Positions 1 to 64,000 of a stretch of 64,000 nt of DNA are shown in pieces (positions within the stretch are counted from its first letter, which is position 1; the number at the start of each line of letters is the position of its first letter). The notes under the pieces were generated by a model, which had not been told where the DNA came from, made no database searches, and saw only the letters and a list, made by a program, of their open reading frames with translations. The stretch is from Mesobacillus subterraneus (GTDB taxonomy: Bacteria; Bacillota; Bacilli; Bacillales; Cytobacillaceae): positions 248,001-312,000 of the forward strand of contig NZ_CP129019.1 of assembly GCF_020524355.2 (NCBI RefSeq), read 5' to 3'. Position numbers and translations under genes: made by a program.

Positions 1-4
1 AAAA

Positions 5-150
5 AGTGTCCGTCATCAAGTCTATGACGGACAGAAATAGCGGCAAAAGGGAAGAAAGTGTCCGTCATCAAGTTTATGACGGACAGAAATAGCGACAAAA
101 GCGAAGAAAGTGTCCGTCATCCAGATTGGATCGGACAGAGATTGTGAGAA
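5..150. repeat. Three-unit hairpin array, 52-bp period
   Basis: Three units begin at 6, 58 and 110, an exact 52-bp period. Units 1 and 2 each contain a perfect 10-bp inverted repeat (TGTCCGTCAT / ATGACGGACA) around a 7-nt loop. Unit 3 keeps the outer TGTCCG/CGGACA arms with an altered interior. The 25 bp between hairpins is also conserved, so this is not a CRISPR array. Related arrays lie near 27.8 kb and 41.3 kb. Function is unknown. Confidence 0.85.
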
Positions 151-282
151 AAGAAACTAAATTACCCCTATCATACATGAAATGTCCCTATTTAATCCTC
201 AACAATTCAGACAAGTATTGTTTCATTCTTGAAAATGTGATAAATTTAAAGTACTGTTAGCAGTTTTATCGGGAGGTACGTC

Positions 283-516
283 ATGCATACTTTATTAACT
301 GTTCTTTTAGTGATTGTCAGCCTTGGGCTTATTGGAGTTGTTCTTCTTCAATCAGGCAAGAGTGCTGGTCTGTCCGGTGCGATTTCCGGCGGCGCTGAGC
401 AACTGTTCGGTAAGCAAAAGGCAAGAGGCCTTGACCTTGTCTTGCACCGTGTAACGATCGTGTTGTCTGTTTTATTCTTTGTTTTGACTATTGCCGTTAC
501 TTATTTCGAACTATAA
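283..516 (+). CDS. secG: Preprotein translocase subunit SecG
   Basis: This 77-residue protein is the small accessory subunit of the SecYEG channel, which exports unfolded proteins across the cytoplasmic membrane. It has the SecG layout of two hydrophobic helices (about residues 3-22 and 53-74) joined by a glycine-rich loop containing [13 protein letters not shown]. The ATG follows a GGGAGG ribosome-binding site. A hairpin terminator follows at about 519-558. The gene opens the secG-est-rnr-smpB-ssrA order known from Bacillus. Length and sequence fit the family closely. Confidence 0.96.
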
Positions 517-518
517 TA

Positions 519-558
519 CACAATGACCCGGCTTCAATAGAGGCTGGGTTTTATTGTG
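519..558 (+). terminator. Terminator after secG
   Basis: ACCCGGCTT pairs with AGGCTGGGT (two G-U pairs), followed by TTTTATT. The flanking CACAAT and ATTGTG could extend the stem. Confidence 0.75.
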
Positions 559-686
559 TTTACACAAGCAAAATCCTCACATATTTCTGGTGGATCTGGG
601 TATTTACATATATAAAGGCTTTTAATTGAATGTTACAAGCATGTTTGTTAAAACTAAGTAAGATATCTGATAGAGGGAGTAGGAAA

Positions 687-1433
687 ATGAGAAAGTTAGT
701 GCCAAGACCTTTTACATTTAAAGCTGGAAAAAGAGCGGTATTGCTGCTGCATGGATTTACCGGCAATTCTGCGGATGTCAGGATGATGGGCCGATTTTTA
801 GAAGGAAAAGGATATACATGCCATGCGCCTGTTTTTAAAGGACATGGTGTACCTCCTGAAGAACTGATACATACTGGTCCTGAGGATTGGTGGCAGGATG
901 CGCTTGATGGCTATGATTTCCTTAAGAGCGAAGGCTACGAGGAAATAGCGGTAGCTGGTTTGTCGCTGGGAGGTATCCTGTCCTTGAAGCTTGGATACAC
1001 CAAGCCGCTAAAAGGAATCGTGCCAATGTGCGCACCGATGCACCTTAAGACCGAAGAGTTAATGTACCGCGGTGTGCTCGAGTATGCGCGCGAATATAAG
1101 AGGATGGAAGGCAAGCCTGAAGAGCAAATCGAGGCGGAGGTAAAGGACCTCGAACAAAAATCGATGGCTACGCTGAAAGACCTCCAGGAACTCATCAAGG
1201 AAGTCCGCGGAAGCATCGACCTGATTTATACCCCGACGTTTGTTGTCCAGGCGCGACATGATATCATCATCGATCCTGACAGTGCGAATATCATCCATGA
1301 CAATATCGAGTCTGAACATAAAAAGTTGAAGTGGTATGAGGAATCAGGGCATGTCATCACACTCGATAAAGAACGTGATCAGCTGCATGAAGATGTTTAC
1401 GAGTTTCTTGAGTCATTAAATTGGAAAGAATAA
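687..1433 (+). CDS. est: Carboxylesterase of the Est30 family
   Basis: This 248-residue alpha/beta hydrolase cleaves short-chain carboxylic esters and is cytoplasmic. The nucleophile elbow GLSLGG places Ser93. Asp192 (in ARHD) and His222 (in SGHV) complete the triad, one residue offset from the Geobacillus Est30 triad. HGFTG near the N-terminus forms the oxyanion region. The reading frame is open 57 nt further upstream, but ATG 687 has the GAGGGAG ribosome-binding site and gives the usual family length. It sits between secG and rnr, as in other Bacillus genomes. The in vivo substrate is not known. Confidence 0.95.
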
Positions 1434-1516
1434 AAATATATGAAAATTTATTGTGTTGTTTTTGCACCAAGAGCGGCAAGATCACGGAAATAGCCCAATA
1501 AAGGAGGGATTTATTA

Positions 1517-3901
1517 ATGGATGAGAATATTAAAGGCCATATAGACAGGCTATTGCATTATATGAAGGATGAAGCTTACAAGCCTCTTACAGTTCAAGAA
1601 CTGGAAAGCGCCTTTGGGATCGAGGATTCCTCGACATTCAAGGATTTTGTTAAGGCGTTAGTGGTTATGGAGGAAAAGGGGCTAGTCGTCAGGACTCGAA
1701 GTGACAGGTACGGACTTCCTGAAAAAATGAATCTCGTACGCGGACGCTACAGTGCTCATGCCAAAGGCTTTGCATTTATTATCACGGAAGAACAGGACAT
1801 GGACGACATCTTCATCCCGCCGAATGAAACGAGCAATGCAATGAACGGTGACACAGTCCTTGTACGAGTCTCTTCGGACAGTTCAGGTCAGCGCCGCGAA
1901 GGAACAATCGTGCGCATTCTCGAACGTGGCGTTTCACAAATCGTCGGTACATACACCGAAAGCAAGCATTTCGGTTTTGTCATTCCAGATGATAAAAAGT
2001 TCACAAGTGACATATTCATTCCGAAAGAGGCTGGGATGGGTGCTGTCGAAGGGCATAAGGTCGTCGTAAAACTGACGAGCTATCCTGAGGGTCGGAAAAG
2101 TGCTGAGGGAGAGGTTACCGCGATCCTTGGTCATAAAAATGATCCTGGCGTCGATATCCTGTCCGTCATTCACAAGCACGGACTGCCGATGGAGTTCCCT
2201 GATGAGGTTCTCAAGCAGGCGAATGAAGCTCCGGACCAGATCAATGAGAGTGAGATCGCAAACCGCCGCGACCTGCGTGATGAAGTCATCGTCACGATTG
2301 ATGGCGCCGATGCCAAGGACCTTGATGATGCTGTCCAGGTTACAAGGCTTGAAAACGGCAACTATAAACTTGGTGTCCATATCGCCGATGTTACGTACTA
2401 TGTAACCGAGGATTCACCGATTGACCGCGAAGCAGAAGAACGTGCAACAAGTGTGTACCTCGTTGACCGAGTGATCCCGATGATTCCGCACAGATTATCA
2501 AACGGTATTTGCTCATTGAATCCGAAAGTCGACCGGCTGACGCTATCGTGTAATATGGAGATTTCTCCTGAAGGCCAGGTCGTAGATCATGAAATCTATC
2601 AAAGTGTCATCAAGACGACTGAGCGAATGACGTACTTCGATGTGAACAGGATTCTTGTTGATCAAGACGAAGAAACGCGCTCACGTTATGATTCTCTTGT
2701 TCCGATGTTCGAGATGATGGAAGAGCTTGCCGCTATCCTTCGTAGAAAAAGGATGGAAAGAGGCGCCATCGATTTTGATTTCAAAGAATCAAAGGTACTG
2801 GTTGATGAAGAAGACCACCCAACGGAGGTCGTTTTGCGCGAACGTTCTGTCGCTGAAAAGCTGATCGAAGAATTCATGCTCGCAGCGAACGAAACGGTAG
2901 CTGAGCATTTCCACTGGCTTGACGTGCCATTCATCTACCGTATTCACGAAGATCCAAAAGAGGATAAGCTGAGAAAATTCTTTGATTTCATTACAAACTT
3001 CGGATACCTTGTCAGAGGTTCCGCAAATGGAGTACACCCAAGAGCTTTGCAGGAAATCATTGAAGAAGTACAAGGCAAGCCGGAGGAAATGGTCGTTTCA
3101 ACGGTCATGCTCCGTTCGATGCAGCAGGCGAAATACTATCCAGAAAGCCTTGGACACTTCGGGCTTTCAACAGAGTTCTACACGCACTTTACATCACCAA
3201 TCCGCCGTTACCCGGACTTGATTGTCCACCGCTTGATCAGGACCTACTTGATCGAGGGCAAGCTTGACCAGGCAACGAAGGAAAAATGGAATGCAATGCT
3301 GCCGGATATCGCCGAGCACTCATCCAACATGGAGCGCCGTGCGGTTGAAGCGGAACGTGAAACGGATGAGCTGAAGAAAGCGGAATACATGGAAGATAAG
3401 GTCGGTACGGAATACGATGGCATCATCAGTTCGGTCACGAACTTTGGGATGTTCGTCGAGCTTCCTAATACTATCGAAGGCCTGGTACATGTAAGCTACA
3501 TGACTGATGATTATTACCGCTATGATGAACGCCATCTGGCAATGATCGGCGAGCGAACAGGCAATGTGTTCCGAATCGGTGATGAAATTACTGTCCGAGT
3601 CATCAAGGTGAACAAAGATGAGCGCTCCATTGATTTTGAAATCGTCGGCATGAAGGGCACGCCAAGACGTGAGCGTCCGTCCCAGCCAAAGATCTTCAAG
3701 ACCGGCAGCAGCGACAAAAAGCCGCGCCGCGGAAAAGAAGAAGAAGGCAAGCGAGGCGGCAGAGGTTCTGGCGGTGGAAGAGGATCAGGAGGAGGCAGAA
3801 ATGGCTCCGGTTCAGGCTCCGGTCCAAAACCAAAGAACAAGAAGAAAAAGTTCTTTGAGAACGCTCCGTCCGCAAAGCGAAAATCAAAAAAGAGAAAATA
3901 G
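1517..3901 (+). CDS. rnr: Ribonuclease R
   Basis: This 794-residue 3'-to-5' exoribonuclease degrades structured RNA and works with SmpB-tmRNA on non-stop messages. The domain order is a winged-helix-like N-terminus (about 1-65), two cold-shock domains (about 70-225), the RNB catalytic domain with the metal-binding Asp cluster in [10 protein letters not shown] starting at residue 262, an S1 domain from about 633, and a basic Gly/Ser/Arg/Lys-rich tail from about 720. The tail is low-complexity and lysine-rich at its end. An AAAGGAGGG site precedes the ATG. It lies immediately upstream of smpB and ssrA, the conserved rescue cluster. Confidence 0.97.
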
Positions 3902-3909
3902 GCAACTCT

Positions 3910-3942
3910 TTGAGAGCTCCTGATTAGGGGCTCTCTGTTGTC
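3910..3942 (+). terminator. Hairpin after rnr
   Basis: GAGAGCTCCT pairs with AGGGGCTCTC around GATT, directly after the rnr stop. The following T-run is weak, so it may attenuate rather than fully terminate. Confidence 0.5.
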
Positions 3943-4025
3943 CAAACGGTACAGTCATTTTGCTTATCATTGTGGCAGAAGGTCATTTTTGCTAAAATGA
4001 TAAACAATAGAAGGGGGAAGTTTTT

Positions 4026-4493
4026 ATGCCAAAAGGAGAGGGAAAGGTCGTCGCGCAAAATAAAAAAGCGAACCACGACTATTTCATCGAAGAAACTTAT
4101 GAAGCCGGAGTCGTCCTTCAAGGAACAGAGATTAAATCGATCCGCAACGGTCGCGTCCAGTTGAAGGATTCATATGCGAAAGTGCATAACGGAGAACTAT
4201 TTCTATATAACCTGCACATCAGCCCATATGAACAGGGTAACCGGTATAACCATGATCCGCTGCGTACAAGGAAGCTTTTGCTTCACAAACGCCAGATCGC
4301 TCAGCTGATTGGTGAAACGAAGGAAGCAGGATATGCGCTTGTGCCGTTGAAGATTTATCTGAAGAACGGTTATGCGAAGGTTTTAATCGGCCTGGGTAAG
4401 GGTAAAAAGAACTATGACAAGCGCGAGACGCTGAAGAAGAAGGAAGCAGGCCGCGATATCGAGCGTGCATTCCGCGAACGCCAGAAAATATAA
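4026..4493 (+). CDS. smpB: SsrA-binding protein SmpB
   Basis: This 155-residue protein binds the tRNA-like domain of tmRNA and is required for trans-translation. It has the beta-barrel core with the conserved [15 protein letters not shown] segment near residue 26 and the basic C-terminal tail ([16 protein letters not shown]) that enters the empty mRNA channel. The start follows GAAGGGGGAAG. It is followed at 150 nt by the tmRNA gene, its direct partner. Confidence 0.97.
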
Positions 4494-4521
4494 GCTTGTC
4501 AGCTGAGGAAGAGTGTACCAG

Positions 4522-4549
4522 TTGAAAAAAGTACTCAGTGTGTTATAAT
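4522..4549 (+). promoter_or_regulatory. Sigma-A-type promoter for ssrA
   Basis: TTGAAA at 4522-4527 and a perfect TATAAT at 4544-4549 are separated by 16 nt. It lies between the smpB stop and the tmRNA 5' end at 4643. This leaves about 85 nt of leader containing two small hairpins (CTCGG/CCGAG and TGTATC/GATACA), presumably removed during 5' processing. Confidence 0.75.
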
Positions 4550-4730
4550 AATAACTGTCACCACGAGTGACAACATAACTTAATGCTCGGCTTAACCGAG
4601 TTCTCCTAACGTCTGTATCATGGATACAGCAACCTTTTATATGGGGACGTTACGGATTCGACAGGGGTAGTTTGAGCTTAGGTGGCGAGTCGAGGGGATC
4701 GGCCTCGTTAAAACGTCAACGCCTATAACT

Positions 4731-4766
4731 GGCAAAGAAAACAACAACTTCGCTTTCGCAGCTTAA
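4731..4766 (+). other. tmRNA proteolysis tag reading frame
   Basis: The resume codon region encodes GKENNNFAFAA and stops with TAA. Preceded by the tRNA-borne Ala, the tag would be AGKENNNFAFAA. From memory, related Bacillaceae usually end the tag in LAA; here the position before AA is Phe. Confidence 0.85.
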
Positions 4767-4984
4767 TACTGCATAGCGGTTCGCCCCTCCATCGCCCATG
4801 TGGTAGGGTAGCGGACTCACTCTAAGTGGGCTACGCCGGATTCCACCGCCTGAGGATGAAGGAAGAGAACAACCAGGCTAGCTGGCCGGCCGCCTGTCGG
4901 TAGGCAAAAGGACCAGCGAAATGCCAATATGCCGACTACACTCGTAGAAGCTTAAGTGCCAATATCTTTGGACGTGGGTTCGAT

Positions 4985-5257
4985 TAGTTATTAGTCGCCT
5001 TGTGTGGCAACACGCAAGTGAAAATCCGGCTTTATCGGTGAAACCTAAGTCGCGAATAGCGATAGGGCAATGCCGAGTGGTATGTGGAGCAATCCAACAG
5101 CCATGTATCGACTTATAGGCTGCCAACTTGGCAGTACTAGGATGCGTGATCTATCCGGGAGTCCGGGTAAAATTACATCTCGCATAATACGCCGGAGGAC
5201 CTGTACAAACAGGTTCAAGATATAGTCAGTGCCATGTCGAAAGCATGGAATAGCACG
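4985..5257 (+). mobile_element. Group I intron in the tmRNA T-loop
   Basis: The 273-nt insert lies between T-loop nucleotides 6 and 7. The upstream exon ends in U4984 and the insert ends in G5257, as group I splicing requires. The exon end CGAU (4981-4984) can pair with the internal guide GUCG (4994-4997), placing a U-G wobble at the 5' splice site (P1). The sequence AAGATATAGTC at 5217-5227 matches the conserved S element, and the upstream core has candidate P, Q and R segments. There is no open reading frame inside, so it is a minimal intron. Group I introns in the tmRNA T-loop of some Firmicutes are known; splicing here is inferred. Confidence 0.9.
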
Positions 5258-5267
5258 TCCCACCGTC

Positions 5268-5299
5268 TCCACCAATACATATGTTGGTGGATTTTTATT
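5268..5299 (+). terminator. ssrA terminator
   Basis: TCCACCAA pairs with TTGGTGGA across a short loop, followed by ATTTTTATTTTTG. The left arm overlaps the 3' acceptor end of tmRNA. Confidence 0.8.
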
Positions 5300-5310
5300 T
5301 TTGTGACCTT

Positions 5311-5350
5311 AAGCATAAGTTTGCCAAATGGCAGGCTTATGCTTTTTTTA
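5311..5350. terminator. Second hairpin terminator downstream of ssrA
   Basis: AAGCATAAG...GCC pairs with GGC...CTTATGCTT around AAAT, followed by seven Ts on the plus strand. The left flank is not A-rich enough to make a clear terminator for the minus-strand endonuclease remnant. Confidence 0.7.
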
Positions 5351-5384
5351 TTGTAAGAGAGAGTAACTTATGACCAAAGATTAA

Positions 5385-5803
5385 TTAGATCTTAAAGAAA
5401 AAGTCTTCAAATTCTATTTTAGCTTTTAACATTTCAGGTCTATACATGCCGTTGCTTGGAGTAACTAACTCATATCTCTCAAGAATCCACAATGCTCTGC
5501 GTTTTTTTCTTTCAATTCTTAAAAAAGGATGAATACATTGAAGAGTCGCCAGGACTTCAACTTAATTCTTTATGTTCAATGTGTAAGAGTCTCTATGTAC
5601 TCCTGGTTTATAATTCCTTTTACTAGTAATGATCCCTCCAGTCAAAGACTGAATATAGATTAAAAGTTCTTTATCCGTAGAAGCAATTGTAAGTATTGGG
5701 CGACGATGTTCTTTTTCATGCATTCTTGTTAACGTTATACTTCCTTCCCCATCAATAACACCTGCAATATAACTTGCTTCCCATATGCTTCCCATATCTC
5801 CAT
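5385..5803 (-). pseudogene. Decayed LAGLIDADG homing endonuclease
   Basis: The reconstructed protein is about 135 residues with one LAGLIDADG motif (YIAGVIDGEGS) near the N-terminus and the family C-terminal pattern ALWILERYEL...MLKAK. Two lesions are visible. An 11-bp tandem duplication (GCTTCCCATAT at 5776-5786 and 5787-5797, plus strand) shifts the frame just after the start. Removing it joins ATG 5803, with its GAGGAGGTG ribosome-binding site, to the motif as MEIWEASYIAG. The second lesion is an in-frame TAA at 5562-5564, after which the frame stays open for 58 codons with family-like sequence. It lies 110 bp outside the intron-bearing ssrA on the opposite strand, so it may be the relic of a free-standing endonuclease. 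Confidence 0.88.
5776..5797. repeat. 11-bp tandem duplication in the endonuclease remnant
   Basis: GCTTCCCATAT occurs twice back to back. Deleting one copy restores a continuous reading frame from a start codon with a strong ribosome-binding site, so the duplication is the likely inactivating event. Confidence 0.85.
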
Positions 5804-5939
5804 TTTCCACCTCCTCGAAAAAAGAACAAGTGTTCTTAGTCAATTATATACTTTAATAAATTCGATGAAAACGATAATGCAATTTTTTAGGAAGAATAAA
5901 GAAAAGCCCAGAGAACATCTCTGAACTTACCATGGATTT

Positions 5940-6674
5940 TCAATTCCTCTCCTGCTCTCTTTTAACTCGATCGGAAAACCAGAACGGTACATACAAAATA
6001 AAGAAAGTCACTAGCGCAATGGCTTCTAAGGAAATAATATACCACGGCCATGGTCCGAGATAGTCGATCAGTGAGGGATTGACGGGCTTTTCGGAGATGT
6101 ACATATAGTTTCCTTCTATCAAAAAGTTGACGATGAAGACGATGAGTGTATAGGCGTTCAGCCAGAGAAATGCTTTCCAGATGGACTTTCCGGTCGGCCT
6201 GTATCCTGCGACAAACACCATGAACAGGTTGGCGATTACCGTTCCGCCATGTGAAATGAAGAAATGGATATAGCGGTAGTGTGGAAAGGTATACAGGCTG
6301 ATGTCCGGCGTAATCATCGCCTGGAGGGCACTGCCGACGCCGACAAAATAGGTGAATTCAAACAATGCATACCGTTGAGTCAAAAGCAATATGGCTGAGA
6401 GAATGAGAGAGATACTGCTCAAATGCAGAGGTAGTGAATACTGATAGCCCCAATGGCTGCTCCACCAGAGCCAGGCCTGCAGGCTTAGTTCCGAGACAAT
6501 GAGCACAAGAAACAAGCTGATCCGTACAAAAGAATAGATACGTGCATTTCTTAATGGTTTACGAAAAAAGAAGAGGACAATCATGACTAACAGGAATGCA
6601 GCCAGCGTATAAAGGTGGACACTGGAAAAAAGCTGAAAAACATCTTCTGTGCCAGGTTTAAAAAAATCCCTCAT
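5940..6674 (-). CDS. TIGR02206-family membrane protein (YwaF-like)
   Basis: This 244-residue integral membrane protein has about seven predicted hydrophobic segments and few charged residues outside the ends. It resembles the conserved YwaF/TIGR02206 family, seen in segments such as the histidine-bearing LPLHLSSISLILSA and FFISHGG. No enzymatic function is established for the family. The ATG follows AAAGGAGG at good spacing. It stands alone between the endonuclease remnant and a chemoreceptor gene. Confidence 0.8.
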   Translation of the reverse strand: MRDFFKPGTEDVFQLFSSVHLYTLAAFLLVMIVLFFFRKPLRNARIYSFVRISLFLVLIVSELSLQAWLWWSSHWGYQYSLPLHLSSISLILSAILLLTQRYALFEFTYFVGVGSALQAMITPDISLYTFPHYRYIHFFISHGGTVIANLFMVFVAGYRPTGKSIWKAFLWLNAYTLIVFIVNFLIEGNYMYISEKPVNPSLIDYLGPWPWYIISLEAIALVTFFILYVPFWFSDRVKREQERN

Positions 6675-6808
6675 AACCAGCCTCCTTTTAAAAAGAAAAC
6701 ATTTCTTGATTTATATATCCTTACTTTACCATACTCAGAGTATTCTCACATATCGGAAACTCATTTGACTGTAAGAATCAGCCACGAAATCTTGGACATA
6801 CAAAAAAG

Positions 6809-6840
6809 AGGACGCCCATAAGCAGTATGGGTGTCCTAAT
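6809..6840 (-). terminator. Second terminator downstream of the chemoreceptor gene
   Basis: Read on the minus strand, AGGACACCCATA pairs with TATGGGCGTCCT, followed by CTTTTTTG. It sits between the chemoreceptor gene and the membrane protein gene and would protect the latter from readthrough. Confidence 0.65.
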
Positions 6841-6880
6841 ATCATGGAATGGCGGAAAAGAGGACACCAATAAACCTAAC

Positions 6881-6912
6881 AAAAAGGAATAGTTCTGTAT
6901 TCCTTTTTGTCA
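6881..6912 (-). terminator. Terminator of the chemoreceptor gene
   Basis: AAAAAGGAATA and TATTCCTTTTT form an 11-bp stem just downstream of the stop codon, with T-rich flanks on both strands. Confidence 0.75.
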
Positions 6913-6922
6913 GCAGTCCTGT

Positions 6923-8392
6923 CTACTCATTCTCATTCTTATTGGCGAGTCTTTGTAAAGTGTCAATCATTTGTTCAAGGTTCTTAAAGCTCGTGCTGAT
7001 TGCTTCGATTTGTTGGGTCTGGACACTGAGTGACGCGCTCATTTGTTCAATGGAGGCGCTTGATTCTTCGGTGATATTCGAGATGTTGCCGAGTTCATGA
7101 CCGATGTCTGTTGAGTTCTTTTCAAGCTTGCTCAGCATGGATTGAATATCTGTCGCCTTGCCAAGAACATCGTTCATATTGTCTGTGATGGAATGGAAAA
7201 ATTCTTTTGATGAATCTGCCGCTTTTTGGCTTTGGTCAATCGCCTGATTTCCTTTTTGAATCTGTAAGGAAACTTGATGTGTCTGGCTTTGGATGTCCTC
7301 TGTGATCAAGGAAATTTCCTTTGCTGAGGATCCGGCACTTCCTGCGAGCTTTCGAATCTCAGAAGCTACTACTGCAAAGCTTTTTCCATGTTCTCCAGCA
7401 CGGGCGGCTTCAATGGAGGCATTCAAGGCCAATAGATTTGTCTGTTGTGCAATTCCGTGAATGGCATTCAATATCTCATTGATTTTGCCTGTTTTCTCTT
7501 CAAGCAGCTGAATGGAGTTTACACTCTCTGCCTGAATTTCAGAGACGATCCCGAGGTCTTCCTGTAGCTTGTGCATCTTTTCATTCCCTTGAAGAGTGAC
7601 ATCCGATGTTGAAATCGATAATTCTTTTAACACCTTCGCATTTTCCGCTACACCGAGAATGAACTCATTGGTACCAAATACCTTCTCGTTAATATCCTGT
7701 ACTCCTGCCGCCTGCATTTCAACACCCTTGGCAATTTCCGAATACCCAAACGAAATCTCATTTGATATATCGGTGGTGTGTTCTACATTCTTGTATAAAT
7801 TTTTACCAAATCGCTCTATTGCCTCGATGGAAGTGGAGATTTCCAAAAGTAAGTCCGTCACGATGGCTTCATTTTTCTCCACATCTTCAAGCATCTTCCT
7901 CCCCATCAGGGTAATGAAATAGGAGACGATGCCAATCATGAGAATGATGATGTAGGTCACAATGATGTCTAGCAAACTCAGGCTCTGATAATAAGGATGG
8001 ATGAAGAGATAGATAGTATTGACCGCAATCGCATAAGCGGTTGCAAGCAAGATGACTTTAGCCTCAAGATAGATCAAGGAAAGGGCCATATATAAAAGCA
8101 GGGCACCCCAAATTTCTTTTGTAGGGATGAACCATAAGAAAACGAAGGCAATGAAAAAGGAAATTGCGGAAATATAGTACTTCCCTCTAAGTCCTGAATG
8201 GGTTTTCTTATAAATGAAGTATAGAACGCCAATTAAGATGGGTGTAATCAAGCTCAGGGCGAAAAAATCATTCCAGGTCACAAGTTTGAACAGGGCGAGA
8301 ATCAGGATGATTGGAATACAGGATACCAATAAACCGATTAAAGCATAGGTAAGGATTTTGGAACTCATTTTTTCGTATAGGGATATCTCCAT
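6923..8392 (-). CDS. Methyl-accepting chemotaxis protein without an extracellular sensor domain
   Basis: This 489-residue chemoreceptor has an N-terminal block of about six closely spaced membrane helices (residues 13-175) with only short loops. A cytoplasmic coiled-coil signalling domain follows (about 210-489). The signalling tip carries the conserved [19 protein letters not shown] motif that binds CheA and CheW. There is no periplasmic ligand domain and no clear HAMP domain, so the stimulus is probably sensed in the membrane or through the helices. The start follows AAAGGAG. A possible sigma-D promoter lies upstream. The gene is monocistronic. Confidence 0.9.
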
Positions 8393-8432
8393 GGATCGTA
8401 TACTCCTTTAGTTAATTAGTCTAATATAGTAT

Positions 8433-8457
8433 ATATCGACACTATTAAACTTGTTTA
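8433..8457 (-). promoter_or_regulatory. Possible sigma-D promoter of the chemoreceptor gene
   Basis: On the minus strand, TAAA is followed after 13 nt by GTCGATAT. The motility consensus is TAAA, 14-16 nt, GCCGATAT. One -10 mismatch and the slightly short spacer keep this tentative, but the position and gene class fit. Confidence 0.4.
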
Positions 8458-8567
8458 AATACCAAACCGCTGTTTTTAAAAAAAGTTATAGTTTCAAACT
8501 ATTAGTAAACAGAAGGATTTTTTTGCTATCATAAATGTAGGACAAAATTTAAAGGAGGAATTGTCAT

Positions 8568-9131
8568 ATGTATGAAGTAGCCATTATCGGAGCAGTCCCT
8601 GCAGGCGGAAGCGCAGCGATTTTCGCAGCGAAGGCTGGCAAGAAAACAATCGTGCTGGAAAACAATAAAAGTGTAACGAAGCGTGCCTGGATGGAGAACC
8701 ACTATGGTGCTCCTGAAATCTCTGGACCTGACTTAGTTGAAACAGGAATTAAACAAGCGAAGAAATTCGGTGCTGAGTTCGTTGAAACGACAGTCATTTC
8801 TGTCAGCAAAACAGGCAGCGGCGTTAAATTGGTAACTGAAAACGGCGAGTATGAAGCCAAGCATGTCATCATCGCGTCAGGCATGATGACGGATGTAGCC
8901 GAGGCATCAGGTCTTGAAACAAAAGACGGCACAGAGCCAAGAATCAAGACAATTTTCAACGTCGATGCTGCCGGTAAAACAAATGTTGAAGGCGTTTGGG
9001 CTGCAGGCACTTGCGCAGGCGTAAGCATGCACACAATCATCACAGCTGGCGATGGCGCGAAGGTTGCCATCAACGTCATCAGTGAGCTGAACGGGGAGCG
9101 TTATGTCGATCACGATGTTTTAAAAGCCTAA
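8568..9131 (+). CDS. Reduced thioredoxin-reductase-like FAD protein
   Basis: This 187-residue protein looks like the two FAD-binding halves of a thioredoxin-reductase-type flavoprotein with the NADPH domain absent. The N-terminus AIIGAVPAGGSAAIFAAKAG is the dinucleotide-binding fold, with Val where the second glycine of GxGxxG is expected. The C-terminal GVWAAGTCAGVSMHTIITAGDGAKVA matches the second FAD motif. No redox CxxC is present. Full family members are about 300 residues. The ATG follows AAAGGAGG. Whether it still binds FAD or has catalytic activity cannot be told from the sequence. Confidence 0.75.
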   Translation: MYEVAIIGAVPAGGSAAIFAAKAGKKTIVLENNKSVTKRAWMENHYGAPEISGPDLVETGIKQAKKFGAEFVETTVISVSKTGSGVKLVTENGEYEAKHVIIASGMMTDVAEASGLETKDGTEPRIKTIFNVDAAGKTNVEGVWAAGTCAGVSMHTIITAGDGAKVAINVISELNGERYVDHDVLKA

Positions 9132-9305
9132 TTGTAAAAGGTTCTTTCTCATACTTTGTTGCTATTGACAACAAAATAGTATTGAATGATCTATATTTCT
9201 TCACAAAATTAAAGATTTATTTTGAAAAAGAGCTTGTACACATATACCGACTACAAAAGGGCTTTTATCCTGACTTAACAACACTCAAAACGAAAACAGC
9301 ATAGT
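9132..9305. other. Non-coding interval with a small inverted repeat
   Basis: No gene is visible. It contains a TTTGTTG/CAACAAA inverted repeat at about 9158-9178 and is AT-rich. The sequence has the look of a dispersed Bacillaceae intergenic element, but there is no second copy in this window to prove it. Confidence 0.35.
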
Positions 9306-9338
9306 AAAAAGCCTTGCAGCAATGCAGGGCTTTTATTG
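9306..9338 (+). terminator. Terminator, probably of the FAD protein gene
   Basis: AAAAGCCTTGCA pairs imperfectly with TGCAGGGCTTTT around GCAA. It lies 175 nt past the stop codon. Confidence 0.6.
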
Positions 9339-9350
9339 TGGTGTGGGAAA

Positions 9351-9503
9351 TCAGCTGCTGTAATGGTCTTCAATCTTCCCGTCATCATCATGAATGTAAG
9401 TGAGCGTGTCAGCCTATCCAGCCATTCTTTTCGCTTCGTTCACAGCCTGGGACCTTGAACGAGTCCTGTGCTGATTGGAAGGAAACAAGAATATTGCAGC
9501 ATT
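9351..9503 (-). pseudogene. Remnant of a DUF2188-like gene
   Basis: Translating the minus strand gives an N-terminal stretch ending RSQAVNEAKRMAG, then TAG at 9414-9416, then ADTLTYIHDDDGKIEDHYSS and a stop at 9351. The Ala/Lys-rich helix and a HDDDGKIED-like strand are typical of the small DUF2188 family. No start codon or ribosome-binding site is left, and the upstream end abuts the next gene's stop codon. I read it as the decayed C-terminal half of a small cytoplasmic protein. Confidence 0.6.
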
Positions 9504-10055
9504 TTAACCATATTCATCCGAGTAATCCTTAGTGGTTCCTATCGCCTGGATCACGGAGCCGGCAGCCTGAATCCAGCTTCCGGAGGTATTGATGTTTCCG
9601 CCTTCCCGGCCCTGTAACACGATGATACCTGCGATGGCATGCATGGAATTCCCAATGATTTGAAGCAAGCCTCCATATATATTGTAAAGGGACTCAACTG
9701 AACGTTCCTCTGTTAAAGTATCTTTGAGGGCTGCGGTGCCTCCTACTGCTTGCATCAAATTGCCTTTGATATCCAGCTCCTGTCCCGTTACATCATCCAA
9801 AGGAAGAATAATGCCCGCAATCACGGTAATATTTCCTGCCGACTGGATCTGGTTCCCGATTTTCTCCAGCGTAAAACGTTCTTCGCTATCTGCGATCAAT
9901 GCATTGCCTAATGCCTGGAGTTCATTTCCCCACAGGTTAAGGCTGGTCAGCTGGCTTTCTGAAAAATTTTTCAGAGGTGTGCTTCCGATTGCTGCGAGTG
10001 TGGTTCCTGAGGCTTGAACCCACGCACCGAAAAGTTCTTTCTGTTTTCTATCCAT
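9504..10055 (-). CDS. Repetitive helical protein, DUF6944-like
   Basis: This 183-residue protein is built of about six imperfect repeats around a GxxxQAxG core: GAWVQASG, GNELQALG, GNQIQSAG, GNLMQAVG, GGLLQIIG and GSWIQAAG. Glycines alternate with hydrophobic helices, which suggests a membrane- or spore-surface-associated repeat protein, but no function is known to me. The DUF6944 assignment is from memory. An ATG 18 nt further upstream is possible, but ATG 10055 has GGAG at suitable spacing. The neighbouring cwlJ gene is divergent. Confidence 0.7.
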   Translation of the reverse strand: MDRKQKELFGAWVQASGTTLAAIGSTPLKNFSESQLTSLNLWGNELQALGNALIADSEERFTLEKIGNQIQSAGNITVIAGIILPLDDVTGQELDIKGNLMQAVGGTAALKDTLTEERSVESLYNIYGGLLQIIGNSMHAIAGIIVLQGREGGNINTSGSWIQAAGSVIQAIGTTKDYSDEYG

Positions 10056-10238
10056 GATCATCTCCACTTTCATCCTGCTACCATCTTATACAGCCCAAGC
10101 GGAATCCGTTAAGCAAAACAATAAGAAATCCGTATAGCCCAAGCTCTTGAATAATAGGATTAGAAGTGAAGGAGTGTAGCCCGGAAACAGAGGGGTTATT
10201 CAACTATATATTGAGAATCCGATGGTGGAGGTTATGCC

Positions 10239-10667
10239 ATGGCAGTAGTAAAGCATACGGAGGCTGATGTTGATCTGCTGGCGCGATTATTGAGAGCAGA
10301 GGCTGAGGGTGAAGGGCAACAGGGAATGCTGATGGTGGGAAATGTAGGGATTAACCGGATACGTGGGAATTGTTCTGATTTTAAGGGGTTAAGGACTGTT
10401 CCGCAGATGATTTATCAGGAACATGCTTTTGAAGCAACTCAAAAGGGTTATTTTTATCAGCGTGCTAGAGAGTCTGAGAAAAGACTCGCAAGGCGAGCGC
10501 TTAAAGGGGAGAGGGTTTGGCCGGCAAAATTCAGCCTGTGGTATTTCCGGCCGTCAGGGGATTGTCCGCCGACATGGTACAATCAGCCGCATGTTGGCCG
10601 ATTTAAGCGTCACTGCTTTTATGAACCCACGGGTGAAGAATGTGCGAATATATATAACACCTTTTAA
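10239..10667 (+). CDS. cwlJ: Cell wall hydrolase, CwlJ/SleB family
   Basis: This 142-residue protein is a Hydrolase_2-type enzyme that cuts cortex peptidoglycan (muramic-delta-lactam containing) during spore germination. The N-terminal LLARLLRAEAEGEGQQGMLM includes the conserved catalytic Glu region, followed by GNVGINRI. The C-terminal YNQPHVGRFKRHCFYEPT is characteristic of CwlJ. It has no signal peptide, as expected for CwlJ, which is placed in the coat during sporulation. The start ATG follows GGTGGAGG. A strong terminator follows the gene. Confidence 0.92.
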   Translation: MAVVKHTEADVDLLARLLRAEAEGEGQQGMLMVGNVGINRIRGNCSDFKGLRTVPQMIYQEHAFEATQKGYFYQRARESEKRLARRALKGERVWPAKFSLWYFRPSGDCPPTWYNQPHVGRFKRHCFYEPTGEECANIYNTF

Positions 10668-10675
10668 ATATCTGG

Positions 10676-10706
10676 GCTGCCTAATAAACTTAGGCAGTCT
10701 TTTTGT
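10676..10706 (+). terminator. Terminator of cwlJ
   Basis: GCTGCCTAA pairs with TTAGGCAGT around TAAAC, followed by a T-rich run. Confidence 0.85.
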
Positions 10707-10713
10707 TTTTCTA

Positions 10714-10742
10714 TTGACATAGGATTTGCTCAGGATTAAAGT
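10714..10742 (+). promoter_or_regulatory. Promoter of the marR-mmpL operon
   Basis: A perfect TTGACA at 10714-10719 is followed after 17 nt by TAAAGT at 10737-10742. The repeated 8-mers at 10756-10779 lie just downstream, where a repressor could block transcription. Confidence 0.55.
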
Positions 10743-10755
10743 TAAAAAGGTTAAT

Positions 10756-10779
10756 AGTTAAACAGTTGAACAGTTAAAC
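10756..10779 (+). promoter_or_regulatory. Three tandem 8-mers, likely MarR operator
   Basis: AGTTAAAC, AGTTGAAC and AGTTAAAC are directly repeated with no gaps between a promoter and the marR start. The spacing places equivalent bases eight apart. Autoregulation by the adjacent MarR protein is the simplest reading. Confidence 0.6.
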
Positions 10780-10815
10780 GGTGGAATAAGTTTTAGACGG
10801 GGTGAATATATAAAC

Positions 10816-11271
10816 ATGTGTGATAAATCGATCAAAGATTTAGTGGACCATTATATCCATGTTACTTTCTCGGTCAACAAGATTGCCGAAGGAATGATCA
10901 AAGAAGAAATAGGAACAGACCTGACGAATGACCAGCATTATACATTGCGGTATATCAACAAGGTGGGCACCTGTACTTCCTCCGAACTGGCGGAAGTGTT
11001 CGATGTCAAAAAGAGTGCGATCACAGCGATTATTACCCGGCTGTGGGAAAAAGGGCTAATTCAGAGAACGCGGGACGAAAATGATCGGCGTTTAGTTTAT
11101 CTGGCTTTAACTGAGAAGGGAAATGAACTTTTCCAAAAAACAGAGGAGCGGATCCAGGCTTTGGTGGGATCCTTTATTGAAAAGTTCGATCAGGATGAGA
11201 TCGTCCAGTTCCTTGAGACGTACGACAAACTGAATGAAATTTTAACAGATAGAAAGAGCAGGGTGGAATAA
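10816..11271 (+). CDS. MarR-family transcriptional regulator
   Basis: This 151-residue winged-helix repressor resembles B. subtilis YdgG by context. The recognition region TCTSSELAEVFDVKKSAITAII and the wing RTRDENDRRLVYLALTEKG are typical of MarR. It probably binds small hydrophobic compounds and derepresses the downstream exporter. The gene ends 2 nt before the MMPL transporter start, so the two are co-transcribed and translationally coupled. The GGGGTGA site precedes the ATG. Confidence 0.92.
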   Translation: MCDKSIKDLVDHYIHVTFSVNKIAEGMIKEEIGTDLTNDQHYTLRYINKVGTCTSSELAEVFDVKKSAITAIITRLWEKGLIQRTRDENDRRLVYLALTEKGNELFQKTEERIQALVGSFIEKFDQDEIVQFLETYDKLNEILTDRKSRVE

Positions 11272-11273
11272 AC

Positions 11274-14200
11274 GTGAAATTCATAATTAAACAGAAATGG
11301 TTTGTTATCATCTCCTGGATTTTGGTTGCTGCAGGCCTGTTCATGACTGCACCAAACATGGCTGAGCTTGTAAGGGAAAAAGGGCAGATTACTGTTCCTG
11401 ATGAGTATTCGTCAACATTGGCCGGCAAAATAATGGATGACGTAAGGAAACAAGAAGGTGGAGGGGATGATACCCAGGTCGCGCTTGTTTTCCATAGTGA
11501 AAAGACATTGACACAGGAAGAAATCAAAGAAGCGGAGAAAGCAATTCGTGAACTTGAAGAAAATAGTGAAGAAATCGGGATCACCGAAATCCTGACACAT
11601 TTCAATGAAGAAAGTCTGAAGGCTCAGCTTGTCTCCGACGATGGAAAATCAATATTGACCTCAGTCACGGTCAACTGGAATGACCGCGAACCAGCACAGG
11701 TCAGCAAGCTGCTCTATGAAACAATTGAGGATGTTAATGTTGACCACTATTATACAAGTCAATGGCTAATCAATGAGGATTTGATGAACAGTTCTGAGGA
11801 AGGGTTGAAGAAGACAGAAGGAATTACAGTTGTCTTTATCCTTGTTGTGCTGCTGCTTGTGTTCAGGTCTGTCATCGCTCCCATCATTCCATTATTGACG
11901 GTAGGGATGTCTTACCTTGTTTCACAATCAATCGTAGCGATGCTTGTTGATCAATTCGATTTCCCGCTTTCGAACTACACGCAGATTTTCCTTGTGGCGG
12001 TTTTGTTCGGAATCGGTACGGATTACTGTATTTTGCTGCTCAGTCGATTCAAGGAAGAGCTGGCACATAATGAAAGCGTACCGGCGGCAATCATCACGAC
12101 ATACAAGAACGCAGGCCGTACAGTATTTTTCAGCGGTGTAGCGGTTATGATCGGTTTTGCTGCAATTGGTTTCTCACAATTCATCCTCTATCAATCTGCG
12201 GCTGCTGTAGCGATTGGCGTCGCGATGCTGCTGCTTGGACTATTCACCATTGTCCCGTTCTTCATGGCGATCCTGGGTCCGAAAATCTTCTGGCCTTCAA
12301 AACAGAGCGCAGAGCATGGCGAAAGCAAGTTATGGGGAACAGTCGGGAGCTTCTCACTGGCCCGCCCATTCCTGAGTCTCCTGATTGTAGCCGCGGTTTG
12401 CGTGCCGTTCCTGTTTGCCTACGATGGGGAGCTAAGCTATAACTCATTGGATGAAATCAGTGGCGATGTAAACTCAATCAAGGCTTTTAACGCCATTGCT
12501 GACAGCTTCGGACCTGGTGAATCGATGCCGACACAGGTTATCCTGAAAAATGACGAAAGAATGGATTCAGCTGAATACGTCGAGCTGGCAGAGAAAATCA
12601 GTTCTGAACTGGAAAAGGTCGATCTGGTTGATACAGTTCGTTCGGTCACAAGACCAACTGGTGAACCAATCGAGGACTTCTTTGTTTCGAAGCAGGCAGA
12701 AACACTCGGTTCAGGCCTGGGAGAAGGAAAAGAAGGTCTGGATAAAATCAGTGAAGGCCTGCAGGATGCGGAAGCAGAGCTGTCCAAATCAGCTCCGGAA
12801 TTGGAAGGTGCAGCAGATGGCATCAACCAGTTAATCAGTGGAACGACGGAAATTAAGTCAGGTCTTGGTGAGATCCAGACCAATCTGTCGACTATCAAGA
12901 GCGGCATCCGCCAAGGGTCTGCTGGCGCTGGCCAGATTAAGGCCGGATTGGAGGAAGCTCAGGCGAGAGCAGAGGAATTGCTTGCCGGGTATAAACAGCT
13001 TCAGGCTAACTATGTTGTGATGCAAACTGGTCTTGAGCAGCTAGAAGATGGCTACAAGCAGGCAGGAGATGGAATAGCCAGCCTATCTGGAGGAATCCTC
13101 CAGGCGCATGGCCAGCTGTTTGGCTATTTAGAAAAAAGAGATGATACGTTAAACGCAGACCAAAACTATCAAAAAATCAAAGGCGAGGTTAGCTATCTTG
13201 AAGGTGAACTGTCCAAAGCATCAGCAGGTCTTAGTCAACTAAATGAGGAACTGCCCAAGCTGACAGGAGGAATGGCACAAGCTAATAAAGCTTTTGCTGA
13301 AGCCCTTGCACAGCAAGCTGGCTTCGGTCCTGGTCTTCAGCAGCTCATCGACGGGATTGAGCAGCAGCAGGCTGGATTGAATCATCTCGCTGACGGACAG
13401 GGACAGATTGTCGACAATTTCCCTAAACTGACGAATGGTCTGACAGGAATCACCGCCGGACAACAGCAGTTGCTTGCAGGGTTTGGAGGTCTTGGTGGAC
13501 AATTGAACCAGCTTACAGATGGTCTTAGTCAGAGTACTGATGGTTTGAACCAGGTATCTGAAGGTCTTGGCTCTGCGCAGGAATATTTGGATGGGCTGGC
13601 TCAATCGGATTCCGATAGCTTTTACTTGCCGGCAGATGTTCTAGAGAGTGAAGACTTCACTCAGGTTTTCGATGTCTATATGTCAAAAGACCGTAAAGTC
13701 ATGACAATGGATGTTATTTTTGAAGCGAATCCTTATTCAAATCAAGCAATGGCTCAGGTAGCTGAAATTGAGGCAGCCGTCGAGCGTGCGACGAAAGGAA
13801 CGAAGCTTGAAAACGCAGATGTGGCAATCGGCGGCATCACGAGCACGAATGCAGATCTTGATACGATGTCCGGACAGGATTACTCCCGTACAGTCATCTT
13901 GATGCTGCTGGGGATTGGAATCATCCTGGTATTCCTTTTCCGTTCGATCATCATGCCAATCTACATGATCGGCTCACTGATTTTAACGTATTATACGGCA
14001 ATGGCTGTCAACGAGGTTATCTATGTTGATATCCTTGGTTACTCAGGCATCAGCTGGGCAGTACCGTTCTTTGCGTTTGTCATACTTGTTGCCCTTGGCG
14101 TCGACTACAGCATCTTCTTGATGGACCGTTTCAATGAATATAAGCATCTATCAATCTCAGAAGCTATGCTTCTTTCGATGAAAAAGATGGGAACTGTTAT

Positions 14201-14393
14201 CATTTCTGCAGCGATCATCCTTGGAGGAACATTTGCGGCGATGATGCCATCGGGAATGATGTCCTTGCTGCAAATCGCTTCGATTCTCCTGGTAGGATTG
14301 TTCTTATATGCCTTCATCATGCTGCCGCTGTTCATCCCGGTTTTGGTGAAGAACTTCGGTGAAGCAAACTGGTGGCCGTTTAAAAGAGTATAA
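11274..14393 (+). CDS. MMPL/RND-family exporter, YdgH-like
   Basis: This 1039-residue membrane transporter starts at GTG 11274, two bases after the marR stop. Each half has an extracytoplasmic segment followed by about five helices. The proton-relay helices carry FGIGTDYCILLLSRFKEE and ALGVDYSIFLMDRFNEY. The central extracytoplasmic region (about 440-790) is an unusually long, Gln/Gly/Leu-rich coiled coil with recurring GLxQLxxGL units, like the YhgE/Pip type. Family members export lipids or drugs; the substrate is unknown. Regulation is probably by the adjacent MarR protein. It resembles the ydgG-ydgH pair of B. subtilis. Confidence 0.92.
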   Translation: MKFIIKQKWFVIISWILVAAGLFMTAPNMAELVREKGQITVPDEYSSTLAGKIMDDVRKQEGGGDDTQVALVFHSEKTLTQEEIKEAEKAIRELEENSEEIGITEILTHFNEESLKAQLVSDDGKSILTSVTVNWNDREPAQVSKLLYETIEDVNVDHYYTSQWLINEDLMNSSEEGLKKTEGITVVFILVVLLLVFRSVIAPIIPLLTVGMSYLVSQSIVAMLVDQFDFPLSNYTQIFLVAVLFGIGTDYCILLLSRFKEELAHNESVPAAIITTYKNAGRTVFFSGVAVMIGFAAIGFSQFILYQSAAAVAIGVAMLLLGLFTIVPFFMAILGPKIFWPSKQSAEHGESKLWGTVGSFSLARPFLSLLIVAAVCVPFLFAYDGELSYNSLDEISGDVNSIKAFNAIADSFGPGESMPTQVILKNDERMDSAEYVELAEKISSELEKVDLVDTVRSVTRPTGEPIEDFFVSKQAETLGSGLGEGKEGLDKISEGLQDAEAELSKSAPELEGAADGINQLISGTTEIKSGLGEIQTNLSTIKSGIRQGSAGAGQIKAGLEEAQARAEELLAGYKQLQANYVVMQTGLEQLEDGYKQAGDGIASLSGGILQAHGQLFGYLEKRDDTLNADQNYQKIKGEVSYLEGELSKASAGLSQLNEELPKLTGGMAQANKAFAEALAQQAGFGPGLQQLIDGIEQQQAGLNHLADGQGQIVDNFPKLTNGLTGITAGQQQLLAGFGGLGGQLNQLTDGLSQSTDGLNQVSEGLGSAQEYLDGLAQSDSDSFYLPADVLESEDFTQVFDVYMSKDRKVMTMDVIFEANPYSNQAMAQVAEIEAAVERATKGTKLENADVAIGGITSTNADLDTMSGQDYSRTVILMLLGIGIILVFLFRSIIMPIYMIGSLILTYYTAMAVNEVIYVDILGYSGISWAVPFFAFVILVALGVDYSIFLMDRFNEYKHLSISEAMLLSMKKMGTVIISAAIILGGTFAAMMPSGMMSLLQIASILLVGLFLYAFIMLPLFIPVLVKNFGEANWWPFKRV

Positions 14394-14400
14394 GTGAATG

Positions 14401-14437
14401 GAAAAAAAGAGGCTGCACGCTGCAGCCTCTTTTCATT
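14401..14437. terminator. Bidirectional terminator between mmpL and the GH66 gene
   Basis: AAAAGAGGCTGCA pairs perfectly with TGCAGCCTCTTTT around CGC, with A-rich and T-rich flanks, between convergent genes. Confidence 0.9.
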
Positions 14438-16199
14438 TCATTCATATTCAATGACCACCATATCCCAATAAGTGAGCGACGGCAGAGTGAAAATGATTTT
14501 ATCCCGATTTTGTCTAAAAGGAATGGAAATGGGTTTCCCGCCTTTGACATCCGGTGAAGCCATCCAGATTTTCTCTGCTTTTTTAGCATCTGTCATTACA
14601 AAGGGTAGGTTTTTCTGCGTTTCCGGTTTTGCCTGTTCGCCGTTTGGATCCCGCCATTCCATTGAATTGGCATGAAGGAAATTAATAAAATGAAGAATTT
14701 TTTTATCCTCTTTTTTTTTCGCAATGACCCAAAGTTCATTCTGCTTTGCTGCATCAACGGATAAAGGCAATCCATCTTTAGATTTCAATGAAACACCTGA
14801 TTCAGTTACGGAATCTCTTAACAAATTTTCATATCCTGTCAGGAAATCGTAGTAAGAAATCAGTTTCTCTTCTAAATTAGCTGGAAGCTGTAACTGGTTA
14901 TGAGGAAAATATTCTTTGGACAGCATATGTTCTCCAAGCTCCAGATGGGCGCCTCCATTCGCAAAAATAACCGAATTCGCGAGCAATATCCCAGGTTCAT
15001 TGAATTCACCTGGCTCGTTGGAATGCTGGTAATTCATATAAGCAGCAAGAACTGAGCTTTTTCCGCCTGAAAGAGATGTGTTTTCATCCAGGATTTTTTT
15101 CAGGTCATTGAAATATCTAAATTCATCCCAGACTTCCGTATATAAGAAGGCTGGTGATGCCTGTGAAATCGAAGTTTGTCCATACTGGTTCACGGCATTC
15201 ATGACAATCTGTTTTTCGGGAAAGCTGTCTTTGATCTTTTTTAAAAAAGGAGCAAAGCTCTCATCGATCGATAGTTGGTCTCCCCACTCATTAAAGACTT
15301 CGCCGCGATCACCTAACTGGTCAATATGCCAGCCATCGAAGGGGAGGGCCTCATAAACCATGCGCTGCTGGTCAATCAGATAATCCTGCCACCATGGGTT
15401 GGTGGGGTTCATGATCTTAATATTGCTTTTCCACTGCTCAGGAAGGGGGGTGCTGATCGATTGTATTCTGTTCCCGGTCCTTGTACAAATGCCACTGATC
15501 TGGCAGCGCTCGTTTTTCGAAAGATCCATATAGTAAATTGTACGCCATGGCTTCCATATTGCGATCGTGTGCCAAGGCGATGTAATGGTTAAGAGTCTGA
15601 AGAGCTATCTCGCGATTCGCCACATCCTGCCAGTGTGATGCAGGCGAGCCAGAGTTCAGCTTGACAGGTTGTTGATGCTCATAATGCCAATCATAGAATT
15701 GCAGCCCGTTGAGATGATAGCGGTTTAAAGTGGAGATTATTTTTTCTAGCTTCTCATATGGCATTTTGTTGAAGCTGGAAAGGAACCCGTAACGTGGGAA
15801 TTTGCTCCAATCGCTTGATACATCCACTGCAATGGTTTCGGTCTGTACTTCATCTTCAGTGAAAAATTTGACTTCCACAAGGTATCCTCTGAAATCTTCC
15901 TTCGGTGGAACCCATGACCACGAGTCTTTGTTCGTGAATTCTTCCTCTTTTAATTTTTTGTCTAAATGAAAATAGGAAACATTAAGTCTATATTCTGTGA
16001 CGTCGGAAGCAAGCTTGAATTCTACTGTATCACCAGGGTTGTAGCGTGATTGATGTGTTTGTAAACCTGTGAATAGCTTCTTTCCGGCTACAGGAGTGTG
16101 AATTTGAGGACTTTCTTTTGGATACGTCCCGATCACATACATGGATAGGATAATTGGAAAAATCAATATCAGGAATAGCCAAACTCTTTTCTGCTTCAT
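14438..16199 (-). pseudogene. GH66 dextranase/cyclodextran-type enzyme, frameshifted
   Basis: Two overlapping frames together make a roughly 586-residue family GH66 protein that cleaves or rearranges alpha-1,6-glucans. A signal-anchor helix (residues 6-26) is followed by a beta-rich domain and the catalytic barrel. WHIDQLGDRG holds the probable nucleophile Asp and FLYTEVWD the probable acid/base Glu. The frame breaks in a run of six Gs at 15445-15450 (plus strand). Removing one base joins DQHP to LPEQW, and the total length has exactly one surplus base. It could be a real single-base insertion, phase variation, or a base-calling error. It follows the GH31 gene in the same direction. Confidence 0.85.
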
Positions 16200-16228
16200 T
16201 TGATCACCACCTATTAGAAAATGATAGA

Positions 16229-16262
16229 AGGGGCTAATCGTAAGTGATTAGCCCCTAAAGTC
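16229..16262 (-). terminator. Hairpin between the GH31 and GH66 genes
   Basis: AGGGGCTAATC and GATTAGCCCCT form an 11-bp stem. The T-run after it on the minus strand is poor, so it may tune downstream expression or protect the GH31 message rather than end transcription. Confidence 0.55.
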
Positions 16263-16263
16263 A

Positions 16264-18804
16264 TTAAAATTTGATTTGTACTTTTTTGCTTTCCTCTGCT
16301 GGGATGTTTACGTACAAAGTTTTCGTTTCCGTTTCAAAGAAATAAGAACGTTTTGTTTCTGTCATTTCTTCCACAGATGTAACTGCTTTGTAACGATGCT
16401 GTGCAGCCTGGACTTTTTTAGGCGCTTGCTCGTTATTCAGCTTCAATGTGTATTGCTCGATGGCAGAATCGAAATTGTCCGCTGACATCGTTCTTCCGAA
16501 TTCAATTTTGTTTTGCTTTTTCTCGATATGGAAGTCGGTTACATCAAATTCGCCATTGCGATGGTCAAGTGATGCGCCGTCATCCTCATAGAAGCTATAT
16601 GTTGCTTCATTTTTAAGGTATGTGTCTAATACAAGATTCGTCAACTCATTTTCACCTGTATATTGCTGTACTTCACGAGTCGGGATCATTGAGTCCTTTT
16701 TCACGAAGATTGGCAGGTGACCAAGTGGTGCATCCACCTTGATTGTTTGTCCACCGTCATACTCTTTGTTTGACCAGTAATCTACCCATGTTTCACCCTG
16801 TGGCAGGTATACGTCACGGCTAGTCTGCCCTTGTGTAACAACAGGAGCAAGCATCATAGAATCGCCGAACATGAACTGATCGTTGATGTCATACGTGTTC
16901 TCATCTTCCTGGTAATGGTAGACAAGCGGCTGCTGGACCGGTGTGCCTGTTTCAGAAGAATCTTTGAATGCATTGTAAAGGTAAGGCATCAACTGGTAAC
17001 GCATTTCGATATATTTCTTGGAGATTTCTTCAACTTCCGGACCAAACGCCCAAGGCTCCTGACCCTGTTTGATCGCTGCTTTGGCATCACTATCATAATG
17101 GATCCGAGAGAATGGCAGGAATGCCCCGACCTCAATCCAGCGCGCAAACAATTCAGCATCCGTCCGCTGAGCGAAACCGCCAATATCGTTTCCTACGAAT
17201 GATACCCCTGAAAGACCGATATTGGTGTTCATCGGAATAGACATTTGCAAATGTTCCCAGTTACTTACGTTATCGCCAGTCCAAAGTGCAGCATAGCGCT
17301 GTGTTCCGGCAAACATGTCACGAGTCAAAACGAAAGGACGTACATTTGGCTTGTGCACTCCCCAAGCATCATAAGTTGCTTCAGCTTCATCATGACCGTA
17401 TAGATTATGGTATTCAGTATGCAGTTTTTTATCATTTTCATAGCCAAAATAAGAATCGAGCGGCATCGTGTGATTATGCTTGTTGTCATCAAGGAATACA
17501 GCCGGCTCATTCATATCATTCCAGATACCGTCAATTCCTTCGTCAAACAATATGTTGTGGTTCTTAGCCCACCATGTGCGGACCTCCTCTTTTGAGAAGT
17601 CAGGGAAAGCAGATTGTCCTGGCCAGACTGGACCAATGAACGGTGTTCCGTCTGCATTCTTTCCCCAGTAATCATTTTTCGTACCTTCCTGGTACAAACG
17701 ATAATTTTCATCCTGTTTAACAGCTGGATCATTGATTGCGATTGCGTGGAATCCAGGCATCGATTTCAGCTGTTTCAAGGCTTGCTTGTATTTCTCGTCC
17801 CAAGTGAAAACACGGTATCCATCCATGTAATCAATGTCAAAGTGCATCGTATCCAGAGGGATATTTTTTTCGCGGTATGTTTTCGCTACATTCACGATTT
17901 CATCCGCTGTGTATCCCCACTTACTCTGGTGGAGACCTAATGTCCATTTTGCAGGAAGGTCCATTTTACCGGTTAATTCTGTATAAACATCCAGTACGTC
18001 CGAGATTTCAGGTCCGTTCATGAAATAGTACGTAAGAGGGCCGCCATTGGCATAAAAGTAATAGTAGTCATCTGACTCGCTCGCCATTTCATAGTAAGAA
18101 CGGTAGGAATTATCGAAAAGAATTCCGTATGCCTTTTTATCCTTCAAACCGATGAAGAAAGGAATGGAGGTGTATACATACTTCGTGTCTTTGTCATATG
18201 AATAAGCATCTGTGTTCCACATGCCGATGCTTTCACCGCGCTGGTTGAAATTCAGGCCAGCCTGCTCACCGAAACCGTAAAAGTTCTCGCCTTTTTCGGT
18301 CTTCTTGAAAACATATGGCTTGCCGTCTTCATAACCAGCGGCCGAACCGTTTTGCAGGTAGTCTTCATTGATGACATTGCCTTGCTTGTCCATAAATTTC
18401 ACACCGAATGGTGCTTTACTGATTTTGATGGTCAATTCATCCGTTGAGATGGTGAATTCCTTTTGTCCATCTTGTGTCTTGAATTTTGGAGTTTCCCATT
18501 GTTGCTTTTTAATAGCAGGTGAAAACTCTTCCTTCTCTCCTTCTTTTAAAATAGAAACTTTTACAAGATCTTTTGAAAAAATACGAATAAATGCATTGTA
18601 TTCTCCTAAATCGAATTGAACACCATTGTCCAATTTCTTGACGCTTTGAGCCGTCAGCTTTTGCAGATTTTCCTTTTTCAAAGGTGTATCTGCTTCTGGC
18701 TGTGTAACTGCCGCAAAGGCAAAGTTTAAATTCGCTGAAAGTGCCAGCATGATCACAGTACTGATCATGACAAACAATCTGAGCGTTTTGTTCATAGGTC
18801 CCAT
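16264..18804 (-). CDS. Secreted GH31 alpha-glucosidase or glucosyltransferase
   Basis: This 846-residue glycoside hydrolase family 31 enzyme has a signal peptide (basic MNKTLRLF, hydrophobic core, cleavage near FAFAA) and no cell-wall anchor. After an N-terminal beta-sandwich, the barrel carries GIWNDMNEPAVF with the nucleophile Asp at about residue 430, and the SFVGNDIGGF motif. The C-terminus is beta-rich. The likely role is release of glucose from, or transglucosylation of, alpha-glucans. GH66 cyclodextran systems in other Bacillales also pair with a GH31 6-alpha-glucosyltransferase, so that role is plausible here. I chose ATG 18804 for its GGAG spacing; an earlier ATG at 18822 is less favoured. 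Confidence 0.9.
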   Translation of the reverse strand: MGPMNKTLRLFVMISTVIMLALSANLNFAFAAVTQPEADTPLKKENLQKLTAQSVKKLDNGVQFDLGEYNAFIRIFSKDLVKVSILKEGEKEEFSPAIKKQQWETPKFKTQDGQKEFTISTDELTIKISKAPFGVKFMDKQGNVINEDYLQNGSAAGYEDGKPYVFKKTEKGENFYGFGEQAGLNFNQRGESIGMWNTDAYSYDKDTKYVYTSIPFFIGLKDKKAYGILFDNSYRSYYEMASESDDYYYFYANGGPLTYYFMNGPEISDVLDVYTELTGKMDLPAKWTLGLHQSKWGYTADEIVNVAKTYREKNIPLDTMHFDIDYMDGYRVFTWDEKYKQALKQLKSMPGFHAIAINDPAVKQDENYRLYQEGTKNDYWGKNADGTPFIGPVWPGQSAFPDFSKEEVRTWWAKNHNILFDEGIDGIWNDMNEPAVFLDDNKHNHTMPLDSYFGYENDKKLHTEYHNLYGHDEAEATYDAWGVHKPNVRPFVLTRDMFAGTQRYAALWTGDNVSNWEHLQMSIPMNTNIGLSGVSFVGNDIGGFAQRTDAELFARWIEVGAFLPFSRIHYDSDAKAAIKQGQEPWAFGPEVEEISKKYIEMRYQLMPYLYNAFKDSSETGTPVQQPLVYHYQEDENTYDINDQFMFGDSMMLAPVVTQGQTSRDVYLPQGETWVDYWSNKEYDGGQTIKVDAPLGHLPIFVKKDSMIPTREVQQYTGENELTNLVLDTYLKNEATYSFYEDDGASLDHRNGEFDVTDFHIEKKQNKIEFGRTMSADNFDSAIEQYTLKLNNEQAPKKVQAAQHRYKAVTSVEEMTETKRSYFFETETKTLYVNIPAEESKKVQIKF

Positions 18805-18822
18805 GTCCACAACTCCATTCAA

Positions 18823-19201
18823 TTTTTCTACCTCACTGACTCTATTGATTTAGCAGACTATCGTCAACACCTGTATATACTTGTTTGAAGGCAGGTTTCA
18901 TAAGTCCCGAGGAAGGGATTGAATGGGAATGAAAACGATTCCGTTAAAAAATGGAAGCGGTCTGAACAGGATTTCAAATTCGTACGATAGTCTGATGCTG
19001 TAAAAAAAGAAATCTAATGCAGGTCATTGTCACCACGATTTGAAATATAGTGTAATAATTTGGTTTCGTAAAAACGATCTCATGACAAAATTTGTTTATT
19101 TTTGGATGATATATGGAAATATTGTGTGTAAGATGGGGAAGTGGAAGGATTATGCAATGTATTTGTAATATAGATTTTACGTTTACGGAATTCCCAATAA
19201 T
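18823..19201. other. Promoter-side intergenic region of the GH31 gene
   Basis: No coding sequence is convincing here. The interval is AT-rich upstream of the secreted GH31 gene and includes a degenerate cre-like site. Short minus-strand frames in it lack ribosome-binding sites and family-like sequence. Confidence 0.5.
18929..18943. promoter_or_regulatory. cre-like site upstream of the GH31 gene
   Basis: ATGAAAACGATTCCG matches the CcpA consensus WTGNAANCGNWNNCW at all but the last position. It lies 125 bp upstream of the start of a carbohydrate enzyme gene. Confidence 0.4.
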
Positions 19202-19230
19202 GAAAACCGGACATATAATCATGTCCGGTC
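19202..19230 (-). terminator. Terminator of brnQ
   Basis: On the minus strand, ACCGGACAT pairs perfectly with ATGTCCGGT around a 6-nt loop, followed by TTTTCATT. It lies about 65 nt after the brnQ stop. Confidence 0.8.
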
Positions 19231-19295
19231 CAGTCTTTTATAGGTGCTTTTCTTGAATTTATTTTCTTAAACAACCAGGAGTTATCACTAACGTT

Positions 19296-20624
19296 CTATT
19301 CTGAAGCTGGATTTAAATTCCTGGATTGTCCCAACTTTGTGAAGATCCAGCCAGCAAGTGCGCCAACTATCGCAGGCAGAAGCCAGCCAAGTCCCTCCGC
19401 ATAAAGCGGCAGTGTTTTTAGAAGTGATGCCAGTGCTTCTGATTCAACTCCGAATGTCTTCAAACCGTCAACTACGCTGACAAGTGTGGTTGCAAACACT
19501 GCTCCAACATAGACACCGCGGGCTCCATTGAAGAAACGGTCCAGGAAGGATAAAATGACAAGCACGATTGTGATCGGGTAAAGAACGATCAACACAGGTA
19601 CGGAAATCGAAATGATCTGGTTAAGACCAAGATTCGCGATCAATAAGCTGACCACTGTGACAACGAGTGTGTAAGTTTTATAAGAAACCTTTGGCATCAT
19701 CTTGGCGAAAAATTGGCTTGTCGCGGCTACAAGGCCAACTGCCGTTGTGAAGCAGGCAAGCGTTACAATCAATCCGAGCAGCAGCATGCCAGGTGCCCCA
19801 AACATCAGTTTTGCGGATTCTGTTAAAATCGCACCGCCATTTTCGTATTCTTCAACCGAGGCCATTTTAGCACCGAGAAGGCCTACTGTTACATAGACAA
19901 AAGCTAATCCGATGCCAGCGATTATGCCAGCTTTCAATGTTTCCCTTACAACCTGCTTTCGTTCCAGCGCTTTTCTCTGCTGAACAGCCCCAACAACAAT
20001 GATTCCGAATGCCAATGCAGCGATTGTGTCCATTGTCAGGTACCCTTCAAGGAAACCTGTAGCAAATGGAGCTGACGTGTATTTTTCTGATACTTCTCCA
20101 AATGATCCATCCAGTTTTAAAAAGCTGCCGATCACGAGTAGGACGATGGCTGCAAGCAAAACAGGCGTCAGTATGCTGCCGATCCGTTCAACCATCTTTG
20201 AAGGGTTTAACGTAACCCAGAAAACAAGGGCAAAAAAGACTAATGTAAACAGTAGAAGCAGCAATGGATTTGTTCCAGATCCAAGGAACGGTTTAACGGA
20301 CATTTCGAATGCCACATTGGCGCTTCTCGGAATACCGAAGAACGTCCCAATCGATAAGTAAACAGCTGCGCTGAAAACGACTGCGAAAAGCGGGTGGACC
20401 TTCGTCCCGATTTCTTTTATGCCATCCTTAGCCATTGAAATGACAACAACAGTCAATAATGGCAGCCCGACTCCGGTTACTACAAAACCAAGCATCGCCG
20501 GCCAAAAGTTTGCGCCAGCTTCCTGTCCTAAAAATGGCGGGAAAATCAGGTTCCCTGCTCCAAAAAATAATGCAAATAACATTAGACCGATTGTGAGTGT
20601 TTCTTTACCTCTTAAGCTTCCCAT
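19296..20624 (-). CDS. brnQ: Branched-chain amino acid carrier BrnQ
   Basis: This 442-residue LIVCS-family transporter imports Leu, Ile and Val with sodium or protons. It has 12 predicted helices and the family N-terminus LTIGLMLFALFFGAGNLIFP. The frame is open 33 nt further upstream, but ATG 20624 follows AGGAGGAG and gives the family start. A T-box leader directly upstream indicates control by an uncharged tRNA, consistent with transport of the matching amino acid. A terminator follows. Confidence 0.94.
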   Translation of the reverse strand: MGSLRGKETLTIGLMLFALFFGAGNLIFPPFLGQEAGANFWPAMLGFVVTGVGLPLLTVVVISMAKDGIKEIGTKVHPLFAVVFSAAVYLSIGTFFGIPRSANVAFEMSVKPFLGSGTNPLLLLLFTLVFFALVFWVTLNPSKMVERIGSILTPVLLAAIVLLVIGSFLKLDGSFGEVSEKYTSAPFATGFLEGYLTMDTIAALAFGIIVVGAVQQRKALERKQVVRETLKAGIIAGIGLAFVYVTVGLLGAKMASVEEYENGGAILTESAKLMFGAPGMLLLGLIVTLACFTTAVGLVAATSQFFAKMMPKVSYKTYTLVVTVVSLLIANLGLNQIISISVPVLIVLYPITIVLVILSFLDRFFNGARGVYVGAVFATTLVSVVDGLKTFGVESEALASLLKTLPLYAEGLGWLLPAIVGALAGWIFTKLGQSRNLNPASE

Positions 20625-20702
20625 CCTTTTTCTCCTCCTAAAATAATGTTTTGGCACTGAGAGTATAGGAAATTAGAAACGGAATGTTATAAAAAGAAAA
20701 AC

Positions 20703-20732
20703 AAAAAACCCGCCCCTGAAAATAGGGACGAG
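20703..20732 (-). terminator. Regulated terminator of the T-box leader
   Basis: TCCCT and AGGGG(C)G arms followed by TTTTTTG on the minus strand. It is mutually exclusive with the antiterminator that contains the T-box sequence. Confidence 0.85.
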
Positions 20733-20968
20733 TTGTGCTCGCGTTACCACCCTGATTCCGCACAAACATGCGGCTCTCGTCAACGTACCATCATACGTGT
20801 TCCATTTAACGGCGGACAAGCCGGCAAAAGCTTACTGTAACTGAATTTCAGCTTTGCATCTCAGAGATGATGTTCCTCTATATTCTGAACACCGGCTTGC
20901 AGCAATCACCGGCTCTCTGGGGATCAGGTTTCATAAAGGACGTGTTCTCGTCATCGATTTTTACTATT
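20703..20968 (-). promoter_or_regulatory. T-box riboswitch controlling brnQ
   Basis: Read on the minus strand, the leader has a long stem I with the AGAGA-like and GAAC elements. It also has the T-box core AGGGTGGTAACGCG (about 20744-20757) and a terminator hairpin CGTCCCTATTTTCAGGGGCG with a T-run ending near 20703. TGGT in the antiterminator bulge fits a tRNA with discriminator A. The most likely specifier is ATC (Ile) at 20869-20871, in the loop after GGAAC and followed by a purine; the specifier call is less certain than the T-box itself. Confidence 0.92.
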
Positions 20969-21065
20969 GTGATATATATTTACAAGAACTATATTAATAT
21001 TCAGATAATAATATGTCAATACTATTAGACAAGGAAAGTTTTTCTTTTTAAGCTCGATACCCTAG

Positions 21066-21400
21066 GAGTGTCTATGTGACCTTGCATAATAGACACTTTG
21101 AAGGCCGTTTTCTTAGAAATGTCCAAGAAGAACTGTTTAATAGACATTTTGACGTCCATCACACTCCGAAATGACTAAGAAGAACTGTTTAATAGACATT
21201 ATGAGGTCCATTACTCTCCGAAATGACTAAGAAGAACTGTTTAATAGACATTATGAGGTCCATTACTCTCCGAAATGTCTAAGAAGCTTCTTGTTATAGA
21301 CATTTTGATAGCTGTCATGAAGTAAAATGTCTAAGAAATGCTTTTAATAGACACTTTGACGACTGCCAGCCCCTAAAATGTCTAATAAAATCTTATTAAT
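21066..21400. repeat. Six-unit TGTCTA/TAGACA array, 51-52 bp period
   Basis: TAGACA recurs at 21090, 21141, 21193, 21245, 21297 and 21348, spaced 51, 52, 52, 52 and 51. Each is preceded by a TGTCTA-like arm (TGTCTA, TGACTA or TGTCCA), so every unit can form a hairpin with a 13-16 nt loop. Two successive units are identical over most of their length. It fills the space between the T-box leader and the LysR gene. No coding potential is seen. Confidence 0.85.
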
Positions 21401-21475
21401 TATAATTTATTGTCCGTATCAGGGCAATCCGTATTAATATTGGATTATATAATATGTCTGGAATAGGAGAAATGC

Positions 21476-22363
21476 ATGAATCTAAAAAAGCTAGAGACAT
21501 TCATAATGGTTGTGGAAAAGAATAGTTTTTCCGAGGCAGCGGCTGCACTGAAAAGCTCACAGCCTTCTGTGAGCCTGAAAATCAAAAGCCTTGAAGATGA
21601 GCTCGGATTTGAACTGCTTGACAGGGGAGCTGCAGGAATCAAGCCGACGTCTGCAGGAATGCTTGTTTACACAGCGGCTAAGGATATCGCCAAGCGGTGG
21701 AGAATGCTTGAGGGTGAACTCGGTGAATTCCAGGGAACCCTGACAGGCACACTGGCAATTGGGGCGAGTACCATACCTGGAACCTATTTGCTTCCCGGCT
21801 GGGTAAAAAAATTCCGCAGCCTTTTTCCGAAGGTGGATGTGAAAATTGAAATCGGTGATTCGAAGAAGATCATTGAAAAACTGCAGAACCACCAGATTGA
21901 TGCTGCAATCATCGGGATGAAGGTCGAGTCCCGTTTGTTAAAAAGCACTTCGGTTGCCGTTGATTCCCTTGTTTTAGTCACGCCGGAAGACCACCCATTG
22001 ATCCATACGGCATCTGCAAATTTTTCGCAACTTCAACAATATGACTTCGTCCTGCGTGAAGAAGGATCGGGCACACGCAAAATGATGGAGCGTTACTTAG
22101 CAGAAAAAGGCCTGTCGCTTGAAGACTTGAAAATTGCCGTCTCGATCGGAAGTACGGAAGCCGTCATCGCAGCGGTCGAAGCAGGACTGGGTATCAGTTT
22201 TATTTCAAGACTGGCGGCTATGCCTGCAGAAAAAGCAGGACGCATAAAAATTGTTGACACCTTCGAACCATACGAGCGGGAATTTTGTCTCGTGACCCAT
22301 TCAGATGCTGAAAATCGGCTGATTATCAGGCAGTTATCTGAAATCGTGAGTACAGATCAGTAA
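21476..22363 (+). CDS. LysR-family regulator, likely of the AOR/selenium-type module
   Basis: This 295-residue regulator has an N-terminal winged helix (KLETFIMVVEKNSFSEAAAA, then SQPSVSLKIKSLEDELG) and a periplasmic-binding-like effector domain (about 90-290). It resembles a subgroup annotated, from my memory, as selenium-metabolism-associated LysR regulators. The ATG follows GGAG. It precedes moaD and an AOR gene, so control of that molybdopterin/tungsten module is the natural guess; the effector is unknown. Confidence 0.85.
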   Translation: MNLKKLETFIMVVEKNSFSEAAAALKSSQPSVSLKIKSLEDELGFELLDRGAAGIKPTSAGMLVYTAAKDIAKRWRMLEGELGEFQGTLTGTLAIGASTIPGTYLLPGWVKKFRSLFPKVDVKIEIGDSKKIIEKLQNHQIDAAIIGMKVESRLLKSTSVAVDSLVLVTPEDHPLIHTASANFSQLQQYDFVLREEGSGTRKMMERYLAEKGLSLEDLKIAVSIGSTEAVIAAVEAGLGISFISRLAAMPAEKAGRIKIVDTFEPYEREFCLVTHSDAENRLIIRQLSEIVSTDQ

Positions 22364-22452
22364 CAAGAGTAAAAAGAGTCCGGACAGAATGAGCTAATGA
22401 CATTTTTCATTTTTCAATTTATTATGGAGGTATGGAGAAAGGGGCGTTTAGG

Positions 22453-22725
22453 ATGCAGGTTAAGGTATTTGCCAATCTCAGGGAGATTTGCGGAGGTGTG
22501 ACAGTCGAAGTGAAACCTGATGGTGACCGGGTAATGGATGTACTTGATAAAATGTGCGAAATGTTCCCGGATTTGCACGAAGAAATTTTCACAGAAGAAA
22601 AGACGCTTAAGCCATTTGTGCATGTCTATATTAACGGCCGTAACATCGTCCATGATCAGGAGCTTGAAACGCATGTAAAAGAAAGCGACCAGTTCGCGTT
22701 GTTTCCTCCGGTTGCCGGTGGCTGA
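22453..22725 (+). CDS. moaD: MoaD/ThiS-family sulfur carrier
   Basis: This 90-residue beta-grasp protein ends in PPVAGG. The C-terminal Gly-Gly is adenylated and thiocarboxylated by an E1-like enzyme, and it then donates sulfur for the dithiolene of molybdopterin. VKVFANLREICGG begins the ubiquitin-like fold. The frame extends 21 nt upstream, but ATG 22453 after AAAGGGG and TTAGG gives the usual start. It lies next to a probable partner ORF and near AOR and a MoeB-type E1, which suggests dedication to the tungsten pterin. Confidence 0.9.
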   Translation: MQVKVFANLREICGGVTVEVKPDGDRVMDVLDKMCEMFPDLHEEIFTEEKTLKPFVHVYINGRNIVHDQELETHVKESDQFALFPPVAGG

Positions 22726-22726
22726 T

Positions 22727-22999
22727 ATGGTAGATAGAATACTAGAATTCCGAGGAATCAACAGGGATCACCTTGGCATGTATTTTGAAGAGCTGGGCGG
22801 CAGGCTCGTGACCGACTCCTTCCCATTCGTCTATGAAGCAGCCAGCTGGAGAGCGGAAATTTTAAGCGAGGATGAGCTTGCTTTTACAAAAACATTCATT
22901 GTCAATGCCGTACATATCCGCTTTGAAGCGGAAAGCCTGGAAGAACTCGAGCAGTTGATTAAAAATTACCGTTATAAAACAACCCGAGTTGGCGGGTAG
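22727..22999 (+). CDS. Small protein with C-terminal Gly-Gly, AOR-associated
   Basis: This 90-residue protein has no family I recognise. It begins one base after the moaD stop (an overlapping TTG start at 22712 is also possible), so the two are co-translated. It is acidic, with alternating strands and a helix (EAESLEELEQLIKNYRYK), and ends in TTRVGG. The terminal Gly-Gly resembles sulfur carriers, though no PVAGG-type motif precedes it. It may be a separated C-terminal domain of a two-domain MoaD, or a second carrier or partner. Context links it to tungstopterin assembly. Confidence 0.7.
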   Translation: MVDRILEFRGINRDHLGMYFEELGGRLVTDSFPFVYEAASWRAEILSEDELAFTKTFIVNAVHIRFEAESLEELEQLIKNYRYKTTRVGG

Positions 23000-23002
23000 C
23001 GA

Positions 23003-23037
23003 AGGTTTCGGCAAATTATTGCCGGGACCTTTTTTTA
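23003..23037 (+). terminator. Terminator of the moaD pair
   Basis: AGGTTTCGGCAA pairs with TTGCCGGGACCT around ATTA, followed by seven Ts, directly after the stop codon. Confidence 0.85.
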
Positions 23038-23116
23038 CAGGAGGCTGACCTCTCATGGATTGATGCCTATTTTGAACATATTATGAAAAGCAATAAAGTT
23101 GACGATAAGAGCCATA

Positions 23117-23245
23117 CTGGAAAAAATCAGCCGTTTTTTCCAGTTCGCTATAAAAATCAGAAAGTCGCTATATTAACGAAAAAGTCGCTATAAAAATGAA
23201 AAACTCGCTATAAAAAATGAAAATTCCGCTATAAAAGATTTTCTG
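23117..23245. repeat. Hairpin plus five TCGCTATAAAAA repeats
   Basis: An 11-bp perfect stem (ACTGGAAAAAA / TTTTTTCCAGT) at about 23117-23145 is followed by CGCTATA at 23146, 23166, 23186, 23206 and 23227. The spacing is 20, 20, 20 and 21 bp. A second copy of the whole arrangement lies at 40289-40412. Both sit between the ends of convergent genes. Confidence 0.85.
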
Positions 23246-23267
23246 GCAACCTTTTCAACGATTAAAA

Positions 23268-23302
23268 AACAAAAACCAGGCAAACTCGCCTGGTTTTCTT
23301 CA
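23268..23302 (-). terminator. Terminator of the AOR gene
   Basis: AAAACCAGGC and GCCTGGTTTT form a perfect 10-bp stem just after the AOR stop. On the minus strand it is followed by a TTTTTG run. Confidence 0.8.
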
Positions 23303-23308
23303 AAAATA

Positions 23309-25150
23309 TTAAACTTCTTCAGTTGCTGGTGTTGTTTCTTCACCAATAATGCCGAGTTCGCGAAGCTTTTCTTCTGTAACAACGCCATCTTTCCAGCCGC
23401 GGACATTGTAATAATCATCAAGCATGATATCCATGCGAGAAACAAGTCCTACACTGTTGCCAGATGCGCCTTCTTCAGTGAAGCGTTTTGGCAGGAAGTC
23501 GTCCTCACGCTTGTTGAAGCCGGCTAGGTTGTTGTAGTAACGCTCAAGGTTGTAAATTCTTTCCCCTGCAAGCATGACATCATCCGCTGTCATTGGAATG
23601 CCAGTCATTGTGCTGTATTGCTCAGCATAATGCTCTGCATTTTCAGAGAAGGATGAGAATTTACAGATATTCATAGAGTCAGAGAATGAAAGCAGGTTCT
23701 GGAATACATTCAGAAGCTCCGCTTTTCCTTCTGCTACAGTACGGTCTGTTGGCTCAGGAATGCCGGCAATTTCAGATGCGATTGTGTAGCCGCGAAGGTG
23801 GCAGGCACCACGGTTACTCGTCGCATAGCCAAGGCCGATACCCTGGATTCCGCGTGGATCGTAAGCTGGAATAGACTGGCCTTTTACTGACATTGACAGT
23901 TCAGGAACGCCCCATGCAGCTGTCGCGCGTGCAGGACCTTCAGCAAGGATGCCGCCGAACCCTTCACGGAATGCGATTTTGCGAGCGATTTCAATCATGC
24001 CGTCAGCGTCGCCCCAATCAAGCTTCTCTTCAACAATTCCTTTTTCATAGGCTTCCATTGTGACAGAGATGGCGTGGCCAAGCTCGATTGTATCCATGCC
24101 GTATTCATTACAGATGTCGATTAAGTATGCGATCGCTTCAGAGTCGCTCAATCCGCTGTTTGCACCAAGTGCCCATGCAGATTCGAACTCAAAGCTCTCA
24201 ACGCGAGTCTTATATTTGCCTTCCTTGACTTCAACCTCGATCTTACAGCCAACCGGGCAAGCATGACATGTGTTGTTGGCAACGAGCAGATGCTCGTTTA
24301 CCCACTCGCCTGAGTGCTTTTCAGCTTCATCCCAGTGTGTTAATTGAGAGTTTCGTGTTGGAAGCGCTCCCACTTCATTGATCAAGTTAGTAAGGACGTT
24401 TGTTCCATATACGGACAATCCGCCTTTGTTAGGAGCCGTCAATCCGCCTTCAAGAATCGCTTTAACCGCTTTCTTGTTCGCCTGGTTGTAATCATCTTTT
24501 TGTGCAGGCTCTGGCATATTGCCCTTTTGCGCTGCTTTGATGACGATTGCTTTCAATTTCTTGTAACCTGCAACCGCACCAGTACCGCCGCGTCCAGCTG
24601 AGCGGTCGTGCTCGTTCATGAAACCAGCAAAACGTACGCCATTTTCGCCAGCCTGGCCGATTGTCATGACGCTTAGATTTTCTTCTCCATGAGCGTCTTT
24701 CATAGCCTGCACAGTCGCGCGCGTGCTCAATCCCCACAACCCCGAAGCGTCGCGGATCTCTGCTTTGCCATCTTCGATATAAAGGTATACAGGCTTGTCG
24801 CTTTTGCCCTTGAAAATTACGTTGTCGATGCCAGCCCACTTCAAACGGGCAGCTGTCCATCCACCCATGTGTGAGTCAGTAACCGTGCCAGTCAATGGAG
24901 ACTTTGTCACGACTGCAAGACGTCCGCTCATCGATGAACGTGATCCAGTTACAGGACCTGTCATGATACACAGGATATTTTCTTCTGATAGAGGCTCAAC
25001 CTCAGGCCCGTTGTCAAGAACGTACTTAACCCCAAGACCGCGGCCGCCGACATACTTTTTCACATCATCTTCATTGATGCCTCTGTAATCGACAGTACCG
25101 TTTGACAAGTCCACTACGACTTCTTTGTTTTTAAATCCCCCAAAATTCAT
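23309..25150 (-). CDS. aor: Tungsten-containing aldehyde:ferredoxin oxidoreductase
   Basis: This 613-residue enzyme oxidises aldehydes to carboxylic acids, passing electrons to ferredoxin through a [4Fe-4S] cluster and a tungsten bis-pterin. The N-terminal domain has the KYVGGRGLGVKY start and GPVTGSRSSMSGRLAVVTKS pterin-contact region. Cluster ligands are CHACPVGC in the middle and a later Cys in NICKFSSF. A frame extension of 16 codons upstream is not used because ATG 25150 has AGAGGTGG. Its gene is divergent from the MoeB-type gene and convergent with moaD. Cofactor type is inferred from the family and from the tungstate transporter in this window. Confidence 0.94.
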   Translation of the reverse strand: MNFGGFKNKEVVVDLSNGTVDYRGINEDDVKKYVGGRGLGVKYVLDNGPEVEPLSEENILCIMTGPVTGSRSSMSGRLAVVTKSPLTGTVTDSHMGGWTAARLKWAGIDNVIFKGKSDKPVYLYIEDGKAEIRDASGLWGLSTRATVQAMKDAHGEENLSVMTIGQAGENGVRFAGFMNEHDRSAGRGGTGAVAGYKKLKAIVIKAAQKGNMPEPAQKDDYNQANKKAVKAILEGGLTAPNKGGLSVYGTNVLTNLINEVGALPTRNSQLTHWDEAEKHSGEWVNEHLLVANNTCHACPVGCKIEVEVKEGKYKTRVESFEFESAWALGANSGLSDSEAIAYLIDICNEYGMDTIELGHAISVTMEAYEKGIVEEKLDWGDADGMIEIARKIAFREGFGGILAEGPARATAAWGVPELSMSVKGQSIPAYDPRGIQGIGLGYATSNRGACHLRGYTIASEIAGIPEPTDRTVAEGKAELLNVFQNLLSFSDSMNICKFSSFSENAEHYAEQYSTMTGIPMTADDVMLAGERIYNLERYYNNLAGFNKREDDFLPKRFTEEGASGNSVGLVSRMDIMLDDYYNVRGWKDGVVTEEKLRELGIIGEETTPATEEV

Positions 25151-25294
25151 CTTAACTAATCCACCTCTTTCATTTAGTATGGATAAAAAATAATACAAGA
25201 GGCCTATTTTCCTCTTAATCTTAAGTATAGTGAAAATTCAGTCTAAAAAAAAGCTTTATTTAAAGATATAATATAATAGAAATGAGGGATATGG

Positions 25295-26323
25295 ATGAAG
25301 GATTTGGAGCGTTATTCAAGGCAGATTTTATTCCAGCCAGTAGGAAGGGGAGGACAGGAGAAACTTTTAAAAAGTTCTGCCGTCATTGTTGGCATGGGCG
25401 CACTGGGAACGGTGATCTCAAATCATTTGGTCAGGTCAGGTGTCGGGCATGTCCGCATCATCGACCGTGACCTAGTCGAGCTCTCAAACCTGCAGCGTCA
25501 GACTCTCTATGATGAGGATGATGCAGGGGAGAACCTGCCAAAGGTCATCGCCGCTGAAAAAAAACTGAAAAAGATCAATTCAGAGATAAAAGTAGAGCCC
25601 ATCATCGCTGATTTGACGCTAGACAACGCAGAGGATCTGCTTGCAGGCTTCGATGTGATCGTTGATGGAACCGATAATTTCATGGACCGATATCTGATAA
25701 ATGATGTTGCTGCCAAACATGGCATTCCTTGGGTATACGGCGGCGCTGTAAGCTCGCGTGGGATGTTCGCCGCCATCAAACCGGGGGAGACCCCCTGCTA
25801 TCGGTGTCTGTTTCCATCCGTTCCTGCTGGACTGGGAGAGACATGCGACAGCATTGGTGTACTATCGCCGATCACTGATATCATTGGATCTTTTGAAGCA
25901 GTCGAGGCGATCAAGCTGCTCGTAGGGGCAGAGTCAAACCCGAATCTTGAGCAAATGGATATCTGGTACAACTCCTTTTTACAGATGGACATCAGCGGTG
26001 GACGCAATCCAGAATGCCCGGCATGTGTCCACCATAATTATGAATTCCTAGACCGGTCATCGGACCAACAAATCAACTTTGTATCCTTATGCGGCCGCAA
26101 CACGATCCAGATTAATCCTCGGCAAAAAATAAAACAAAATCTGGAGAAACTCGCTGGCCGCCTGAAAAATAATGGCGAGGTCAAAGGCAATCCATTTTTG
26201 CTGCGCTTCATGCCGGATGAAGAAATCACCATGGTCATCTTTCAGGACGGAAGGGTGCTTGTCCATGGCACGAATGATACGGTAAAAGCAAAATCATATT
26301 ATGCAAGATACCTGGGTTCATAG
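25295..26323 (+). CDS. moeB: ThiF/MoeB-family E1-like adenylyltransferase
   Basis: This 342-residue enzyme adenylates the C-terminal glycine of MoaD/ThiS-type proteins. The nucleotide-binding region is VIVGMGALGTVISNHLVRSG (residues 29-48), followed by the conserved DRDLVELSNLQRQ. CYRCLF and ECPACVHH are the paired zinc-binding Cys motifs, and GETCDSIGVLSP is the conserved Cys loop. A C-terminal domain of about 85 residues follows, as in Bacillus MoeB. Two ATGs lie 4 nt apart; the one at 25295 is in frame with the family. The likely partner is the adjacent MoaD. Confidence 0.9.
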   Translation: MKDLERYSRQILFQPVGRGGQEKLLKSSAVIVGMGALGTVISNHLVRSGVGHVRIIDRDLVELSNLQRQTLYDEDDAGENLPKVIAAEKKLKKINSEIKVEPIIADLTLDNAEDLLAGFDVIVDGTDNFMDRYLINDVAAKHGIPWVYGGAVSSRGMFAAIKPGETPCYRCLFPSVPAGLGETCDSIGVLSPITDIIGSFEAVEAIKLLVGAESNPNLEQMDIWYNSFLQMDISGGRNPECPACVHHNYEFLDRSSDQQINFVSLCGRNTIQINPRQKIKQNLEKLAGRLKNNGEVKGNPFLLRFMPDEEITMVIFQDGRVLVHGTNDTVKAKSYYARYLGS

Positions 26324-26381
26324 TTTTTTATAGAACTTGGCAAGTAAAACGAATTTAGCATTTAAAAAAGGAGAGAGAAAA

Positions 26382-27749
26382 TTGGCAGCTTACATAGATG
26401 AGTTGAAGAAACTCATAAGTGAAGAGCTTGTAACGGTGAATGAAACAATTTTGGAGCTCCACGGCCGGGATGAATCCTATCACGAGCCACGCCTGCCGGA
26501 TGTCGTTGTATTCCCGCGGAATAAAGAGGACGTCAGCAAGGTATTAAAATTTGCGAACGAGCGCAAAATTCCAGTTGTCCCATTCGGATTGGGTACGAGT
26601 CTGGAAGGACACGTCATCCCTGTACATGGCGGAATTTCTCTCGACCTTTCACAGATGAATGCCATCGTCGAAGTGAAGGAAAGTGACTTTCTCGTAAAAG
26701 TCCAGCCTGGTGTCACGAGGTCGGTATTGAACAAGGAACTTAAAAAGTACGGTTTATTTTTCACCGTTGATCCGGGTGCAGATGCGACGCTTGGCGGGAT
26801 GGCGGCAACGAATGCGAGCGGCACGACTTCAGTCCGCTACGGCATCATGCGAGATCAAGTCAGGGACCTTGAGGTTGTGCTTGCGAACGGTGATATCATC
26901 CATACCGGCAGCCTTGCCGCGAAGTCTTCATCAGGAATTCACCTGAACGGCATGTTTGTCGGCTCGGAGGGAACACTCGGTGTCATCACTGAACTTACGC
27001 TGAAAGTGTATGGAATACCAGAAGCAATTACTGCTGCCCGGGCAGTTTTTCCATCTGTAAAAAATGCCGTCGACGCCGTCGTGGGTATTTTAGCCGGCGG
27101 CATTCCGGTGACCAGGATAGAATTCGTCGATGCTGAGTCGGTGAAAAAAGTGAATGAATACATGGAAACAGATTATGAGGAAAGCACGACACTGTTCATG
27201 GAATTCCATGGCAACGAAGCAGGACTGGCACAGGATGTTGAGTTTGCCGCTGAAATTTTGAAGGACCATGGCTGCTCGGACTTCCAATTCGAGGCAGATT
27301 CAAAAGCACGCAACCAGCTTTGGGAAGCAAGGCATAATCTTCTCTACGCCTATAAGCACACAGCCGGCAAGAAAAGCATCATGCTGACAGATGTCAGTGT
27401 CCCGGTTTCAGAGTTGACGGGCGCAATCCTCCACACCCGTGAATTGATTGATGCATCTCCGATTGAAGGCTCGATCGTCGACCATGTTGGTGATGGTAAT
27501 TATCACGTTTTGCTGTTGATAGATAAAGAAAATCCCGAAGAAGTAAAAGAAGGCGAACGGATCAATGAAGAAATCGTTCACTACGCACTGAATCGCGGCG
27601 GTACCTGCACAGGCGAACATGGTGTCGGCCTGGGGAAAGCAAAATACCAGCGGTTAGAACATGGCGCTGCCTATGATGTCATGAAGTCGATCAAGAAAAC
27701 CCTCGATCCGAACGGTATTCTCAATCCTGGGAAGATATTCGTGGAATAA
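26382..27749 (+). CDS. GlcD-type FAD-linked oxidase
   Basis: This 455-residue flavoprotein oxidises 2-hydroxy acids such as glycolate or D-lactate. It has a PCMH-type FAD domain (about 40-215, with GLGTSLEGHV and DPGADATLGGMAATNASGT) and a C-terminal FAD-oxidase domain ending LDPNGILNPGKIF. I start it at TTG 26382 because AAAGGAG lies 8-10 nt before it; the frame also opens at a TTG 45 nt upstream. It follows moeB by 58 nt in the same direction, so it may share the AOR operon context. The electron acceptor and substrate are unknown. Confidence 0.9.
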   Translation: MAAYIDELKKLISEELVTVNETILELHGRDESYHEPRLPDVVVFPRNKEDVSKVLKFANERKIPVVPFGLGTSLEGHVIPVHGGISLDLSQMNAIVEVKESDFLVKVQPGVTRSVLNKELKKYGLFFTVDPGADATLGGMAATNASGTTSVRYGIMRDQVRDLEVVLANGDIIHTGSLAAKSSSGIHLNGMFVGSEGTLGVITELTLKVYGIPEAITAARAVFPSVKNAVDAVVGILAGGIPVTRIEFVDAESVKKVNEYMETDYEESTTLFMEFHGNEAGLAQDVEFAAEILKDHGCSDFQFEADSKARNQLWEARHNLLYAYKHTAGKKSIMLTDVSVPVSELTGAILHTRELIDASPIEGSIVDHVGDGNYHVLLLIDKENPEEVKEGERINEEIVHYALNRGGTCTGEHGVGLGKAKYQRLEHGAAYDVMKSIKKTLDPNGILNPGKIFVE

Positions 27750-27754
27750 TCCGG

Positions 27755-27985
27755 ATGAAATTGGGTTCTGGCTTGGTTTCGGACAACTGTGGGTATTGAA
27801 ACCAAGAAGCTGTCCGAACTAGCCCTGAGTTCGGACAACTATCCGGATGGAAACGGAAGAAAGCGTCCGATAGAAGATTCCTATCGGACAAACGGAACCG
27901 GGAACCCGAAAAAAGTGTCCGATAGAAGGTTCCTATCGGATAAATCGAAGCAAAAACCCCGAAGCTGTCCTAAGAGTCCCCGGCT
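27755..27985. repeat. Hairpin array with compensated stems, about 52-bp period
   Basis: Units start (TGTCCG or equivalent) at 27811, 27864, 27916 and 27966, with an earlier diverged hairpin at about 27770. TGTCCGAACT pairs with AGTTCGGACA around 7 nt. The next units use GTCCGATAG with CTATCGGAC. The outer TGTCC/GGACA arms match the 1-150 array while the inner arms differ yet still pair. It lies between convergent genes and has no coding potential. Confidence 0.8.
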
Positions 27986-28038
27986 CGTCTACAATCACGC
28001 CACTTTTCCTCAGTCTATCCGTCCGAACAATCACTCAC

Positions 28039-29059
28039 CTACAGCATTAGCACTACCAATAAATACCCGAACAGCGATAGCAGCACAGAACCAGCAAGTC
28101 CTGCCGACAAAGCCTTTCCGCCCATTTGCTTAAATGATTTAAAGTCAACATTCAATCCGAGTCCAGCCATTGCCATGCCGATGAGCAGATAGGCGAGGCT
28201 GACGCTGGCAGACGCTGCGCCATCGCTGACAACGCCTGTTGTATTGAACGCGCTCACTGCAAGGAACCCAAGGATGAACCATGGAATCGGAAGGCTGGAC
28301 AATGTCATCTTTTGACCAGCGTCACCAGCTTCTTTCCGCTGTAAAAAGAATCCTATTAAAATAGCGACGGGAACAAGCAGCGCTACCCTGGTCAATTTTA
28401 CGATAATGGCGAGGTCGAGGGCAGCCTGTCCCGCCGGGTCGGCAGCAGCGACGACATGGGCGATTTCATGCAGGGTGCCACCCGCAAATACTCCATAATC
28501 AAGTGCTTTCAAGTCAAGATACGAGAAGATCAAGGTATAAAGAATGGTGAAAATCGTTCCTAATACAGCGACATTGGCTGCTCCTACAGCGGTTTCTTTT
28601 TCATTAGCCTTGATGACTGGGGCGATGGCAACAACTGCAGCAGCTCCCGCAAATCGCTGTCCCGCAGGCAGTCAGGATGCCAAGCCTTTTTTCAACCTTA
28701 AAAAGCCTGCTCAAACCATAGACTACGACCAGGGCAAACACCAGATTCGCAAAGGCAATTAAAAATACCGTCGATCCGGCATTGTAAATATCATACAGAT
28801 TCAGCCTGAATCCAAGCAATATGATTCCGAGACGAAGCAGCTTTTTGCTTGAATAGGAAGCACCTTCCAACAGGCCGTCGTTCACTCCGGCAGACGCCCG
28901 CCAAATCATTCCCAGCATGATGGCAATGACAAGCTGGCCCATGATCGAAAAGAATGGCAGGCCGGCGATCAACCGGGCAGCGAGAGCCAGCGCCAGAGTC
29001 AGGGCAATCCCCTTCATGACAGGCATGGTAAAACGGGGCAGCAGTTCATTTATTTTCAT
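28039..29059 (-). pseudogene. YeiH/UPF0324 membrane transporter gene, frameshifted
   Basis: Two frames together give about 339 residues of the UPF0324/YeiH family, putative sulfur-anion or sulfonate-type exporters with about ten membrane helices. The N-terminal part ends at LTACGTAICG and the rest resumes as AAAVVAIAPVIKANEK after one surplus base. The break is at the GGG (CCC on the plus strand) at 28646-28648. Total length exceeds a multiple of three by one. ATG 29059 follows AAAGGA. The family's substrate is not proven. Single-base nature means a sequencing error cannot be excluded. Confidence 0.85.
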
Positions 29060-29244
29060 GTAGTACACGTCCTTTAAATCTATCTAGTTACCACTTTACC
29101 GAATAAAAGAAAAATAGCAAAACCCATATGTGTATCTTTCTTGAATTGTCAATATTCACAAAACAGATATATGTGTGCTGAGCAGGGGAATTGGATGGTA
29201 CTTATAATAAAGGTAACTATATCCTCCCGAAGCAGGTGAGCAAA

Positions 29245-30451
29245 ATGGAGAAGAGCATGTCGGAGGGGAAGGTTCCTTGTATATATTGTAGCTGCGGTCA
29301 TGCTTCTGATGCTGATTCATCTCTATCATGCCGACCTTTCATCCTATTTGAACCCTGAAAATTATATTGCCATCCATACGATTTTGGAATTTTTCAGCAT
29401 GGCCGTTTCTTTTTCGATTTTCTCATATGGCTGGAAAGTGTTCGGCTTCTCGCGGTCCAGAAAAATCCTGATGCTGAGCTTTTTGTTTTTCATTGTCGGA
29501 ACGCTCGATTTATTGCATACACTCACATTCCAGGGAATGCCCTTTTTCATAACGGAGAGCTCCATCGCGAAGGCGACTTGGTTCTGGGTTTCGGCCCGCA
29601 GCGTTGAGGCGATCTTGATCGTGCTCGTACTCGTCCTGCCGGATCGGAAGCTAGAGCAGGATCCAAGGCGCATATGTCTGGCTGTTTGCTCTGCAATCAT
29701 CGGAGTCATTATGTTCGTGATTTTCAGTTTCGAACAAAGCCTTCCATTGCTCGTCATTGAAGGCAAAGGCACAACCCTCTTGAAAAATCTAATAGAATAC
29801 GGTATCAGTTTCCTGCACTTCCTCTCAATTGTCATCTCTCTTTATTATTATTATGAAGGCAAGAACAGCCAGCACCTGTATGTAGCGCTGGCATTCACGT
29901 TTCTGTTTTTGTCTGAACTCGTTTTCACAATTTACCTGAGCGTTTATGATATCGACAATTTCACGGGTCATCTGTACAAGGCGCTTGGCTACTTTTTTAT
30001 CATGAGGGGGTTCTACTTTTCGACGATTGCGGACGAAAGTTTACTGAAAGATCCTCATGAAAAAATGTGGCGGCAGAGTGAGGAGATGATCCAGAGTCAT
30101 TATGGAATCATTTTCAAACTGTCAAAGCAGGGCGATGACTTCATCCATCACTTTGTTGGCGGCGGGCTGCTGAATGATCTTGGCTTCACCCCGAATGAGA
30201 TTAATGGTAAGACCCTCGATGCATTCCTGCCCGATAAGGCGGGGAGAATTGAAAGGTACTATGACTGTGTTTGGGAAAATAACGAGAAGATTGTCTTTGA
30301 AATTGAAATTGGCGGTCAAACGTATGCAATATCGCTCATGCCTGTTATGAACAATGGCGAGGTAATGGAAATAGCCGGAGCGGTTATGGGAATCGTCAAG
30401 TATTCACGGTTGGACCGCTGTTCCAGAAGTACGAAGGCCAAAGCCTTGTAA
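29245..30451 (+). pseudogene. MASE3-PAS membrane sensor, early frameshift, no output domain
   Basis: ATG 29245, with an AGGTGAG site, starts MEKSMSEG. It shifts frame near 29262-29270 (GGAGGGGAAGG) into a long frame beginning FLVYIVAAVMLLMLIH. One surplus base accounts for the length. If read as one protein it has a MASE3-type membrane domain of about seven helices (residues 10-245) and a PAS-like domain (about 265-385). No kinase, GGDEF or other output domain follows, which is unusual. Alternatively, translation starts at ATG 29300 inside the first helix. It lies alone between a divergent transporter and the PTS gene. Confidence 0.7.
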
Positions 30452-30462
30452 ACTATGGTCGA

Positions 30463-30488
30463 ACCTGCAGAAATGCAGGTTTTTTTGT
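30463..30488 (+). terminator. Terminator of the MASE3-PAS gene
   Basis: ACCTGCA pairs with TGCAGGT around GAAA, followed by seven Ts. Confidence 0.8.
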
Positions 30489-30540
30489 TGCTAGGAAATT
30501 CTAAAATTATATATAAGTATAGATAACTACACGTATTTTC

Positions 30541-30670
30541 TTAATCCAGCTTCAGCGCCTAGCCCCTCGAGAAGCTTCGATCCTGCTAATGCAGTCAAAG
30601 AACGACTTCACTGTAAGCCCCTCCAGCGCTCATCGGGGCTGAACGAGGCGCTTGCGCTTTTTGTTCCTTC
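30541..30670. repeat. Bacillaceae intergenic repeat (CCAGC...CTCGAG type)
   Basis: The block begins CCAGCTTCAGCGCCTAGCCC and ends near GAGGCGCTTGCGCTTTTTG, with TCATCGGGGCTGAACGAGG before the end. A longer, rearranged relative lies at 54074-54432. It resembles a dispersed non-coding repeat that I recall from many Bacillus genomes. Confidence 0.75.
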
Positions 30671-30878
30671 GTCATTGCCGAGGGGAATTTTAAAAAAAAA
30701 TGCGAATAAGCTATAAGTATCAGCCCTGTCCGATTATGAGGGTGACATACTGAGGAAGGGAGTGCCGAAACTTTTGAAGTCGAAATATTAAAAATAGTCA
30801 TTTTTCAGGATTTTATTTAGGGTTTCGAATTGTTAAACTGGGTGTGTGTTTACAAATTTCTGCAATGTTCCTGAAAAA

Positions 30879-30892
30879 TGTAAGCATTTACA
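30879..30892 (+). promoter_or_regulatory. cre-like CcpA site upstream of the PTS gene
   Basis: TGTAAGCATTTACA differs by one base from the palindromic cre TGTAAGCGTTTACA. It lies 26 bp before the start of a sugar PTS gene, a typical position for carbon catabolite repression. Confidence 0.55.
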
Positions 30893-30917
30893 ATTATAAG
30901 CGGAAGAGGTGTTGAAG

Positions 30918-32294
30918 GTGCTAGGATTTTTACAAAGAATCGGGAAGGCTTTGATGCTTCCAATCGCTGTCTTACCTGCAGCTGCGTTATTGTTGCGACT
31001 AGGGCAGCCGGACTTATTGGATATTCCTTTTATTTCTGCAGCAGGTGACGCGATTTTTGCGAACCTTGCATTATTGTTCGCGATCGGTGTGGCAGTTGGT
31101 ATTGCCAAGGATGGGAATGGCGCGGCCGGACTGGCAGGTGCGATTGGCTATTTCGTTTTGACAAAGGGTGCAGGCGCTGTCAATGAAGAAATCAATATGG
31201 CGGTGCTTGGCGGGATTTTATCCGGGGTAATCGCCGGGTTGCTTTACAATCGTTATCATGATATCAAGCTGCCTGACTGGCTCGGTTTCTTCGGCGGAAA
31301 GCGCTTCGTACCGATCATTACTTCATTGGTGATGATTGTTTTGACCGGAGTATTTGGTTTTGTATGGACGCCGATCCAGACTGGCATTAATAATGTCGGT
31401 GAATGGATTGTTGGCGCAGGTGCGCTTGGTGTAGGTGTATTCGGATTCCTGAACCGTTTATTGATTCCGATGGGTCTTCATCATGTATTGAATACGCTTG
31501 TCTGGTTTGAATTTGGTGAATTCACAAACGCTGCGGGAGAAGTTGTAAAAGGTGACCTGAAACGTTTCTTCGCAGGTGATCCTGATGCAGGTATCTTCAT
31601 GAACGGTTTCTTCCCAGTGATGATGTTCGGCCTTCCAGCTGCAGCTTTCGCAATGATCGCCGCGGCGAAAAAGGAGCGCAAGAAGGCTGTAACAGGCGCG
31701 CTTGTTGGTGTGACCTTCACCTCTTTCCTGACCGGAATCACTGAACCAATCGAATTCCTGTTCATGTTCCTTTCTCCAGTCCTTTACGGAATTCACGCCG
31801 TATTGACTGGTTTGGCCATGTCGATTACCTATATGCTAGGTATCCACCACGGCTTCGGATTCTCAGCCGGTGCAATCGACTATGTACTGAACTACGGGAT
31901 CGCGCAAAAGCCATTGCTGCTGCTTGGTGTCGGCCTCGTGTACGCAGTTTTGTACTTCGTGATTTTCTACTTCCTCATCATCAAGCTTGACCTCAAGACG
32001 CCAGGTCGTGAAGACGAAGTGGATGGCGAGTTCACGGAAAGCGGCGCGTCAAAAGGCAATTATGCGGAGCTTGCAGACCAATACCTTGCAGCATTAGGCG
32101 GCAAGAGCAATCTTAAGGAACTGGACAATTGCGTAACCCGCCTTCGTTTAAAAGTCGATGATATGGCAAAAGTAAATGAAGCAGAGCTGAAGCGCCTGGG
32201 AGCAAAAGGTGTATTGAAGCTTAATAAAACAGACCTTCAAGTTATTGTAGGAACCGATGTGGAATTTTTGACCAATGAGATGAAGCGGAAATAG
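30918..32294 (+). CDS. nagP: PTS transporter subunit IICB, GlcNAc type
   Basis: This 458-residue phosphotransferase-system permease imports and phosphorylates a sugar, most likely N-acetylglucosamine. The EIIC domain (about 1-375) has GLHHVLNTLVWF and the substrate loop GITEPIEFLFMF. The EIIB domain carries the phosphorylated Cys at about residue 405 in NCVTRLRL. There is no EIIA domain, so phosphate must come from a separate EIIA. GTG 30918 is chosen as start because AGAGGTG lies 7 nt before it; GTG 30909 is in frame. A cre-like site and a terminator flank it. Confidence 0.9.
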   Translation: MLGFLQRIGKALMLPIAVLPAAALLLRLGQPDLLDIPFISAAGDAIFANLALLFAIGVAVGIAKDGNGAAGLAGAIGYFVLTKGAGAVNEEINMAVLGGILSGVIAGLLYNRYHDIKLPDWLGFFGGKRFVPIITSLVMIVLTGVFGFVWTPIQTGINNVGEWIVGAGALGVGVFGFLNRLLIPMGLHHVLNTLVWFEFGEFTNAAGEVVKGDLKRFFAGDPDAGIFMNGFFPVMMFGLPAAAFAMIAAAKKERKKAVTGALVGVTFTSFLTGITEPIEFLFMFLSPVLYGIHAVLTGLAMSITYMLGIHHGFGFSAGAIDYVLNYGIAQKPLLLLGVGLVYAVLYFVIFYFLIIKLDLKTPGREDEVDGEFTESGASKGNYAELADQYLAALGGKSNLKELDNCVTRLRLKVDDMAKVNEAELKRLGAKGVLKLNKTDLQVIVGTDVEFLTNEMKRK

Positions 32295-32302
32295 AGAAGA
32301 TA

Positions 32303-32336
32303 GACTTGGCAGTACTTTACTGCCAGGTCTTTTTTC
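32303..32336 (+). terminator. Terminator of the PTS gene
   Basis: GACTTGGCAGTA pairs with TACTGCCAGGTC around CTT, followed by six Ts. Confidence 0.9.
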
Positions 32337-32371
32337 ACAGGTGATCAAAATGGAATAGAGCCTGTACGAAA

Positions 32372-32542
32372 ATGGATGGATATTCTACGACGCGTCTGCT
32401 GGATTGCACAGCAACTGATTTTGAACAAATGTCGGGATAGGATTTGAAAGAGGCGCTCAATGCTTCTGAGGGACGGACGATTATATCTGAGTTAATCGGG
32501 GCGTTCTCGCCGCTTTATCCGACTGCGACGAATGCGGAACTG
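32372..32542 (+). pseudogene. N-terminal remnant of a DUF7916-type (PEP-mutase-like) gene
   Basis: The frame from ATG 32372 reads STTRLLDCTATDFEQMSG, then TAG at 32438-32440, then DLKEALNASEGRTIISELIG and ends recognisably at NAEL near 32542. These segments match the start of a phosphoenolpyruvate-mutase-fold family I know as DUF7916, often encoded beside PTS permeases. Everything after NAEL, including the rest of the barrel, is deleted. It lies 75 nt downstream of the PTS gene. The family name is from memory; the decay is clear in the sequence. Confidence 0.65.
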
Positions 32543-32663
32543 ATTTTTATGTCCAGATGGAAGCCTCTGTGCAAAGTAATTCCTGATTTTTCAAGTTGGT
32601 AATAGCCATATTCCGGGTAAAAGTAAAGCATAACGCTGATACTACCAACAGGAGGGATCCAAC

Positions 32664-32855
32664 ATGGATAAGGACAAGTATGTGAATATTGATCCAAAAG
32701 CAAAGCCTGTAAATCAAGATTCTGAACAAGACCAAACGAAAACAGCGGAAGCGAACATGAAGCTCCAGGATGCTTTTTACGATGAAAATGAAAGCAATGG
32801 AGTAGACCCTGCAAACCTGAATAACCAGACAGCCATCCTGACTGATATGGACTAA
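32664..32855 (+). CDS. Small DUF4025-like protein (YozQ type)
   Basis: This 63-residue acidic, hydrophilic protein has no membrane segment and a conserved-looking C-terminus GVDPANLNNQTAILTDMD. It resembles B. subtilis YozQ (DUF4025), for which I know no function. A perfect AGGAGGG precedes the ATG and a terminator follows, so it is an expressed single gene. Small proteins of this kind are often sporulation-related, but nothing here shows that. Confidence 0.75.
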   Translation: MDKDKYVNIDPKAKPVNQDSEQDQTKTAEANMKLQDAFYDENESNGVDPANLNNQTAILTDMD

Positions 32856-32885
32856 AAGCCGGCAATGTTTTGCCGGCTTTTGCCG
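32855..32885 (+). terminator. Terminator of the DUF4025-like gene
   Basis: AAAGCCGGCA pairs with TGCCGGCTTT around ATGTTT. Confidence 0.85.
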
Positions 32886-32906
32886 TGATTAATGGGTTTG
32901 ACCCTT

Positions 32907-33062
32907 TTAAAGGTGTCGGTCTGTTTTGTCACTTTGGTCTTTGTTGCGTTTGTTTCCCTTGCTGTTGTCACCGCTCGTCAATTCACCGGAAAACTCGGCC
33001 ATCTGATTACCGAGCTTTGGCGAATTTTGATTGTTGCTGCCTTTATTGTACTTTTTCGTCAT
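32907..33062 (-). CDS. Small hydrophilic protein, 51 residues
   Basis: The frame encodes a 51-residue protein rich in Lys, Asn, Ser and Gln, starting MTKKYNKGSNNQNSPKLGNQ. AAGGAGGG lies 6-7 nt before the ATG, which makes it a credible gene despite its size. Composition is like small spore proteins of Bacillus, and a MAEFSGEL segment is the only hydrophobic part. I do not recognise the family. It is convergent with the DUF4025-like gene. Confidence 0.65.
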   Translation of the reverse strand: MTKKYNKGSNNQNSPKLGNQMAEFSGELTSGDNSKGNKRNKDQSDKTDRHL

Positions 33063-33203
33063 TAGAAGCCCTCCTTATAGTAAGTACAAAGTTAGTTTTC
33101 CCGGAATAAGGGTGGCAATATGTAAAAACTTTTTAAACTGAGATTCAGTTCACTCATTTCTCCAATGAAAAAGGACAGCCTGCACTCAGCCGCCCTTTAA
33201 AAC

Positions 33204-33506
33204 TCATTTTTTAACTAATTCGTCAATCTCTTCCTCGCTCACTAACTCAACCTCAGCGAGATCTTTCAACTCCTGGATCAACCCGTTCGCTTCCTCATAC
33301 AGCGTGTCATCTGAAAATACCTCTGAGTAATAAAGGGAATCATTCAGCAAAGCCTTCACGTTAAGCCTAGTGCCGGATTCTGTGTCTTCGTCACCCAAAG
33401 TGACAGCGGAGCGTGAGGTTTCGTGCTGATTGAGCAAGACTTTATTGCCATGGCGTTCTTTCTTCACAGCTTCAACAATTTCCACTAACGAATTAACTCG
33501 TTTCAA
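33204..33506 (-). CDS. Hypothetical protein of about 100 residues
   Basis: This is an acidic, mainly helical cytoplasmic protein (100 residues from TTG 33506), ending EEEIDELVKK. No family is recognised. AGAGGGG is 8 nt before the TTG, but only 2 nt before an in-frame ATG at 33512, so TTG is the better start. It lies downstream of an orphan histidine kinase gene in the same direction, with 50 nt between, and could be co-transcribed with it. Confidence 0.65.
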   Translation of the reverse strand: MKRVNSLVEIVEAVKKERHGNKVLLNQHETSRSAVTLGDEDTESGTRLNVKALLNDSLYYSEVFSDDTLYEEANGLIQELKDLAEVELVSEEEIDELVKK

Positions 33507-33558
33507 TGACATCACCCCTCTAGTTTATGTATTCCATGTTTCAGACATTTAAAACCAC

Positions 33559-34908
33559 TCAAAGAATTATTTCGAAGGCTGTTCCTTTCCCCAGTTCGCT
33601 GCGAACCGTTATTTTTCCGCCATGAGCTTCTACAAGTTCCTTTACAATCGCAAGTCCGAGTCCTGATCCACCTAATGCCTTCGACCTGGATTTGTCCACC
33701 CTGTAAAAACGGTCAAAAACCCAAGCCTGGTCTTCTTCGGGGATCCCTTTTCCTTCATCGATGACAGTGATATGGATATGACCATTTTTTTTATAAGTCT
33801 CCATTCTAGTCGTCGTTCCTTCTGCTGAATACTTTCTGGCATTATCCAGCAAATTAATGATAATTTGCTCAAAGCGGACCGGGTCAGCCTCGATATAGAC
33901 TTCCCCTTGACAGGCAAAATTAAGCGTCATATTTTTTTCGGTGAAAGATGGTGTCATCCTTGAGTGAATTCCCCGCATGAATGTACAGAGTTCCAAACGT
34001 TCTTTTTGAATGGTAAAAGTGTTTTCATCCATTTTTGCGAGGTCAAATAACCCTTTTATCAGACCGGAAAGCTTGGTTGCCTCTTCGTGGATGATTTGCA
34101 GGTATTGGCTTCTATCATCTGAGGTTATGCCTGGCCTCCCCGCGATGTCTGCATACCCTTTTATATAAGTGAGAGGTGTGCGCAATTCATGCGAAATGCT
34201 CGCGAGGAATTCATTCCGCTGCCTTTTCATGTGGCTTAGGTCATCAGCAAGCACCTGGATTGATTCTGCCAGTTCGCCCAATTCATCGTTTCCGCCACGG
34301 GGCAGAGTGACGGAATAGTCGCCCTGGCGGATTTTTAAAGTCGCTTCATTCATCTTAATGACTGGCTTAGTAATGAATCTGGATAGGAAAAGGGTGATCA
34401 CCGCCATTGACGTCAGCAGAAGGATACCGGCGAGCCAGAAGTGCTTGTTCATTTTGATAATCAGGCTCTGGACTTTCTGGGTGTTTTTAAACATATAAAC
34501 AGCACCGTCATTCTCCATGGGGCTTACTGAAGCAATATATTGCTTGTCCTGCCAGTCATCCTCTAAAATTAACCCAGCCCTCGGAACATCTTCTGGTGTT
34601 TCGGTTAAGATGTCCTGCATAGAGGCATCGGTCGGTACGGAAGAAGAAACGATTACGCCTCTTTGATCAGTAATAATAACATGGGTGTCCGTCCTTAATT
34701 CCATAGTCGTAATATGGTGAATGGTTTCTTCAGAATAGGAAGTTTCCAGAATATCACGATGGTTATTGCCGCGCGTTTGCAGGGAAGCCAGCTCCTCGTC
34801 GATCCTTGAATGGATGATGGAAGAGTGAAGGTAGTAGAATAATACCCCTTCGACCAGCAATATCGTTATGAAAAAAACTGCCCCAATTTTAAAAGAAATC
34901 CGATCCAT
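33559..34908 (-). CDS. Orphan sensor histidine kinase
   Basis: This 449-residue membrane kinase has a first helix at about 7-28, an extracellular sensor of about 125 residues, a second helix near 158-178, HAMP (about 178-232), HisKA with the phospho-accepting His in SISHELRTPLTYIKGY, and an HATPase domain with NLLDNARKYS, DEGKGIPEED and GGSGLGLAIV. No response regulator gene is adjacent, so its partner is elsewhere. ATG 34908 follows GGGAGTG; the frame starts 15 nt earlier. The stimulus is unknown. Confidence 0.9.
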   Translation of the reverse strand: MDRISFKIGAVFFITILLVEGVLFYYLHSSIIHSRIDEELASLQTRGNNHRDILETSYSEETIHHITTMELRTDTHVIITDQRGVIVSSSVPTDASMQDILTETPEDVPRAGLILEDDWQDKQYIASVSPMENDGAVYMFKNTQKVQSLIIKMNKHFWLAGILLLTSMAVITLFLSRFITKPVIKMNEATLKIRQGDYSVTLPRGGNDELGELAESIQVLADDLSHMKRQRNEFLASISHELRTPLTYIKGYADIAGRPGITSDDRSQYLQIIHEEATKLSGLIKGLFDLAKMDENTFTIQKERLELCTFMRGIHSRMTPSFTEKNMTLNFACQGEVYIEADPVRFEQIIINLLDNARKYSAEGTTTRMETYKKNGHIHITVIDEGKGIPEEDQAWVFDRFYRVDKSRSKALGGSGLGLAIVKELVEAHGGKITVRSELGKGTAFEIIL

Positions 34909-34966
34909 ATATGTCACTCCCATCTTAAAACCATCATACTAAAAAAATATCCAAAAACAGAGCAGA

Positions 34967-34998
34967 AAAGCGAAGAAGCAGTGCTCCTTCGCTTTAAG
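34967..34998 (-). terminator. Terminator of the SDR gene
   Basis: AAAGCGAAG pairs with CTTCGCTTT around an 11-nt loop just after the SDR stop. Confidence 0.6.
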
Positions 34999-35001
34999 TG
35001 A

Positions 35002-35754
35002 TCATAACAGATCATTCACCTTATAAATCTTCCCGTTTTCGAGGTTTTCAGACAGTACTAGTTTTACAAGCGCTCCAGCAACGGTATCAGGACTGCGAAG
35101 GCTGCCGCTTTCTTTGTAATTCCTGAAGGTATCTATATCAGCGAATGCTTCTTCTGAGGAAGAACGGATTGTCACCTGCATGTCCGTATCCATCAGACCC
35201 GGGCTGAAAGCAATGACCTTACTGCTGTCTCCGTTGCTCTCAAGCTCAAGACCGGCGGTCATCGTGAACATGTTGACAGCGGCTTTAGTGCTGCAATAAA
35301 TGCTCCATCCCTGGATTGGCCGCTCACCAGCACCGGAGGTTACATTTGCGATGATGACTCTGCTGCTGTTTTCTTTTGCTTTTTGTAAAAATATATTGCT
35401 AATCAGGATCGGTGCCGTCAGATTCACCTGGATATTCGTCTGGACTAGGGATGTATCAAGCTCCCCGGCCACTTCAATCGGTTCGATGACTCCGGCATTA
35501 TTGATGACATACACATTTTCCGCATGTTGAAAAACTTCCTCGCAGATGTTTGCAAAGACGCTTTGAACCTGCTGAGCAGATGAAAGGTCACAGCTATAGT
35601 GTGTATAACTGATCACGGCATTGTCTGCAGCCTGTTTCAAAGCGCTGTTTTCATTCCTGGAAACGGTAATGACAGGAATTCCTTTTGAGATGAATTCTTG
35701 TGCTGCAGATGCTCCAAGTCCCCTTGAGGCACCGGTTACGATCGCATAGTTCAT
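35002..35754 (-). CDS. yueD: Short-chain dehydrogenase, YueD-like
   Basis: This 250-residue NADPH-dependent reductase resembles B. subtilis YueD, a benzil reductase forming (S)-benzoin. TGASRGLG (residues 7-14) binds the cofactor, NNAG is present, and YCSTK is the YxxxK catalytic pair, preceded by Ser in NVTSGAG. The physiological substrate is unknown. The ATG follows AAAGGAG. It is followed 40 nt upstream by a helical-repeat protein gene in the same direction. Confidence 0.85.
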   Translation of the reverse strand: MNYAIVTGASRGLGASAAQEFISKGIPVITVSRNENSALKQAADNAVISYTHYSCDLSSAQQVQSVFANICEEVFQHAENVYVINNAGVIEPIEVAGELDTSLVQTNIQVNLTAPILISNIFLQKAKENSSRVIIANVTSGAGERPIQGWSIYCSTKAAVNMFTMTAGLELESNGDSSKVIAFSPGLMDTDMQVTIRSSSEEAFADIDTFRNYKESGSLRSPDTVAGALVKLVLSENLENGKIYKVNDLL

Positions 35755-35795
35755 TGCAATTCTCCTTTATGGAACTGACAGTTCTTAATTTAGCT

Positions 35796-36266
35796 TCACA
35801 CTGGCAGGAACCCAGTGCTGACTGAATGAATATTCTTCAAAAGCCAGTCTCTATTCGCTTCCATCTTAACCTTTTCAGCAGTTTCAAGCGCGAGACTTAT
35901 ATACTGTTCCTGATTGGCAGCGTCTCTTGACAGGGCATATGCACGTGCGAGGGCTTCATAAGCAAAACCTAGGTCAAATTCGCCAAGATCATGCTCCAGA
36001 CAAAGTTTCTCTGATTTCCTCGCATGATGGATGGCAGCCTCGCTTCTCCCAAGTATCGCATACACTCTTGAAATCTGCCATTCCCCGCGGGCAAAGTTCA
36101 GAGGCGTGCCGACGATGCTCCAATGATAGCGAGAAGCCATTGCTGCATAAAGCATGGTATCATCATCACTCTCCGTCCGAACCTGTTTTTCGATCAGATC
36201 CCAAGTCAGGTTGAACAAGTCAATCGCCATTTGTTTATGAGTTGTAAAATCCAAATTCATTTCCAT
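35796..36266 (-). CDS. TPR-like hypothetical protein
   Basis: This 156-residue, all-helical protein has tetratricopeptide-like spacing (WQISRVYAILGRSEAAIHHA and LGFAYEALARAYALSRD). It has no signal peptide or catalytic motif. The frame extends 45 nt upstream, but ATG 36266 with AAAGGAG is preferred. Such proteins usually act as scaffolds for other proteins. It precedes the SDR gene on the same strand and may form an operon with it. Confidence 0.65.
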   Translation of the reverse strand: MEMNLDFTTHKQMAIDLFNLTWDLIEKQVRTESDDDTMLYAAMASRYHWSIVGTPLNFARGEWQISRVYAILGRSEAAIHHARKSEKLCLEHDLGEFDLGFAYEALARAYALSRDAANQEQYISLALETAEKVKMEANRDWLLKNIHSVSTGFLPV

Positions 36267-36388
36267 GTTAGCAGACTCCTTTGAAGGTTTTATAAAGTAG
36301 TAATTAGACAAAAGAGAGCAATTTCCTTTTTATAAAAAAACAGCACGATGCAAAAAGCCGATTGAAAAGGATGTTCCAGCGAGAAAAA

Positions 36389-36420
36389 AACAGCATGGCT
36401 TTTTTGCCATGCTGTTTGCA
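36389..36420 (-). terminator. Terminator of the tungstate transporter operon
   Basis: AACAGCATGGC pairs with GCCATGCTGTT around TTTTT(T), with a seven-base T-run on the minus strand. Confidence 0.9.
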
Positions 36421-36421
36421 A

Positions 36422-37144
36422 CTAATTGAGAAGACTTTTCCATTCATTTATAAAAGTGGAAGCAGATGCGTTGGGGGATGACAACACTTCCTCTGTGGGA
36501 CCGGTCTGTTTAAGCTTGCCATCCATCAGGATCGCCAGCGTTCCGGCAAGGTATTTCAATTCCATAAGATCATGGCTGACAAAGACGGTCGTCGTATTCG
36601 TCTGCTGTATGATCGTCCTAATGTCCTTCAATAGCTGCACCTTGGTGGGGAAGTCAAGGGCAGAGAAAGGTTCATCGAGGAACAGGACTTCAGGCTCGAG
36701 CACCATCGCCCTCGCAAGGTTGACACGCTGAGCCTCGCCGCCGGATAGATGGGCGGCATGTTTTTTTGTAAGATGGCTGATTTGGAATTTATCGAGCCAA
36801 TAGGCGACCTTCTGTTTGACCTCTTGTCGAGGCAGCTTGCGAAGCTTTAAGCCGACCGCGACGTTTTGGAAGACTGTAGTATCAAGGAGAAGCGGCTGCT
36901 GCATTGCGACTGCAAATCTTCTGCGCATATCCAGTGTCAATTCGTTCGTTATGTCCTTGCCACTCAGAAAAATCGATCCCTCAGCAGGCTTTTCCAGCAG
37001 AGCCAAAGCCTTGATGAATGTACTTTTTCCAGAGCCGTTCGGACCCATGATCCCGAGCACTTCACCCTCCTTAATCTCAAAATGGGGGATGGATAGAAGA
37101 ATTTTTTTGCCGGCTCTCACTTCCAGGTTTTCAACAGTAATCAT
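36422..37144 (-). CDS. tupC: Tungstate ABC transporter ATP-binding protein
   Basis: This 240-residue ATPase powers TupAB. Walker A is GPNGSGKST, the signature is HLSGGEAQR, and Walker B is EVLFLDEPFSALD with the switch His in VSHD. The start is ATG 37144, which overlaps the tupB stop (ATGA). A much longer frame runs upstream only because tupB is open in this phase too. It is the last gene of the operon and is followed by a strong terminator. Confidence 0.93.
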   Translation of the reverse strand: MITVENLEVRAGKKILLSIPHFEIKEGEVLGIMGPNGSGKSTFIKALALLEKPAEGSIFLSGKDITNELTLDMRRRFAVAMQQPLLLDTTVFQNVAVGLKLRKLPRQEVKQKVAYWLDKFQISHLTKKHAAHLSGGEAQRVNLARAMVLEPEVLFLDEPFSALDFPTKVQLLKDIRTIIQQTNTTTVFVSHDLMELKYLAGTLAILMDGKLKQTGPTEEVLSSPNASASTFINEWKSLLN

Positions 37145-37839
37145 TGGCTTCGCTTCCTTTGCTGTAAATAAGTCAGGGTAAACGTAATGATGAAAGCCAG
37201 AGTCATCAGGATGAACGAAAGTGCCAGGGCGACATCGAAGTTGCCTTTTGATACTTCCATGACAATCGAGGTCGTCAGGATCCTTGTCTCGCCGCTGATA
37301 TTGCCGCCGACCATCATGGCCGCACCGACTTCGGCAATGACCCGTCCGAACCCGGCGATGATGGCAGCAAGGATCGCTAGTTTTACCTCTTTCATCAAAA
37401 TCCAGTAAAGCTGCAGCTTCGTCGCACCAAGCGCTTTCACCTGTAAAATCAACTTCGGATTGATCTGCTGGAATGCCGTACTTGTCAGCGCTGTAACAAT
37501 CGGCAGCGATACCAATATCTGAGCCATGATGATCGCAGTCGGCGTGTAAAGCCAGGCAAGATCGCCAAGCGGGCCTGAACGCCACAGGAAAAGAGTGATC
37601 CACAGACCGGCGACCACAGGAGGGAGTCCCATGCCGATATTGACTACGGCATGGATGAACTTCCTGCCTGGAAAGCGGGCTAGTCCAAGGAACATCCCAG
37701 CCGGAATGCCGATCAATGTACTGATCAGGACAGCGGTAATCGAGACTCTCAATGTCAGCAAAGTAATCTCGATAATTTCCCGGTTTCCCGATAAGATCAT
37801 CTCTATCGCTTTTTTCAATCCTTCTAGTAAAAGTTCCAT
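37141..37839 (-). CDS. tupB: Tungstate ABC transporter permease
   Basis: This 232-residue inner-membrane protein has about five helices and the EAA-type loop LGATKLQLYWILMKEVKLAILAA that contacts the ATPase. It is in the CysTW/ModB-like class. The frame starts at TTG 37845, two codons before ATG 37839, which I prefer. Its stop overlaps the tupC start. No strong ribosome-binding site is seen, so translation may depend on coupling or a weak GAAAG. Confidence 0.92.
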   Translation of the reverse strand: MELLLEGLKKAIEMILSGNREIIEITLLTLRVSITAVLISTLIGIPAGMFLGLARFPGRKFIHAVVNIGMGLPPVVAGLWITLFLWRSGPLGDLAWLYTPTAIIMAQILVSLPIVTALTSTAFQQINPKLILQVKALGATKLQLYWILMKEVKLAILAAIIAGFGRVIAEVGAAMMVGGNISGETRILTTSIVMEVSKGNFDVALALSFILMTLAFIITFTLTYLQQRKRSQ

Positions 37840-37901
37840 GCGCAATCAGGCTTTCTATCTTAATTTTATCTGTATAGTAAAATTATACATTACTAACTAT
37901 G

Positions 37902-38768
37902 CTATTCGAATAAGAAAAATAGAGCCTCACCATACTCATCCATGCCGAATTCCTTGATGATGTTCTTTGTTTCACCTGCAATCATGAATTCAACGAATGC
38001 TTTCGCACCATCTGCATTCACTTTTTCATGCTTTCCGTCGTTTACCTGCATAACATGGTATATATTCAGCAAGCTTTCATCGCCTTCTACCAAAATCTCA
38101 GTATCAGGCATGTTCTTTTTTTGTGCGAGGTAGGTAGCTCTGTCTGTCAAAGTATAGCCCTTTTTCTCGGAAGCAATCTTGAGGGTTGCACCCATGCCCT
38201 GTCCAGACTCAATATAGGCATCGCCCAATGATTTGGGATCAAGGGAAGATTTCTTCCAAAGCTCTAGTTCTTTTTTATGAGTACCAGAATCGTCACCGCG
38301 GGACACGAATGAAGCCTTCGATTCGGTGATTTTCGCCAATGCCTCAGGAACAGATAATCCTTTTATTTCAGCTGGGTCTTCAGCAGGACCAACTACAATG
38401 AAGTCATTGTACATGACCTTTTGGCGATTAATCGCATCACCGCTTTTCACCAATTCCTCTTCCGCTGCAGGAGCGTGGACAAGAAGGACATCGGCTTCAC
38501 CGCGTGTTCCCATTTCAAGTGCTTGGCCAGTTCCGACCGCAATCGTTTTTACATTGTAGTTATTGTTTTTTTCAAATTCCGGTATTAATACATCAAGCAA
38601 TCCGCTATCCTGTGTGCTGGTAGTCGTCGCAAGGATTAAATCCGTTGGTTTTTCTTTTGACGCTTTTTCTGGTTCCTTGACCGTTGAATCAGATGAAGAA
38701 TCTGAACAACCGGTCACAAGAGCTAACAAAAATACAAGTAAGATAGAAAGTAATTTTTTCAGTTTCAT
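37902..38768 (-). CDS. tupA: Tungstate-binding lipoprotein
   Basis: This 288-residue extracellular solute-binding lipoprotein has a lipobox ending LVTGC21. The oxyanion-binding TTTS (residues 48-51) in LATTTSTQDSGLLD is the TupA signature and differs from molybdate ModA. It captures tungstate with high affinity. The frame is open 78 nt upstream, but ATG 38768 has GGAGG. It begins 4 nt after the regulator stop. This is strong support for tungsten use by the AOR encoded nearby. Confidence 0.95.
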   Translation of the reverse strand: MKLKKLLSILLVFLLALVTGCSDSSSDSTVKEPEKASKEKPTDLILATTTSTQDSGLLDVLIPEFEKNNNYNVKTIAVGTGQALEMGTRGEADVLLVHAPAAEEELVKSGDAINRQKVMYNDFIVVGPAEDPAEIKGLSVPEALAKITESKASFVSRGDDSGTHKKELELWKKSSLDPKSLGDAYIESGQGMGATLKIASEKKGYTLTDRATYLAQKKNMPDTEILVEGDESLLNIYHVMQVNDGKHEKVNADGAKAFVEFMIAGETKNIIKEFGMDEYGEALFFLFE

Positions 38769-38772
38769 TGTT

Positions 38773-39693
38773 TTATGCCTCCGACAAGTGATTTCCGTAA
38801 ATGATTTTCCCGAATTCCTCAGCATCATAGCCGTCAAGGTCTGCAATGCTGTCCTTGAAATTGGTAAGCTGAATCAGATCAATCAAATGGTGGAGAGCTT
38901 CTTTGTTTCCGGGAGTCCAGCGGAATACAAGATCAAATTGTTCCTTCGTCAGCGGGATGAAATCGAGTCCAAGCTGGCTTGCTGCACATCTAATTCCAAA
39001 AGCGGCGTCAGCTGTTCCTCTGCTGATATGGGCCCCCGCGCCAAGGTGTGTCCATTCTTCATTTTCATAACCCTTCACTGCCACGGGCTCAAGCTTTTCA
39101 CTCGCCAGAAAGGAATCGAGCAGGAAGCGGGTTCCGGCTCCTTTTTGCCGATTGATGATCATGACATCACTTCTTGCCAGGTCTTTGACTCCGGTGATGT
39201 TCTTTGGATTGCCTTTTGCCACGATCAAGCCCTGATCCCGGGAAGCAAGTCTCATCACCGTAATCGGTTCATGAACAAACAGCTGGCGGATGAAGGGAAG
39301 ATTGTATTGCTGCGATGCTGGGTCGAGCAAGTGGACGGCAGCGATATCGGCACTGCCTCGGTAAAGCATCATCAATCCTTCAAGACTGCCGATATAGGAG
39401 GGAGTGACGGAAAGTCCTGTTCCTTCAGAGGCTATGTATTTTACTAGCTGTTCGACAAGGAAATCGTGACTGCCTGCCAGCTGTAACGAATGCTGTGCTG
39501 CCGTCTTTGATTCCTGTGATTTTATCGGGTTTGCGGACATGCTAGCTTTAAATCTTTCAAACTCGCTTTCTTCGATCCGCATTTTATTGCCGACCTTAAA
39601 AGCTGCAAGATCGCCACGCTTTATCATCTCATAGACAGTATTCTTGGAGATTTTCAGCATGGAAGCGATTTCATCTGGAGTGTAGATTTGCAA
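38773..39693 (-). CDS. HTH regulator with oxyanion-binding-like domain
   Basis: This 306-residue protein joins an N-terminal MerR/excisionase-type helix-turn-helix (TPDEIASMLKISKNTVYEMI, residues 5-24) to a PBP-like domain (about 70-300) of the kind seen in molybdate/tungstate-sensing regulators. It starts at TTG 39693 after AAAGGAGG. As first gene of the tup operon, it probably senses tungstate or molybdate and controls the operon. It stands divergent from the HesB-like selenoprotein gene, so both could be targets. Confidence 0.88.
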   Translation of the reverse strand: MQIYTPDEIASMLKISKNTVYEMIKRGDLAAFKVGNKMRIEESEFERFKASMSANPIKSQESKTAAQHSLQLAGSHDFLVEQLVKYIASEGTGLSVTPSYIGSLEGLMMLYRGSADIAAVHLLDPASQQYNLPFIRQLFVHEPITVMRLASRDQGLIVAKGNPKNITGVKDLARSDVMIINRQKGAGTRFLLDSFLASEKLEPVAVKGYENEEWTHLGAGAHISRGTADAAFGIRCAASQLGLDFIPLTKEQFDLVFRWTPGNKEALHHLIDLIQLTNFKDSIADLDGYDAEEFGKIIYGNHLSEA

Positions 39694-39791
39694 TGTATTA
39701 CCTCCTTTTCATCCTAAACTAAATATAATAGAATATTTAGTAGATGGATATACATTTTGTTTGGTTTTGTTATGTTTTGTTTAGTTTCGTC

Positions 39792-39811
39792 ACGTTTTAA
39801 TCATAAAACGT
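39792..39811. promoter_or_regulatory. Inverted repeat in the tup/HesB divergent region
   Basis: ACGTTTTA and TAAAACGT form a perfect 8-bp inverted repeat around ATCA, between two divergent genes. It is a candidate operator for the HTH regulator. Confidence 0.5.
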
Positions 39812-39860
39812 TCACAATTGTAGCTGGAGGCGCTTGTTTTTTTCCAAATATAACCTTCAC

Positions 39861-39882
39861 ATAATACTCCGGGCAGTATTAT
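39861..39882. promoter_or_regulatory. Second inverted repeat upstream of the HesB-like gene
   Basis: ATAATACT and AGTATTAT form a perfect 8-bp inverted repeat around CCGGGC, 68 bp before the HesB-like start. It may be an operator or a leader hairpin. Confidence 0.5.
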
Positions 39883-39949
39883 ATATTTCTTATAGATACC
39901 ATGGTAAACTAAGCATTAGACAGAATTGATGTAGAAAGGAACAGGGAGA

Positions 39950-40225
39950 ATGCGAATTTCAGATAAAGCGCGCGACATTTTAAAAGAAATTCTCGCCGAG
40001 CGCAAAGCAGAAGGTATCCGCGTCTACTTCGGCGGCTTTGGCTGAGGAGGCCCGCAGATTGGGCTGGCTCTGGAGGAGCCGGAAGAAGATGATCATGTAG
40101 TTGTAATCAATGAAATCCAGGTCGCTATCGAATCCAATATTGTGGACTATACTCAGGGCATGGCACTTGAGTATGACGAGTACCGTGAAGGTCTGGTCCT
40201 TATGGGCGGAGACGGCGGCTGCTGA
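39950..40225 (+). CDS. HesB-like selenoprotein (in-frame TGA as Sec)
   Basis: The gene reads 91 residues if TGA at 40043-40045 is decoded as selenocysteine (Sec32), in VYFGGFG-U-GGPQIGLALEE. Both flanks match the HesB/IscA-type fold and the frame continues to a normal TGA at 40223. Eighteen nt after the TGA, CUGGCUC (40064-40070) and GAGCCGG (40076-40082) form a 7-bp stem with loop UGGAG, whose G lies in the first two positions. This fits the bacterial SECIS model. HesB-like selenoproteins are a known family. The protein ends GGDGGC, and the start follows AGGGAG. The function is unknown and selA/B/D are not in this window. Confidence 0.8.
40064..40082 (+). promoter_or_regulatory. Candidate bacterial SECIS element
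   Basis: A 7-bp stem with a 5-nt apical loop (UGGAG) starts 18 nt after the in-frame UGA; the loop is 25 nt away. The conserved loop G is present. SelB would bind here. Confidence 0.7.
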
Positions 40226-40238
40226 TAGAATGGAAAAG

Positions 40239-40274
40239 GCACACCATTTCATGCGAATGGTGTGCTTTTTTTGT
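40239..40274 (+). terminator. Terminator of the HesB-like gene
   Basis: GCACACCATT pairs with AATGGTGTGC around TCATGCG, followed by seven Ts. It lies just after the second TGA, supporting a gene that extends past the first TGA. Confidence 0.9.
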
Positions 40275-40288
40275 TTGATAGTAGATTG

Positions 40289-40412
40289 AACTGGAAAAAA
40301 TCAGCTTAAATTTCCAATTCGCTATAAAAATTGGATTTTCGCTATAAAAATGAGAAAATCGCTATAAAAACGAAAAAATCGCTATAAAATCCAGATTTTC
40401 GCTATAAAAAAT
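40289..40412. repeat. Second hairpin plus five TCGCTATAAAAA repeats
   Basis: CGCTATA occurs at 40320, 40340, 40360, 40380 and 40400, an exact 20-bp period. The preceding CTGGAAAAAATCAGC is shared with the 23117-23245 element. It lies between convergent genes. Confidence 0.85.
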
Positions 40413-40413
40413 T

Positions 40414-41196
40414 TTAGAACTGCCCTGCATGCTGAAAATACAGCACAACAAGCCCCATTATCCACACATAAATCGCAAAAGGCTTCAAAGAGTGATTTTT
40501 TAAATAGCCAATCATCCATTTTACTGCGATATAACCGAAAATTCCTGTTGAAATGATGCCAATCAACAATGCCTGAATTGAAATCGTCTCACTGCCGCCG
40601 CTGAAAAGGTCTTTTCCCTGCAGAAAAATTGCACCAAGAATCGCTGGTGTCGACAGCAGGAAGGAGAAGTAGGCCGCTGTCTCGCGATCAAGCTTCCGCC
40701 AAAGCGCCGCGACAATCGTCAAGCCGGATCGGGAAATCGCTGGAAAAATTGCCGCCGCCTGGAAACTTCCTATTACAAGTGCGTCCGTATAACTGATATC
40801 GTCCATCTTTTTGCGCCCATTTTTTATAGAATCGGCGAACCACATCAATGTCCCAGTAATCAGAAATTCCCAGCCAATCGTCACACCGGTCTTGGAGATC
40901 TCATCAAAGTAATCCTCAAACAGCAAGCCGACAACGACAGCCGGCAGCGTACCGACGACAAGGAGAAAGGTCAGCTTCCCAAATGGATTTTTTAGAATTT
41001 TGATGAATTCATATCTATAAAACACAAACACCGCCAGCAGCGTACCTACATGAAGCATCGTGTCCAGCAGCAGGCCGGCCTCTTCAAGACCGAATAAATT
41101 CCTGCCCAGATAAAGATGACCGGTACTGCTGATCGGCAAAAACTCAGTCAGGCCCTGGATAATACCAAGGATGAAAGCTTCAATTTTTGATAGCAT
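40414..41196 (-). CDS. uppP: Undecaprenyl-diphosphatase
   Basis: This 260-residue membrane enzyme (BacA/UppP family) dephosphorylates undecaprenyl diphosphate, recycling the lipid carrier for cell-wall synthesis and giving bacitracin tolerance. GLTEFLPISSTGHL near the N-terminus and PAISRSG are the catalytic motifs. About seven helices are predicted. The frame extends 21 nt upstream; ATG 41196 is the likelier start. It stands alone and converges on the HesB-like gene. Confidence 0.94.
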   Translation of the reverse strand: MLSKIEAFILGIIQGLTEFLPISSTGHLYLGRNLFGLEEAGLLLDTMLHVGTLLAVFVFYRYEFIKILKNPFGKLTFLLVVGTLPAVVVGLLFEDYFDEISKTGVTIGWEFLITGTLMWFADSIKNGRKKMDDISYTDALVIGSFQAAAIFPAISRSGLTIVAALWRKLDRETAAYFSFLLSTPAILGAIFLQGKDLFSGGSETISIQALLIGIISTGIFGYIAVKWMIGYLKNHSLKPFAIYVWIMGLVVLYFQHAGQF

Positions 41197-41299
41197 ACAG
41201 AATCCCCACTTTTTCAAAGACTTTGTCCCTTACAAAGCTATGAAACAAGTCCCATCTCTATGCACGCAAAATTAACAGCAGCCTCTATGACAGAAACTC

Positions 41300-41485
41300 C
41301 GGGAGGGAACCTGTGCGTCATCAGGGTTATGATGGACACAAATCTGGGGAACAGCAGGAAACCTGTCCGTCATCAAGGTGATGACGGACATAAATCTAGG
41401 AAAAGCAGGAAACCTGTGCGTCATCACGTCCATCACATACACAAATCCCCAAGAAAGCAGCCAAACTGTCCGACATTCTAATTGG
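41300..41485. repeat. Diverged hairpin array, about 52-bp period
   Basis: Unit starts (CCTGT) are at 41310, 41362 and 41413, with a partial unit at 41465. The unit at 41362 contains a perfect TGTCCGTCAT / ATGACGGACA stem around 7 nt, identical to the array at 1-150; the others are diverged. It fills part of the 560-bp gap between uppP and the rodA-type gene. Confidence 0.75.
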
Positions 41486-41758
41486 TTGATCAGCGACCAC
41501 AATAAAAGAGTAAAACAAATAATTAACCAAGCAATCCAAAAAGGAAGCAACACCCATTTCCCTGCGTCAAATTTCCTGAATAAAATGTTTCCAGTATGTA
41601 ATAATAACCATTTCATAGTCATAAGTTGTGATTTATTGTCGAAAAAAATATAATGAAGTATTGAACAGTTCTTCAATTAAGGCTCGAGTCTATGCCTGTT
41701 AAAATAGCTTACTTAATTCTCAGTTGGAAATTGTCTTCATTTTAAAAGGGGAATAAAA
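41486..41758. other. AT-rich gap upstream of the rodA-type gene
   Basis: No convincing gene. A minus-strand frame encodes a hydrophobic stretch here, but it has no ribosome-binding site and reads on into the repeat array. The promoter of the rodA-type gene should lie in the last 100 bp. Confidence 0.4.
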
Positions 41759-42934
41759 ATGACTTCGAATCAAAAAACGAATTCCCGGCTCGACTATGGG
41801 CTGGTGACGATATTGATCCTATTGTTTCTTTCAAGCTGCATCGCCATTTACAGCGCCCAGACGACGGGGCAATATGGCTCTGAAAACTTTTTGGTAAAGC
41901 AAATAATCTGGTACATAATCGGCACTGGCATCATTACCGCTGTCATCACACTTGATTCCGATCAGCTGCAAAAACTGAGCTGGTACGCATATGGTTTTGG
42001 ATTGGTCCTACTGTCTGGGCTTATCGTTGCTCCGTCAACCATTGCTCCTGTCATCAATGGTGCGAAAAGCTGGTACAGAGTGCCGGCTATGGGTACCCTG
42101 CAGCCTTCGGAATTGGTGAAGGTGTTCATCATCCTGGCGCTTGCGAGGGTGATTGTCGACCATCATCAGAAATATCGGCTGAAAAGCATGCAAACGGACT
42201 TCTGGCTCTTGATTAAAATTGGTTTTGTCACGATGATTCCGCTCCTGCTCGTCATGCAGCAGCCTGACCTTGGTACTTCGCTCGTTTATATTGCAATCAT
42301 GCTTGGAATGATCTTTATTTCGGGTATTACCTGGAAGCTGCTTGTGCCCATTTTCGGGACAGGGTTTACATTGATTTCGGTCATATTCTATTTTGTTATT
42401 TGGAAACCAGAAATACTGGAAAAGTATCTGGGAGTAAAGGAATATCAATTCGGAAGGATCTATTCCTGGCTTGACCCATATAATTACCAGAGCACAACCG
42501 GCTTCCAGCTGACAAGGTCTTTGTTGACCATTGGTTCAGGTGAAACAGTGGGGAAGGGGTATGGAACAAGGGAAGTGTACCTGCCTGAGAGTCACACTGA
42601 CTTCATTTTCAGTATCATCGGCGAAGAATTCGGCTTCGTTGGAGCAAGTATCATCGTAAGCTTATTTTTCCTACTGATTTACCAAATTACAAAAATCGGA
42701 ATGGAAACAAAAAATGATTTTTATACCTATATTTGTGTTGGTGTCATCAGCATGATCACCTTCCATGTATTCCAGAATATCGGCATGACCATAGGCCTGC
42801 TGCCAATCACAGGTATCCCTCTGCCGTTCATCAGTTATGGGGGAAGCTCGCTCATGGGAAATATGCTGGCAGTAAGCCTGATTTTCTCGATACGGTACCA
42901 TTATAAGAAATACATGTTCTCAACCACTGCATAA
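41759..42934 (+). CDS. SEDS-family glycosyltransferase, RodA/FtsW type
   Basis: This 391-residue polytopic protein (about ten helices) polymerises peptidoglycan from lipid II together with a class B PBP. The typical SEDS motifs are present: NGAKSWYRVPAMGTLQPSELVK, QQPDLGTSLVYI, and the C-terminal GIPLPFISYGGSSL. It lacks the cytoplasmic extensions of FtsW and is closest in length to RodA and its paralogues in Bacillus. AAAAGGGG precedes the ATG. It converges on the ger operon across a shared terminator. Which of the paralogues it is cannot be told. Confidence 0.9.
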   Translation: MTSNQKTNSRLDYGLVTILILLFLSSCIAIYSAQTTGQYGSENFLVKQIIWYIIGTGIITAVITLDSDQLQKLSWYAYGFGLVLLSGLIVAPSTIAPVINGAKSWYRVPAMGTLQPSELVKVFIILALARVIVDHHQKYRLKSMQTDFWLLIKIGFVTMIPLLLVMQQPDLGTSLVYIAIMLGMIFISGITWKLLVPIFGTGFTLISVIFYFVIWKPEILEKYLGVKEYQFGRIYSWLDPYNYQSTTGFQLTRSLLTIGSGETVGKGYGTREVYLPESHTDFIFSIIGEEFGFVGASIIVSLFFLLIYQITKIGMETKNDFYTYICVGVISMITFHVFQNIGMTIGLLPITGIPLPFISYGGSSLMGNMLAVSLIFSIRYHYKKYMFSTTA

Positions 42935-42976
42935 AAGTGAAAGAGGGTGTCCATTTGGACACCCTCTTTCACTTTA
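42935..42976. terminator. Bidirectional terminator, rodA-type gene and ger operon
   Basis: AAGTGAAAGAGGGTGTCC pairs with GGACACCCTCTTTCACTT, an 18-bp stem around a short loop between convergent genes. Confidence 0.92.
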
Positions 42977-44041
42977 TTCGACAATCCCTACCTCAGTGAT
43001 TACCATATCTGTTTTAACATGGACGGTTAAATTTTCATATTCATCTTCCCATCTTTTAAAATCAAATCCTCTTGTTCTGGATTTGATGAATTGGCCAAAT
43101 CCGACTGGATCAATCCCCTTTTCCTGAAAGTCGTGTATCATTGCCGCTGCTTCCTTGTTGACTTGATTTTCGAATTCTTTTTCAATCTTCTTTATGATTT
43201 CAGGGGTCACAATGTCTCCGGTATACTCACGGATAAGCGCTTCGATTTTGAGTTCGACATCCACAACGTATGGTTCCCGTTTAATAAGTTTGAACTTATT
43301 TTTTGAACTCAGATCTTTTACCACGACTTGCTCTTCGTCAACATCAAGCTTAAAAGATCCTTCGCTGTATTTATCGGTTAGGAGCTTTAAGAAGAACATC
43401 TTATCGGCAGGTAGTTCACCTACCAATTTGTCGTCCTTGAAAAGAGCGATCCCGGCAATGTCTATTACTTCAGGTTCCTCTTTTCTCAGAATTGGCAGAA
43501 TCGGATCTTTCCCCTTCTGGTATAAATCGAATAGAAAGAGGTGCATATTTGTGTTGGGCAAATTCCGGTCTTCGGTATTGTGCTTAATCAATTGTGATAA
43601 ATGGATGGCATTTCCTCTGTTTCCGTATGTTCCGGATAAGATTTCTTTAGCCTTGTCATCTGCTACCGTGAAATAAACTCTTGCTCCTATACTCGGGTCA
43701 CGTTCGAGAGCATCAGTGAATTCCTTGATTCCCTTGCTAGCGATTTCCTCGCCAAATAGAGCAATTTCCAGGGAGCCTGTCACGAGCGGCTGAGCTGATC
43801 TACGCTGAATTTCCTGAACTAATTCCCGGCTAGTGTCAGCGGTGGCAGAAAAGGTGAAATTGCCGATTTTCTTGTCGGGATTAAAAATAGGGATCATGAT
43901 AGTTCCTTCAATTACATCATTTTCTTTCTGGTCATAGCCTATTCCCATTTCGATGTTAACATCATCAATAATTTCCTTTTCAACACATCCTGTAAGCAGC
44001 AAGGAGAAAACCGGGATAAGCAAATATCTTCTATTTATCAT
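42974..44041 (-). CDS. gerC: Spore germination lipoprotein, GerC type
   Basis: This 355-residue Ger(x)C-family lipoprotein has a lipobox (LLLTGC19) and sits on the spore inner membrane as the third part of a nutrient germinant receptor. The N-terminal domain with IEMGIGYDQ and the C-terminal domain (about 225-345) are typical. It overlaps the gerB gene by 11 nt. It is essential for receptor function in known GerA-type receptors. The specific germinant is not predictable. Confidence 0.92.
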   Translation of the reverse strand: MINRRYLLIPVFSLLLTGCVEKEIIDDVNIEMGIGYDQKENDVIEGTIMIPIFNPDKKIGNFTFSATADTSRELVQEIQRRSAQPLVTGSLEIALFGEEIASKGIKEFTDALERDPSIGARVYFTVADDKAKEILSGTYGNRGNAIHLSQLIKHNTEDRNLPNTNMHLFLFDLYQKGKDPILPILRKEEPEVIDIAGIALFKDDKLVGELPADKMFFLKLLTDKYSEGSFKLDVDEEQVVVKDLSSKNKFKLIKREPYVVDVELKIEALIREYTGDIVTPEIIKKIEKEFENQVNKEAAAMIHDFQEKGIDPVGFGQFIKSRTRGFDFKRWEDEYENLTVHVKTDMVITEVGIVE

Positions 44042-45128
44042 TTTTATTTTTCACCTTCTTAGCAATCATCGTTGCAATAAATAAAAAAGGGATATAGACG
44101 AAGGTCACACTGAATCCAATTCGTGCGACCCAGTCATTCAGTAAATTTATCTTTGCTCTTGTATCTAAAAAAGGAATGGCGATTAAGCAGATGAGTGCTA
44201 GGGCAATCACACCTTTTTTTTGCTGCAGCTTATAGGATCTTTTTAAAATCATACTGGCACCCCAGAGCGCGATACAAATATTCGGGAGGATAATCAGATT
44301 CCAGTTTGCAATTCCGATATATTCAAAGCGTTCAACAAAGGGCATGCTGACGATTTTCCACATTTCAAGAGTGGACCAAATGGATTTGGCGAGTTGAGCT
44401 TCTGAAAAATAAGTGAAAGTAATAATCGCCAGTATGGTATAAATAATGGTCGTTATAAAAACACCTAAATGGGCCCATTTTTGTGATTTAGGTGCGTCTT
44501 TAATAAATGGATAGAAAAATAGCGGTATTTCAAAACCTATATATGTCAGGGACATATTGAAAGCACTGATAGTCATATCTTTTAAGGAATGGTCAAGTAT
44601 CGGCAGCAAATTGCTGAAATCTGCAAACTTGAGTGCAAAACCAAAGGTCAGGAGCAGATAGCTCGGTAGGACGATGCAGAAAAAAGCTATACCAGTTACG
44701 GTCCGGAAACCTCCAAAAACGATATAAATCGAGAGAATCAAAAAGACAAGACTGTACCAGAAAGGACTGATCTCAGGGAACATCCATACTTGGACAACTT
44801 CGAGATAGGTCCTTAAAACAGCCAATGCAAAAATCAGCAGATAGACGACGAAAACAGTGCTTAGGAGATTGCCGATTTTTTTGCCGAATACATAGGTATT
44901 GGCTGCCACGACATCTCCTTCAACTGTCCCGCAAATTTTATAGATCATCCAAACGATGATATGGATGCTTAAGCCAGCAGCAAGAACTGAAATCCATGCA
45001 TCATAGCCCGCATTCTTCGCGATGATCCGCTGGTAGCCAAGGACGCCGATGCCAATCTGCATCGACATGATCAGGTAGAGAACGAGAAATGGTGATACTT
45101 GCAATCTTTCAGGTATTGGCTGCTGCAT
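44031..45128 (-). CDS. gerB: Spore germination permease, GerB type
   Basis: This 365-residue amino-acid-permease-like protein has ten helices and is the germinant-binding subunit of the Ger receptor. QIGIGVLGYQRIIAKNAGYD begins the first helices. GGAGG lies before the ATG and gerA ends 22 nt upstream, which fits one operon. It is followed by gerC with overlap. Confidence 0.92.
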   Translation of the reverse strand: MQQPIPERLQVSPFLVLYLIMSMQIGIGVLGYQRIIAKNAGYDAWISVLAAGLSIHIIVWMIYKICGTVEGDVVAANTYVFGKKIGNLLSTVFVVYLLIFALAVLRTYLEVVQVWMFPEISPFWYSLVFLILSIYIVFGGFRTVTGIAFFCIVLPSYLLLTFGFALKFADFSNLLPILDHSLKDMTISAFNMSLTYIGFEIPLFFYPFIKDAPKSQKWAHLGVFITTIIYTILAIITFTYFSEAQLAKSIWSTLEMWKIVSMPFVERFEYIGIANWNLIILPNICIALWGASMILKRSYKLQQKKGVIALALICLIAIPFLDTRAKINLLNDWVARIGFSVTFVYIPFLFIATMIAKKVKNKNDK

Positions 45129-45150
45129 GTTTTTTCAAAACCTCCAATGC

Positions 45151-46695
45151 TCACTCATCGATGTCCTTTTTTTCCTTTGCCTTTTTTTCACTGAAGCGGA
45201 CTGGATTTTCAGTTCTCAAGTATTGTGGCCGATTATACTGCATTGTAAAAGGCAAGCGAATAATCGCATCTTTGAAATCTGTTATCCTTGGAGGATACAA
45301 AGGTTCAAGGAAAGGCCTTCCCAATGATGTCAGTCTAAGCAGATGGGTGAGGAGAAACGAGAAGGCAACGACGATTCCAAGCATCCCCCAAAGCTCTGCG
45401 AAGAATAGGAACGGGAACCGCAACAGCCTGATGGTATTACCCATCCGGTAAACTGGCGTAGTGAAAGACGCCAGAGCTGCCAATGCGACAATGATGAGCA
45501 GGACGTTACTTGTCAGGCCTGCTTCAACGGAAGCTGTCCCGATTACGATTCCGCCCACGATACCAATCGTCTGGCCGACCTTTGTCGGAAGGCGGGCTCC
45601 GGCCTCACGCAATAGCTCGATCGTCAGTTCAAGGAACAATGCTTCAAGAATGGGAGGGAGCGGGATCTCCCTCCTTGATGTAATCAACGTACTTAACAGA
45701 TCCTGTGGAATCAATTCATAGTGATAGGACAGGGCTGCCACATAAATTGGCGTAATCAAAATCGAGAACGCAACGGCGAATAGTCGCACCAAACGGAAAA
45801 AGGAAGATAGTAAATAATTTAGGAAATAATCTTCAAAAGACCCGAAAAATTCAACCAGGGTCGTTGGACCAATCAATGCGTGAGGGGAACCATCTACAAG
45901 GATAGCGATTTTACCTTCTGCAAGTATTGCTGCAATACGGTCCGGTCTTTCTGTATCAAGTAGCTGCGGAAAGGGAGAATTCTGGTTATCCGATATCAAT
46001 TGGACGATATAGGAGCTATCCGTGATTTCATCGAACTCAATATCTTTGATTCGCTGTACTACAGTATTGACGTTTTCCTTATTCGTAATTCCATCAATAT
46101 ACAGGACAGCCACCCCTGATTTGGAAATCGAACCTACCGTGTAATTCTCAATGATCAGTTCTTTCACAGGGACCCTTTTGCGGATCATATTGAGGTTATG
46201 GTCCATAGACTCAACGAAAGATTCCTTTGGTCCGATAACACTGAATTCAACCTCAGGCTGTGCAACGTTTCTGACAACTTGTTTTTGGGCTGCAACAAAG
46301 GCGAAATACTTTTCTTCACCCTCAAGCGTCAGGAGTACATATCCGTTAAATAATTTCGTTTCAATATCCTCATTGTGGTCTGATACCTGGACATCAGCAA
46401 TGGGGATCAGGCTTTTAACATCTTCGATTTTGGTTAAATCGCCTTCCAGCAGATAGGGCAGGGCGTTGTTTTGAAGAATGCTTTCATCTATTAGAGTTGA
46501 CATAAAAGAGAAGCAGAACTTTTTTCCTGATTTTTGATTCACGTAAAAAGTCTTTTTAAAATCATGTGACTTTAAAAGCGCTTTTTCCCATTCGTGTTCA
46601 TTGAGATATTGCTCTGGCTTTTGTCCCTCTGTATCTTGACGGGCCGCTTCTTTCTCAATTTCTTGCATTAGCTTTTTCTTGAATGGATGTCTCAT
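45151..46695 (-). CDS. gerA: Spore germination protein, GerA type
   Basis: This 514-residue protein is the large subunit of the germinant receptor, which assembles as a membrane channel. It has two cytoplasmic N-terminal domains (about 30-290) and a C-terminal membrane domain of four to five helices (from about 290). PLPPILEALFLELTIELLREAG is the conserved GerA signature. ATG 46695 follows GGCGGAG; the frame begins 36 nt earlier. The operon order gerA-gerB-gerC is complete. Forespore (sigma-G) expression is expected but no clear promoter was identified. Confidence 0.92.
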   Translation of the reverse strand: MRHPFKKKLMQEIEKEAARQDTEGQKPEQYLNEHEWEKALLKSHDFKKTFYVNQKSGKKFCFSFMSTLIDESILQNNALPYLLEGDLTKIEDVKSLIPIADVQVSDHNEDIETKLFNGYVLLTLEGEEKYFAFVAAQKQVVRNVAQPEVEFSVIGPKESFVESMDHNLNMIRKRVPVKELIIENYTVGSISKSGVAVLYIDGITNKENVNTVVQRIKDIEFDEITDSSYIVQLISDNQNSPFPQLLDTERPDRIAAILAEGKIAILVDGSPHALIGPTTLVEFFGSFEDYFLNYLLSSFFRLVRLFAVAFSILITPIYVAALSYHYELIPQDLLSTLITSRREIPLPPILEALFLELTIELLREAGARLPTKVGQTIGIVGGIVIGTASVEAGLTSNVLLIIVALAALASFTTPVYRMGNTIRLLRFPFLFFAELWGMLGIVVAFSFLLTHLLRLTSLGRPFLEPLYPPRITDFKDAIIRLPFTMQYNRPQYLRTENPVRFSEKKAKEKKDIDE

Positions 46696-46816
46696 TGATA
46701 ATCTCCGCCAATCTTGATTTACGCTTATCATTTCCGAAAATGGGAGGATTATGAAACTCTTTTGGAATTTTTGTCATAAGTGGATGAAGATCAAAAAGGG
46801 GGGAAGCGGGGTAAAT

Positions 46817-46856
46817 ACAACAGCCCCCGCAAATCAACATTTGCGAGGGCTGCCTA
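46817..46856 (-). terminator. Terminator of the siderophore-binding gene
   Basis: CAGCCCCCGCAAAT pairs with ATTTGCGAGGGCTG around CAAC, about 50 nt after the stop on the minus strand. Confidence 0.8.
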
Positions 46857-46904
46857 TTCTATATATGGGAATGGGGATTAGTTAAATAAAATCTTGGGGG
46901 GATT

Positions 46905-47870
46905 TTATTTCAACAAATGTTTTTCAAGATCATCTAGCATTAAATTAGCAGCTTTTACGCCGCCAGCTGTATTCCAGATTGCATCACTTACTTTGTAGAC
47001 TTCACCTTTTTTCGCTACCTCAAGATTTTGGAATAGCGGATCCTCGATCCATTCCTTTTCAACTTCAGTCGCTTTTCCATCACCTTCATCATATGTGAAG
47101 TAGAAGAGTACATCTCCGTCCATAGCCGGAATTCTTTCCTTGGTCACGCCTTTTTCAGCAAAGTCTTCTTTATCCTGGCTTTCAGGACGAGCCATTCCGA
47201 TTTGCTCGAGGATGACGCCTGAGAATGAATCCTTGTGGTAAATACGAACGTCACCAGCCATGAAGCGAACCATGGAAACTTCCGTATTTACTTTATCACC
47301 GAGTTTTTCTTTAAGATCTTCTATTCGCTGATCATAAGCAGCAAGTACTTCCTTGCCCTTTTCTTCTTTGTTTACAGCTTTTGAGTAAAGTTCAAAGTTG
47401 TTTTTCCAGTTTCCGCGAAGATCTTCAGCGAAAACCGTTGGGGCGATAGCTTTAAGCTGCTCATAAATATCTTCCTGGCGCATTTTGTTGCCGATAATCA
47501 AGTCAGGCTGAAGCGCGGCAATGGCTTCGACATTCACCTGGCTCTCGACACCGACCACCTGGACATCCTTCATGTCTTCAGCGATATGGTCATACCATGG
47601 ATCGCCAGTCCACGATTGGACAGCACCAACAGGAGTAACGCCCAGCGCAAGCAAAGCTTCCGTTCCTTCGTTTGTTAAAATCACGACTTTTTCTGGTGTT
47701 TTTTCTAATGTAGTAGAACCCATGGCATGTTCAACAGTGTAGCTCGTTTCTTCTTTTTCTTTTGGTTGTTCAGCTGTTTCCTTTTCCTTATCCTCATTAC
47801 CTCCGCATGCTGCCAAAAGCAGGACTGTGAAGATCGTAATAAGACTCAGCAATAATTTTGAAGCTTTCAT
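46905..47870 (-). CDS. Iron-siderophore-binding lipoprotein, YfiY-like
   Basis: This 321-residue FecB/FepB-type lipoprotein has a lipobox (LLLAAC22) and two lobes joined by a long helix. It captures ferric siderophores outside the cell and delivers them to the divergently encoded permease. NEGTEALLALGVTPVGA and the NVEAIAALQPDLIIGN helix are typical. AGGAGG precedes the ATG. It is closest in kind to the hydroxamate-type (schizokinen) protein YfiY of B. subtilis. A Fur box upstream indicates iron repression. Confidence 0.9.
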   Translation of the reverse strand: MKASKLLLSLITIFTVLLLAACGGNEDKEKETAEQPKEKEETSYTVEHAMGSTTLEKTPEKVVILTNEGTEALLALGVTPVGAVQSWTGDPWYDHIAEDMKDVQVVGVESQVNVEAIAALQPDLIIGNKMRQEDIYEQLKAIAPTVFAEDLRGNWKNNFELYSKAVNKEEKGKEVLAAYDQRIEDLKEKLGDKVNTEVSMVRFMAGDVRIYHKDSFSGVILEQIGMARPESQDKEDFAEKGVTKERIPAMDGDVLFYFTYDEGDGKATEVEKEWIEDPLFQNLEVAKKGEVYKVSDAIWNTAGGVKAANLMLDDLEKHLLK

Positions 47871-47894
47871 ATGTATTTCCTCCTAGAATGTGAT

Positions 47895-47909
47895 TGATAA
47901 TCATTTTCA
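47895..47909. promoter_or_regulatory. Fur box, binding-protein side
   Basis: TGATAATCATTTTCA matches the 7-1-7 Fur consensus TGATAATnATTATCA at all but one position, 25 bp before the lipoprotein start. Confidence 0.8.
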
Positions 47910-47961
47910 ATTACTGCTCCTTTATGATAAAATCTAAAGGGAGACCTTGTCAATAACTAAT

Positions 47962-47982
47962 TGATAATGATTTTCATAATCA
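47962..47982. promoter_or_regulatory. Fur box, permease side
   Basis: TGATAATGATTTTCA matches the Fur consensus with one change, and overlaps a second partial site continuing to TAATCA. It lies between the divergent uptake genes. Confidence 0.8.
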
Positions 47983-48089
47983 TTGACGATTTTGTGAACT
48001 TTCCAATGAACTAATGAAAACGAATCTCATATCACTTAAAGTTAAATAACAATATTAACAACTTCCTTAAAAAAGAAAGGTAAATTGAA

Positions 48090-49094
48090 ATGCTGCTGAA
48101 GACTAATGAACAAAGATTGGGCGGATTATTGATTTCCACCCTATTAATTTTATTCTTAATATGCGCTAGTATCGTTTACGGTTATACGGATACTTCATGG
48201 AAAACTGCCTATGATGCTTTCATGAATTATGACGGTTCAAATGAACATATTATTATTCAATCCGTTCGCCTTCCGCGGGCATTGATTGCTGCTGCAGTCG
48301 GTGCAAGTCTGGCGATTGCGGGTGTGCTGATGCAGACACTGACGAAAAACCCACTTGCTTCACCTGGTATCTTTGGCGTGAATGCGGGGGCTGGTTTCGC
48401 GGTAGTAGTGGCAGTGACGATTTTTTCAGTCGGCAGCCTCCAGGCGTTTACATGGATTTCCTTTTTGGGTGCGGCATTGGCGGCAATCAGTGTCTATGTG
48501 ATTGGCTCTGCAGGCCGTGAAGGATTGACCCCGATGAAATTGACGCTTGCAGGCGCGGCGATGACCGCGATGTTTTCTTCGTTCACCCAGGGCTTGCTCG
48601 TACTGGATGAGGCTGCTTTAGAGCAGGTTCTGTACTGGCTCGCTGGCTCTGTACAGGGGCGCAAGCTGGAGACTCTCATTGGAGTCCTCCCATATTTAGC
48701 GATTGGCTGGATTGCAGCTGTTTTGATTTCTTCTAAAATGAACATCTTGTCAATGGGCGAGGATGTAGCAAAGGGCCTAGGCTTGAATACTGGGTTTGTC
48801 AAGCTTGGCACTGGTGTTATTATTGTTCTCTTATCGGGAGGGGCTGTTGCTGTTGCTGGTCCCATTGGTTTTATCGGGATTGTAATCCCGCATTTGACGA
48901 GGGCTGTGGTTGGCATTGACCACCGCTGGGTCATTCCTTTCTCAGCGATTTTTGGAGGGATGCTGTTATTGGCAGCGGATATCGCTGCCCGCTATGTGCT
49001 AATGCCGCAGGAAATCCCTGTCGGAGTCATGACGGCGCTGATCGGAACTCCATTTTTCATCTATATTGCGAGAAAGGGGTTCAATGGAAAATGA
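48090..49094 (+). CDS. Iron-siderophore permease, YfiZ-like
   Basis: This 334-residue FecCD-family permease has about nine to ten helices. SVRLPRALIAAAVGASLAIAG and GPIGFIGIVIPHLTR are the family motifs, the second contacting the ATPase. It forms a heterodimer with the next gene product, whose start overlaps its stop by 4 nt. AAAGG precedes the ATG. The order with YfhA- and YusV-like genes suggests a schizokinen/hydroxamate system as in B. subtilis. Confidence 0.9.
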   Translation: MLLKTNEQRLGGLLISTLLILFLICASIVYGYTDTSWKTAYDAFMNYDGSNEHIIIQSVRLPRALIAAAVGASLAIAGVLMQTLTKNPLASPGIFGVNAGAGFAVVVAVTIFSVGSLQAFTWISFLGAALAAISVYVIGSAGREGLTPMKLTLAGAAMTAMFSSFTQGLLVLDEAALEQVLYWLAGSVQGRKLETLIGVLPYLAIGWIAAVLISSKMNILSMGEDVAKGLGLNTGFVKLGTGVIIVLLSGGAVAVAGPIGFIGIVIPHLTRAVVGIDHRWVIPFSAIFGGMLLLAADIAARYVLMPQEIPVGVMTALIGTPFFIYIARKGFNGK

Positions 49095-50146
49095 GCCAGT
49101 ACAAAAGCTTAAGACTTTTTAAGGATAAAATCTCTTTTTTGATTGATAAAAAAGCTGCACTGATTTTTCTGGGTCTGCTGGTTACCGCATTTGCCGTGTT
49201 TGTCATCAGTACCGGCCTGGGCGATATGGATATAAGCCCAATAAGCGTCCTTGCTGTGTTTTTTGGCGGGGGAAGCGATATGGAGAGATTGGTTGTGCAA
49301 TCGTTCCGTCTTCCGAGAATTATCGTTGCTCTGATGGTAGGAATCAGTTTGGCTGTCGCCGGTGGACTTCTCCAGGGAATGATTCGGAACCCGCTTGCTT
49401 CACCTGATATTTTGGGCATCACCGGTGGAGCATCGGTAGCGGTTGTAGGGTTTTTAGCTATTTTCAGTGATGATAATAACGCTTTGACAGTAAGTATAGA
49501 ATGGATGCCTGTTGCCGCATTCGCGGGCGCCGCAATCGTAGCATTCCTGGTTTATTTTCTTTCCTGGAAAAATGGAGTTTCGCCTGTACGGCTCGTACTG
49601 ATTGGAATCGGGATTTCTGCCATGATGCAGGCTTTGACTACACTGATGATGATCATGGGGCCAATTTACCGGGCCAGCCAGGCGAATATCTGGATTACGG
49701 GTACAGTCTATGGCTCGACATGGGGAAATGTAGCGGTGCTCGTACCGTGGACAGTCATTATGCTCTTGATTGCCTTTATCTTTGCCAGGAATGTGAATGT
49801 ACAGGAATTAGGGGAAGATATAGCCACTGGGGTCGGTGGACATGTCCAGCGTCAGCGGTTTGCGCTTTTGCTGGTCAGCACTGCGCTCATAGCCAGCTCG
49901 GTTGCTTTTGCAGGCGGCATTGGTTTTGTTGGGCTGATGGCTCCGCATATGACCAGGAGGATGGTTGGTTCAGCATTCGGTGCGCTTTTGCCAGTATCGG
50001 CTTTGATCGGCGGAATCCTTGTCATGCTTGCTGATTTGATCGGGCGGACCATGTTTTCTCCATTAGAAGTCCCGGCTGGCGTTTTCACCGCAGGGATCGG
50101 AGCTCCGTATTTTGTCTACCTGCTATTCAAGACTAGAAATACTTAA
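49091..50146 (+). CDS. Iron-siderophore permease, YfhA-like
   Basis: This 351-residue FecCD-type permease is the second channel subunit. It has the matching motifs SFRLPRIIVALMVGISLAVAGG and GGIGFVGLMAPHMTRRMVG. The start at 49091 overlaps the previous stop (ATGA). Length and helix count fit the family. It is followed after 24 nt by the ATPase gene. Confidence 0.9.
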   Translation: MSQYKSLRLFKDKISFLIDKKAALIFLGLLVTAFAVFVISTGLGDMDISPISVLAVFFGGGSDMERLVVQSFRLPRIIVALMVGISLAVAGGLLQGMIRNPLASPDILGITGGASVAVVGFLAIFSDDNNALTVSIEWMPVAAFAGAAIVAFLVYFLSWKNGVSPVRLVLIGIGISAMMQALTTLMMIMGPIYRASQANIWITGTVYGSTWGNVAVLVPWTVIMLLIAFIFARNVNVQELGEDIATGVGGHVQRQRFALLLVSTALIASSVAFAGGIGFVGLMAPHMTRRMVGSAFGALLPVSALIGGILVMLADLIGRTMFSPLEVPAGVFTAGIGAPYFVYLLFKTRNT

Positions 50147-50170
50147 GTTGAAGAGAAAGGGGAAATGGAC

Positions 50171-50986
50171 ATGAATCAGGCAATCGAAACGGAAAAACTG
50201 ACACTCTCCTATGGAGATTCGATTATCATAAATGAATTAGATATACAGATTCCTAAAGGTGAAATTACCGTTTTTATAGGAGGAAATGGCTGCGGAAAAT
50301 CGACCTTGCTGCGCTCGATTGCAAGACTGCTCAAGCCCAGGGAAGGATCTATCCTTCTTGAAGGCGACTCAATTGCAAAATTGTCAACAAAGGAAGTTGC
50401 CCGCAAAATGGCCATCCTTCCCCAGTCTCCTTCAGCGCCAGAAGGGTTGACGGTCCTGCAGCTTGTCAAGCAGGGCAGATATCCTTACCAGACCTGGCTG
50501 AAGCAATGGTCGGAAGAGGATGAAAAGAGTGTAACCAATGCGTTAAAGGCGACAGGCATCGATCATCTTAAGGATCGCACAGTCGACTCTTTGTCCGGGG
50601 GCCAGCGCCAGCGTGCCTGGATCGCGATGACCCTTGCCCAGGATACTGATATCATCTTGCTTGATGAACCGACAACCTATCTGGATATGACACATCAAAT
50701 AGAGATTCTTGATTTGCTGTATGAATTGAATGAAAATGAAGGCAGAACGATTGTCATGGTTCTGCATGACCTGAACCTAGCCTGCAGATATGCCCATAAT
50801 ATCGTGGCGATAAAGGACCAGAAGATTTTCGACCAGGGAAAGCCGGAAGTAGTGATTAATTGCGGGCTTGTTCAACATGTTTTCGGCATGGCATGTGAAG
50901 TGACAATCGATCCGCTTTTTGGCACACCACTTTGTATCCCGTATGGAAAAGGACGTTGTATCCTTAAGGACAAAATTGGAGTATGA
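50171..50986 (+). CDS. yusV: Iron-siderophore ABC transporter ATPase, YusV-like
   Basis: This 271-residue ATPase energises ferric-siderophore import. Walker A is GGNGCGKST, the signature is LSGGQRQRAW, and Walker B is DIILLDEPTTYLD with VLHD as the switch His. ATG 50171 is favoured over ATG 50165 by its distance from AAAGGGG. Its stop overlaps the reductase-like gene start. In B. subtilis YusV serves several siderophore permeases. Confidence 0.92.
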   Translation: MNQAIETEKLTLSYGDSIIINELDIQIPKGEITVFIGGNGCGKSTLLRSIARLLKPREGSILLEGDSIAKLSTKEVARKMAILPQSPSAPEGLTVLQLVKQGRYPYQTWLKQWSEEDEKSVTNALKATGIDHLKDRTVDSLSGGQRQRAWIAMTLAQDTDIILLDEPTTYLDMTHQIEILDLLYELNENEGRTIVMVLHDLNLACRYAHNIVAIKDQKIFDQGKPEVVINCGLVQHVFGMACEVTIDPLFGTPLCIPYGKGRCILKDKIGV

Positions 50987-51750
50987 ACATGAAAGCTGAC
51001 CTGACGCCCAAGGAATTAGCGATTCTCGCTAACTATCGTTTTGTGGTTTCTGAACCAGACAAAGATGTCCAAATTCAGTTTAGCCCTTTTTTAAATGAGT
51101 CAACGATGAGCACCTATCTGAAAAGGTTCGAAAACGAGCTAGGGGCTCCAGACCTGAAGACTGCAGCTTCTGTATTCATGAAGAGACATGCTTTTCTTGC
51201 AGCCCTATATTTATATTCAATGAGCGCTTTTAACAAAAAGATGGATGTATCACCTGAGAATATTATTCTGGAGGATGCCATTCATGATGGTCTTTGGCTG
51301 CCTGGGTTTTATCTGATAAACAAAAGTACGGAAGTATGCCCGGCAGATGGACGCGATGAATGGAGATCGGAAGCAGTAAGGCACTTGTTCGCAGAGAATC
51401 TTTTTCCGGTTATGGATGCAATCTCGAAATCTGCGAAAATCTCAAAGCTAATTCTGTGGGAAAATGTAGCTGTCTATATTTTCTGGCTCTATGAAAAAAT
51501 CTTAAACCAAACTGAGGATCCTGAGGTGAAGTCACGGGCGGCAGAAGACTTTTCTTATTTGGTCGAATCCGCTCCTGGGAAGCTGTTTGGACGTTATACT
51601 AACAATCCGATTTCGAGGTTTTACAGTGAACCAGTCTATCAGGAAGAGACCGATTCATCGATCAGAATCCGAAAAACCTGCTGTTACAGCTACATGCTCA
51701 AAGAAAAAGGAAGTTATTGCAAAACCTGTCCGCGAACTTGCGGAATGTAA
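50983..51750 (+). CDS. FhuF-like (2Fe-2S) ferric siderophore reductase
   Basis: This 255-residue protein ends in a CC...C..C motif (CCYSYMLKEKGSYCKTC), the signature of the FhuF-type 2Fe-2S cluster that reduces ferric siderophores to release iron. The N-terminal 230 residues are helical and match the IucA/FhuF-associated domain. It overlaps the ATPase gene by 4 nt, so it is part of the same uptake operon. Fur control is expected through the upstream boxes. Confidence 0.85.
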   Translation: MNMKADLTPKELAILANYRFVVSEPDKDVQIQFSPFLNESTMSTYLKRFENELGAPDLKTAASVFMKRHAFLAALYLYSMSAFNKKMDVSPENIILEDAIHDGLWLPGFYLINKSTEVCPADGRDEWRSEAVRHLFAENLFPVMDAISKSAKISKLILWENVAVYIFWLYEKILNQTEDPEVKSRAAEDFSYLVESAPGKLFGRYTNNPISRFYSEPVYQEETDSSIRIRKTCCYSYMLKEKGSYCKTCPRTCGM

Positions 51751-51765
51751 AGGAGGAGTGTGAAA

Positions 51766-52008
51766 ATGGACAAGAATTTTACAGAGCAAATTAATGGATT
51801 ACTGGATAAATACACAGAGCTTTTGGTTGGTGAAGGCTCCGCTGATAATGTCGAGAAGGTAAAAGCATGGATAATTTACAGCCATATCGCCAAGTCGATG
51901 CCTCCATTGGCGAGGCACTGGAATGAAGAATATCCTGAAGCCAAGGATCAAATCAAGAACGTCATCGCAGAAGTCAAAGAACTGAATGAGAAGAACCGAC
52001 AAAAATGA
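51766..52008 (+). CDS. yusU: DUF2573-family protein, YusU-like
   Basis: This 80-residue, mainly helical cytoplasmic protein resembles B. subtilis YusU, whose function is unknown to me. AAAGGAGG precedes ATG 51766; an earlier in-frame start two codons upstream has no site. It is the last gene of the siderophore operon and is followed by a terminator, so it is probably iron-regulated. SMPPLARHWNEEYPEAK is its most conserved-looking part. Confidence 0.8.
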   Translation: MDKNFTEQINGLLDKYTELLVGEGSADNVEKVKAWIIYSHIAKSMPPLARHWNEEYPEAKDQIKNVIAEVKELNEKNRQK

Positions 52009-52010
52009 GG

Positions 52011-52041
52011 AAAAACCATCTCGGTATGAGGTGGTTTTTTG
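52011..52041 (+). terminator. Terminator of the siderophore operon
   Basis: AAAAACCATCTC pairs with GAGGTGGTTTTTT around GGTAT. Confidence 0.85.
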
Positions 52042-52125
52042 TTTCTAATAATCCCTCTTTTTTGAGTTTAAATCCAAGCGCTACAGTGAAAAGGGGAAAG
52101 AAAGGGCGGGAACGACTAGCAAAGC

Positions 52126-52157
52126 AAAAAGAACCGGGCGTGTTTGCCCGGTCCAAA
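52126..52157 (-). terminator. Terminator of the coat-protein gene
   Basis: On the minus strand, ACCGGGC pairs with GCCCGGT around a 6-nt loop, followed by TCTTTTTG. Confidence 0.8.
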
Positions 52158-52172
52158 GCTGAGATAAAGAAA

Positions 52173-52532
52173 TTATTGAAGCTGCTGGCCGCCGTATGGG
52201 AATTGGTTTGAATATCCCTGGAATTGCTGGTGTGACTGCTGAAGCTTTTGCGCCTCTGCCGCTTCTACTCCATACCAGCCTTTTTTGAACATGAGATTAT
52301 AGATGCTGCGCTGTGCATTCGCTGTTTCTGTGTAGATGGCGAGTACATCCTGGTAAAGCTGATCGTGGCTTACCTCATTTAACGCCGTATCATAACCTTG
52401 AGTCATGTATTTTTCAGTCGTTAAAATATCATTGATGAAATCACGGTCATTCATCTGCGGTGTTTTTTGGACCTGTGTTTCTGGATTCTGGATTTTTTGC
52501 TGATTCTGGTTCTGATTCTGATTCTGATTCAT
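52173..52532 (-). CDS. yusN: CotF-family spore coat protein, YusN-like
   Basis: This 119-residue protein has a Gln/Asn-rich N-terminus (NQNQNQNQNQ) and a CotF helical domain (about 30-105, with DILTTEKYMTQGYDTALNE). It is probably assembled in the spore coat. B. subtilis YusN sits at the same place next to the yus/fad region. AGGAGG precedes the ATG. A second, shorter relative is encoded 40 nt upstream. Confidence 0.85.
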   Translation of the reverse strand: MNQNQNQNQNQQKIQNPETQVQKTPQMNDRDFINDILTTEKYMTQGYDTALNEVSHDQLYQDVLAIYTETANAQRSIYNLMFKKGWYGVEAAEAQKLQQSHQQFQGYSNQFPYGGQQLQ

Positions 52533-52574
52533 CCGCTTTTCCTCCTGTAAAATTGATATGTTTTGCAGCTTTGT

Positions 52575-52859
52575 TTATTGCATACCTGAAGTTCCTGAAT
52601 AGTTCTGGTTCTGTTGGCTATTAAGATGGGTTAGGATTTTTTGGTAGTGCTTCTGGTGCATTTGACCGCACTTTTCGATTTCCATCTTCAACTCCTGATC
52701 CTGACACTGCTGGGCAAAGAAATGTGCTTTTTTCATCGCAAGTAAATTCCATGAAAGCATATCTGTTAAATATAAAGAATCTTTAGTTGAAACTACTGAA
52801 GGCGGCGTCTGCATGATCCCTTGCTGCTGGCCCTGAAAATTCATGTTTTGCTGCTGCAT
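52575..52859 (-). CDS. Short CotF-like spore protein
   Basis: This 94-residue protein has the same plan as its neighbour: Gln-rich ends and a central helical segment (DSLYLTDMLSWNLLAMKKAHFF) typical of CotF-type coat proteins, which pack as helical bundles. It has a plausible AGGAGG-like site (TCAGGAGGG). It probably arose by duplication of the coat gene and is in the same operon orientation. Function is inferred only from similarity in composition. Confidence 0.75.
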   Translation of the reverse strand: MQQQNMNFQGQQQGIMQTPPSVVSTKDSLYLTDMLSWNLLAMKKAHFFAQQCQDQELKMEIEKCGQMHQKHYQKILTHLNSQQNQNYSGTSGMQ

Positions 52860-53043
52860 AATTGACCCTCCTGATTTTTAATAATTCCATCGGATATTAT
52901 CGTTCCCGAGGCAAAATAAAGTATGCAGGACAAGATTCGTCAAAAAAGAACATTTTCCTACGAAAGTAATATTCAAACTACTGAAAAAGTGATAAAATGA
53001 TTCTGCAAAATAGATATAGATGAAGTAATTTTTTTAAAGGGCG

Positions 53044-53058
53044 ATGTAATCGTTTTCA
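53044..53058 (+). promoter_or_regulatory. cre site upstream of proline dehydrogenase
   Basis: ATGTAATCGTTTTCA matches WTGNAANCGNWNNCW at every position. It lies 18 bp before the start codon, so bound CcpA would block transcription or initiation. Confidence 0.65.
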
Positions 53059-53076
53059 TTAAGGGGAGGAAAAGCT

Positions 53077-53994
53077 ATGGAACAACTAATGAGGAACTTT
53101 TTTCTTTTTTTATCAAAAAATAAATTTTTCACAAAAATGGCTAAGAAATATGGTCTTCGTTTAGGGGCAAAACGTTTTGTTTCCGGGGAAACGGTCGAGC
53201 AGTCTGTGGAAGTCATTAAAGAGCTAAACAGAAAGAATCTTGCGGCAACCGTCGATTTTCTTGGGGAATTCGTTGACAATGAAAGAGAAGCGAACGAGAG
53301 AGCAGAAAGTTCAATTGCGATGATCAAGGCGATTGGCTGTGAAAAATTAAATGCTCAGATGAGCGTGAAAATGACTTCACTCGGCTTTGATATTTCTGAA
53401 AAAGTGGTTATGACCAATATGCGTCGAATCATGGATACAGCTAAAGAGAATAATGTATTTGTGACCATCGACATGGAGGACTACGAGCGCTGCCAGAGGA
53501 CTCTGGATATTTTCAAACAGTTAAAGTCTGAATACGACAACATCGGCACGGTCATCCAAGCTTATTTGTACAGGACTGAAAAAGATATTGAGGACCTGAA
53601 TCAATTTTCTCCAAATCTCCGTCTTGTGAAGGGTGCCTATAAAGAGTCACCCGAAGTTGCTTTCCCAGAGAAAAAAGATGTGGATGAGAACTTCAAGAAA
53701 ATCATTAAGATGCATCTGCTGAACGGTAATTATACAGCTGTTGCCTCACACGATGACAATATCATTAACTTCACGAAGGAATTCGCGAAGGCAAATAATA
53801 TCCCAAAAAGCCAGTTCGAGTTCCAGATGCTATTTGGAATCATGCCGGAAAGGCAGCTGCAGCTTGCGGAAGAAGGGTACACGATGCGCGTTTATGTCCC
53901 ATTCGGAACAGACTGGTACGGCTATTTCATGCGCAGGCTGGCAGAACGTCCGGCAAACGTTGCATTTGTTTTAAAAGGAATGTTAAAGAAATAA
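53077..53994 (+). CDS. fadM: Proline dehydrogenase (YusM/FadM)
   Basis: This 305-residue FAD-dependent enzyme oxidises proline to pyrroline-5-carboxylate, or acts in the fad locus as annotated in B. subtilis. It has the TIM-barrel sequence with DMEDYERCQRTLDIFK, and the C-terminal YFMRRLAERPANV contains the substrate-binding RR..ER. AAGGGGAGG precedes the ATG. It has its own terminator, so it is a single unit upstream of the fad operon. Confidence 0.92.
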   Translation: MEQLMRNFFLFLSKNKFFTKMAKKYGLRLGAKRFVSGETVEQSVEVIKELNRKNLAATVDFLGEFVDNEREANERAESSIAMIKAIGCEKLNAQMSVKMTSLGFDISEKVVMTNMRRIMDTAKENNVFVTIDMEDYERCQRTLDIFKQLKSEYDNIGTVIQAYLYRTEKDIEDLNQFSPNLRLVKGAYKESPEVAFPEKKDVDENFKKIIKMHLLNGNYTAVASHDDNIINFTKEFAKANNIPKSQFEFQMLFGIMPERQLQLAEEGYTMRVYVPFGTDWYGYFMRRLAERPANVAFVLKGMLKK

Positions 53995-53999
53995 TGATC

Positions 54000-54034
54000 A
54001 ACAGGCTGACAGATGTCAGCCTGTTTTTTTATTA
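54000..54034 (+). terminator. Terminator of the proline dehydrogenase gene
   Basis: AACAGGCTGACA pairs with TGTCAGCCTGTT around GA, followed by seven Ts. Confidence 0.92.
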
Positions 54035-54073
54035 TTTTTTACAGGAAGGTGTAAAACTCTACTTTGAGAGTTA

Positions 54074-54432
54074 TCCAGCTCCAGCGCCTAGCCTCTCGAG
54101 ACTTGTCTAGCTGCGGCTCCTAACTCCTCGAGACGCTTCGGTCCTGCCAATGAAGTCAGAGAGCGACTGCACTGTCAGGCCATCCAGCGCTTGTCGGAGT
54201 TGGGCAGTCGCCTCCGCATTTCGAGTTGTCTAGTGTCGCCTCCTAGAAACTCCGAAACTTCAACTCCGCCGGCAGAAGCAAAAAGCGCTTCTTTGTCGGA
54301 GTCTCCAGTTTCTGCGTTTCTGGACAGTCGGCTATACTTTTCGATTTCGGTCCGCTCAGGTGAAGTCAAAGAACGACTTCACTGGTCCGCCCTCCAACGC
54401 TTGTCGAGGCTGACCGAGGCGCTTACGCTTTT
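54074..54432. repeat. Long composite Bacillaceae intergenic repeat
   Basis: The 360-bp non-coding block contains at least two CCAGC/CTCGAG modules, starting with CCAGCTCCAGCGCCTAGCC. GCTTGTCGGAG- and GAGGCGCTTACGC-type ends are mixed within it. Parts match the 30541-30670 element (GAAGTCAAAGAACGACTTCACT appears in both, in similar form). It looks like several partial copies fused. Confidence 0.75.
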
Positions 54433-54562
54433 ATTTTTTATACTGGCTATTCTGGCTGTTCTGCTTTCTTTCGCCGCCCTGTCCCATTGACGGGCCAGCA
54501 TTTCCTTTCACACTGGCTGCGCTGACTCCAGCCTTTGACGGATTCTTTTTCAATCTGGCCAT
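54431..54562 (-). CDS. yuzL: YuzL-family small protein
   Basis: The frame encodes a 43-residue basic protein, MARLKKNPSKAGVSAASVKG and so on, ending NSQNSQYKK. It matches the small YuzL family found at the same place between yusN and fadN in Bacillus. GGAGGTAATAAA gives a clear ribosome-binding site before the ATG at 54562. The function is not known; similarity to small spore or DNA-associated basic proteins is only compositional. The end overlaps the repeat block. Confidence 0.85.
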   Translation of the reverse strand: MARLKKNPSKAGVSAASVKGNAGPSMGQGGERKQNSQNSQYKK

Positions 54563-54758
54563 TTTATTACCTCCGTATTTTAAAAAGATAAGAGTAACGC
54601 TTTTTTAGGATATCCAAGTCTGCTGAAATAAGTAGAAGGATTAAAGATTCAAAAAATTTTCTTTTTTCCGCACCTTATTATTGCGGAAATTTTTTAAATA
54701 TTTTATAGTAGTAATTAACAGAACTCATTTATATGCATATTTTTTTTTGATGCAAAAA

Positions 54759-54776
54759 TGAATGAGTATTCATTCA
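54759..54776 (+). promoter_or_regulatory. FadR operator upstream of fadN
   Basis: TGAATGAGTATTCATTCA matches the Bacillus FadR consensus TGAATGAMTANTCATTCA except at one position, and is a near-perfect palindrome. It lies 29 bp before the fadN start, so repression lifted by long-chain acyl-CoA is expected. Confidence 0.85.
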
Positions 54777-54804
54777 AAAAGAGTTAAAGGGGGAGACAAA
54801 TTTG

Positions 54805-57185
54805 ATGCGACAAATTCAAAAGGCAGCGGTGCTTGGTTCAGGTGTCATGGGATCAGGGATTGCCGCACATCTGGCAAACATCGGGATTCCTACATTGCTG
54901 CTTGATATTGTACCTCGGGAATTAACGGAACAGGAAAAAGCGAAAGGCCTTACGCTTGAAGACAAGCAGGTGCGCAACCGGATTAGTGCAGGATCAGTGC
55001 AAAAGTTATTGAAGCAAAAACCGGCACCTTTGGCCTCCAAAAAGAATCTTGCTCTGATAGAAGCGGGCAATTTCGAAGACGATATGGAAAAACTCAAGGA
55101 TGTTGATTGGGTAATCGAAGTAGTTGTTGAAAACCTTGATATAAAAAAGAAAGTTTTTACTGATGTAGATAAATATCGCAAGCAGGGAAGCATCATCAGC
55201 TCTAACACGTCAGGGATTTCTGTCGAGGCAATGGCTGAAGGGCGTTCTGAAGATTTCAGGAAGCATTTCCTGGGCACCCATTTCTTCAACCCGCCGCGCT
55301 ATCTGAAGCTGCTTGAAGTAATCCCTACTAAAGATACGGACCCTGAAGTCCTTTCATTCGTGAAGACTTTCGGTGAAGACAAATTAGGCAAGGGAGTCGT
55401 TGAAGCGAAGGATACACCTAACTTCATCGCCAACCGAATCGGTACTTACGGCTTGCTGGTAACAGTAAGGGAAATGGTGAAAGGCGGCTACAGTGTTGGT
55501 GAAGTTGACTCTGTAACTGGACCAATGATTGGCCGTCCTAAGAGCGCCACATTCCGCACGCTCGATGTCGTCGGTCTTGATACTTTCGCCCATGTTGCGA
55601 AAAACGTGTATGACCAGGTTGATGGGGAAGAAAAGGAAGTCTTTGAAGTTCCAGAGTTCATGAAGAAGATGCTTGAGAACGGCTGGCTAGGAAGCAAGTC
55701 AGGCTAGGGATTCTTCCTGAAGCAGGGCAAAGAGATCCTTGAACTGGATCCGGAAACTCTTGAATACGGACCACGCAAAAAACTGAAGACAGCGTCTACT
55801 GAAATGGCGAAGCAGGAAAAAGGTCTTGCCAATAAAATGAAAGCGCTTGTTTATAGTAATGACCGTGCAGGTGAGCTTTTATGGAATATTTTCAGCCCTG
55901 TGCTCGTTTACTCCGCTGACCTTCTAGGTACGATTGCCGATGATATCGTCGCCGTGGACCGGGCGATGAAGTGGGGATTCGGCTGGGAAATGGGACCTTT
56001 CGAAGCTTGGGATGCACTAGGTGTCGAAAAAGCCATCAGCAAAATGGAGTCTGAAGGCAAGACTGTTCCTGGATGGGTAAAAGAAATGGTCGAGAAAGGC
56101 TTCACTTCATTCTATAAAGAAGAAGATGGCAAGCTGAGCTACTATCACAACGGTGAATACGTAGCTGTAGAAGAAAATCCAAAAGCGATCAACCTGAAGC
56201 TATTGAAAAAGCAAAAAGGCGTCATCAAAAAGAATGGCGGCGCGAGCCTGATCGACCTTGGCGATGGCATCGCATTGCTGGAATTCCACTCACATAGCAA
56301 CTCAATCGGGCCAGACATCCTCCAGATGATCAACTTCGCGATTGATGAAGTGGAAAAGAACTATAGGGCCTTGTCATTGGCAACCAGGGTAAAAACTTCT
56401 CAGTTGGTGCAAACCTGGCCATGATTCTGATGGAAGCGCAAGACGATAACATTTGGGATCTTGATATGGTCGTTCGCCAATTCCAGCAGACGACGATGAA
56501 AATCAAGTACTCTTCTAAGCCGGTTGTAGCTGCACCATTCGGAATGACGCTTGGCGGAGGCGCTGAAATGTGCTTGCCGGCAGCGCATATCCAGGCTTCT
56601 ATGGAAACATATATGGGACTTGTTGAAGCCGGTGTAGGCCTGATTCCTGGCGGCGGGGGTAACAAGGAGCTTTACATCAAGCATCTTGAAGGACTGCCAA
56701 AAGGCGTGGATTTCGACCTTCAAAAAGTTGCGAATAAAGTATTTGAAACGATCGCAATGGCTAAAGTCTCCACTTCTGGAGAAGAAGCTCGCGATAATAA
56801 CTTCCTGAATGAAGCAGATGGCATCAGCGTGAACAGCGATCACCTGTTATATGATGCGAAACAGGCTGCATTGAATTTATATGAAAGCGGTTATAAAGCA
56901 CCGGTGAGAAAGAAAGTACCTGTCACTGGGGAGCCAGGCTATGCAACTCTGCTTCTGGGTGCCCAAACTATGCAACTGTCAGGTTACATTTCTGAGCATG
57001 ACTTGAAAATCGCGAAGAAACTAGCGTATGTTATCGCCGGCGGAAAAGTGCCATACGGAACCGAGGTAGATGAGCAATACTTACTCGACCTAGAAAGAGA
57101 AGCTTTCTTGAGCCTTGTGGCAGAGCCGAAATCTCAGCAGCGCATGCAGCATATGCTCGTAAAAGGCAAGCCATTGCGCAACTAA
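54805..57185 (+). pseudogene. fadN: FadN, 3-hydroxyacyl-CoA dehydrogenase/enoyl-CoA hydratase, two lesions
   Basis: The gene would encode about 793 residues: an NAD-binding dehydrogenase half (VLGSGVMGSGIAAHLANIG at the start, HFFNPPRYLKLLEVIP) and a C-terminal enoyl-CoA hydratase half. Two lesions are visible. TAG at 55705-55707 interrupts SG-*-GFF, where family sequences have Q (CAG to TAG). One base is missing near 56367-56372, in the GGGCCTTG run; restoring it joins NYRAL to VIGNQGKNFSVGAN. Length is one base short of a multiple of three. Neighbouring fadA and fadE are intact. AAAGGGGGAG precedes ATG 54805. Confidence 0.9.
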
Positions 57186-57245
57186 TAGATTGATAGCTTA
57201 AAAGGGAACTATACAAATAACATCCGAGGAAAGAGAGGGAATGAG

Positions 57246-58421
57246 ATGAGAGAAGCGGTAATCGTAGCCGGAGCCCGGACACCGGTCGGAAAAGCAAAAA
57301 AAGGAACTCTTGCTAATGTCCGCCCTGATGATCTTGGAGCTCTTGTAGTAAGAGAAACTCTAAAACGAGCAGGCAATTATGAAGGGAATATTGATGATTT
57401 GATCATCGGCTGTGCAATGCCAGAAGCAGAGCAAGGGTTGAATATGGCGCGGAATATCGGCGCACTTGCCGGACTGTCACATGAAGTGCCGGCAATCACA
57501 ATCAACCGTTATTGCTCTTCAGGACTGCAGGCGATTGCGAATGCATCGGAGAGAATCATGCTTGGGCATGCAGACACCATCATTGCTGGAGGAGCGGAAT
57601 CAATGAGCCTGGTGCCAATGATGGGCCACGTTGTCCGCCCGAATGCGAAGCTGGCTGAAACAGCTCCGCAATATTATATGGGAATGGGCCATACAGCAGA
57701 GGAAGTTGCCAAAAAGTACGGCATTTCCCGTGAGGAGCAGGACGCTTTTGCTGTAAGAAGCCATCAGCGCGCGGCAAAAGCAATCCAGGAAGGCAAATTC
57801 GAGGATGAGATCGTTCCAGTCGATGTAACCCTCCGTTCAGTAGGAAAAGACAATAAGCTTGTTGAAAAGACAATCCAATTCAAACAGGATGAAGGGGTAC
57901 GCCCAGATACAAATCTCGAAGCACTTGCGAAACTGCGCCCGGCCTTCAATGTTAAAGGTACAGTAACTGCAGGGAATTCTTCACAGACTAGTGACGGAGC
58001 AGCGGCTGTCATGGTCATGGACCGTGAAAAGGCTGAATCTCTTGGCTTGAAGCCGCTTGCGAAATTCCGCTCATTTGCACTTGGCGGAGTACCGCCTGAA
58101 ATCATGGGAATCGGTCCTGTGGTAGCAATTCCTAAAGCATTGAAGCTTGCTGGTCTGCAAGTCTCAGATATTGGTGTATTCGAACTGAACGAAGCATTCG
58201 CTTCGCAATCTATTCAGGTAATTCGTGAACTGGGCCTTGATGAAGATAAGGTCAATGTGAACGGCGGAGCAATCGCGTTGGGCCACCCGCTGGGAACAAC
58301 TGGAGCGAAACTGACTTTGACCGTGATTCATGAAATGAAACGAAGAAACGAGCAGTTCGGTGTCGTTACAATGTGTATCGGCGGCGGAATGGGTGCAGCT
58401 GGAGTCTTTGAACTTTTATAA
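57246..58421 (+). CDS. fadA: Acetyl-CoA acyltransferase (3-ketothiolase)
   Basis: This 391-residue thiolase performs the last step of beta-oxidation, cleaving 3-ketoacyl-CoA. The nucleophile Cys90 lies in [11 protein letters not shown]. Late motifs are [15 protein letters not shown] (His) and the second Cys in [10 protein letters not shown]. The ATG follows AGAGAGGG. It forms an operon with fadN and fadE, the order of B. subtilis. It should be induced by FadR release. Confidence 0.95.
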
Positions 58422-58490
58422 AAGGGTCTATCCCTTCGAAGCTAAATATATAAAAGTTAATGCGAAAACAGCGATAACAAATTAATACAT

Positions 58491-58511
58491 GGAGGGGCTT
58501 TAGCCCCTCCC
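58491..58511 (+). terminator. Hairpin between fadA and fadE
   Basis: GGAGGGGCT pairs with AGCCCCTCC around TT, 25-45 nt before the fadE start. No T-run follows, so it may be a processing or stability element rather than a terminator. Confidence 0.6.
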
Positions 58512-58535
58512 CATAATGGACAGGAGGAACAATAA

Positions 58536-60320
58536 ATGGGTAACCAAACAGAAAAGCTTGTAAAAGGCGGAAGCTTCTTAATCGAAGATGTAACATACGA
58601 CCACGTTTTCACTCCAGAGGATTACACTGATGAGCATAAAATGATCGCAAAAACAACGGAGGACTTCGTCACAAACGAAGTATTGCCTCAGGTTGAATAT
58701 ATCGAGCAGCATGAGTTTGACCGCACTGTAAAACTGTTGAAGGAAGCTGGAGAGCTCGGCCTTCTTGGCGCAGACGTTCCTGAAGAATACGGCGGATTGA
58801 GCCTTGATAAAATCAGCTCAGCTTTGATCGCAGAGAAAATGGCCGTTGCAGGCGGTTTCTCAATCTCCCACGGTGCACACGTAGGAATCGGTTCATTGCC
58901 AATCGTGCTTTTCGGTAATGAAGAGCAAAAGCAAAAATACCTTCCTCCATTGGCAACTGGCGAAAAGCTTGCAGCCTACGCACTTACTGAGCCTGGTTCA
59001 GGTTCAGACGCATTAGGGGCAAAGACAACAGCTAAGCTGAATGCGGAAGGCACTCACTATGTACTTAACGGCGAAAAGCAATGGATCACAAACGCTGGCT
59101 TTGCAGATGTATTCGTTGTGTATGCAAAGATCGATGGCGAACAGTTCACAGCTTTCATTGTTGAAAGAGAATACCCTGGAGTATCAGTAGGCGCAGAAGA
59201 AAAGAAAATGGGGATCAAGAGCTCTTCTACACGTACATTGATCCTTGAAGATGCTCAAGTACCTGTGGAAAACCTTCTTGGTGAAGCAGGAAAAGGGCAC
59301 CTTATCGCCTTCAATATCCTGAACATTGGACGTTATAAATTGGGAGTAGGCGCAACTGGCGGTGCCAAGCAGGCATTCGGCCTGACTGTAAAGTATGCGA
59401 ACCAGCGTCAGCAGTTCAAAACACCTATTTCCCAGTTCAATCTTACAAAAGAGAAGCTTGCGACAATGGCTTCGAAAATCTATGCAACTGAGAGCTCTGT
59501 ATACCGTACAGTAGGCTTGTTCGAAGAAAGAATGAACCAGTTGTCTGATGAAGAAATCAATAACGGCAAAGCAGTTGCTGACTCAATTGCTGAGTACGCG
59601 ATCGAGTGCTCAATGAACAAAGTGTTCGCAACCGAAACTCTTGACTATGTTGTAGATGAAGGTGTTCAGATCCACGGTGGATACGGCTTCATGCAGGAGT
59701 ATGAAATCGAAAGAGCTTACCGTGATTCAAGAATCAACCGTATTTTCGAAGGCACAAACGAAATCAACCGCCTGTTGGTGCCAGGTACATTCCTTCGTAA
59801 AGCAATGAAGGGCGAGCTTCCATTATTGCAAAAAGCACAGCAGCTTCAAGAAGAACTGATGATGCTTATGCCTGAAGAGCCAGGTGATGAGCCGTTGGCA
59901 CAGGAGAAATACCTTGTGAAAAACGCGAAGAAAATCGGCTTGCTTGCTGCTGGCCTGGCAGCTCAGAAGTTTGGAAAAGCATTGGAAAAAGAGCAAGAAA
60001 TCCTTGTTAATATCGCGGATATCATCTCAAATGCTTATTCAATGGAATCTGCTGTTCTTCGTACAGAAAAGGCTATCGCTAAAGATGGAGTTGAAAAGAG
60101 CAAGCAGAAGCTTCTTTACACACAAATCTTCTGCCAGGAAGCATTCCATGAAATCGAGCGTGACGCGAGAGAAACTCTTGTTGCAACAGAAGAAGGAGAC
60201 GCTCTTCGCATGCTGACTTCAGCTTTGCGCAAGTTCACAAGGCACACTCCAATCAATGTGATCGCGAAGAAACGTGAAGCATCTGAAAAGCTGATCGAAG
60301 CAGAGCGTTTTATCGTTTAA
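58536..60320 (+). CDS. fadE: Acyl-CoA dehydrogenase
   Basis: This 594-residue flavoenzyme makes the trans-2-enoyl-CoA in the first step of beta-oxidation. The N-terminal helical and middle beta domains (ALTEPGSGSDALG at about 150-162, GITNAGFADV-like beta strand) and the C-terminal helical domain are all present. RIFEGTNEINRLL is the classical acyl-CoA dehydrogenase signature. A roughly 190-residue C-terminal extension, as in YusJ, follows. AGGAGG precedes the ATG. It is the third gene of the fad operon. Confidence 0.94.
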   Translation: MGNQTEKLVKGGSFLIEDVTYDHVFTPEDYTDEHKMIAKTTEDFVTNEVLPQVEYIEQHEFDRTVKLLKEAGELGLLGADVPEEYGGLSLDKISSALIAEKMAVAGGFSISHGAHVGIGSLPIVLFGNEEQKQKYLPPLATGEKLAAYALTEPGSGSDALGAKTTAKLNAEGTHYVLNGEKQWITNAGFADVFVVYAKIDGEQFTAFIVEREYPGVSVGAEEKKMGIKSSSTRTLILEDAQVPVENLLGEAGKGHLIAFNILNIGRYKLGVGATGGAKQAFGLTVKYANQRQQFKTPISQFNLTKEKLATMASKIYATESSVYRTVGLFEERMNQLSDEEINNGKAVADSIAEYAIECSMNKVFATETLDYVVDEGVQIHGGYGFMQEYEIERAYRDSRINRIFEGTNEINRLLVPGTFLRKAMKGELPLLQKAQQLQEELMMLMPEEPGDEPLAQEKYLVKNAKKIGLLAAGLAAQKFGKALEKEQEILVNIADIISNAYSMESAVLRTEKAIAKDGVEKSKQKLLYTQIFCQEAFHEIERDARETLVATEEGDALRMLTSALRKFTRHTPINVIAKKREASEKLIEAERFIV

Positions 60321-60338
60321 TCCAGAACTATCTCGAAC

Positions 60339-60376
60339 ACTTCTCCTGCTTTTTCAGGAGAAGTGTTTCATTTTTT
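60339..60376 (+). terminator. Terminator of the fad operon
   Basis: CACTTCTCCTG pairs with CAGGAGAAGTG around CTTTTT, followed by a T-rich tail. Confidence 0.85.
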
Positions 60377-60547
60377 AAAACACCTTTTAATTCATGCAGG
60401 AATTTCGCGGATTATGTTGAATAAAGTAATGGATGCCGAAATATCGGGGAAATTAAACACGGAATGTTGGTGCTTTTCAGCCCTATTATGTTACTATCCG
60501 ATTAGAGGGTTTCATTAATGGGATACTAGCAAAGGGTGGTGAAAAAT

Positions 60548-60904
60548 ATGGCAAAGACGTTTTATTGGTACCCTAAATGCGGTACATGCAGGAACGCCAA
60601 AAAATGGTTGGACCAGCATGAAGTGGACTATAATGCAATACATATTGTCGAAACTCCGCCTTCCCAATCCCAGCTTAAAGAAATGCTGGACAAAAGTGGC
60701 ATCGATATTAAGAAATTTTTCAATACGAGCTGCCAGAAGTATAGGGAACTGGGGATGAAAGACAAAATCAAGACTGCATCAGAAAGTGAGCTGCTGGAAC
60801 TGCTTGCATCTGATGGCATGCTCATCAAACGCCCGCTGATGACAGACGGGGAAAAAGTAACTGTAGGTTTCAAAGAGGAAGAATTCAAAAATGCCTGGCT
60901 GTAA
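60548..60904 (+). CDS. yusI: ArsC/Spx-like thioredoxin-fold protein (YusI)
   Basis: This 118-residue protein has the ArsC/Spx fold with the active-site CGTCR near the N-terminus (YPKCGTCRNAKKW) and the RPLMTDGEK region. It resembles B. subtilis YusI. Unlike Spx, it shows no clear RNA polymerase-binding features, so it may be a reductase. ATG 60548 follows AAAGGGTGG. It begins the yusI-gcvH-yusG-yusF-yusE order. Confidence 0.88.
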   Translation: MAKTFYWYPKCGTCRNAKKWLDQHEVDYNAIHIVETPPSQSQLKEMLDKSGIDIKKFFNTSCQKYRELGMKDKIKTASESELLELLASDGMLIKRPLMTDGEKVTVGFKEEEFKNAWL

Positions 60905-60957
60905 TTTTGGTCCCATCGATATTAATCGATAGAGATATACAATTGGAGGGATAGTCA

Positions 60958-61338
60958 ATGAATGCACCGAAAGAGTTGCGTTATTCTGAAGAACACGAAT
61001 GGGTAAAAGTTGAAGGAGAAAAGGTTCGCATCGGAATCACGGATTTCGCTCAATCCGAACTTGGAGACATCGTTTTCGTCGAACTGCCAGAAGTAGGCGA
61101 CAAAATCACTGTTGACCAGCCATTCGGAAGTGTAGAATCCGTTAAAACAGTATCCGAGCTTTATGCTCCAGTAAGCGGCAAGGTAGTGGAAATCAACGAA
61201 GAGTTAAATGACAGCCCTGAATTTGTTAATGAATCTCCATACGAAAAAGCATGGATGGTTACTGTTGAACTATCTGACAACAGTGAAGTAGAAAAGCTTA
61301 TGACAGCTGAACAATATGAAGAGATGATCAAAGAATAA
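60958..61338 (+). CDS. gcvH: Glycine cleavage system H protein
   Basis: This 126-residue lipoyl carrier shuttles the methylamine intermediate among the P, T and L proteins. The lipoylated Lys63 lies in [12 protein letters not shown]. In Bacillus it also hands lipoate to other enzymes through LipL. TTGGAGGG precedes the ATG. It lies between yusI and yusG, as in B. subtilis, away from gcvT and gcvP. Confidence 0.96.
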
Positions 61339-61347
61339 ATTTTACTG

Positions 61348-61374
61348 ACGCCTTGATGTTCAAGGCGTTTTCTA
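61348..61374 (+). terminator. Terminator of gcvH
   Basis: ACGCCTTGA pairs with TCAAGGCGT around TGT, then TTTTCT. Confidence 0.85.
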
Positions 61375-61481
61375 ATTCCCCCAGCATAAACTCCTTTTTT
61401 TACTTCTTCTTTTTACCATCAATTCATTCTCTGAATTCGGACAAGCTAAAAGTAATCAACTATCGAAAAAGGGTGAAAATC

Positions 61482-61721
61482 ATGACTTTGAACAAACAAA
61501 AACTCGATATAACAGACAGAGTGACAGGAAAGCTTGAAAACGGACAGATACGGCTTTACCTAGAAAACGAACACATTGGATCCATAGAACTGCCAGGAGG
61601 AATGCAGATGAAATTGGAGCATCACTTTGAGGCTGAACAGAATAAGATTTACCAGCATGTATCAGTGCCGGATCAATCAGAACCTCGGTATACTGATTGT
61701 GATGAAGGTGGCTGGTGTTAA
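61482..61721 (+). CDS. yusG: YusG-family protein (DUF2553)
   Basis: This 79-residue protein resembles B. subtilis YusG (DUF2553), function unknown. It has a beta-rich centre (LENGQIRLYLENEHIGSIEL) and ends in DEGGWC. I choose ATG 61482, which has AAAGGGTG, over an earlier in-frame start with a hydrophobic leader that has no ribosome-binding site. A terminator follows. Confidence 0.82.
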   Translation: MTLNKQKLDITDRVTGKLENGQIRLYLENEHIGSIELPGGMQMKLEHHFEAEQNKIYQHVSVPDQSEPRYTDCDEGGWC

Positions 61722-61728
61722 GGAAATC

Positions 61729-61761
61729 CAAACAGCGGCCAACCATGCCGCTGTTTTTTCT
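61729..61761 (+). terminator. Terminator of yusG
   Basis: AAACAGCGGC pairs with GCCGCTGTTT around a short loop, followed by TTTT. Confidence 0.85.
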
Positions 61762-61932
61762 ATGCATCAACATATATATATCAGCAGCGTTCCTTTAAGC
61801 AGGCTAGTCTAATTTTTTGCAATCTCCTCTAAAAACAGTGACAATAGAAATATGAACATAACAGCACAAATTCAATACTCATGTTTATAATACTGTAAGG
61901 TAGTTATCTCTGGTGCATAGGTGGTTATGACG

Positions 61933-62283
61933 ATGGACGAAAATCACAAGGTGATCATAGTGGAGGGCTCGTCAGACAAAAAGAAAGTTCAAGCTGTGCT
62001 AAATGAACCGGTTGAAATTATTTGTACAAATGGGACGATTGGTGTCTCGAAGCTCGACGAACTAATTGACTCCCTTTTTGATAAAGATGTTTATATTTTG
62101 GTGGACGCGGATGCGTCAGGGGAAAAGCTCCGGAAGCAATTCAAGAGAGAGTTTCCAGAAGCGCACCATTTATATATCGACAGAATGTACAGGGAAGTGG
62201 CTACGGCACCCGAAAATCATCTTGCTACAGTTTTAATCGGAGCAAATATCGATGTTCATGCAGAGTATTTAGAAAAAGGATGA
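61933..62283 (+). CDS. yusF: Toprim-domain protein YusF
   Basis: This 116-residue protein has a Toprim fold: VIIVEGSSDKKKVQ carries the Glu of the catalytic loop and VDADASGEKLRKQF the Asp pair, as in small primase-like or RNase M5-type proteins. The exact reaction of YusF is not known. ATG 61933 lies 8 nt after GGTGG; ATG 61927 and GTG 61921 are too close. It is followed by the thioredoxin-like yusE gene after 6 nt. Confidence 0.85.
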   Translation: MDENHKVIIVEGSSDKKKVQAVLNEPVEIICTNGTIGVSKLDELIDSLFDKDVYILVDADASGEKLRKQFKREFPEAHHLYIDRMYREVATAPENHLATVLIGANIDVHAEYLEKG

Positions 62284-62289
62284 CGGTAG

Positions 62290-62601
62290 ATGGAAGAATG
62301 GACTAAGGGAGAGATGGAAAACTTCCTGGAGGAAGACCGAACAGGTTACCTATACTTTTACACGCCAATGTGCGGAACTTGTCAGGTGGCAAGTAAGATG
62401 CTAACTGTAATAGAGCAGCTATTACCTGATGTACCCTCAGGGAAAACTGACTTAAATTACTTGCCTGAAATGGCGGAACGATTTGGAATTGAGAGTGTTC
62501 CATGTCTGATTGTATTAAAAAACGGAGAGGTGCAGGAGAAAATCTATGCTTTTCAGTCTGTTCCTTATCTTTTCGAAAAACTAAAAGAGTTAAAAGTGTA
62601 A
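62290..62601 (+). CDS. yusE: Thioredoxin-like protein YusE
   Basis: This 103-residue protein has a thioredoxin fold with active site CGTC (Cys28-Cys31) and the cis-proline region ESVPCLIVLKNG. It is probably a thiol-disulfide oxidoreductase in the cytoplasm. It lies 6 nt after yusF and a terminator follows, so the two are one operon. The substrate is unknown. Confidence 0.88.
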   Translation: MEEWTKGEMENFLEEDRTGYLYFYTPMCGTCQVASKMLTVIEQLLPDVPSGKTDLNYLPEMAERFGIESVPCLIVLKNGEVQEKIYAFQSVPYLFEKLKELKV

Positions 62602-62603
62602 TT

Positions 62604-62629
62604 AAGCGGCTTAGCCGTTTTTTTTTGTA
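62604..62629 (+). terminator. Terminator of yusF-yusE
   Basis: CGGC pairs with GCCG around TTA, followed by eight Ts. The stem is short but the T-run is strong. Confidence 0.7.
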
Positions 62630-62748
62630 TTTAATTCGTTTAGTCATTACAAAAATTTTTTACTTAGCTGAATTAACCTTAAAACATTTACATATCGTTC
62701 CAAAAATATTATATTTAGGTTATCGAAATAATTGAGGAGCGAAATAAA

Positions 62749-64000
62749 ATGGCTCTATATCAAGAATGGTCTTCCCACATAAGAAGCTATAACCGAAACG
62801 TGAAACTTACATTTTTAGCAAATATCCTGACCCAGGTTGACCTTGGGATCTTCATGGTCATATATAACTTTTACATACGCGAGCTGGGTCTCAATGAATT
62901 GGTTAACGGAAAAGTGATTTCGATGACTTCGCTTGCGACAGCTCTAATCCTTATTCCCGCAGGAATATTAAGCGACAAAGCTGGCAGGAAAAAGTTGATG
63001 TTGTATGGTGCATTATCGACAGGCTTAATCTTATTTGCCCGCAGCATGGTCGAAACCCAGGCACTGTTGGTTTTGTTCGCATTTGGAACAGGACTGGCGT
63101 CAGCTTTCATTCAAGTTTCGATTATTCCGTGGCTTGCGGAAAATTCCAAGCCTGAACAGAGAGTACACCTATTCAGTATACATTTCGCTGCGATGACTGC
63201 TGCTAACGTGGTGGGCAGTCTTTTAGGGGGAATTCTTACTGACTTATTTTCAATGGTCATTCCTGAATTGAAGAGTATAAGGTACACGTTGATCATTGGT
63301 TCAGGTTTGTTTTTAGCTGCTTTGATTCCAATTTTGAGGTTGAATGAAAATCGACCAGCTCGCATATCGGCTGGCGATACAAAAGAAAAAACTAAAGGTA
63401 TTCCCCACAAAGCAAGCTTCAAAATCATTCTGCTGTTTGCAGTTGCGCAATTGATGATTGGTTTTGGAGCTGGATTGGTCATTCCGTATTTAAACCTATA
63501 TTTTGCAGATCGGTTCATGGCTTCCAATTCATTGATTGGCTTGGTCATTTCATTAGGACAGGGAGCCACAGCTGTTGCGATGATCATCGGTCCATTGGTC
63601 GTTCGCAGACTTGGTGAAGTTAGAGCGGTAGTTGTATTGCAGATGCTGTCCCTGCCATTTTTGCTGCTGACAGCGTACACACAGAACTTTTGGCTTGCTG
63701 CTCTAGGATTTTTATTTCGTCAGGCACTTATGAACGCAGGTAATCCTATCCAGATGTCGCTAATGATGTCGAAGGTTGATGATTCCATGAAGGGTTTAGC
63801 CAACTCTGTGAATCAAATGGTGTTTAACCTCGGATGGGCGGTTATGGGGCCGGTATCGACTGGAATCGTCTTGAAATACGGTTCGTATTGGGGATATGCG
63901 ACTGTGTTTACGATTACTGCAGGTTTGTATTTAGTAGGTTCCACTTATTTCTTTTTGGTTTTCAAAACGATGGATAAGCCAAAATCCGGCATGATGAAGA
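62749..64000 (+). CDS. MFS transporter, partial at the right edge
   Basis: The window ends inside the frame, which is open for at least 417 codons. It encodes about 12 helices with the MFS loop 2-3 motif (GILSDKAGRKKLMLYGAL) and a charged middle loop (about 200-220). Drug or metabolite efflux is likely but the substrate cannot be predicted. GAGGAG precedes ATG 62749. The end of the gene lies outside the window. Confidence 0.85.
   Translation, partial: MALYQEWSSHIRSYNRNVKLTFLANILTQVDLGIFMVIYNFYIRELGLNELVNGKVISMTSLATALILIPAGILSDKAGRKKLMLYGALSTGLILFARSMVETQALLVLFAFGTGLASAFIQVSIIPWLAENSKPEQRVHLFSIHFAAMTAANVVGSLLGGILTDLFSMVIPELKSIRYTLIIGSGLFLAALIPILRLNENRPARISAGDTKEKTKGIPHKASFKIILLFAVAQLMIGFGAGLVIPYLNLYFADRFMASNSLIGLVISLGQGATAVAMIIGPLVVRRLGEVRAVVVLQMLSLPFLLLTAYTQNFWLAALGFLFRQALMNAGNPIQMSLMMSKVDDSMKGLANSVNQMVFNLGWAVMGPVSTGIVLKYGSYWGYATVFTITAGLYLVGSTYFFLVFKTMDKPKSGMMK

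Follow-up and report, generated by a model that had tools for sequence, protein, structure and literature searches.

Probable selenocysteine in a HesB-like protein

A short gene in Mesobacillus subterraneus is interrupted at its thirty-second codon by TGA, raising the question of whether this codon ends a peptide or is read as selenocysteine (Sec) within a longer protein of the HesB/IscA type. We examined the gene in its surrounding window (a stretch of 64,000 nucleotides, whose coordinates are used below unless a contig or locus is named) and in related genomes. We conclude that 39950-40225, on the forward strand, is very probably a functional HesB/IscA-type selenoprotein gene. Sec insertion itself is inferred here from the conservation of the TGA, a downstream hairpin marked by frozen codon choice and by compensatory substitutions, the loss of that hairpin in cysteine-containing relatives, and the presence of Sec machinery.

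The TGA codon is conserved at the first cysteine position

The frame opens at ATG 39950, behind a probable ribosome-binding site on the same strand (AGGGAGA, 39943-39949, recognized from the sequence), and positions 39950-40225 translate as MRISDKARDILKEILAERKAEGIRVYFGGFG-U-GGPQIGLALEEPEEDDHVVVINEIQVAIESNIVDYTQGMALEYDEYREGLVLMGGDGGC, a product of 91 residues. The first TGA (codon 32, 40043-40045) lies inside GFG-U-GG, at the first conserved cysteine position of the HesB/IscA family. It is followed by 59 sense codons, the last of which encodes Cys91 (40220-40222), a candidate partner of Sec32. Translation would then meet a second TGA at 40223-40225, the first half of a tandem stop TGA-TAG (40223-40228), with an intrinsic terminator behind it on the forward strand (40239-40272; the hairpin itself spans 40239-40265) consisting of a 10-bp stem and a run of T. 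An earlier reading of the sequence alone had described 59 codons from the TGA to a stop and then a terminator, and both are confirmed from the sequence. That this stop is itself a TGA is an addition to that reading.

A search of the GTDB family with the protein (P0001, with C substituted for U; E 1e-3) found matches in 147 of 193 genomes. Among the 150 matches listed, 148 have one TGA, one has TAA (genome G010) and one has no stop codon (G032). Reading 70 of these 150 in full, with our own gene among them, we found TGA at codon 32 in 68, TAA in a single gene (L094) and TGT in another (L108), which bears out the earlier placement of an in-frame TGA at the conserved HesB/IscA cysteine. The last residue is likewise cysteine in 68 of the 70. 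The TAA gene, L094 in G010, retains an intact hairpin in a genome that has both selA and tRNA-Sec, and we counted it against the selenoprotein reading. Homologs with cysteine at residue 32, which the sequence-only reading had named as a comparison to make, are present (L108, L109-L113, L115 and L116).

A SECIS-type hairpin follows the TGA codon

Behind the TGA lies a hairpin of the SECIS type (40064-40082, forward strand), whose arms at 40064-40070 and 40076-40082 enclose the loop UGGAG at 40071-40075. The structure, CUGGCUC / UGGAG / GAGCCGG, has seven pairs including one G-U, and begins 18 nt from the TGA with its loop at 25 nt, the spacing of a bacterial SECIS element. The 7-bp stem, loop and spacing had been pointed out before, and the comparison of relatives supports them: in register with the TGA, all seven pairs form in 65 of 70 distinct genes and six pairs form in the other five (this set includes the paralogs L065 and L066 and the TAA gene, and excludes the TGT gene). 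All 70 have a UGGAN loop. When synonymous codons were resampled across these 70 genes, a mean of 0.9 genes formed seven pairs and none of 2000 draws gave more than 6, against the 65 observed; resampling our own gene alone gave a 7-bp stem in 1.4% of draws.

Codon usage across the hairpin points the same way. Codons 39-45 (CTG, GCT, CTG, GAT, GAG, CCG, GAA) are frozen well beyond background among 68 distinct genes: L39 is CTG in 65 of 68 (background 0.18), A40 is GCT in 67 of 68 (0.19), L41 is CTG in 67 of 68 (0.18), and E43 is GAG in 65 of 65 (0.26). The codon-bias p-values at positions 39, 40, 41 and 43 are below 1e-37, with some other codons of the gene deviating too. Compensatory changes occur in L044 (C-G for U-A), in L095 (U-A for C-G), and at pairs 1 and 3 of L066, a paralog in our own genome, and some of these changes alter the encoded residue. 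In the cysteine-containing relatives, by comparison, one to four of the seven pairs can form (eight loci, seven distinct sequences). We rejected the stronger statement that these relatives wholly lack a hairpin, as L113 can still form a 6-bp hairpin, weaker and out of register. An Rfam scan of 39500-40600, with E values up to 5, returned no SECIS-type match; its six matches were all far below gathering scores.

Selenocysteine machinery and other TGA-containing genes in the genome

The genome, a single contig of 4.79 Mb that is 99.8% complete, encodes components for Sec decoding, a check that the sequence-only reading had proposed. The genes selB (364 bits, C1:1650503) and tRNA-Sec (C1:2272917) score over their cut-offs, with ARAGORN also calling a tRNA-SeC with anticodon tca, as does selD (392 bits, C1:1843978), which contains one in-frame TGA. 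The fourth component, selA, is present and split: C1:1845480-1846866 holds two adjoining open frames (390 and 153.5 bits), separated by a one-base shift inside a run of G. We counted this split against a functional selenoprotein gene. The frameshift is probably an assembly error, because at least two further genes in the window (28063-29059 and 54802-57182) lie in two frames here and, like selA, are continuous in the near relative G078.

Other genes in the genome have in-frame TGA codons as well. The formate dehydrogenase FdhA (771 bits, over cut-off) has one in NRT-U-HAPSV. Between selD and selA lies a SelW/Rdx-like gene (L001:1084-1323) with TGA in CMQ-U, which scores over the cut-off of TIGR02174 (72.5 bits) and has a hairpin, CCGCGA-GUU-UCGCGG, behind the TGA, making it a candidate for the second clear selenoprotein of the genome. 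Two further HesB-like genes have TGA at the same position as ours: L065 (C1:3521931; E 3e-14, 36% identity), which forms six of the seven hairpin pairs, and L066 (C1:1862898; E 0.02), which forms all seven. The latter has no C-terminal cysteine and is frameshifted here in a run of A. That L066 might be a chance match was rejected on the evidence of its paired hairpin changes and of a continuous counterpart in G078 (L138), and we regard it as a third, diverged HesB gene.

Distribution of the gene and of Sec decoding

The sequence-only reading had held selenoproteins to be rare in Bacillaceae. This is wrong for the GTDB family examined here, in which selA scores over cut-off in 172 of 193 genomes and TGA-containing HesB-like genes occur in at least 113 of 193. 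Among the matches listed, these 113 genomes include none of the 21 with selA below cut-off. Taken over both groups, TGA-type HesB genes are found in at least 113 of the 172 selA genomes versus 2 of the 21 without (Fisher p 7e-7, with 113 a lower bound and kinship uncorrected).

In 19 of the 21 genomes where selA falls below cut-off, no tRNA-Sec reaches its cut-off either, and the other two (G179 and G183) are 80-81% complete. A close cysteine form of the protein is present in seven of those 19 (G064, G067, G165, G169, G172, G173 and G176). Contrary to a strict rule that the TGA form accompanies the machinery, G171 and G175, with neither selA nor tRNA-Sec over cut-off, have TGA-type HesB genes with intact hairpins (L114, L119 and L123). 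These were counted against the functional reading; it is possible that they are relics left after a recent loss of Sec decoding.

Within the genus, the gene is present in 20 of 21 genomes, the one without it being 66% complete. Named relatives are Mesobacillus selenatarsenatis, M. subterraneus, M. boroniphilus, and strains labeled Bacillus, Cytobacillus and Chryseobacterium.

A conserved tup neighborhood and two candidate operators

On the reverse strand, and transcribed away from hesB, stand a tupR-like regulator gene as its divergent neighbor (38773-39693; HTH_17 and PBP_like domains), followed by genes for a TupA-like tungstate-binding protein (37902-38771; NF041772, 236 bits, below the cut-off of 400), a TupB-like permease (37141-37845; NF041773, 166.8 bits, below the cut-off of 320) and a TupC-like ABC ATPase (36422-37141). 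That the gene is divergent from the regulator of a tungstate operon had been seen at the outset, and the arrangement recurs in three genera: tupR is divergent to hesB at 20 of 20 genus loci, at L044 and L049 of one other genus, and at L070, L092 and L099 of another. It was absent from the flanks, of 3 kb or shorter, of the other relatives examined. The linkage may be plain synteny, since rodA is also conserved beside hesB, as is uppP in L044 and L049.

The region between the divergent genes contains a palindrome, AATACT-N6-AGTATT (39863-39880), conserved at the 20 genus loci and a candidate operator of the hesB promoter. It stands upstream of TGGTAAACT, an extended -10-like element (39902-39910), and is recognizable in L044 and L049 and not in L070, L092 or L099. 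The palindrome has a single exact copy in the genome; allowing one mismatch gives three other sites, compared with two forward and two reverse for a backwards control. We rejected a shared regulon operating through this palindrome, given the one exact copy and its absence before the other selenoprotein genes scanned. On the tupR side, direct repeats of the GTTTTGTT type with a spacing of about 10 bp lie at 39757-39800 and also occur in other genus members and in L092 and L099; they are a candidate operator of the tupR regulator. Judged by sequence, the palindrome and the GTTTTGTT repeats look like two separate controls. The shared Se/W redox system suggested by the sequence-only reading is a conjecture, with the divergent arrangement and the TGA-containing formate dehydrogenase on one side and the separate palindrome of the hesB promoter on the other. 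Repeated units of the CGCTATAAAA type lie at 40300-40410, between hesB and uppP, and the start of this motif (TTCCAATTCGCTAT and the like) is found behind hesB in several genus members.

Proposed mechanism and alternative explanations

During translation, SelB and Sec-tRNA would bind the hairpin just behind UGA32, inserting Sec where A-type Fe-S proteins carry their first ligand cysteine, and translation would terminate at the UGA of codon 92 to give a mature protein of 91 residues. Sec32 and Cys91 would then be its two reactive residues, kept together in evolution; on our preferred reading they would share the ligation of a metal or Fe-S cluster in a selenol-ligated A-type carrier or scaffold. 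We give this carrier role about even weight. A more specific proposal is that the tup-linked HesB is a Se-dependent carrier maturing the Fe-S clusters of tungsten or selenium enzymes, the genome's own Sec formate dehydrogenase being one example, with selenium and tungsten supply coupled at one divergent locus; this is an unlikely, speculative extension.

The main alternative to a metal site is that Sec32 and Cys91 form a selenol-thiol redox pair, acting as a reductase or in peroxide or disulfide exchange. We consider this a real possibility, somewhat less probable than the carrier role: the conserved reactive residues are one Sec and one terminal Cys, and PMC13188914 describes known prokaryotic selenoproteins as mostly thought to be redox-active, while the parent family is one of Fe-S biosynthesis (PF01521, TIGR00049). 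A variant in which codon 92 also encodes Sec would give the protein two selenocysteines and a Cys-Sec terminus of the kind seen in thioredoxin reductase. This variant might appeal to the 50 non-genus genes, 48 of which end in Cys and 42 of these in Cys-Cys, and to the fact that, although codon 92 is TGA in 16 of 20 genus genes, every one of the 16 is directly followed by a second stop, TAA or TAG. However, codon 92 is TAA in the other four genus genes, and relatives in the same tup neighborhood (L044, L049, L092 and L099) have just the one matching Cys before their stop; for these reasons we read the second TGA, from sequence comparison, as an ordinary stop. The hairpin behind codon 92, moreover, is the terminator and varies in distance among the genus genes, and we hold a second Sec to be very improbable. 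The UAA or UAG directly after UGA may serve as a backup stop where Sec decoding makes UGA leaky.

TGA is formally a stop codon and selA is split in this assembly, so the locus could be imagined as a pseudogene or a short-peptide gene, with TGA32 a true stop and the frame behind it a remnant. Nevertheless, relatives with as little as about 45-50% identity still show protein-level conservation all the way from the TGA to the end of the frame. The TGA persists, and synonymous sites preserve the hairpin, leaving this the least credible of the readings considered. It is also improbable, though less so, that the selenoprotein gene is real in the lineage and silent in this strain through a truly broken selA. 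The break of selA into two frames in a run of G would fit such silencing, as would the frameshift, in a run of A, of the third HesB paralog, L066, whose counterpart in G078 is continuous. Against it, the additional split genes of the window fit assembly errors better than selective decay, and among the 20 other genomes of the genus, 18 have a selA match of E 1e-163 or better; completeness is 87% in G070 and 66% in G079, the two that do not.

HesB-like selenoproteins have been known for some twenty years without an assigned function. The present gene belongs to a divergent branch of them in genetically approachable, largely spore-forming Bacillaceae, with up to three paralogs per genome. Sec decoding is close to universal in this GTDB family (172 of 193 genomes with selA over cut-off), compared with the three selenoproteins, in three families, that a 2006 survey gives for Firmicutes/Bacillales (PMC1794560). 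Automatic annotation likely misses the gene, which falls below both curated cut-offs for its families and is ended by a standard gene caller after 31 residues. The paired Sec and Cys relatives and the conserved neighborhood make the function testable.

Relationship to known HesB-like selenoproteins and A-type carriers

The best NCBIfam match is TIGR01911 (HesB_rel_seleno; 62.3 bits, E 5e-17), below its curated cut-off of 66.35, followed by NF038090 and then TIGR00049 (E 1.5e-9). Pfam PF01521 (Fe-S_biosyn) matches at 24.1 bits (E 4.4e-5), below its cut-off of 26.3. We counted both sub-cut-off scores against the selenoprotein reading. The TIGR01911 cut-off is reached in none of 397 genomes of the order, though TGA-type matches are frequent among the matches listed. 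The protein is plainly of the HesB type. By its homology, its TGA at the cysteine position, its hairpin and the Sec-decoding genes of the genome we assign the gene to the HesB-like selenoproteins as a kind, and, as 62.3 bits falls short of 66.35, not to TIGR01911 as NCBI applies it. Among solved structures, HI1723 (2apn, E 1e-4) and AQ_1857 (1nwb, E 8e-4) show weak similarity only and, unlike our protein, are not called selenoproteins in the structure listing. An AlphaFold2 model from a 10-sequence alignment (pLDDT 47) was too poor for use.

HesB-like selenoproteins are a listed family in PMC13188914 and PMC9312934, and PMC5029168 counts 90 proteins in 86 organisms and reports Sec use already found in aerobes. 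In Methanococcus maripaludis, according to PMC11097638, a HesB-like selenoprotein was found by 75Se labeling, its function is unclear, and a mutant still fixes nitrogen. We found no paper on the present Bacillaceae branch in the open-access literature searched, and term searches in PMC12013277 and PMC5330540 were negative.

The A-type carriers IscA, SufA and ErpA (PF01521, TIGR00049) belong to the same superfamily and have Cys at the position of Sec32. Our protein differs from them in having Sec for that Cys and one terminal Cys (Cys-Cys in its cousins) rather than the CGCGxxF tail of L117-L126; it ends in GGDGGC, without the C-terminal Cys-x-Cys motif of A-type carriers. Like ours, the HesB-like selenoproteins are small proteins of the HesB/IscA type in which Sec replaces the first conserved Cys, and their UxGP motif, as given in PMC13188914, appears here as U-G-G-P. 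The known examples named in the sources read come from anaerobes, Symbiobacterium and methanogens, whereas ours represents a branch in Bacillaceae.
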